Positions 1 to 26,712 of a stretch of 26,712 nt of DNA are shown piece after piece. A model generated the notes under the pieces. That model made no database searches. It had not been told where the DNA came from and saw nothing but the letters and a program-made list of their open reading frames with translations. This DNA is from Treponema sp. UBA4319. Its GTDB lineage: Bacteria > Spirochaetota > Spirochaetia > Treponematales > Treponemataceae. Positions within the stretch are counted from its first letter, which is position 1. The number at the start of each line of letters is the position of its first letter. Position numbers and translations under genes: made by a program. The DNA is taken from contig DGUD01000217.1 in the NCBI GenBank assembly GCA_002393865.1, positions 1 to 26,712 on the forward strand, written 5' to 3'.

Positions 1-242
1 GACGCAAGCACCAGATACGCGCCCAGTCCGCCGCCCACGGATTCCCGCTTATCGGGGACAGCGCCTACGGAGCCCGCCCGCTGCCCGGCGGCAGGGCGTT
101 CTACCTGCATGCCGTACGCATGGGCATCCCCTCGGACAACCCGCTCTCGCTGCCGGAAAGCGTCACCTGCCCGCTTCCCCCGGAATTCAAAGATTTTCTT
201 GCCGCAGCCTTGATAAAATGGGAGGAACAAATTATACTCTAA
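1..242 (+). CDS. RluA-family pseudouridine synthase, C-terminal end (partial)
   Basis: This is the last part of a gene that begins before the window. The reading frame runs from base 3 to a TAA at 240-242. The visible peptide begins RKHQIRAQ and continues with HGFPLIGDSAYGA, which matches the conserved C-terminal block of RluA-type 23S rRNA/tRNA pseudouridine synthases (family pattern TGRxHQIR followed by PLxGDxxYG). Such enzymes isomerise uridine to pseudouridine in structured RNA. The catalytic Asp motif lies outside the window, so the exact subfamily and target cannot be assigned. The 3' end overlaps, or lies directly against, the start of the next gene on the same strand, which suggests co-transcription. 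Confidence 0.8.
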   Translation, partial: RKHQIRAQSAAHGFPLIGDSAYGARPLPGGRAFYLHAVRMGIPSDNPLSLPESVTCPLPPEFKDFLAAALIKWEEQIIL

Positions 243-1129
243 GTAACGCAATGAATATCCTGAACCAGCTTCTCCATCATGGCATGACAGTTTACGCGCT
301 CGTCGGTCAGAGCGGCACCGGAAAAAGCTTCCGGGCAAAGCTCATCACACAGAAATACGGGCTGAACGCCATCATCGACGACGGGCTGCTCATACAGGAT
401 GACAAAATTCTTGCAGGAAAATCCGCCAAGCACGAGAAAACCTACATGGGCGCCGTCCGCGTCGCCCTCTTTGACGACAAAGAGCACCGCGATGCCGTTG
501 CGCGCGTCCTGCAGAAAAACCACATCAAACGCATACTGCTGCTGGGCACCAGCGAGAAGATGGTGCAGAAAATAGCGATGCGCCTGCAGCTGCCTCCGCC
601 TGAAAAAATCATTAAAATAGAAGATATTGCATCCCGTGACGAGATAGAGAAGGCCATCCGCAGCCGCCAGATTGAGGGAAAGCACGTCATTCCGGTGCCC
701 GCCATCGAGGTGCAGAAGAGTTACCCGCAGATTTTCTACAAGGCCATGAACGAAGTCCTCTCAAAGGGGCGGCGCATGCTGCGCAAAAAAGAGTCCCTGA
801 CTGAAAAATCAATCGTCACGCCCGAATTCAGCAAGAAAGGAAGGATAGAGATTTCCGAGGCCGCGCTCACGCAGATGACGCTCCACTGCGTCCACGAGCT
901 GGACAGCCAGATTCACGTCAAAAAGCTGACCATCAAGACGGACAGCAGCGGCTACCGGCTCATCATCACCATAGATGTTCCCTTTGGCAAGCAGCTTACC
1001 GGGCTCATCCACAGCCTTCAGACCTATATCATCGATAATATCGAGCGCTTTACCGGCATACTCATCGAGGAAGTCAGCATTATCATCGACAAAATAAGCG
1101 TTCCGGCCGGGACACCTGCAGAAAACTGA
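218..1129 (+). CDS. P-loop NTPase-like protein with Asp23/Gls24-like C-terminal domain
   Basis: A 303-residue protein of unassigned function. Residues 30-37 read GQSGTGKS, a Walker A loop. A possible Asp23/Gls24-like domain occupies roughly residues 207-295: a segment beginning GRIEISEAALTQM is followed by alternating basic and hydrophobic strands and ends in an amphipathic helix and a beta strand. The middle (about 60-180) has an alternating alpha/beta pattern (KRILLLGTSEKM) suited to a nucleotide-binding fold. There is no signal peptide or membrane span, so it is probably cytoplasmic. The start is uncertain. ATG 218 overlaps the upstream gene by 25 bases and has no clear ribosome site. ATG 251 would give 292 residues, with GGAGG at 220-224 rather far upstream. 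I recognise the motifs but not a named family. Confidence 0.75.
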   Translation: MGGTNYTLSNAMNILNQLLHHGMTVYALVGQSGTGKSFRAKLITQKYGLNAIIDDGLLIQDDKILAGKSAKHEKTYMGAVRVALFDDKEHRDAVARVLQKNHIKRILLLGTSEKMVQKIAMRLQLPPPEKIIKIEDIASRDEIEKAIRSRQIEGKHVIPVPAIEVQKSYPQIFYKAMNEVLSKGRRMLRKKESLTEKSIVTPEFSKKGRIEISEAALTQMTLHCVHELDSQIHVKKLTIKTDSSGYRLIITIDVPFGKQLTGLIHSLQTYIIDNIERFTGILIEEVSIIIDKISVPAGTPAEN

Positions 1130-1154
1130 ACGCGGAGCAAGGCCGTGCGGGCAC

Positions 1155-2294
1155 TCAGCCGGCGGGGCTCGTCGCAGTCTTTGTGGCCGCTCCCTGAGCG
1201 GCCGGCGGACGCTGCCGCTGTTTTTTGCGGGGAGATTTGAGCGGCACCCCGTACTCCGTCAGAATCTTGCGTACGGCGAATTCAAGCTCCGTGCGCTGCG
1301 GGTTCATCGGCAGGATATAGTTGCGGCAGCGCGCCCATGTGCATTTGTATAGCTCCGCGGCCGATGAGCCATCCTTCAGCTCCAGGTTCCAGTCGGTCAG
1401 GCCTGCGACAAAATCCTTCAGCACAAAATACAGCTTTTCCCCCAGACGGCTGTCGGTATGCGCCGCCGTATAGGCATCGAGCTGGCGCAGGCTTTCCATA
1501 TAGGCCTTTGCGTACTTACGGCTCTCCTGAATCATGTCCGTGGCAGCTGGCTGCAGGTAGGCATACAGGTCGGTATCCAGCGCGCGGGTCACAATGTCGA
1601 AGGAATGACCGCTGTTGATGATTTTGAGCAGCTCCTCCGTCAGACGCGACGGCGACACGGGCGAGAGCAGCTGCGCGGAGTCGCGGATTTTCTTTTTGAG
1701 AGAATGCGGCAGGCGGCAGCCCGTCGTGGCGCCATATTTGACGGCGCGCAGCATACGGACCGGGTCGTCCACAAAAATCTTGTCCAGCGGAATCACGGGG
1801 CGTATGACGCCCTTTTTGATATCCTTCACACCGCCCACATAGTCTATCACCTGCTCCTTAATCGGATCATAGTAGAGCGCGTTCAGCGTAAAGTCGCGGC
1901 GCATCACGTCCTCATCCATAGAGCCGAAGGCGTTGCCCACTGAGCCGTCCACGGTGGACCGGAATGTGCTCACCTCAAAAATCTTCTCGCCGAAAAACAC
2001 GTGCACCAGACGGAAACGCTTGCCGATAATGCGGGAATTACGGAAAATCTTCTTGATACGGCTGGGGGTAGCATCGGTCACGATGTCGAAGTCTTTGGGC
2101 TTTTTGCCGACGATGAGATCCCGCACCGCGCCGCCCACCACATAGGAAGCAAAACCTGCGTCACGCAGGCGGGTAATGACATAGACTGCATCGCTGTCAA
2201 TCTGAGCGACCGGGATGGCATGCTCACTTTTTGTATAAATCACCGCCTTCTTGACGGGACGGCCACTGCTGTCAGTAGAATATCGGATAAGCAC
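1155..2294 (-). CDS. pcnB: Poly(A) polymerase / tRNA nucleotidyltransferase family protein (PcnB-type)
   Basis: A 379-residue class II nucleotidyltransferase. GGAVRD at residues 54-59 and the metal-binding DFD at 68-70 form the catalytic head. RRDFTLNAL and DPVRMLRAVK are the conserved ribose- and base-recognition blocks of the poly(A) polymerase/CCA-adding family. The family adds A residues to RNA 3' ends (PcnB) or CCA to tRNA (Cca); sequence alone does not separate these reliably. The N-terminus, with a basic stretch before the GGAVRD block, and the Lys/Arg/Gln-rich tail (KSPRKKQRQR) favour PcnB. Translation starts at GTG 2294-2292. No good Shine-Dalgarno precedes it, and a strong promoter ends only 9 bases upstream, so the mRNA may be nearly leaderless. 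It converges with the upstream P-loop gene with a 25-base gap. Confidence 0.9.
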   Translation of the reverse strand: MLIRYSTDSSGRPVKKAVIYTKSEHAIPVAQIDSDAVYVITRLRDAGFASYVVGGAVRDLIVGKKPKDFDIVTDATPSRIKKIFRNSRIIGKRFRLVHVFFGEKIFEVSTFRSTVDGSVGNAFGSMDEDVMRRDFTLNALYYDPIKEQVIDYVGGVKDIKKGVIRPVIPLDKIFVDDPVRMLRAVKYGATTGCRLPHSLKKKIRDSAQLLSPVSPSRLTEELLKIINSGHSFDIVTRALDTDLYAYLQPAATDMIQESRKYAKAYMESLRQLDAYTAAHTDSRLGEKLYFVLKDFVAGLTDWNLELKDGSSAAELYKCTWARCRNYILPMNPQRTELEFAVRKILTEYGVPLKSPRKKQRQRPPAAQGAATKTATSPAG

Positions 2295-2303
2295 AGTGCT
2301 TCT

Positions 2304-2332
2304 ATTTTAATGTTCGGTGGCACTCTCGTCAA
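2304..2332 (-). promoter_or_regulatory. Promoter of pcnB
   Basis: On the minus strand TTGACG (2332-2327) is separated by 17 bases from TAAAAT (2309-2304). This is a near-consensus sigma-70 promoter. The expected start of transcription, about 2297-2299, lies only 3-5 bases before the GTG start codon at 2294. Confidence 0.7.
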
Positions 2333-2533
2333 GGTGTCGGAGGGCAGCTGACGCGGCTTCACCATGAGATGTATTTTATCTGAAAAAAAACAGGGCAGTG
2401 GCTTTTTATTTATGGAGAACTTTCTGTTTTATGAATAATAAAAGCAGAATTCAATATGAAAAAACGCATAGAAAACATTTCTCATACCTGCCTCATGCCT
2501 CGATACTTTCTGAAAACTGCTTTCCGTGGCATC
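2333..2533. other. AT-rich spacer between divergent pcnB and alr
   Basis: About 200 bases of clearly lower GC content than the flanking genes, lying between two outward-facing promoters. Short open frames exist here (for example 2398-2598 and a 32-codon frame at 2456-2554), but they lack a convincing ribosome site and run into the alr promoter. I see no RNA gene or hairpin in it. Confidence 0.5.
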
Positions 2534-2561
2534 TTGCTTATTTTTCTATTTTGATTACAAT
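2534..2561 (+). promoter_or_regulatory. Promoter of alr
   Basis: TTGCTT (2534-2539), a 16-base spacer and TACAAT (2556-2561). Transcription would begin near 2568, giving a leader of about 27 bases that carries the GAGG ribosome site (2584-2587) of alr. This fixes the alr start at 2595 and excludes the in-frame ATG at 2526, which lies upstream of the promoter. Confidence 0.65.
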
Positions 2562-2594
2562 AGAAGGAAATCTCACATCCGCGCGAGGCAGCAC

Positions 2595-3746
2595 ATGAGA
2601 GCAACAAAAGCCGTTATCCACCTGCAGAATCTGAGGGACAACATTTCCGCGATACGGGCGGAGCTTGCGCCCGGCACAAAGATGTGCGTCGCGGTAAAAG
2701 CAGACGCATACGGACACGGTGCTGTCCGCTGCGCGCAGGCAGCCGCAGAGGCTGGCGCGGATGCGCTTGCTGTCGCCACTCCGGAGGAAGGCATCGCGCT
2801 GCGCGAGGCCTCCATCACAAAGCCTATCCTTATGCTCAGTCTCTGTGCGCCGGAGGAAATTCCCGACGTCGTGCACCACAATATCACGCCCCTTGTCTTT
2901 GACGAGGAGTACATCGCATTGTTCGCCGCGGAAGCTGAGAAAGCGGAGCGCACCCCCTACCCCGTGCATCTCGCGCTTGATACCGGTATGGGAAGAATCG
3001 GCGTCCTTCCGGAGGATGCGGCGCGCATGGCAAAGGCAATCGTCAGCACAAAGTCGCTCGTTCTAGGCGGCATGGGGACGCACTGTGCGGTAAGCGACAG
3101 CCTTGCGCCGGAAAATCAGGAATTCACCGCATGGCAGTTCTCCCGCTTTATGCAGGCGGTCAACGCGGTGCAGCAGGCCGGGATTCAACCCGGCATCCGC
3201 CATTTTGCCAATTCCGCCGTCACCCTTGCCAGGCCGGACATGCACCTTGACATGGTACGTCCGGGAATCATCGCCTACGGCTATTACCCCGACGACATCA
3301 GCGCCAGCTACCTGCATTCCATCGCGCGGCCGGCGGAGCTGCGTCCCGTGATGACGCTTGAGACGGAAGTCTGTGCCATCCGCCCGTTCAAAAAAGGCCA
3401 GAGCGTCGGCTACGGGCGCACCTGGACGGCGGCAGCGGACACCGACATCGCCGTGCTGCCCATCGGCTACGGGGACGGTTTCTTGCGCCGCTTTGCCGCA
3501 GGCGGCATCCAGGTCGCTATCCACGGCAAGGCATATCCCGTCCGCGGGCGTATCTGCATGGATCAGTGCATGGTGGACATCGGGAAGAACAGCGGTATAC
3601 GGCGCTGGGACAAAGCTGTCATCTTCGGCACAAAAGAAGACGGCGCGCTCCAGAGCGCAGACGATGTCGCCCGGCTGAGCGGCACCATCTCCTACGAAAT
3701 CACCAGCTGCATCTCGCCCCGCGTGGAGCGTGTCTTCACTGATTGA
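2595..3746 (+). CDS. alr: Alanine racemase
   Basis: A 383-residue PLP-dependent racemase that interconverts L- and D-alanine for peptidoglycan synthesis in the cytoplasm. VAVKADAYGHG carries the PLP-binding lysine (Lys35). The second catalytic base is the tyrosine of SVGYGRTW (Tyr273). RGRICMDQCMVDIG is the conserved C-terminal domain block. Length is typical of the family. The start at 2595 was chosen because GAGG precedes it by 7 bases, because the protein then begins at the normal point of the family, and because a promoter sits at 2534-2561; the longer frame from 2526 would begin upstream of that promoter. The TGA stop (3744-3746) is shared with the -35 box of the next promoter. Confidence 0.95.
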   Translation: MRATKAVIHLQNLRDNISAIRAELAPGTKMCVAVKADAYGHGAVRCAQAAAEAGADALAVATPEEGIALREASITKPILMLSLCAPEEIPDVVHHNITPLVFDEEYIALFAAEAEKAERTPYPVHLALDTGMGRIGVLPEDAARMAKAIVSTKSLVLGGMGTHCAVSDSLAPENQEFTAWQFSRFMQAVNAVQQAGIQPGIRHFANSAVTLARPDMHLDMVRPGIIAYGYYPDDISASYLHSIARPAELRPVMTLETEVCAIRPFKKGQSVGYGRTWTAAADTDIAVLPIGYGDGFLRRFAAGGIQVAIHGKAYPVRGRICMDQCMVDIGKNSGIRRWDKAVIFGTKEDGALQSADDVARLSGTISYEITSCISPRVERVFTD

Positions 3747-3771
3747 CAGGACAAAATCTTCTCTATAAAAT
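3743..3771 (+). promoter_or_regulatory. Promoter of the FkbH-ACP-MBOAT cassette
   Basis: TTGACA (3743-3748) overlaps the alr stop codon. A 17-base spacer leads to TAAAAT (3766-3771). The -35 box is a perfect consensus. Transcription would start near 3778, just before the long hairpin at 3784-3826. Confidence 0.7.
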
Positions 3772-3783
3772 AGAAGAAAAGCG

Positions 3784-3826
3784 GAGGAATCCGTGCCGGA
3801 AAGCGAATTTCCGGCACGGATTCCTC
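3784..3826 (+). promoter_or_regulatory. Perfect 19-bp inverted repeat in the leader of the acylation cassette
   Basis: The arms 3784-3802 and 3808-3826 are perfectly complementary over 19 bp with a 5-base loop (GCGAA). The hairpin begins about 6 bases after the predicted transcription start and ends before the AGAGGA ribosome site at 3831-3836. There is no T-tract after it on the plus strand, so it is not a standard terminator for alr, although it could still stop or slow read-through. A role as a 5'-end mRNA stabiliser, an attenuator or a protein-binding dyad is inference. Confidence 0.7.
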
Positions 3827-3848
3827 TTCCAGAGGAAAAAGTACCCGT

Positions 3849-5576
3849 ATGCAGAATATAAATCAGCTTAAGAAATTAGCAAAAGCGATTCCTGCGGACA
3901 GCAAGCCCGACGCGACACTCGCCGTGCTGGGAGACAGCGCGACGCAGCTGCTCGCCACGGCAATCCGCGGCTACGCGTATTCCCGGAACATGCACATCGA
4001 CGTCTACGAGGCTGAGTATGACCAGATTCTTCCTGAAATCGTGAATCCTGATTCCGGCCTCTACCAGCGGAAGCCTGACTATACATTTATATATATGTCC
4101 GCGGAGAAGCTGCATCAGGCGTTCTGCCAGACAGCCCCTGCGGAACGGGAATCCTTTGCGGAGCGGATGATTGCCCAGATTTGCGAGCGCTGGGAGACTA
4201 TCCTGTCCAGAATGCAGACCCGGATTATACAGCTGAACTTTGTGGAGAACGACGACCGCGTCTTTGGCAGTCTGGGCGCCAAGCTGCCGGCCTCGTACAT
4301 CTTCCAGCTGCGGAAACTGAATTTCATGCTGATGGAGCGCGCGGCCGCAAACGCAAGCGTCAGCATAGCCGATTTGTCCCGCATTCAGAACGAATACGGC
4401 CGCGAAAAACTTTATGCGGCGCCCTACTGGTACTCTGCGCGCCTTGCCGTCTCAATAGATATGATTCCGGCTGCGGCAAAGGCTGTGGTTGACATCATGG
4501 AAGCCTTGAGCGGGCGGATCAAGAAATGCGTCATCTGCGATCTGGACAACACGCTCTGGGGCGGCGTCATCGGGGACGACGGTCTGGACAAAATCCAGAT
4601 CGGGGAGCTCGGCAGCGGCAGGGCGTTCTCCGACTTCCAGACATGGCTCAAAGAGCTGAAAAACCGCGGCATACTCCTTGCGGTCTGCTCCAAAAACGAC
4701 GAGGCAACAGCAAAGGAGCCCTTCCTGAAGCATCCCGACATGGTGCTGCGGCTCGACGACTTTGCCGTGTTCATCGCGAACTGGGAGGACAAGGCATCGA
4801 ATATCCGCCGTATCCAGAGTATCCTGAATATCGGCATGGACTCCATGGTATTCCTTGACGACAATCCCTTTGAGCGGAACCTTGTCCGCCAGATGATACC
4901 TGAAATCTGCGTTCCTGAGCTGCCGGAAGACCCGTCCTGCTATCTGGGATTCCTGCAGGCAGAGAACCTGTTTGAGACGGCTTCTTTTGCGGCGGCCGAT
5001 ACGGAGCGGACTGCACAGTATCAGGCCGAAGCTCGTCGGGTACAGCTCAGGCAGAGCTTCAGCTCGATAGACGATTACCTGAAGAGCCTTGCCATGACGG
5101 GGGCGGCGCGACCCTTCGACGCGTTCAGCACCCCCCGCATCGCGCAGCTTACCCAGCGCTCCAACCAGTTCAACCTGCGCACGGTGCGCTACAGCGAGGC
5201 TGATATCGCGGCCATCGCAGCCTCGGACAAGTATGTGACTATGTACGTCACGCTCCGCGACACGTTCGGCGACCACGGGCTCATCTCCGTCGTCATCATG
5301 GAGAAGCAGGGCGATGCGCTCTTTGTGGATACGTGGCTTATGAGCTGCCGCGTGCTCAAGCGTACCGTGGAGGAATTCATCGTGAACAAAATGCTTTCCA
5401 CGGCAAAAAAGCTCGGATTCTCGCGGGTGCTCGGCGAGTACCTCCCCACGCAGAAGAACGCGATGGTCAAGGATATCTACGAGACGATGGGCTTTGCCCG
5501 CACGGACGCGACGCATTTTGAGGCGGACGTGGCAAGCTTTGTGCCCAGAAAGACCTTTATCGCGGAGGAAGCATGA
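3849..5576 (+). CDS. FkbH-like HAD-IIIC acyl-loading enzyme (putative glyceryl-ACP synthase)
   Basis: A 575-residue protein of the FkbH type. The N-terminal third has an SGNH-like start (GDS at residues 28-30). The central HAD phosphatase domain carries DLDNT at 231-235 followed by LWGGVIGDDG, the hallmark of the HAD-IIIC/FkbH group, with KNDEATA and FLDDNPFER as later HAD motifs. The last ~150 residues look like the GNAT-type domain found in this family (DTFGDHGLISVV, TWLMSCRVLKR). Characterised FkbH proteins take 1,3-bisphosphoglycerate and load a D-glyceryl group onto an acyl carrier protein thiol. An ACP gene lies 1.2 kb downstream in the same operon, which fits. The actual C3 or hydroxyacyl substrate is not determined by sequence. 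It is the first gene of a six-gene operon and overlaps the next by 4 bases (ATGA). Confidence 0.9.
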   Translation: MQNINQLKKLAKAIPADSKPDATLAVLGDSATQLLATAIRGYAYSRNMHIDVYEAEYDQILPEIVNPDSGLYQRKPDYTFIYMSAEKLHQAFCQTAPAERESFAERMIAQICERWETILSRMQTRIIQLNFVENDDRVFGSLGAKLPASYIFQLRKLNFMLMERAAANASVSIADLSRIQNEYGREKLYAAPYWYSARLAVSIDMIPAAAKAVVDIMEALSGRIKKCVICDLDNTLWGGVIGDDGLDKIQIGELGSGRAFSDFQTWLKELKNRGILLAVCSKNDEATAKEPFLKHPDMVLRLDDFAVFIANWEDKASNIRRIQSILNIGMDSMVFLDDNPFERNLVRQMIPEICVPELPEDPSCYLGFLQAENLFETASFAAADTERTAQYQAEARRVQLRQSFSSIDDYLKSLAMTGAARPFDAFSTPRIAQLTQRSNQFNLRTVRYSEADIAAIAASDKYVTMYVTLRDTFGDHGLISVVIMEKQGDALFVDTWLMSCRVLKRTVEEFIVNKMLSTAKKLGFSRVLGEYLPTQKNAMVKDIYETMGFARTDATHFEADVASFVPRKTFIAEEA

Positions 5577-6001
5577 ATCACTATACATTCCCGGAACTCA
5601 AAGAGGGGCTGACGGAAAGCTTTGACGTGACCGTTACAGCCGGCATGATGGAACAATTCCTTGCGCTGACGGGCGACACGAACCCCATGCATACCGACGC
5701 CGCGTATGCAAAGGCGCACGGCGGCTACAACGACCGCATCGTGTACGGTATGCTCACCGCCTCTTTTCTAAGCACGCTTGGCGGCGTCTACCTTCCCGGC
5801 GAGCATTGCCTCATCCATTCCGTCGAGACTACCTTTCCCAAGCCGGTATTCGCCGGAGACACGCTCACGGTGAGCGGCACCGTAAAGCGCCTTGACGAGC
5901 GCTTCTCTCAGGCGGAGCTTGCGGTCAAAATCGTAAACCAGAAGGGCGAGAAAGTCCTGCGCGGCAAAATGATGGTAGGAGTGCTCGGCAATGGAGAATA
6001 A
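5573..6001 (+). CDS. MaoC-like hotdog-fold (R)-specific hydratase/dehydratase
   Basis: A 142-residue single hotdog domain. The stretch GDTNPMHTD contains Asp35 and His40 with the D-x4-H spacing of the catalytic pair of (R)-specific enoyl-CoA hydratases (PhaJ/MaoC group). These enzymes add water to, or remove it from, acyl-CoA or acyl-ACP thioesters. Length is typical of a stand-alone MaoC protein. It starts at ATG 5573, overlapping the FkbH-like stop by 4 bases, and ends 11 bases inside the SDR gene, so translational coupling on both sides is likely. With ACP, FkbH and SDR genes around it, the substrate is probably a carrier-bound hydroxyacyl group (inference). An in vivo role other than hydration, such as thioesterase activity, is possible because hotdog folds are versatile. 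Confidence 0.88.
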   Translation: MNHYTFPELKEGLTESFDVTVTAGMMEQFLALTGDTNPMHTDAAYAKAHGGYNDRIVYGMLTASFLSTLGGVYLPGEHCLIHSVETTFPKPVFAGDTLTVSGTVKRLDERFSQAELAVKIVNQKGEKVLRGKMMVGVLGNGE

Positions 6002-6719
6002 GACGCTGCTCGTCATCGGGGCCTCCAGCGAAGTAGGCCGGGCGCTCATCCGGAAGGTCGCGCCGAACTACAGCCGTATTTATGCGCACTACCATTCCTC
6101 CGGCGAGGCGCTGGACGGGCTGAAGGCGGCGCTCGGCGGAAAACTCGTGCCTCTGCAGGCAAATCTGATGGACGCAGCCGCCACAGCCGCGCTGACTGCC
6201 CGCATTCAGGGCGACGGCGTGCTGCCGAATCATATCGTCCATCTGGCGGCACCCCGCTGCGAGCAGAAGCGCTTTCACCAGACGGATGAGGAGGATTTCT
6301 CTGCGGCGCTCACCTGCTCCGTCATCGCGTTTTCTTCTATTATAAAGCCTTTCATCAGCAAAATGGGAAAAAACGGCCGGGGCAAAATCGTGGCGATGCT
6401 CACCGCCTATACGGAAGGCGTTCCGCCAAAATTCATCTCAGCCTATGTGACGGCAAAGTACGCGCTGCTCGGTCTGGTGCGCTCACTGGCTGCAGAGTAT
6501 GCGCCAAAAGGCGTGTGCGTCAACGCCGTGTCGCCGGAGATGATAGAGACACGCTTTCTTTCCTCCATGCCGGAGCTTGCGCTGGAGCAGGCGCGGGAAT
6601 CAAGTATCATGGGAAGGTTGCTGACACCGGACGATGTGGTTCCCACATTCGAATATCTTTTGTCGGACGCATCTGATTTTGTGACGGGACAGAACGTGCT
6701 CGTCACAGGCGTAAAATAG
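5991..6719 (+). CDS. Short-chain dehydrogenase/reductase, divergent FabG-like
   Basis: A 242-residue Rossmann-fold SDR. The nucleotide-binding turn reads GASSEVG (residues 10-16) and the active site YVTAK gives Tyr152 and Lys156. VSPEMIETRF and DFVTGQNVLVTG are the usual C-terminal SDR blocks. By hand alignment, the catalytic Ser expected 13 residues before Tyr152 is Ala139 (preceded by Thr138), and the structural Asn is replaced by Ser110. It is therefore either a reductase with an altered proton relay or a binding protein with weak activity. Family members reduce 3-ketoacyl-ACP or oxidise hydroxyacyl groups. It overlaps the MaoC-like gene by 11 bases and precedes the ACP gene by 29 bases. 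Confidence 0.88.
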   Translation: MENKTLLVIGASSEVGRALIRKVAPNYSRIYAHYHSSGEALDGLKAALGGKLVPLQANLMDAAATAALTARIQGDGVLPNHIVHLAAPRCEQKRFHQTDEEDFSAALTCSVIAFSSIIKPFISKMGKNGRGKIVAMLTAYTEGVPPKFISAYVTAKYALLGLVRSLAAEYAPKGVCVNAVSPEMIETRFLSSMPELALEQARESSIMGRLLTPDDVVPTFEYLLSDASDFVTGQNVLVTGVK

Positions 6720-6748
6720 CAGACATCAACTGTTTTCAAGGAGTTTTT

Positions 6749-6991
6749 ATGACACGGCAGGAAATCAACCAGAAACTGAACGGGGTATTTCAGGAGGTCT
6801 TTGACGACGATACCATCACCGTAGCCGATGAAACCACTGCAAAGGATATCGAGGACTGGGACAGCCTTGCCCACCTTACGCTGGTCGGCTCAATAGAGGA
6901 TGCCTTCGGCATCAAATTTACGCTGGGCGAAATCAACGGCTTTAAAAACGTGGGCGAGATGATGGATGCCATGGAAAAGAAGCTTTCCTGA
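6749..6991 (+). CDS. Acyl carrier protein dedicated to the cassette
   Basis: An 80-residue acidic four-helix carrier protein. The DSL motif in DWDSLAHL places the phosphopantetheine attachment at Ser39. The helix after it (VGSIEDAFGIKFT) is the canonical ACP helix III region. AGGAG stands 7-8 bases before the ATG, giving a strong ribosome site, as expected for a stoichiometrically needed carrier. Its position between a loading enzyme (FkbH-like) and an MBOAT transferase parallels DltC between DltA and DltB in D-alanylation operons. No phosphopantetheinyl transferase is in the window, so activation must rely on one encoded elsewhere. It is unlikely to be the housekeeping AcpP, because the usual fab genes are absent and the motif block is not AcpP-like (DSLAHL rather than DSLDTVEL). 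Confidence 0.93.
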   Translation: MTRQEINQKLNGVFQEVFDDDTITVADETTAKDIEDWDSLAHLTLVGSIEDAFGIKFTLGEINGFKNVGEMMDAMEKKLS

Positions 6992-7007
6992 CGGAGCCTG
7001 CTGAACA

Positions 7008-8486
7008 ATGGCCTTCTCATCCCTCGTATTCCTGCTCATTTTTTTCCCGCTCGTCATAGGCGCATACCACATTGTTCCTCAGCGGCTCAAAAATGTCTTC
7101 CTGCTTCTGGCGTCCCTCTTCTTCTATGCGTGGGGCGGATTCCATGCGCTGCCGCTTTTTGTCGCAAGCATGGTGGCAAATTACTGCTTTGCCCTGCTAA
7201 TCGGGAAATACCTGCAGCGGGAACGGCTCTGCAGGCTAATCGTTGTCTTTGCGATAGCAGCAAATGTCGCCCTCCTCGTCGCGTTTAAATATCTTGGTTT
7301 TATCTTAAAATGTGTAAATGCAGCTACAGGACTTAGTCTGCCAGCTCCCGGCTGGGCGCTTCCGCTCGGCATATCCTTTTTTACCTTTTCGGCGCTTTCC
7401 TATATCCTTGACGTGTATTTCGGGGCAGCAAAAGCGGAGAAGAATTTTTTTCATGTGGCCTTGTACCTTGCATTTTTCCCGAAGCTGGTCTCCGGCCCCA
7501 TCATGCAATGGTCTGCGTTCCGTTCCCAGCTGGATTCCCGGAGCTGCACCGTGGAGCAGTTCTCCGCCGGGCTGAAGCGCTTCATCGTCGGGCTGGCCAA
7601 GAAACTTGTCGTCGCTGACTCGCTCGCAAGCTTTGCCGACTTTATTTTTGACAGGAACGATTTTGCCTCCGTCTCGGCCCTGCTCGCATGGTTCGGGGTG
7701 ATTGTCTATATTGTCCAGCTGTACTACGACTTCTCCGGCTATTCGGATATGGCGGTGGGCCTCGGCAAGATGCTCGGCTTTACGGTGGACGAGAATTTCA
7801 ACTACCCCTTTGCCTCCAAGCGCATCGCCGAATACTGGGGCCGCTGGCACATCACGCTCGGCACGTGGGTAAAGCACTACATTTACACGCCGGTGTTCAG
7901 GGCGCTCAACGTCAGGAGCAAGCGTACGGGCAAAAAGCGGGATGCAAAATACTGCGACTACGCGGCACTGCTGGTCTCCTGGTGCATCATCGGGCCATGG
8001 CATGGGGCAGGATTCCATTACCTCGCCTACGGGCTCTTCTACTGCGCGTTCATCATCATCGAGCGCGTCTGGGACAACTACAAGAAGAAGCGGGCAAAGG
8101 CCGGAAAGCCGCTACGCTGGAATCCGGCCATCGCGGCCTGCTGCTCGCACCTCTATTTCTTCGTCGTCCTGTGCATCGGGCAAATGCTTTTCCGTGCTAA
8201 TTCCCTTACGCTCGCATACAAGCAGCTGCGTGCGATGTTCGGGCTGGGGGCAAGCGGTTTTGCGAATGCTACCGATGCATTCTATGTGAGCACCTACCTG
8301 CCGCTTATCCTGATGGGAATCATCGGCGGCCTGCCGCTCATTCCCTTCCTCCGGAAAAAGCTCGCCTCGTGGGACGGAACGCTCCGTGCAGTACTGAGCG
8401 CGCTCCTGCACATAGCCCTGCTCCTGCTCTCCGTCGCCTTTGCCGTCGGCAACACGTACAAAGCGTTCATCTACTTCAATTTCTAG
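7008..8486 (+). CDS. MBOAT-family membrane O-acyltransferase (AlgI/DltB-like)
   Basis: A 492-residue polytopic membrane protein with about ten hydrophobic segments. YWGRWHITLGTWVKHYIYTP (around residues 277-296) is the MBOAT signature, with His281. GPWHGAGFHYL holds the invariant catalytic His332. AlgI and DltB are inner-membrane proteins that pass an acyl group from a cytoplasmic donor across the membrane for attachment to an exported polymer. Here the adjacent ACP gene suggests an acyl-ACP donor, as DltC is for DltB. The RSKRTGKKRD loop after the first motif is positively charged and probably cytoplasmic, suitable for docking an acidic ACP (inference). The gene starts 16 bases after the ACP gene and ends 8 bases before its DHHW partner. 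Confidence 0.93.
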   Translation: MAFSSLVFLLIFFPLVIGAYHIVPQRLKNVFLLLASLFFYAWGGFHALPLFVASMVANYCFALLIGKYLQRERLCRLIVVFAIAANVALLVAFKYLGFILKCVNAATGLSLPAPGWALPLGISFFTFSALSYILDVYFGAAKAEKNFFHVALYLAFFPKLVSGPIMQWSAFRSQLDSRSCTVEQFSAGLKRFIVGLAKKLVVADSLASFADFIFDRNDFASVSALLAWFGVIVYIVQLYYDFSGYSDMAVGLGKMLGFTVDENFNYPFASKRIAEYWGRWHITLGTWVKHYIYTPVFRALNVRSKRTGKKRDAKYCDYAALLVSWCIIGPWHGAGFHYLAYGLFYCAFIIIERVWDNYKKKRAKAGKPLRWNPAIAACCSHLYFFVVLCIGQMLFRANSLTLAYKQLRAMFGLGASGFANATDAFYVSTYLPLILMGIIGGLPLIPFLRKKLASWDGTLRAVLSALLHIALLLLSVAFAVGNTYKAFIYFNF

Positions 8487-8494
8487 GGGCTGCC

Positions 8495-9664
8495 ATGAAA
8501 AAGACCATACAGATAGCTTTTGTCATTTTAAGCTTAGTTATATTATTTATATTGTTTGCCGCAGCGGACAGAAAGCCGGGCAGAATCTCCAGCCGGGAGA
8601 AACGGGCGCTCGCCCCCTATCCTACTACGGAACGTTTCCTGAGCTCCGGGTACCGGACGGCTTTCTCGGCATGGCTTGAGGACAACCTCTGGCTCAGGGA
8701 CGGCTTTATCGACGCCAAGAATTTCGTCACAAGACATGTGCTCCGCCTCAAGCCGCTCTCGGACGACGTAGCGTATGGCAAAGACGGATGGCTTTTCTAC
8801 AAGCTGCAGAGCAACATACAGATTGCAAGCGGCGAATACCGCCTGAGTGAAAACCAGCTCAAAGAAATCGCAGAAACCCAGCAGCGCATCAGCGATTTCT
8901 ATAAAGAACGCGGCAAAACCTACATGCTCATCATCCATCCGAGCAAAGTGAGCGTGTATCCCGAATATCTCTACGGAAACTATACGGTGCGGGAGACCCC
9001 GGCAGACCAGATATATGCCAGCCTGCGCTCGCAGAGCGACGTCTTTACCGTTGACCTGAAATCAGCCCTACTTGCGCACAAGGATGAAGGTCTGCTCTAC
9101 TACAAGAACGATACGCATTGGACGCCGCTGGGCGCCTATTATGTCTACCGGACAATCCTTGAGGCTCTGAACGGGCGGGGGCTCACGGACTTCTCAGCTG
9201 TTCCCGTCGAGACCTTCCCCAATACAATCCGCAATACGGACAGAGGCGATTTGGACGACATGCTTGGAAATCGTGGTAAAAATCGTAATAATTATACATT
9301 TACTGATATTAAATTTGCAGTTCATTCAAATGTAAATCAGTCCGCATACTATGAGCACCTTGCCCCGCTGCTGGCAGAACGCTTCTCGCATGTGCCGCAG
9401 ACCTTTGTGCGCGAAAATCCGCAGGGAAAGGGAAACATGGTGATATACGCGGACTCGCAGTTCGCGCAGGACAAGCAGATTGTCACGCTGCTCGCGGAGC
9501 ATTTCCACGCTTGCGTCTACATCTGGAGCCCTGACGAGCAGGATCCTTCGCTTGCGGATGCGGCGGACGCGGATATCGTCATGTACGCGCTCTCAGAACG
9601 ATTCGCCGGAAGGGAATTCCTGGTACAGGTACCATTCGATATTCCTGCCGGCAGCGGAGACTGA
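8495..9664 (+). CDS. DHHW/AlgX-like SGNH protein, surface O-acylation partner
   Basis: A 389-residue protein with one N-terminal membrane anchor (about residues 5-24) and an extracytoplasmic SGNH-like domain. DTHWTPLGAYY (Asp206, His208) is the AlgJ/AlgX/DHHW motif that supplies the catalytic Asp and His. ADSQFAQD places the nucleophile candidate at Ser321, where the family normally has GDS. In alginate and related systems these proteins complete transfer of the acyl group to the polysaccharide in the periplasm, next to the MBOAT protein. The start at 8495 was chosen because AGGGG precedes it by a few bases and the protein then begins with a proper membrane anchor; a longer in-frame extension to 8369 would overlap the MBOAT gene. 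A conspicuous AT-rich stretch (about 9267-9340) encodes an Asn-rich loop. Confidence 0.88.
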   Translation: MKKTIQIAFVILSLVILFILFAAADRKPGRISSREKRALAPYPTTERFLSSGYRTAFSAWLEDNLWLRDGFIDAKNFVTRHVLRLKPLSDDVAYGKDGWLFYKLQSNIQIASGEYRLSENQLKEIAETQQRISDFYKERGKTYMLIIHPSKVSVYPEYLYGNYTVRETPADQIYASLRSQSDVFTVDLKSALLAHKDEGLLYYKNDTHWTPLGAYYVYRTILEALNGRGLTDFSAVPVETFPNTIRNTDRGDLDDMLGNRGKNRNNYTFTDIKFAVHSNVNQSAYYEHLAPLLAERFSHVPQTFVRENPQGKGNMVIYADSQFAQDKQIVTLLAEHFHACVYIWSPDEQDPSLADAADADIVMYALSERFAGREFLVQVPFDIPAGSGD

Positions 9665-9706
9665 CGGAACGCAGCGCAATCCCGGCAGCCGACCTCTTAG
9701 TCGCCA

Positions 9707-11101
9707 TCAGCGCAAAGCTTTTGACCCGCGCAGGAATTCTTTTGCCTCTGCCACCAGATAGAACGAGCCGGTGACCAGTAGCGGCGCGGCAGCTTTGTCC
9801 GCCGCAGCGAGCGCCGCTGCAATCGCAGCCCGGCAGTCCTCCTCCGCAGAGAAAGCTACTCCGGCAGCGGCAAAGGCACGCTGCATCCGTGGCATGTCGG
9901 CAGCCTTGATGCTTCCCGGCCGTGTCAGCGTCACGTTCGTAAAGCTGCCGCGTAAACAGAGGGCTATATCCTCCACATCTTTGTCTGCGGCGCAGGCAAA
10001 CAGCAGGTGAGCGCTCTGGTTCCCGTACAGGCTCCGGAACGTCTCCATCGTCATCTGCACGCTGTTTTTGGTATGCGCCCCGTCAAAGATAAGCTCCGGG
10101 ATATGCGGGAAGGCACCGCTGTGGCGCACAATCTCAAATCTTCCGGGAAGATATGCTTCGGCAAGTCCGCTCGCAATGCATTCCTCCGGGATATCCGGAA
10201 GCGCTGTGCGGACAGCGAGCGCCGCAACTGCGGCGTTCTCCCCCTGAAAGCTGCCTAACAAACGTATGTTAGTCTGAATGGCGTGGCGAAAGAGCGGTGA
10301 TTCCAGCGTCACTGCCATGGTCACAGGCCGCTCTGTCTGTAGCTGACGACCGTCCGGTAGTCCCGCTTCTGCCAGCCGAGCGATTGTTAGTCTGACGTCG
10401 CAATCGCTGAAATGCAGAGCTGCCGCGTGTTTTTCCGCGGTTTTCCGGAATACGTCGCGGACAGACTGCGGCTGCGGCGCACTGATAACAGGAATTCCAT
10501 CCTTGATGATGCCGGCCTTCTCTGCGGCAATCGCTTCCACCGTGGAGCCGAGATACTCGGTATGCTCAAGCTCTATCGGAGTAATACAGCTGCATAAGGG
10601 CCTCACGACGTTCGTGGCGTCAAGGCGCCCGCCGAGCCCCACCTCGTAGACCGCATAATCAACGCCAGCGATGCGGAAGCAGAGCATGGCAAAGACCGTG
10701 ACAATCTCAAACCACGTGAGCGGCCTTCCTCCCGGAAAATCCTCCGGAGGAACTGCGGCGACGGCAGCCTTCAGCTCTGCAGCGGCGCGCTCATAGACAT
10801 CCTCTGGGAAAAAACCTCCCGGAGTCCTCACCCTCTCACGGAAATCGAGAATATGCGGCGACTGGTACAGCCCCACGGAATACCCGGCCTCCGCCAAGAC
10901 GGATGCAATCATGGATGAGACAGAGCCCTTTCCTTTTGAGCCTGCGATATGGAAGCATGGGCAGCAGCGTTCCGGGTGTCCCAGCCGCTCGCAGAGAAAG
11001 CTCATGGTGTCAAGCCAGAAGATGTTCTTCTGCGGCAGCTTCTCGAAATTAAGGTAGTGGTCTGCCCATGCAAGAAAGCTGCCGATAGCGGCAGAGCTCA
11101 T
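9707..11101 (-). CDS. folC: Bifunctional folylpolyglutamate/dihydrofolate synthase
   Basis: A 464-residue Mur-ligase-fold enzyme. The ATP-binding loop reads AGSKGKGS (residues 53-60), a variant of the family's GTNGKGS. QSPHILDFRERVR, YEVGLGGRLDATN and ELEHTEYLGSTVEAIAAEKAGI are diagnostic FolC blocks. FolC adds glutamate to dihydropteroate or tetrahydrofolate in the cytoplasm. Its ATG overlaps the stop of the upstream alpha-galactosidase gene by 4 bases, so the two are probably translated from one mRNA. No other folate gene is nearby. It converges with the DHHW gene with a 42-base gap that holds no obvious terminator. Confidence 0.95.
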   Translation of the reverse strand: MSSAAIGSFLAWADHYLNFEKLPQKNIFWLDTMSFLCERLGHPERCCPCFHIAGSKGKGSVSSMIASVLAEAGYSVGLYQSPHILDFRERVRTPGGFFPEDVYERAAAELKAAVAAVPPEDFPGGRPLTWFEIVTVFAMLCFRIAGVDYAVYEVGLGGRLDATNVVRPLCSCITPIELEHTEYLGSTVEAIAAEKAGIIKDGIPVISAPQPQSVRDVFRKTAEKHAAALHFSDCDVRLTIARLAEAGLPDGRQLQTERPVTMAVTLESPLFRHAIQTNIRLLGSFQGENAAVAALAVRTALPDIPEECIASGLAEAYLPGRFEIVRHSGAFPHIPELIFDGAHTKNSVQMTMETFRSLYGNQSAHLLFACAADKDVEDIALCLRGSFTNVTLTRPGSIKAADMPRMQRAFAAAGVAFSAEEDCRAAIAAALAAADKAAAPLLVTGSFYLVAEAKEFLRGSKALR

Positions 11102-13386
11102 ACTTTCTCCAGCAGGAACTGGACGCTCCCGCCATACGAAGTCTGGTTCACCAGATGCAGGCCAGCATACATGAGCTCAGCTCCGTACAGCTCCGTGCCG
11201 TCAGGAAGAACGCAGAACGCCTGATCCGGCAGCGACGGGAAGAACTGCCTGAGCAGCAGCTTGACAGAAAGCCCGCAGAGGCTCCGTATGCGGTAGCGCG
11301 CATCGGGCTCCAGTCCTGCCAGCCGCAGAATCTCGCAGGAAGCATTTGCCTCGGCAAAAGCCCATGCGGCAGTAACGAGCGCACGGCTGCCATCCTTTTC
11401 CACGGATTCCCACGCATAGAGGGAAGATTCTGCCCCGATTGCATTGTCGCGCGGGGATCTGAGCCGGTACAAATCACCGAACTGCACGGTATGCCGCACA
11501 GCCTTGTACCATGCGACCTGCTCCGCTATCTCCGCGCGCTCGAATTCGGACAGCGCATTCAGATCCAGCTCATAGCCGAAGGTTCCGGCCATCGCAGTAT
11601 GCCCGCGCTGGGAAAGGCTCGTGACGCGCCCGACCTGATGGTTCGGCACGGCAGAGACATGGCAGGACATCGCAGACGCAGGGTACACGAGGGATGTTCC
11701 CTCCTGAATCGCAAGGCGGGAAAGCGCATCGGTATTGTCGCTCGTCCAGGTCTGGGGCATATAGTACAGCATGCCGGGGTCAAAGCGGCCGCCGCCGCCC
11801 GCGCAGGATTCAAAGAGGACATGCGGGAATTTCGAGGTCAGGCGCTCCAGCAGGTCGTAGAGCCCCAGATAGAAGCGGTGAGAGACCTCCATCTGTTGCC
11901 TGGCAGGCAGCGCCGCAGAAGCGACGTCGGAAGGGCTGCGGTTGAAGTCCCACTTGATATAATCTATCCGGCAGGATTCCAGCACGGCAGAAATCTTCTG
12001 CTCCAGATAATCCCGGACGTCGGCGCGGCTCAGATCAAGCACCAGCTGGTGGCGGCTGAGCGTGCGGCTCCGTTCCCCGCAGTGCAGGCACCAGTCGGGA
12101 TGCGCGCGGTACAAATCACTGTCCGGCGAGACCATCTCCGGCTCGAACCACAGGCCAAAGAGCATTCCGCGCGCATGTATGCCATCGGACACCTCCTTCA
12201 GTCCCTTCGGGAGCTTTGAGGTATTCACGACCCAATCACCAAGGGAGCTGCGGTCGTTGTTTCTCTTGCCGAACCATCCGTCGTCAAGGACAAAGAGCTC
12301 TATGCCTTCCTTTGCCGCGGTATCGGCAAGCGCGAAAAGTTTTTGCGTGTCAAAAGCAAAATATGTCGCCTCCCAGTTGTTGATGACAACAGGGCGAACT
12401 TTGTCCTTCCATTCCCCGCGGCACAGCCTGCTGCGGTACAGGTCATGGTAGGTACGGCTCATCTTTCCAAAGCCTTCCGCGCTGAACACCATGACAAGCT
12501 CCGGGCTGCACAGCGATGCCCCCGGCTCCAGCTGCCAGGCAAAATTGAAGGGATTGATGCCCATCTGCAGGCGGGTCATACCGAACTGATCGACTTCTGC
12601 CCGTGCGGTAAAATTACCGCTGTACACAAGGGAGAAGCCGAAGACCTCTCCATGAGACTCATCCGCCCCAAATTCGGCGAGCGCCACAAAGGGATTCTGC
12701 TGGTGGCTGCTCATGCAGCGGCGGCTCTCCACCGACTGCATGCCCGGCACGAGCTTCCGGGAGACGATATGGCGCTCACGGGCATGCGCTCCTGACAGCT
12801 GCAGCATCGAGAAGCGCGCATGCGGAAAATCAACGCTGGCGCTCATAAGGGAGCGCACGTCATACGTGGCGCTGCTTCCCGCGTTTTTCACTACGGCATG
12901 GCGGCAGATTGCGTCAAAATGGCGCCAGACTGTATAGACAAGGGTCAGCTCAAGGTCGCTGCAGGGATCTTTCATGCTGATTTCCAGCGTATCGGCATCG
13001 TCATCGGCAAGCGTATATGTCGCCGGCAAGCCCGGCAGGGGCTGCTTTCCGGCATAGATACGGTGGGAGGCATACAGCAGCTCCGTCTCTACGGTACCAT
13101 CCTTGCCGACGAGCTCCAGCGCCGGGGAACGGGTATCGCCCCGCCCTGCCACAGGGAATTCCTGCGGCTGCACATCAGGGGAAAAATCGCTCTTGTCATG
13201 GAGCTCCTCCGGCACCGCAGCATAGGCGCGGTCAATCATCGGCAGGACACAGGCGCCAGACCATGCCCCGATAGAACGGAACCAGCCACCATGGAGCACA
13301 CGCCCCTCATACAGCCGGATAACATACGTGGATGACGGAGTATCCAGCAAAAACACATTTCTTTCCTGATTAAAAGTGATGCTCAT
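11098..13386 (-). CDS. GH36 alpha-galactosidase
   Basis: A 762-residue glycoside hydrolase of family 36. YIKWDFN contains the nucleophile Asp480, and SDNTDA the acid/base candidate Asp550. FESCAGGGGRFD is the conserved Cys/Gly-rich substrate loop. The spacing agrees with tetrameric bacterial GH36 enzymes. These hydrolyse alpha-1,6-galactosides such as melibiose and raffinose. No signal peptide is visible, so a cytoplasmic enzyme fed by a transporter is likely. The start at ATG 13386 fits the usual family N-terminus (MSITFNQERN). Longer in-frame starts at 13398 and 13422 fall within or upstream of the -10 box of a promoter at 13394-13422. The stop overlaps folC by 4 bases. No sugar transporter or regulator for galactosides is in the window. 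Confidence 0.94.
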   Translation of the reverse strand: MSITFNQERNVFLLDTPSSTYVIRLYEGRVLHGGWFRSIGAWSGACVLPMIDRAYAAVPEELHDKSDFSPDVQPQEFPVAGRGDTRSPALELVGKDGTVETELLYASHRIYAGKQPLPGLPATYTLADDDADTLEISMKDPCSDLELTLVYTVWRHFDAICRHAVVKNAGSSATYDVRSLMSASVDFPHARFSMLQLSGAHARERHIVSRKLVPGMQSVESRRCMSSHQQNPFVALAEFGADESHGEVFGFSLVYSGNFTARAEVDQFGMTRLQMGINPFNFAWQLEPGASLCSPELVMVFSAEGFGKMSRTYHDLYRSRLCRGEWKDKVRPVVINNWEATYFAFDTQKLFALADTAAKEGIELFVLDDGWFGKRNNDRSSLGDWVVNTSKLPKGLKEVSDGIHARGMLFGLWFEPEMVSPDSDLYRAHPDWCLHCGERSRTLSRHQLVLDLSRADVRDYLEQKISAVLESCRIDYIKWDFNRSPSDVASAALPARQQMEVSHRFYLGLYDLLERLTSKFPHVLFESCAGGGGRFDPGMLYYMPQTWTSDNTDALSRLAIQEGTSLVYPASAMSCHVSAVPNHQVGRVTSLSQRGHTAMAGTFGYELDLNALSEFERAEIAEQVAWYKAVRHTVQFGDLYRLRSPRDNAIGAESSLYAWESVEKDGSRALVTAAWAFAEANASCEILRLAGLEPDARYRIRSLCGLSVKLLLRQFFPSLPDQAFCVLPDGTELYGAELMYAGLHLVNQTSYGGSVQFLLEKV

Positions 13387-13393
13387 GCCTTGT

Positions 13394-13422
13394 ATCATAG
13401 CTGTTTTAGACGCTGCTTGCAA
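13394..13422 (-). promoter_or_regulatory. Promoter of the alpha-galactosidase-folC operon
   Basis: On the minus strand TTGCAA (13422-13417), 17 bases, then TATGAT (13399-13394). Only 7 bases separate the -10 box from the ATG at 13386, so transcription should begin at or next to the start codon, giving a leaderless mRNA. Confidence 0.6.
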
Positions 13423-13476
13423 GGGCTCAAGTCTTCAGCGTGAAAAAACGCGCTCCCAAGGAATGGCGCCGAGCAG

Positions 13477-14289
13477 CTAAAAGCGGCGGAGCGGGCATTC
13501 CGACAGGCGTATTTTTCCGCAGAGCTCCTGCATACCCGTCGCGACGAAATAATCGGAGAGCACCTCGGCTGTGACCCGCGCCTGAGGACCTATGCGGATT
13601 TCCTCAAAGAGCTCCGCATAGTCCCTGCCAAGCTGGCTGCATACCGCCCGCAGGTTCAGCACATAATACTTCTTGATGTTCGTCTCCTCCACAAAGAAAC
13701 GCGGGGCTCCAAGATGCAGCTCCCGCTCGGAGGGCAAGGATACAAGGCGGTATTCCTTCTCGCTGATAAAGGACGGATGCTTGAAAAGCGGGGAACTGGA
13801 CACAAGACGGTTGAAGGTCTCCGTGATTCTCTCCTGGGACGAGGGGCTACGGACGAGCTCCGCCAGCTCCTGCACAATACCGAGGTCATCGCAGCTCCGG
13901 GAATAGTTCACCTTGCACAACGGGGCATGTCCTGTCTCGCCAATGCGGGAAAGCAGCTCTTTGTTGAACGCTATGCATACGCCCATTCCGTTCTTTGCGT
14001 AGCGCGACCACTGCGCGGCATCGTCGGCGTATTCGCTGAAAGAGGCAGCAAAGCTGGAGAGCTTGTCAAAATCTTTCATATTCTCGCCGAACAGGGCTTC
14101 CAGCCGGGCAAATTCCTCCGGCTCCAGAAGTTTCTTTACGGCACGCTGCAGCTCCAATATGAAATACTGCATCTCCTGGCTGTCATTCATGCGGCGGAGG
14201 TTCCACAACCATATCTCGCCGTTCGTGATGATGCCACGCATCGCGTTGAAGTCTGTGTAATGATATAGTCTGGTGATGTCTTGAGGCAT
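13477..14289 (-). CDS. DUF2971 family protein
   Basis: A 270-residue protein beginning LYHYTDFNAMRGIITNGEIWLWNLRRMNDSQEM, which matches the start of DUF2971 proteins (pattern LYHYT...L..I...G.LW......NDP.E). Later blocks (FAASFSEYADDAAQWSRYAKNGMGVCIAF) also fit that family. The biochemical role is not known, and I assign none. No signal peptide or membrane span is seen. The ATG is preceded by GAGGAGGG, a strong ribosome site. It lies 116 bases downstream of the YegP-like gene on the same strand and may share its promoter. The following alpha-galactosidase gene has its own promoter. Confidence 0.8.
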   Translation of the reverse strand: MPQDITRLYHYTDFNAMRGIITNGEIWLWNLRRMNDSQEMQYFILELQRAVKKLLEPEEFARLEALFGENMKDFDKLSSFAASFSEYADDAAQWSRYAKNGMGVCIAFNKELLSRIGETGHAPLCKVNYSRSCDDLGIVQELAELVRSPSSQERITETFNRLVSSSPLFKHPSFISEKEYRLVSLPSERELHLGAPRFFVEETNIKKYYVLNLRAVCSQLGRDYAELFEEIRIGPQARVTAEVLSDYFVATGMQELCGKIRLSECPLRRF

Positions 14290-14368
14290 GCGCCCTCCTC
14301 CTCTCGCACGGAAATTCAGACAGCAAGAAGCCGCAGGCTTTCTGCTGCATGCCCGCGCGGCAGGACTG

Positions 14369-14390
14369 CCAGGAGCTGCTGAGCTCCCGG
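14369..14390 (-). terminator. GC-rich hairpin after the YegP-like gene
   Basis: The arms 14369-14377 and 14382-14390 pair over 9 bp (one G-U) around a 4-base loop, 16 bases past the YegP-like stop. There is no T-tract, so it may be a weak or Rho-assisted terminator or a processing site. A second imperfect hairpin lies at 14321-14347, in front of the DUF2971 gene. Confidence 0.3.
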
Positions 14391-14405
14391 ACAGCGCACG
14401 TTATG

Positions 14406-14786
14406 TTATTCCTCGCGGGATTTATCTACAATCTCTGAGCCTGCATTTTTCTTTATGGATTTAATGCCGTTCTTGCAGGCGGCAATCGTGGTATAACCTT
14501 CTCCCCACACGATATTCTTTCCGTTACGGCTGATAAGGCGGAAACGGTATTCCTGCCGATTATCCTGATACAGCTCGAACTTGGGCTTCTTCAGCTCCTC
14601 ATAGCCTTCTACCGTCTGATCCTCTACATCGCATTCCGCGATATTCTGCACGCATGCGATTCCTTTCTTGCAGGCAGTCTTTGTGGTGTACACCTGAGAA
14701 GTCGCAATGATTTCTCCGTTCGCGGCAACAAGATTGAATTTGAAGCCGCCGTTCTTGGCTTTCTCGATTACGTATTTACTCGCCAT
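14406..14786 (-). CDS. YegP-like protein with two DUF1508 repeats
   Basis: A 126-residue protein made of two copies of the ~50-residue DUF1508 unit. The first runs from KYVIEKAKNGGFKFNLVAANGEIIATSQVYTTKTACKKGI and the second from KFELYQDNRQEYRFRLISRNGKNIVWGEGYTTIAACKNGI. In each, a beta hairpin (F.F.L...NG..I..S..Y.) is followed by a helix beginning at the threonine pair. Family members are small cytoplasmic proteins, often highly expressed, with no established biochemical role. The ATG at 14786 is preceded by AGAGG 7 bases away. The longer frame to 14870 starts inside the promoter and is not used. Regulation is likely through the near-consensus promoter at 14859-14887. Confidence 0.88.
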   Translation of the reverse strand: MASKYVIEKAKNGGFKFNLVAANGEIIATSQVYTTKTACKKGIACVQNIAECDVEDQTVEGYEELKKPKFELYQDNRQEYRFRLISRNGKNIVWGEGYTTIAACKNGIKSIKKNAGSEIVDKSREE

Positions 14787-14858
14787 CACATACCTCTTTG
14801 TATAATTTTTGCGGGCAAATTCCAAAAGCCAAGCGCAGATGAAACTTAACCCTCTTAT

Positions 14859-14887
14859 ATTATAAAGCAATATACGAATTATTGCAA
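14859..14887 (-). promoter_or_regulatory. Promoter of the YegP-like gene
   Basis: On the minus strand TTGCAA (14887-14882), a 17-base spacer and a perfect TATAAT (14864-14859). Transcription would begin near 14852, giving a leader of about 65 bases. Confidence 0.75.
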
Positions 14888-14909
14888 TTTTTTATTCAAG
14901 GAAAGCCCG

Positions 14910-14933
14910 AAAAAACAAAGCATATTTCTTTGC
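14910..14933 (-). terminator. Possible terminator of the rnz-ABC-DUF4340 operon
   Basis: On the minus strand a short stem (14932-14928 with 14920-14916, loop of 7) is followed at once by six T (14915-14910). The stem is only 5-6 bp, so it is a weak intrinsic terminator. It lies about 30 bases past the DUF4340 stop. Confidence 0.45.
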
Positions 14934-14961
14934 CGACACAGCTTATAGCCCTAAGGAATTT

Positions 14962-15870
14962 TCAATAGTCGTTCACTTTTGAAACCGTCTCCTCCGACAA
15001 CCAGCGCTCATAAGTCCATGCGCTTATGCTGTACCGGTAATTCAGGCTCTCCAGCATAGAGCGCTCCGCGCTGCCGGAGGCCGGCCCGGCCGAAAAAGAA
15101 GGAATCACGACATAGGAGCCGTCCTTCTCGTATATGCGGAAGCGGGCAAGCGCACCGTTGCCGAAATCTCTTGCGAGCACATTCGTCTCCGGCAAACCCT
15201 CTCGCGGAGCGATATTCAGCAGCAGCCCCCGGCGGAGGAAGGATTCTGATGCCGCACGATCAGCGCCGGTCAGCGCCTGAGGGTACACAAAGGGGTCTGC
15301 CCAAAAGGATTCGTCCGCGGAAAGATAGGATGAAATCGAATCATCAATCTCATAGGCGGTTGTTTTTGTCCACGTGCGGAAAAAAATGCGCCGGGTCAGG
15401 GCATCGCTGCCGCCAAAAAACAACTGGGACACAATGCTGTGCCTCTCATCCCAGAAGCTGAGCACGGCAGCGTCGGCATCTTCGATACCAAGCGGCTTCC
15501 ATGCGGAGACATCGTCGGCCTTTGTGTATACGGTCGTGATTTTTTGTGCCGCGGTAAAAAGATTCGCCACGCTCTGCGCGTCGGCAGGCCAGCGGTAGCT
15601 GTCCGCAGACAGGGAGCTTGTCCCTGACCACAGAGTCCCGTGGCGCTGCAAGGTGACGGTCGTTCTCCCCGTGGCGACAGATTCGTCTGGCACCGAGATA
15701 GTGATGGAGCTGACATCTCCCGCCCGGTTCGGATTCAGCAGCGCAGTCTGCTCGGAGCGCACGCTGTTTTTCCGTGAGAGCGGGGCAAAAGAAATGACGA
15801 GCACAAGCAGCAGTACCGCGTCAATCAGATAGAACAGCAGGATTCCCTGTCTTGCAGATAGTTTTCTCAT
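14962..15870 (-). CDS. DUF4340 domain protein, partner of the GldF/GldG-like transporter
   Basis: A 302-residue protein with one N-terminal membrane anchor (about residues 8-28, ILLFYLIDAVLLLVLVISF) and a long extracytoplasmic part. That part has the layout of DUF4340 proteins: short beta-rich repeats with WxxP-type and FGG motifs (SQLFFGGSDALTRRIFFRTW). DUF4340 genes commonly follow GldG-type ABC auxiliary genes, and this one does: its start lies 50 bases inside the 3' end of the preceding gene. GGAGAAGG lies just before the ATG. It is probably the last subunit of an envelope ABC complex. No enzymatic residues are visible. Confidence 0.75.
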   Translation of the reverse strand: MRKLSARQGILLFYLIDAVLLLVLVISFAPLSRKNSVRSEQTALLNPNRAGDVSSITISVPDESVATGRTTVTLQRHGTLWSGTSSLSADSYRWPADAQSVANLFTAAQKITTVYTKADDVSAWKPLGIEDADAAVLSFWDERHSIVSQLFFGGSDALTRRIFFRTWTKTTAYEIDDSISSYLSADESFWADPFVYPQALTGADRAASESFLRRGLLLNIAPREGLPETNVLARDFGNGALARFRIYEKDGSYVVIPSFSAGPASGSAERSMLESLNYRYSISAWTYERWLSEETVSKVNDY

Positions 15871-18118
15871 TGTACCTTCTCCGCCGCAAAGCAGCCAGAA
15901 TATATAAAAATGATAATATCACAATTATAATAACACAGTCAAAAAAGAGCGCGCGCCGCGCAGCAGGAAGGAAGTCGTCCCCGCTCACTTTATAGAGAGA
16001 GGTATTCCGTATACCCTTATGCTTCAGCGAGACAAGCTCCTGATTGCCGCTGACCATGAGCAGGCAGTCCACAATAAAATCAAGGCTGCGCATATCAAGA
16101 CCGCTGCTCCCGGAGCTGTAGGCAATCCCGAAATCGCAGGCCGCATACTGGTCGCCCAGCACATAGACTGAAGGGGCAAGGCTTGCTCCGCCAGCGCGAA
16201 TCGGCGCCAGCGAGACACAGACCGGGAACGAGCCCGTCTCTGCCCCGTCAGGAGCTGACTTTGACGCGGCGAAGGGGTTCGTGATAAAGCTGTCTCCGGC
16301 GGGCGGCTCCTGCCACGCAGAGGGGCTGGTAAGCAGCACGGCCGATGCGGAAAAGCCGGCGCCGGCTGCAGCATCGTCATCCACGTCAATCGCGCATGGC
16401 CAGAACATCGTCATTCCTTCGGGCGCATACTCCTGGCGGGGAAGCTGCGGCCAGAGCGAATAGCCGACATATTCGGTCTTTGCGGACGTACCGCTCTGAA
16501 GGGCAAGCAGAAAGCAGAAGCTGTCGGCGCTCAGCGTGTCCTTGAAAAGAATCCCGAACTGCCGCAGCATGGCCACCATGCTGTCGCCGGATCCGGCGTC
16601 TAAAAGCCCAGCCTGCCGTTGCACAGACCAGTCCTCAAAGAGATTGACTGTATATGGCTGGGTGGCTACGACAAGCTTTCCCCCTTTCTGGATAAAATAG
16701 GCGAAGGCGTCCGCGTCCTCCCCTTCCAGCGCGGAAGATCCGAGCAGCAGGACGGGCACAGAATCATACAGGGTGAACACATTCTCATGTCCGGCCTCAT
16801 TCCGCCGGGACGGCAGGCTGCTCTGCAGCACGGTAAAGCCCTGGCTTTCCAGATAGGGGCAGACATAGCGGTAGTAGTCGGAAAGCTCCAGACCATTCCC
16901 GCTCAGCACCTGCACCGCACGGATGGTTCCGCGCACAAGATGCTGCACGCGTCCCGTCAGGTCATATTCCAGAGAGGACGTTCCGAGCACAAAGGGAATG
17001 ATTTCCGTACGGTCAAGGTAGGAGAGCGCTACAGCGGAATAGACCGTCATGTATGCATCAGCCCCCTGTCCTTCCGTCTTGAGCTGCCTTCCCTCAATAC
17101 CCGCCTGCGCCAGACGCTGCTCCACATGCTGCCTGGAAGGATCGGCAAGCTCGTATGAGATACGCGTGCTGCAGGCCGCATAGGCGCGGAGAAAATCATC
17201 CACGTCCCGCACCTGCGGGTACAGGGAAGTGAGCACGCCGCTCCGGTAGTAGGTAATGGAAAGCGGCTCCTCCAGCTCGTCCAGCAGGGAACGGCTGTAC
17301 GCTGTTACCGTAAAAGTCTTTGCGTCGCTCACGTCGATGCGGGCATACAGGCGCGATGCATCCACGGCACAGAGCAGGCAGGCGGCGGCCAGCAGGGCGA
17401 GCTTCTTCCAGAACAGCAGCCCGCGCCTTCCGCGGCGGTATTCCATGACGGCAATGGTGGCCAGCCAGAAAAATACAATCGCCGCAAGATAGAATCCTAT
17501 ATCCCTCGTGTCGAGGATGCCTTTCCCTGCGGCATCAAAATGCCACGCAAAGGAGATGGCCCGGCAGCAGGCGGCAGTCCACGGGGAAAGCCTGGCGTAC
17601 GAGGCGGCAAGATGCGCTCCGCAAACGGCGGCAAGCACTGCGGCGGACACAAAAAAAGCCACGCCCGCAGAAGCTATCAGCTCCGACAGGAACACGCAGA
17701 GCGAGACCGCCGCCGCAAGGTAGAGCAGGAGCCCTGCATACGCGCAGCAGACGGACGCCAGCTCCACATCCCCAAAGAACTGCACGGTAAGCGGCACGAC
17801 GCATGTCAGCAGCAGGGCGCCGGAGGCAGCGGCAAGCAACGCCAGTATCTTTGCCAGAGGAATGACGGCAGCGGGAAACGGCAGGCTATAAGAGGATTGG
17901 CCGGAGGGGACTGCTGCGGCAAGCACCGGGACATAGAGCACGGCGGCATAGGGAATGGCGGAAAAAAAACGGTGCAGCTCCGTCGTGCCCGTGTCAGAAA
18001 AAAACTGCTGGCCGAAAAAAAAGCGGAGCACGGCATACAGCACAAAGAGCGCCGAGCTGACGAAGACTGACGGGCGGATGCAGAGGCCGAACAGGTAGCG
18101 TCGGAACAGCACCCTCAT
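15821..18118 (-). CDS. ABC-2-type permease fused to a GldG-like auxiliary domain
   Basis: A 765-residue protein combining two modules. Residues 1 to about 225 hold roughly six hydrophobic segments of an ABC-2 permease (GldF-like). After a further membrane segment near 235-255 comes a large extracytoplasmic region (about 260-720) with the GldG/ABC_transp_aux pattern: FTVTAYSRSLLDELEEPLSITYYRS, then YELADPS and IPFVLGTSSLEYDLT. A last membrane span (about 725-750) ends in a basic tail (ALRRRRY). In gliding Bacteroidetes GldF and GldG are separate proteins; here they are one chain. Spirochaetes without gliding also carry such transporters, and the substrate is unknown. It overlaps the ATPase gene by 4 bases and the DUF4340 gene by 50, a strongly coupled operon. 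Confidence 0.85.
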   Translation of the reverse strand: MRVLFRRYLFGLCIRPSVFVSSALFVLYAVLRFFFGQQFFSDTGTTELHRFFSAIPYAAVLYVPVLAAAVPSGQSSYSLPFPAAVIPLAKILALLAAASGALLLTCVVPLTVQFFGDVELASVCCAYAGLLLYLAAAVSLCVFLSELIASAGVAFFVSAAVLAAVCGAHLAASYARLSPWTAACCRAISFAWHFDAAGKGILDTRDIGFYLAAIVFFWLATIAVMEYRRGRRGLLFWKKLALLAAACLLCAVDASRLYARIDVSDAKTFTVTAYSRSLLDELEEPLSITYYRSGVLTSLYPQVRDVDDFLRAYAACSTRISYELADPSRQHVEQRLAQAGIEGRQLKTEGQGADAYMTVYSAVALSYLDRTEIIPFVLGTSSLEYDLTGRVQHLVRGTIRAVQVLSGNGLELSDYYRYVCPYLESQGFTVLQSSLPSRRNEAGHENVFTLYDSVPVLLLGSSALEGEDADAFAYFIQKGGKLVVATQPYTVNLFEDWSVQRQAGLLDAGSGDSMVAMLRQFGILFKDTLSADSFCFLLALQSGTSAKTEYVGYSLWPQLPRQEYAPEGMTMFWPCAIDVDDDAAAGAGFSASAVLLTSPSAWQEPPAGDSFITNPFAASKSAPDGAETGSFPVCVSLAPIRAGGASLAPSVYVLGDQYAACDFGIAYSSGSSGLDMRSLDFIVDCLLMVSGNQELVSLKHKGIRNTSLYKVSGDDFLPAARRALFFDCVIIIVILSFLYILAALRRRRYNEKTICKTGNPAVLSD

Positions 18119-18882
18119 TTCCTTTCCTCCGCTTCCACGACGGACAGGAACGCCTCCTCCAGCGAAGCGCAGCCGGTCTGGCGCAGCAGGCTTTCTGCGC
18201 TACCAAAGGCCGCAATCCGTCCGGCGGCAAGAATGTATATGCTGCCGCACAATGATTCCGCCTCCTCTATGCGGTGCGTGGAGAATATGACGCACTTGCT
18301 CTGCGCCAGCTCCGTGAGCAGCTGCCGTACCTGCGCCAGCTGCGCAGGGTCAAGTCCTGAGGAAAATTCGTCCAGCACAAGCACGGGGCAGCCTGAGGCT
18401 ATAGCGGCAGCCAAAGAGGTGCGCTGCGCATAACCTTTGGAGAGCTGGCCGATTCGTGAGCCCAGCACATCCAGCAGGCCGCAGCGTGCCGCAGCCGACA
18501 AAACGGAGGCAGCTATGTCTTCTTTGGGGACGCCATGCGCGGCAGCGGCAAAATACAACGTCTCCCGCACGGAGAGCCGCTTGTCCAGCAGCGGAAGCTC
18601 CGGCACAGAGGCGACAAGCGGCCGGATACTGTCCGCGTCTGTCCTGCCGCAGACATCCACGCTTCCCTCCGACGGGTAATGGATTCCGCAGACAGCTTTG
18701 AGCAGCGTAGACTTTCCGGCGCCGTTCAGGCCGAGGATTCCCGTGACAGTCCCTGCGGAAGCCGAGAAATCGACGCCGCGCAGGGCGGCCGTGCGATGCC
18801 TGCCCCCGCCGTAGATTTTGACAAGGGAGCTGACGCGCACAAAGGGCAGCGGGGCGCCCTTCCCTTTACCGTCATTCCTCAT
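18115..18882 (-). CDS. ABC transporter ATP-binding protein (GldA-like)
   Basis: A 255-residue ABC ATPase. Walker A is GLNGAGKST (residues 51-59), the signature is LSKGYAQR (147-154), Walker B is VLVLDE (167-172), and the switch histidine is in FSTHRIEEAE. It has the single-domain size and the LSKGYxQR signature typical of ABC-2 exporters. The start at 18882 was chosen because it overlaps the rnz stop by 11 bases and leaves a normal N-terminus (FVRVSSLVKIYGG). A longer frame to 18963 would extend far into rnz. With the next two genes it forms a membrane complex of ATPase, permease/GldG and DUF4340 protein. Confidence 0.92.
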   Translation of the reverse strand: MRNDGKGKGAPLPFVRVSSLVKIYGGGRHRTAALRGVDFSASAGTVTGILGLNGAGKSTLLKAVCGIHYPSEGSVDVCGRTDADSIRPLVASVPELPLLDKRLSVRETLYFAAAAHGVPKEDIAASVLSAAARCGLLDVLGSRIGQLSKGYAQRTSLAAAIASGCPVLVLDEFSSGLDPAQLAQVRQLLTELAQSKCVIFSTHRIEEAESLCGSIYILAAGRIAAFGSAESLLRQTGCASLEEAFLSVVEAEERK

Positions 18883-19792
18883 AGGGAATCTCAAAATGCA
18901 TGCGGTCGCGCGTGAGCTCGGCGGCGGGGAACACCTCCCGTGCCTGACGGAGCAGGACATCAAGGTCGCGATCCGTATAACGGGGGCTGTAATGTATCAT
19001 CGCCATGCGCTTTACCTGCGCATCCAGCGCGATGCGGGCAGCCTGACGGGCTGTCATGTGCTTTTTCTCCTTTGCCTGGTCGGCGCAATCATCGGTAAAC
19101 ATTCCCTCGCAGATGAGCAGGTCGCTGCCCTTCACCTCTTTTGCGATGGAAGGCAGATAGAGGGTGTCCGTCACAAAACTGAACTTGCGGCCGCTGCGCG
19201 GCTTGCCGACCACCTGCTCAGGCAGCACCTCCACGCCTTCCTCGTTGACAACTTTCTGCCCGTGCTGCAGTTTGCCCCAGAGCGGACCGCGGGGAACATG
19301 GAGGCGGGCCGCTTCCTCCGGGTTGAATTCACCGGGGCGGTCAAGCTCCTCCAGCGTATATCCGACGCAGGTCTTGGTGTGCTCCAGCGGGAATGCCCGG
19401 ACATAAAAGTCCTTCTCGCCGTAGACCGTGCACGGGGCGGTGATTTCTTTGACCACGATGGGATAGTTGATGTACATATCAAGAACCTTCCGGCTGGTCT
19501 CTATATACTCCTCGATTTTGGGCGGCCCAAAGATATACAGCGGCTCCGTCCGGTCAACCTGCGCGGAAAGCATCAGTATGCCGGGGAGTCCCGTCACATG
19601 GTCTGCGTGGGTATGGGAGACAAAAATAGCGTTTATTTTTTTCCATTTCAGATTGAGTCGGCGCAGAGAGACCTGCGTCCCCTCTCCGCCGTCAAAAAGG
19701 AACAAATCTCCCTCGCGGCGCAGCAGCACAGATGTCAGATGCCGGTACGGCAAAGGCATCATGCCGCCGCAGCCCAATACAAAAGCTTCCAT
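18872..19792 (-). CDS. rnz: Ribonuclease Z (tRNA 3'-processing endonuclease)
   Basis: A 306-residue metallo-beta-lactamase-fold nuclease that removes 3' trailers from tRNA precursors. It begins MEAFVLGCGGMMPLPYRHLTS, the usual opening of RNase Z. The zinc motif HTHADH occupies residues 60-65, and HYSPRYTD supplies a late metal ligand. The ATG at 19792 has AGGGG 7 bases upstream. The ATG at 19798 is too close to it, and a frame to 19849 would run into the terminator-like hairpin. It is the first gene of an operon with a GldF/GldG-like transporter, with which it has no obvious functional link. A hairpin with a T-tract lies about 30 bases upstream, so transcription into rnz may be attenuated. 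Confidence 0.95.
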   Translation of the reverse strand: MEAFVLGCGGMMPLPYRHLTSVLLRREGDLFLFDGGEGTQVSLRRLNLKWKKINAIFVSHTHADHVTGLPGILMLSAQVDRTEPLYIFGPPKIEEYIETSRKVLDMYINYPIVVKEITAPCTVYGEKDFYVRAFPLEHTKTCVGYTLEELDRPGEFNPEEAARLHVPRGPLWGKLQHGQKVVNEEGVEVLPEQVVGKPRSGRKFSFVTDTLYLPSIAKEVKGSDLLICEGMFTDDCADQAKEKKHMTARQAARIALDAQVKRMAMIHYSPRYTDRDLDVLLRQAREVFPAAELTRDRMHFEIPYEE

Positions 19793-19822
19793 ATTCATGC
19801 CCCTACTGTAGCGCAAAAACGC

Positions 19823-19879
19823 AAAAAAAGCTATATGAGCCAGTTTCAAAAGTCGCTTAGTTCTGAAACCGGCTCATAT
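19823..19879 (-). terminator. Intrinsic terminator-like hairpin upstream of rnz
   Basis: On the minus strand the arms 19879-19864 and 19848-19833 pair over 16 bp with one mismatch around a 15-base loop. Two or three bases later come seven T (19829-19823). This is a good Rho-independent terminator shape, yet on this strand it stands 31 bases before the rnz start codon, with no gene before it. It could attenuate rnz, insulate it from antisense transcription of the glycosyltransferase region, or end a small RNA. Confidence 0.7.
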
Positions 19880-19951
19880 CCATGCCGCACAGCGCCCGCA
19901 ATGCCGCCGAAAGCAAAAGCCGCCGCCTCCTGCGGGGAACTGCCCGCCCCC

Positions 19952-19980
19952 TTGATTTTTCCTGTATGATTTGCTACAAT
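19952..19980 (+). promoter_or_regulatory. Promoter of the glycosyltransferase gene
   Basis: TTGATT (19952-19957), a 17-base spacer and TACAAT (19975-19980). Transcription would begin near 19986-19988, exactly where a long-range stem starts. The leader to the ATG at 20128 would be about 140 bases. Confidence 0.65.
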
Positions 19981-19985
19981 AGATT

Positions 19986-20092
19986 TGTTCGGTAACCTCT
20001 TGCTTACCTCACAGCTTCTGCATTTTCGGGCTGGAGCCTTGCAAAAAATGTCTTTTTAAGGCAGCTGATTCCAAAACAGAAGGTACCGAACA
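19986..20092 (+). promoter_or_regulatory. Candidate structured 5' leader RNA
   Basis: A closing stem pairs TGTTCGGTA (19986-19994) with TACCGAACA (20084-20092), perfect over 9 bp and extendable by two pairs past a bulged A. Inside it CAGCT (20012-20016) can pair with AGCTG (20063-20067). Directly adjacent, GCCTT (20036-20040) pairs with AAGGC (20058-20062), extended by an A-run/T-run helix. The closing stem begins at the predicted transcription start. It matches no riboswitch class I can name. The fold was read by eye, and energy was not computed. Confidence 0.45.
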
Positions 20093-20490
20093 GCTTTATG
20101 TGAGCGTAACATCGGAGGGGCAGGACTATGTCTGCATCAATAGAAAGCCGGAGAAAATACATCGCGTTCCTTCTTGTCTGTCTATTTGCGGCCTGCGCCA
20201 GCATAGTATGCGCCTTATTCCGAGGGGGATTGGATCACGCTCTGGACTGGATTTTGTTCGGAGATTTCTTCAGCCACATCCAATTTATCCGCAACGAGGG
20301 CGCTGCACGGCTCTACTTTCAGCACTACAATGCAACATTTCCTCCATTTATCTATATTATGTACAGTCTTTTCGACGCGCTCCTGCCTAAGGACATCTCC
20401 CTCTTGGAGCGCTCCGTGCCGATGCTGCTCTATGTCTGGTACTGCACCATCTGCGGCGCGCTGTTCACACTGCTTGCAAGTGCCTACAGC

Positions 20491-20498
20491 AAAAAAAA
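20491..20498 (+). repeat. A8 homopolymer within the glycosyltransferase gene
   Basis: Eight A in a row, encoding a Lys run (S-K-K-K-S), 21 bases before the C8 tract. Loss of one base here would also restore the downstream frame. A8 runs occur elsewhere in the window inside intact genes, so this tract alone is not unusual. Confidence 0.6.
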
Positions 20499-20519
20499 GA
20501 GTTCAAGCATTATTGATTA

Positions 20520-20527
20520 CCCCCCCC
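20520..20527 (+). repeat. C8 homopolymer at the frameshift point
   Basis: Eight C in a row, the only C or G run of this length I found in the window. With 7 or 10 C the two halves of the glycosyltransferase are in frame; with 8 or 9 they are not. Poly-C/poly-G runs in surface-glycan genes are classic sites of slipped-strand phase variation, though 8 is near the lower limit. Confidence 0.75.
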
Positions 20528-21485
20528 GGTATATCACAACTGCTGATTCTCTCTCTTCTGTTCTCTGACATCTATTTCTGGGGCATTCTGCAACGGGGAA
20601 ATTCAGCTGTCATCGCCTGCATGCTTTTGCTTGCAGCCATGATTCTCCGGCAAAAGGAATCAAAGGTAAGCCAGGAGCTTGCGCTCATCTGCATCGCCGC
20701 CGCCTCGGCAGTAAAGATATATCCTGCTGTGTTCGGGCTCCTGTACCTGCGGGAAAGACGGTTCAAGGAAGCGCTCAGGCTTACGCTCTACGGGCTTGTC
20801 CTTTTCTTCTTTCCGTTTATCTTCTTTGGAGGAGTTCCGGCATTCATCCAGCTTCTCAAGAACCTTGCAGATGTGGCATCCAATTATTATCGGGACGGAG
20901 AGTCCTTTATCGGCATACAATCATGCTGCAGGTTCTTCTGGAGCAGGCTGCTTGGCACAGATATCGCGCCTGCCGCAGAAGTGCTTTTCCTGCTCATAAG
21001 CGCAGCCTATTTTATCCTTGCGGTGACAGCGACCTGCATACTCACTGAGGAATGGAAGCGGCTGTTCATGCTCACAAGCATTATGGTGCTATGTCCTTCA
21101 TGGAGCGGTACCTACACAAGAATTTATTTTGCAATTCCCTTCATAGCATTTATGTTCCACACTCAGGCGAGCCGCAGCTCCGTCCTGTACGCCATACTCT
21201 TTGCCGGGATATTCTCGCTGAGCTATTTCCCAGACGATATGCCGGTACTCGGAAAGCTCGACAGCATTATACTCTTCCTTCCGATTTATGCTATCAGCAT
21301 AGGTCTCGGCATCGAGACGGTGGCAAAGCTGTCCAGAAGACAGAGGGCGCAGGAGCACAGCAAAGCTTTGCAGAAAAGCCCGCACAGCGCCCGCATCCAG
21401 AAGCTCATTGTAATATAAATTTTGTTTTAAAAAGAGTCAGTTTTTTTAGTTTCCGCATCCCTGCATGGCGGGGGCTGCCAGAAGC

Positions 21486-21514
21486 TTGTATATTCCTTGA
21501 TTTTGCGCTATACT
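21486..21514 (+). promoter_or_regulatory. Promoter of the rfbACDB operon
   Basis: TTGTAT (21486-21491), a 17-base spacer and TATACT (21509-21514). Transcription would start near 21521, leaving a leader of about 120 bases before the GTG start of rfbA. Confidence 0.6.
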
Positions 21515-21528
21515 AGGGCAAGAAGGTT

Positions 21529-21591
21529 TCAGACTTTTCTGACTTTTGCAAGAGCCTTTATCGCGGCATTCCGGGATTTCCGGACGATGCC
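21529..21591 (+). promoter_or_regulatory. Two inverted repeats in the rfbA leader
   Basis: TCAGA (21529-21533) and TCTGA (21538-21542) form a small palindrome 8 bases after the predicted transcription start, suitable for an operator or a hairpin. A second stem pairs GGCATTCCGG (21565-21574) with CCGGACGATGCC (21580-21591), with two bases bulged. Neither is followed by a T-tract. Confidence 0.35.
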
Positions 21592-21641
21592 ACGTGCAGG
21601 TTGGTGCTGAAATTCAGGGAAAATTCAGGTGAGGTACGGTT

Positions 21642-22523
21642 GTGAAAGGAATCATTCTTGCGGGAGGCTCAGGAACGCGCCTCTATCCCATTACCAAAGC
21701 TGTCTCAAAGCAGATACTGCCGCTCTACGACAAACCGATGATTTACTATCCGCTGTCAGTGCTCATGCTTGCGGGCATCAAAGATATCCTTATCATCTCT
21801 ACGCCGCGCGACCTGCCGCTCTTCAAGGAGCTGTTCGGTGACGGCAGCTGGCTCGGCATGAATTTTACCTACGCGGAGCAGGAAAAACCGCGGGGACTTG
21901 CGGACGCCTTCATCATCGGGGAGTCATTCATCGGAAGCGACTCCGTGGCGCTCGTGCTGGGCGACAACATCTTTTACGGGCAGTCGTTTACGGCAACGCT
22001 GAAGTCCGCTATGAGGCAGGTATCCTCAGAAGGTGGCGCGGTCATATTCGGCTACCCGGTCAAAGACCCGACGGCATACGGCGTGGTGGAATTCGACGCG
22101 TCAGGAAAGGTTCTGGGCATTGAGGAGAAGCCGAAGGAGCCAAAATCGAACTACGCGGTGCCGGGACTCTATTTCTACGACAACTCGGTGGCGCAGATTG
22201 CAAAAGGAGTACGGCCTTCTGCGCGGGGAGAGATTGAGATAACCGCCGTGAACAACGCCTATCTTGAGCGCAAGGCACTGCACGTCCAGCTGCTTGGTCG
22301 CGGTATGGCGTGGCTCGACACCGGTACCTATGACGGGCTGCTGGAGGCATCTAATTTCATCGCGACCATCCAGAAGCGGCAGGGCATGTACGTCAGCTGC
22401 ATCGAAGAAATCGCATACCGGAACGGATGGCTCGGCAAAGAGCAGCTGCTGAGGCTTGCGGCCGGCTACAAGACATCCTATGGAGAATACTTAAAATACA
22501 TTGTAAGCAGCGAGGTTCTGTGA
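21642..22523 (+). CDS. rfbA: Glucose-1-phosphate thymidylyltransferase
   Basis: A 293-residue sugar nucleotidyltransferase, full length for RmlA. It makes dTDP-glucose from glucose-1-phosphate and dTTP, the first step of the dTDP-L-rhamnose pathway. [18 protein letters not shown] is the nucleotide-binding loop and [18 protein letters not shown] the following conserved block. [29 protein letters not shown] and [18 protein letters not shown] are further RmlA markers. Translation starts at a GTG (21642) with GAGGT 6 bases upstream. It is the first gene of the rml operon; its stop overlaps the rfbC start in the TGATG pattern. Confidence 0.97.
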
Positions 22524-23107
22524 TGCCCTTTGCATTCAAAAAATGCCCGATTGAGGGGCTTTATGAGATTCAGCCGAAGGTCTTCGGAGACAAGCGGGGC
22601 TATTTCTTTGAGGCCTACAGCGAGAAAGATTTCTTTGCGGACGGTCTGACCATGCATTTTGTGCAGGACAACCAGTCGTCAAGCACGAAAGGCGTCCTGC
22701 GGGGGCTGCATTTCCAGAAGCTCCACCCGCAGGGAAAGCTTGTCCGCGTGACGGAAGGCAGGGTGTACGATGTGGCCGTTGACCTGCGCAAGGATTCTCC
22801 GACATTCGGCAGGTACCACGGCGTCGTGCTCGACGGCGAGGCTCAGAACGAATTCTACATACCCGAAGGCTTTGCGCACGGTTTTTACGTGCTTACCGAT
22901 ACGGCGGTGTTCACCTATAAATGCACGGATTTCTACCATCCGGAAGACGAGGCCGGACTTATGTGGAATGACCCGATTATCGGCATAGCATGGCAGGACT
23001 ATGCGCCCGGCATAGAGCCCGTGCTTTCCGAAAAGGACGGCAGGCATCCCCTGTTCGACAGGAACGGGCAGTATTTTGACAGGAACGGCACATGGATTGG
23101 CGCTTAA
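22523..23107 (+). CDS. rfbC: dTDP-4-dehydrorhamnose 3,5-epimerase
   Basis: A 194-residue cupin-fold epimerase, the third enzyme of dTDP-L-rhamnose synthesis. KRGYFFEAYSEKDF and VQDNQSSSTKGVLRGLHFQ are the conserved RmlC blocks, with the catalytic His63. FYIPEGFAHGFYVLTD is the second active-site strand. The start at 22523 overlaps the rfbA stop by one base, suggesting coupling; upstream in-frame ATG 22427 lies deep inside rfbA and is not used. The C-terminus contains FDRNG twice (FDRNGQYFDRNGTW), a small internal duplication of about 11 bases. Confidence 0.97.
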   Translation: MPFAFKKCPIEGLYEIQPKVFGDKRGYFFEAYSEKDFFADGLTMHFVQDNQSSSTKGVLRGLHFQKLHPQGKLVRVTEGRVYDVAVDLRKDSPTFGRYHGVVLDGEAQNEFYIPEGFAHGFYVLTDTAVFTYKCTDFYHPEDEAGLMWNDPIIGIAWQDYAPGIEPVLSEKDGRHPLFDRNGQYFDRNGTWIGA

Positions 23108-23149
23108 AAAGACGGCAGCAGCTATCCCACATTGCAGCGAGGTAAAAAT

Positions 23150-24115
23150 ATGATTTGGCTCATCGGCTCACGCGGCATGCTCGGTTCCGAGATTGCCCGA
23201 CAGCTCTCAGAAAACAACATTGCTTGGGTCGGCAGCAACAGCGATGTCGATATCACCAGCCCGGCGGCACTGGAAGCCTTTGCGGAGTCGCATGACAGCA
23301 CCGCCGGGCAGACGGGGAACGCGGCCGCGAACGGTACGGTACCCGAAAAAATCACATGGGTCATCAACTGCGCCGCCTACACAAAGGTTGACAATGCAGA
23401 GAGCGAGGCTGACAAGGCAAAGAAAGCGAACGATGACGGCGCACGGAATATCGCGCGCGTTGCCCGCAAAATCGGGGCAAAGCTCATCCACATTTCCACG
23501 GACTATGTCTTCGACGGAAGCGCTTCGCAACCATACACGGAGGATTTTCCCAAGAGTCCCGCCAGCGTCTATGGAAAGACAAAATCTGACGGCGAGGATG
23601 CCGTCGCAAAGGAGATGACGCAATACTACATTCTCCGTGTGTCCTGGCTCTACGGATTCCGGGGGCATAACTTTGTCTACACGATGACAAACGCCATGAA
23701 TTCCCGCCCAAGCGTACGGGTCGTCGATGACCAGCGCGGTACCCCGACCTGCGCAATCAGCCTCACCTCCGTCATTCTCAAGATTATCAGCGCATCGGCG
23801 AACGCGCATCACCTCTTCGGCAAAAACGCCGCCGTTCCCTACGGGCTGTATAACGTGACAGACGGGGGCGAGACCACGTGGTTCGGATTCGCAAAAAAAA
23901 TCTACGAGTACGGCAAGAAATACGGTCGCATTACGCAGGACTGCGAGATTTCTCCCTGCACGACGGCGGACTATCCTACCCCAGCGCGGCGTCCGGCTTA
24001 TTCGGTGCTCAGCAAGGATAAAATCAAGGCAGCGCTCAAAATAAAGCTTCCTGACTGGGAGGATATGCTGGAGCGCTTCATGAAATCAGAAAGATTCAGA
24101 GCGGAAGATTTTTAG
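23150..24115 (+). CDS. rfbD: dTDP-4-dehydrorhamnose reductase
   Basis: A 321-residue extended SDR that performs the last step to dTDP-L-rhamnose with NAD(P)H. The nucleotide loop GSRGMLG lies at residues 6-12. NCAAYTKVDNAE, STDYVFDGS, SVYGKTKSDGE (catalytic Tyr and Lys) and SWLYG are typical RmlD motifs. It is slightly longer than usual because about a dozen extra residues (around TAGQTGNAAANG) precede the TWVINCAAYT strand. GAGG stands before ATG 23150 at good distance; an in-frame ATG at 23132 lacks one. Confidence 0.96.
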   Translation: MIWLIGSRGMLGSEIARQLSENNIAWVGSNSDVDITSPAALEAFAESHDSTAGQTGNAAANGTVPEKITWVINCAAYTKVDNAESEADKAKKANDDGARNIARVARKIGAKLIHISTDYVFDGSASQPYTEDFPKSPASVYGKTKSDGEDAVAKEMTQYYILRVSWLYGFRGHNFVYTMTNAMNSRPSVRVVDDQRGTPTCAISLTSVILKIISASANAHHLFGKNAAVPYGLYNVTDGGETTWFGFAKKIYEYGKKYGRITQDCEISPCTTADYPTPARRPAYSVLSKDKIKAALKIKLPDWEDMLERFMKSERFRAEDF

Positions 24116-24124
24116 GAGATGCAC

Positions 24125-25246
24125 ATGGCTACACGAAAACTGAAAAATATCTTGGTGACAGGAGGCTGCGGCTTTATCGGCAGCAACTTTATCAACTACC
24201 TCTTTGGCGAGAGCGCCACTGGTTCCGCAGCGTTCCAGGATGCAGAATTCAGCGGCCGGGTAATCAATGTTGACAGCCTGACCTACGCGGGAAACACTGA
24301 GAACCTGAGCGCCGTGCAGCAGAAGTTCGGCGGCAGCCGCTACATTTTTGAGCACGCAGACATCTGCGACCGGGCGGCGATGGAGCGGGTTTTCCGCCAG
24401 TACGATATCGACACCGTCATCCACTTTGCCGCGGAAAGTCATGTAGACCGCTGCATCCTCGATCCGGAGGTATTCGTCCGCACAAACATCATGGGGACAT
24501 ACACGCTGCTTGAGACCGCCCGCTGCTACTGGGGGACAAGCCTCGCCGCCGCACGGGACGATGTGCTGTTCCATCACATCTCCACGGACGAGGTTTATGG
24601 CTCGCTCGGCCCGGAAGGATATTTTACGGAGGAGACCCGCTACGATCCGCGTTCCCCCTACTCTGCGAGCAAGGCGTCCAGCGACCATCTGGTGATGGCC
24701 TATCACCACACGTTCGGGCTGCCGATTACACTCTCAAACTGCACCAACAATTACGGTCCCTACCAGTTCCCAGAGAAGCTCATTCCCCTGATGATTCTGA
24801 ACATGCAGGAAGGGAAAAATCTTCCGGTCTACGGAGAGGGTAAAAACATCCGCGACTGGATTTATGTGGAGGATCACAACCGTGCGGTCTGGCAGATTGT
24901 GCAGGAAGGACGCTCTGGCGAAAAATACAACATCGGCGGGGAAAACGAGTGGCAGAACATAGTGCTGCTGGACAAGCTCATCACAATCACCGCCGCGGAG
25001 ACAGAACTATCCGAAGAAAAAATCCGCTCCACAATCACCCACGTAAAGGACAGACCCGGACACGATGCCCGCTATGCAATTGATTGCTCCAAGATAAAAA
25101 AAGAGCTGCGCTGGGAGCGCAAGATGACCTTTGAGGAAGGGCTCACGATGACCGTCCGCTGGTATCTGCAGCACCCTGACTGGGTCAGGCATGTTCTCTC
25201 CGGCGAATACCGCAGCTGGATTGAAAAGAACTACAAGGAAAGATAG
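24125..25246 (+). CDS. rfbB: dTDP-glucose 4,6-dehydratase
   Basis: A 373-residue extended SDR that converts dTDP-glucose to dTDP-4-keto-6-deoxyglucose. The NAD loop GGCGFIG lies at residues 13-19. HFAAESHVDRC, STDEVYGSLG, YSASKASSDHL (Tyr and Lys of the active site) and NNYGPYQFPEKLIPL are the RmlB signature blocks. AGGAG at 24114-24118 is 6 bases before ATG 24125, so I prefer this to the ATG at 24119, which touches the ribosome site. It closes the rfbA-rfbC-rfbD-rfbB operon and faces fcl, with a bidirectional terminator between. Confidence 0.97.
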   Translation: MATRKLKNILVTGGCGFIGSNFINYLFGESATGSAAFQDAEFSGRVINVDSLTYAGNTENLSAVQQKFGGSRYIFEHADICDRAAMERVFRQYDIDTVIHFAAESHVDRCILDPEVFVRTNIMGTYTLLETARCYWGTSLAAARDDVLFHHISTDEVYGSLGPEGYFTEETRYDPRSPYSASKASSDHLVMAYHHTFGLPITLSNCTNNYGPYQFPEKLIPLMILNMQEGKNLPVYGEGKNIRDWIYVEDHNRAVWQIVQEGRSGEKYNIGGENEWQNIVLLDKLITITAAETELSEEKIRSTITHVKDRPGHDARYAIDCSKIKKELRWERKMTFEEGLTMTVRWYLQHPDWVRHVLSGEYRSWIEKNYKER

Positions 25247-25283
25247 GAATAGCTTACGCGGTGCCTCTGCAAGAGGCGGGCAT

Positions 25284-25313
25284 AAAAAAAGCGGAACCGG
25301 AAGGTTCCGCTTT
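25284..25313. terminator. Bidirectional terminator between rfbB and fcl
   Basis: A perfect GC-rich stem, GCGGAACC (25291-25298) with GGTTCCGC (25303-25310), around a GGAA tetraloop. It is flanked by A7 on the left and TTT on the right. It is a strong terminator for the minus-strand fcl transcript (seven T follow) and a weaker one for rfbB. Confidence 0.85.
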
Positions 25314-25350
25314 GTAAGCGCCGCGCGACGCAGTAGACGGCAGGACAGTA

Positions 25351-26328
25351 TCAGTGCCGCTTTGTCATCTTGCCACCGCCGGAAAGATAATCCTGATAGC
25401 TGCGGCGGATTCCTTCGTCAAAGTCCATGGAAGGTTTCCAGCCAAGGGCGCTCAGCTTGGATATGTCGCAAAGCTTGCGCGGGGTACCGTTCGGCTTTGA
25501 GCTGTCCCAGATGATGCGGCATGTGCGGCCGGGGGCATCCTCATACACAATACGGCGCACGCGCTCAGCGATATCCTTGATAGTGCATTCCTTGCCGCTA
25601 CCAACATTGACAAAACTCTCTGGCAGCAAATCCTTTGCGTCGCAGCGCTCCATCAGGTATATGACCGCATCCGCCAGATCCTCGCTGTACAGGAATTCCC
25701 TCAGCGGGGAGCCGTCGCCCCAGAGCGTCACCTCATCGCTGCCGGACTTCTTTGCCTCGTCAAACTTGCGTATCATCGCAGGGAGCACGTGGCTACCGGC
25801 AAGGTCATAGTTGTCGCCGGGGCCGTAGAGATTCGTCGGCATGACGGAAAGATAATTCGTGCCGTACTCGAAGTTATATTTCTGGCAGAGCTTTATGACG
25901 CTGATTTTTGCCATGGCGTATGCGTCGTTCGTCGGCTCAAGGGGACCGGTGAGCAGGGACTGTTCCTGCAGCGGCTGGGGCGCCATCTTTGGGTAGATGC
26001 AGGAGGAGCCCAGGTTCAACAGCTTCTTTACCCCGTGCTGGCGGGCAGCCTCAACCACGTTGAAGCCAATCATCATGTTCTCGTAGATAAAGCGGGCTGG
26101 ATGCTCGCTGTTTATGCCGATACCCCCCACGTGCGCGGCGGCAAGGAATACATACGCAGGCTTTTCCTTTGCAAAAAAATCCTGGACGGCAGCCTGGTTG
26201 CACAAATCAAGCTCCGCATGGGTTCTTGTGACGATGTTCCCATAGCCCCGCGCCTGAAGGGCACGCAGTATGGCACCGCCCACAAGCCCGCGATGCCCGG
26301 CCACATATATTTTCTCTGTCTTTTCCAT
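25351..26328 (-). CDS. fcl: GDP-L-fucose synthase
   Basis: A 325-residue NADPH-dependent 3,5-epimerase/4-reductase that turns GDP-4-keto-6-deoxymannose into GDP-L-fucose. It opens with YVAGHRGLVGGAI (nucleotide loop at residues 11-17). AAAHVGGI, LGSSCIYPK, NDAYAMAKISVIKLCQ (Tyr and Lys) and PTNLYGPGDNYDL are the diagnostic WcaG/Fcl blocks. The start at 26328 fits the family; the longer frame to 26385 would overlap gmd. It lies 22 bases downstream of gmd, so the two form a GDP-fucose operon. Confidence 0.96.
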   Translation of the reverse strand: MEKTEKIYVAGHRGLVGGAILRALQARGYGNIVTRTHAELDLCNQAAVQDFFAKEKPAYVFLAAAHVGGIGINSEHPARFIYENMMIGFNVVEAARQHGVKKLLNLGSSCIYPKMAPQPLQEQSLLTGPLEPTNDAYAMAKISVIKLCQKYNFEYGTNYLSVMPTNLYGPGDNYDLAGSHVLPAMIRKFDEAKKSGSDEVTLWGDGSPLREFLYSEDLADAVIYLMERCDAKDLLPESFVNVGSGKECTIKDIAERVRRIVYEDAPGRTCRIIWDSSKPNGTPRKLCDISKLSALGWKPSMDFDEGIRRSYQDYLSGGGKMTKRH

Positions 26329-26350
26329 ATTCTTACAGTTCCTGTCAGAT

Positions 26351-26712
26351 TTAGCGCTGATGCAGCGTCCGTTCCGCACGCACATATTCCATATCGTGCC
26401 GCATCATCAGGGAAACCAGCTCCGTAAAGCTTGTCTTTGTCGGGTTCCATCCCAGCACAGCCTTTGCCTTGGAAGGATCGCCGAGCAGCGTCTCCACTTC
26501 CGCAGGACGGAAATAGCGAGGGTCAACTTCAACAAGGCAGCGCCCGGTCTTTTTGTCAAAACCCTTCTCTTCCACGCCCGTGCCGCGGAATTCAAGCTCT
26601 ATGCCTGCCTCCCTGAAGGCAAGAGTACAGAATTCTCGCACAGAATGCTGCTCGCCGGTGGCAATCACAAAGTCGTCCGGCTGCGGCTGCTGCAGGATAA
26701 GCCACATGCACT
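26351..26712 (-). CDS. gmd: GDP-mannose 4,6-dehydratase, C-terminal part (partial)
   Basis: The last ~120 residues of a gene that begins beyond the window. [31 protein letters not shown] and [29 protein letters not shown] are the conserved C-terminal blocks of GMD, which makes GDP-4-keto-6-deoxymannose from GDP-mannose. The frame stays open to the window edge, and the internal ATG at 26707 is not the start. It is immediately upstream of fcl, which uses its product. Confidence 0.95.

Follow-up and report, generated by a model that had tools for sequence, protein, structure and literature searches.

The 26,712-nucleotide stretch of Treponema sp. UBA4319 analyzed here (contig DGUD01000217.1; the window) carries a six-gene cassette that we interpret, with somewhat better than even confidence, as an operon for the carrier-dependent acylation of a surface polymer. 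In this reading an FkbH-like protein loads an acyl carrier protein (ACP), MaoC- and SDR-type enzymes tailor the bound group, and an MBOAT acyltransferase and an SGNH partner deliver it to a glycan. Recognition by hosts and phages, as well as gel properties, depends in part on the acyl groups that capsules, cell-wall polymers and gums carry, and for rare acyl decorations the responsible genes are often not known.

In the proposed mechanism, FkbH is predicted from its family to charge the phosphopantetheine of ACP Ser39 with glyceryl, 1,3-bisphosphoglycerate being the probable donor. MaoC and the SDR are best read as acting further on glyceryl-ACP before export, most simply to lactyl: MaoC might strip the 3-hydroxyl to give 2-hydroxyacryloyl- or pyruvoyl-ACP, and the SDR might reduce the 2-keto group to give lactyl-ACP, these being the weakest steps of the scheme. 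By analogy with PatA and DltX, MBOAT His332 would move the acyl group from the ACP to the enzyme's own Tyr489, in the FIYFNF motif present at its C-terminus; Ser321 of the AlgX/AlgJ-like protein, whose triad and fold are both recognizable, would accept it and pass it to a hydroxyl of a putative exported glycan.

Organization of the cassette

Six open reading frames, all on the forward strand within 3849-9664, encode FkbH, MaoC, SDR, ACP, MBOAT and AlgX/AlgJ-type SGNH proteins in that order (Table 1), and adjacent genes overlap or have 8-29 bases between them. The tight packing described in the initial annotation was borne out, with the frames at the positions given there and the family identities recovered by Pfam or NCBIfam models. 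The cassette lies between alr and folC; since these flanking genes are convergent neighbors in 23 of the 24 congeneric loci where both were found, misbinning of the contig is unlikely.

Table 1. Features of the cassette and its leader in window coordinates.
Feature	Position	Strand	Details
Promoter-like site	3743..3771	+	TTGACA-17-TAAAAT, 11/12, at end of alr; by consensus only
Perfect 19-bp hairpin, leader	3784..3826		-39.8 kcal/mol, z -7.5
FkbH-like loader, 575 aa	3849..5576	+	PF21211 205 bits, TIGR01686 307 bits
MaoC hydratase/dehydratase, 142 aa	5573..6001	+	PF01575
SDR reductase, 242 aa	5991..6719	+	PF13561
Acyl carrier protein, 80 aa	6749..6991	+	PF00550 24.7 bits (cut-off 20.8)
MBOAT acyltransferase, 492 aa	7008..8486	+	PF03062
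AlgX/AlgJ/DHHW-type SGNH acyltransferase, 389 aa from ATG at 8495	8495..9664	+	PF16822 84 bits, PF14286 36 bits

The putative FkbH loader and its carrier

The FkbH protein scores above the curated cut-offs of both of its models (27 bits for PF21211 and 147 bits for TIGR01686). In an alignment of 25 sequences the HAD-type DLDNT at 231, DD at 337-338 and, in the C-terminal part, Cys500 (MSCRV) are invariant, the last being the presumed catalytic cysteine. The ACP attachment site is Ser39 (DSL).

FkbH pathways in the literature run via glyceryl-ACP, and the characterized FkbH proteins serve polyketides. The methoxymalonyl-ACP and tetronate pathways share with the cassette an FkbH protein, a stand-alone ACP and tailoring on the carrier; they end at a polyketide synthase, whereas the cassette ends at an MBOAT/SGNH export pair. 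FkbH genes in or beside surface-glycan genes, as proposed here, are also found at a second FkbH-ACP locus of the same genome and, reportedly, in the Campylobacter cj1302 region. The second locus differs from the cassette in having a GNAT and glycosyltransferases with no MBOAT beside it, and suggests that FkbH can also supply soluble transfer.

A recurrent core with variable modules

We surveyed the best 80 of at least 525 confirmed FkbH loci, with flanks of up to 10 kb that were often ended by the contig; neighboring genes were grouped into sequence clusters, and each cluster took its function from a single member scanned with Pfam (cluster c4, which has no Pfam match, is SGNH-like by eye only). 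The gene run containing FkbH includes an ACP in 64 of these 80 best loci, an MBOAT in 46 and both in 44, and the 36 runs without MBOAT, ACP or both result partly from contig ends. The initial annotation had looked to co-occurrence of the six families in order as a check on its reading, and FkbH-MaoC-SDR-ACP-MBOAT in this order, with a small gene next that is unannotated or of ALGX type, indeed recurs within the best 80 (L021, L029 and L045), which points to more than coincidence; L084 keeps the cassette order with one added glyoxalase-like gene.

The modules beside the core vary, and include MaoC with SDR, MaoC with a split transketolase, 2-hydroxyacyl dehydratase, methyltransferase and glyoxalase-like genes; operons of this kind with different tailoring enzymes are spread over several bacterial phyla. 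Two 2-hydroxyacyl dehydratase subunits with an activator occur at L009 (by Pfam scan), L016 and L043 (both by cluster), while a methyltransferase is present in 8 and a glyoxalase-like gene in 19 of the 80 best runs. In the same 80, MaoC is accompanied by SDR, split transketolase or radical SAM genes in 20 of its 22 runs, and L037 has both SDR and transketolase. These partners suit a glyceryl or 2,3-dihydroxyacyl thioester.

A separate sample of six further above-cut-off FkbH loci in the phylum (flanks of about 1.5 kb) has an adjoining ACP at four loci and MBOAT, MaoC and SDR genes at two each; one of the six, which belongs to the same genus as the window, has the order FkbH-ACP-MaoC-SDR. From the other direction, eight of the 21 best MBOAT relatives, the first two of which are the window and its sister, match an entry among the 50 best FkbH relatives in the length of the longest contig and so probably share its contig. 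As controls, the genome's other three MBOATs have no FkbH or ACP match in the 11-15 kb around each, and 28 MBOAT loci of relatives (flanks of about 1.5 kb) gave no FkbH match and one weak ACP match (16 bits).

MaoC and SDR as proposed tailoring enzymes

The MaoC protein has its dyad (Asp35 and His40 in GDTNPMH, of the GDxNPxH pattern), and its sequence relatives include structures of R-specific enoyl-CoA hydratases. The SDR resembles FabG-type reductases and keeps Tyr152 and Lys156, with Ala139 at the canonical serine site, so that the classical Ser-Tyr-Lys set is incomplete; because alanine replaces the catalytic serine, the enzyme may be atypical or inactive. In the alignment of cassette SDRs the same site holds alanine in L022 and L026 and other residues in L045 and L051. 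A comparable set of functions is reportedly found in bryostatin BryA, where FkbH/DH/KR have been proposed to yield D-lactyl-ACP; the BryA loading module joins FkbH to dehydratase and reductase domains, where the cassette has discrete proteins and no PKS.

Within the best 80 of at least 525 loci, MaoC occurs in 22 runs, SDR in 12 and both in 11, an association with a Fisher p of 7e-7 among loci that are related and hence not independent. The 11 runs with both genes span several phyla, and this pairing, together with the same-genus locus described above and the intact Asp/His of MaoC and Tyr/Lys of the SDR, argues against the main alternative, namely that the decoration is plain glyceryl (or a simple hydroxyacyl) and that MaoC and SDR serve in regulation or proofreading or have degenerated. 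We consider this alternative unlikely, while noting that it would fit the glyceryl-ACP yielded by published FkbH pathways, the L-glycerate esters reported on gellan (a literature search for gellan transferase genes found none), the SDR without its canonical serine, and the absence of MaoC from 58 of the 80 best runs. It would also fit the sister genome, in which the MaoC body and the SDR are seemingly missing and the remaining cassette is kept; there, either MaoC-SDR is dispensable or the contig end is misassembled. The earlier prediction of a glyceryl or other short hydroxyacyl decoration is accordingly retained in part: glyceryl-ACP is kept as a presumed intermediate, and plain glyceryl as the final group is less supported in view of the 11 runs in which MaoC and SDR travel together.

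Inheritance of MaoC-SDR as a single block was not supported, as the FkbH tree requires 11 label changes (at least 10), slightly more clustered than shuffled labels (13.2). This tree, built by a quick method with no bootstrap, holds the window and 77 of the 80 loci, with L018, L054 and L059 omitted.

The MBOAT and SGNH transfer half

The catalytic residues that the initial annotation had assigned to the transfer half hold up in alignments: His332 of the MBOAT is invariant in 50 sequences, as are Phe487, Tyr489 and Phe492, and the SGNH triad Asp206/His208/Ser321 (numbering of the 389-aa form) is invariant in 33. The MBOAT terminates in FIYFNF, which matches the published FxYxxF acyl-shuttle motif; F.Y..F stands at the extreme C-terminus in 50 of the 55 loci with an MBOAT match, and in 52 of 60 MBOAT frames, among the best 80 of at least 525 FkbH loci. 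This ending, with Tyr489, is absent from the initial annotation. The MBOAT model has a pLDDT of 90.9, falling to 66 and 59 in the final two blocks, which hold the shuttle motif. Its nearest solved fold is DltB; against the DltB equivalog TIGR04091 the protein scores 172 bits, below the cut-off of 375. The SGNH protein has an N-terminal helix and a model pLDDT of 88.3, and its nearest solved folds are AlgJ (Foldseek E 1.7e-14), a DHHW protein, PatB1 and AlgX. Gaps of 16 bases separate ACP from MBOAT and 8 bases MBOAT from SGNH.

The cassette resembles the Dlt system of teichoic acid D-alanylation (DltA-DltB-DltC-DltD-DltX) in combining loader, carrier, MBOAT and SGNH genes in one operon, in the MBOAT fold, and in the acyl-Tyr shuttle motif. 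In Dlt the carrier is the acyl donor, a role that the ACP encoded next to the MBOAT may also have. The cassette differs from Dlt in having FkbH in place of the AMP-forming ligase DltA, in a shuttle motif fused to the MBOAT C-terminus rather than carried by the separate DltX microprotein, and in an SGNH protein of AlgX/AlgJ type. The dlt-like logic first suggested for the cassette therefore stands for an FkbH loader, a carrier, an MBOAT of DltB fold and an AlgJ-like SGNH; its transfer half belongs with AlgI/PatA and not with DltB plus DltX. AlgI-AlgJ/AlgX and PatA-PatB share with it an MBOAT that has the catalytic His and ends in FxYxxF, and an SGNH of AlgJ/AlgX/PatB1 fold with Ser/His/Asp. According to the 2025 PatAB paper these pairs have no carrier, evidently because acyl-CoA is the donor, whereas the cassette adds an ACP and the FkbH loader. 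In the same paper the FxYxxF shuttle is fused to MBOATs that use acyl-CoA with no carrier, and Dlt uses a carrier plus separate DltX; the present cassette has a carrier gene and a fused motif together. Since published fused-motif MBOATs use acyl-CoA, the cassette MBOAT might do so too.

An alternative is that MBOAT and SGNH carry out ordinary O-acetylation from acetyl-CoA and merely neighbor an FkbH-ACP pathway whose product is used by soluble enzymes. Fused motifs are known in MBOATs that use acetyl-CoA, the second FkbH-ACP of the genome has no MBOAT alongside, and the MBOAT tree places the window protein in a set of 17 rows (97/98 support), 13 of which lack both FkbH and ACP on their strand in the surrounding 3 kb. 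However, the MBOAT begins 16 bases after the ACP, and FkbH, ACP and MBOAT share 44 of the 80 best runs with MBOATs drawn from several distant clades, which a chance neighbor would not explain; we regard the acetyl-CoA pair as decidedly improbable.

The MBOAT tree comprises 83 rows, from frames of at least 440 aa only, each labeled by whether its strand has FkbH or ACP no more than 3 kb away. A single clade of ACP-linked MBOATs was not supported: there are 13 label changes (at least 10), which may be gains or losses, over several distant clades. Labeling instead by an ACP that starts no more than 1.5 kb away raises the count to 16 (at least 13 when judged by starred branches), with some rows mislabeled; ACP adjoins the MBOAT at L063, and at L061 the MBOAT lies inside the FkbH run.

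Fatty acyl and polyketide alternatives

A Pfam scan of the 24 window proteins found no match to a ketosynthase or an AMP-forming ligase (PF00501), in agreement with the earlier claim that ketosynthase, ligase and polyketide modules are missing. Among the best 80 of at least 525 FkbH loci (flanks of up to 10 kb), one has a ketosynthase match, 5 kb away, and two have an AMP-ligase match; the queries were the longest frames of chosen loci, none of which matched the motif patterns tried. As far as these flanks reach, the related loci do not sit in polyketide clusters, a siting that the initial annotation had raised as a point against its reading.

These counts also bear on the idea that MaoC and SDR provide a 3-hydroxyacyl group (e.g. 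3-hydroxybutyryl) from acyl-CoA or fatty-acid metabolism, with FkbH in another role. The hydratase relatives of MaoC and the FabG-like SDR would agree with it, but neither ketosynthase nor ligase is at hand in the scanned window proteins, both are rare among the 80 best related loci, and some of those loci have transketolase or 2-hydroxyacyl dehydratase modules, which are unsuited to a fatty acyl chain; we give this idea a low likelihood. A polyketide context is rejected on the ketosynthase count within the flanks covered, and a secondary-metabolite starter or extender unit, suggested by the polyketide role of characterized FkbH proteins, is barely credible.

A possible general platform

If the carrier-dependent acylation reading is true, gene order alone would predict that many bacteria of gut and rumen carry non-acetyl decorations derived from glycolysis, and MBOAT-SGNH systems would gain a carrier-protein donor plus a built-in shuttle, which are separate solutions in the 2025 PatAB paper. 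The loader-carrier-transferase core would then exemplify a widespread platform for acylation from glyceryl-ACP in which the tailoring modules can be swapped. We put forward tentatively, and with less than even confidence, that this is an undescribed general system in which FkbH-derived glyceryl-ACP passes through interchangeable modules to an MBOAT that is fed by the carrier and has the acyl-Tyr shuttle fused to it, and on to surface polymers. In such a platform MaoC with SDR might give lactyl, MaoC with split transketolase branched C5 acids, and 2-hydroxyacyl dehydratase a C3 aldehyde or 3-hydroxy acids, with an O-methyltransferase and an epimerase-like glyoxalase as further possible modules. 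MBOAT-SGNH systems would thereby have a third kind of donor in addition to DltC and acyl-CoA, and the platform would be an origin for short-acyl decorations that are as yet unassigned.

Sequence features of the leader

A single promoter for all six genes is plausible from the consensus match at the end of alr; promoter-like sites in the region number 9 against 3.9 expected, and the sister locus L075 likewise has TTGACA and an AT-rich -10-like stretch downstream of alr. Neither a tRNA nor an Rfam family reaching its gathering score is present in the window. No leader hairpin was seen in the shorter spacer of L075, and that of the window has a T-rich tail on the - strand only.

Architecture and active sites of the cassette

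Open reading frames and profile matches bear out the six tightly packed genes of the initial annotation, encoding FkbH, MaoC, SDR, ACP, MBOAT and SGNH proteins, on contig C94 of an assembly of 2.76 Mb (84% complete, 225 contigs). The FkbH and MaoC genes overlap, as do those for MaoC and the SDR; the spacings that follow are 29 (SDR-ACP), 16 (ACP-MBOAT) and 8 bases (MBOAT-SGNH). A promoter-like site lies upstream, in a region where our scan returned 9 sites against 3.9 expected, so any single site is weak evidence. The leader hairpin is terminator-like on the - strand only, and none was seen at the sister locus L075.

Features of the window outside the six cassette genes
Feature	Position	Details
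Promoter-like site	3743-3771	11/12 consensus positions
Perfect 19-bp hairpin	3784-3826	between promoter-like site and FkbH; -39.8 kcal/mol
DUF2971 protein	13480-14289	PADLOC match to candidate defence family PDC-S31 (E 2e-11)
ABC transporter genes	14962-18963	ATPase, ABC_transp_aux protein, sub-threshold DUF4340 match

The FkbH protein scores far over both family cut-offs and keeps the DLDNT and DD motifs and Cys500, all invariant in 25 aligned sequences. The MaoC motif GDTNPMH is intact, the ACP has Ser39, and the SDR has Tyr152 and Lys156, with Ala139 at the classical Ser position. The residues initially singled out in the MBOAT (His332) and the SGNH protein (Asp206, His208 and Ser321) are invariant in alignments of 50 and 33 sequences, respectively. 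AlphaFold models of these two proteins (mean pLDDT 90.9 and 88.3) have as their nearest solved folds DltB (E 1.3e-13) and AlgJ (E 1.7e-14), the latter followed by a DHHW protein, PatB1 and AlgX.

A carrier combined with a fused shuttle motif

The MBOAT ends in FIYFNF, with Phe487, Tyr489 and Phe492 invariant in 50 homologues; model confidence drops (66 and 59) over the final residues holding this motif. According to a 2025 paper on PatAB (PMC12148441), teichoic-acid D-alanylation relies on the carrier DltC together with DltX, a separate microprotein with an FxYxxF motif, whereas other MBOAT-SGNH pathways are without a carrier, evidently because acyl-CoA is their donor, and have FxYxxF fused to the MBOAT. 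Measured against that description, the cassette resembles Dlt in having a carrier but differs in fusing the motif to the MBOAT, and it shares the fused motif with the other pathways while adding a carrier. F.Y..F stands at the very C-terminus in 50 of the 55 MBOAT-bearing loci among the best 80 of at least 525 FkbH relatives. The other three MBOATs of the same genome end in FIYFRF, FIYFQF and FIYQNF, with no FkbH or ACP match in the stretches read around them; in flanks of ~1.5 kb around MBOATs of relatives, FkbH was found at 0 of 28 loci and ACP as one 16-bit match. The motif is therefore shared across the class, and it is the FkbH cassettes that come with a carrier. The architecture and dlt-like logic originally proposed are upheld, with a transfer half that is an AlgI/PatA-type fused-shuttle MBOAT and not DltB/DltX; an exported glycan would be the acceptor. 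What the data establish directly is gene content, residues, folds, linkage, modular exchange and insertion site; all of the chemistry, and the acceptor, is inference. No paper on an FkbH-ACP-MBOAT-SGNH system was found in the open-licence literature searched.

Tailoring modules in related loci

A profile scan of named GTDB genomes confirmed at least 525 FkbH relatives, the best 80 of which were taken with flanks of up to 10 kb and read as runs of same-strand genes around FkbH with gaps below 200 bases. Among these best 80, ACP occurs in 64 runs, MBOAT in 46 and both in 44; MaoC occurs in 22, a short SDR in 12 and the two together in 11, the only SDR run lacking MaoC being L005, whose contig starts 168 bases before its SDR. 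Of the 22 MaoC runs, 20 also have an SDR, a radical SAM protein or a split transketolase; the exceptions are L026 (SDR 1 kb further on) and L048 (methyltransferase). A glyoxalase-like gene is present in 19 runs, a methyltransferase in 8, a radical SAM gene in 5, and transketolase N and C halves in 5, all with MaoC. Ketosynthase matches were seen at 1 of the 80 loci and AMP-ligase matches at 2.

Co-occurrence in the window's order, proposed as a check in the initial annotation, was found exactly in L021, L029 (Prevotella) and L045 (Bacteroidales), where the final gene comes from a cluster without a Pfam match. L084 (Synergistales) has this order with an added glyoxalase-like gene and an ALGX match in the final gene.

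The five cassettes that pair MaoC with transketolase halves (L017, L023, L030, L035 and L037, some with an aldo/keto reductase) possibly perform a two-carbon extension of a pyruvoyl-ACP; L037 is also one of the 11 MaoC-SDR runs. Three runs (L009, L016 and L043) place GcvH, lipoamide dehydrogenase, lipoate ligase, two 2-hydroxyglutaryl-CoA-dehydratase-type subunits and an activator beside FkbH-ACP, with MBOAT too in L009 (4817-15527) and L016. Radical dehydration of glyceryl-ACP is a possible role for this set.

The delivered group

A glyceryl thioester would suit these modules, offering its 2-OH to a 2-hydroxyacyl dehydratase, its 3-OH to MaoC, either to a methyltransferase and its C2 centre to an epimerase. 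In the window, loss of the 3-OH from glyceryl-ACP would give the enol of pyruvoyl-ACP, which the SDR could reduce to lactyl-ACP. In bryostatin biosynthesis, lactate is proposed to arise on a loading module that combines FkbH with a dehydratase and a ketoreductase. The main argument against the lactyl step at the level of sequence is the absent canonical Ser of the SDR; other cassette SDRs mostly have Ser there, with Ala in L022 and L026 and a different residue in L045 and L051. We consider a reworked glyceryl, lactyl first, more likely to be delivered than glyceryl itself. Gellan bears an L-glycerate ester (PMC9104527); reaching L-glycerate from the D-glyceryl of glycolysis would need inversion at C2, which would suit the glyoxalase-like gene.

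Exchange of parts and insertion site

On an 83-row MBOAT tree, linkage to FkbH or ACP (within 3 kb) needs 13 changes, at least 10 by well-supported branches, and the window's MBOAT falls in a set of 17 rows, 13 of them unlinked. On the FkbH tree the MaoC-SDR label needs 11 changes (at least 10) against 13.2 for shuffled labels, so MaoC-SDR loci are hardly clustered; changes on both trees may be gains or losses. In either case exchange of parts is frequent, and different MBOAT lineages are found in cassettes of the same logic.

A second sample, of 296 genomes of the phylum and not picked for similarity to the FkbH of the window, shows the same pattern as the best 80 loci, albeit in few cases. 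FkbH exceeds the family cut-off in 7 genomes at eight loci, of which two belong to the window genome itself. Within flanks of ~1.5 kb, the other six read MaoC-FkbH-ACP-MBOAT (L162), SDR-FkbH-ACP-MBOAT (L163), FkbH-ACP-MaoC-SDR as far as the SDR (L165, in the congener G341), FkbH beside a weak ACP match (L164) and FkbH alone (L161 and L166).

The FkbH of the window shares 81% identity with its counterpart in the MAG uncultured Spirochaetaceae RUG14872 (L075); outside the lineage, the nearest relatives bearing an organism name come from an Oscillospiraceae MAG (68%). The other 58 of 59 first-sample genomes, 35 of them congeners, gave no relative at E <= 1e-30. In the later, partly different sample, two other congeners, G320 and G341, had FkbH matches that passed the family cut-off. 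Within the genus the gene is therefore rare but not unique.

The genes alr and folC flank the cassette in the window. Of 29 congeneric loci examined, 24 yielded both genes, and at 23 of these they are convergent neighbours; L107 has a different orientation, and L087 and L093 show bigger apparent gaps and match alr in part. In RUG14872 the two flanking genes are on separate contigs, alr ahead of FkbH and folC behind the SGNH gene. The first of these contigs carries FkbH, approximately the first 18 codons of MaoC and ACP before its end; the second begins at ACP, with MBOAT and SGNH next. The ~18-codon remnant was the sole match when the genome was searched for MaoC. RUG14872 looks to have lost the MaoC-SDR module, most of MaoC and the whole SDR (L075:11700-11894 and L123/L127), and kept the core, although the junction is close to a contig end and may reflect the assembly. 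The break between the contigs lies at ACP, which would fit the coexistence of two variants.

Other loci of the genome

A second FkbH-ACP pair (L128, G000:C162:5684-14762) has LicD, GNAT, glyoxalase-like, capsule-type glycosyltransferase, GT2 and MptE-like neighbours, and may serve to transfer glyceryl to a glycan sugar by a soluble route. The ABC transporter genes of the window resemble gliding-type (Gld) ABC modules. Contig C153 (L132) holds two ketosynthase-like genes, small weak ACP matches, an SDR and AMP-ligase matches, possibly a second acyl-synthesis cluster.
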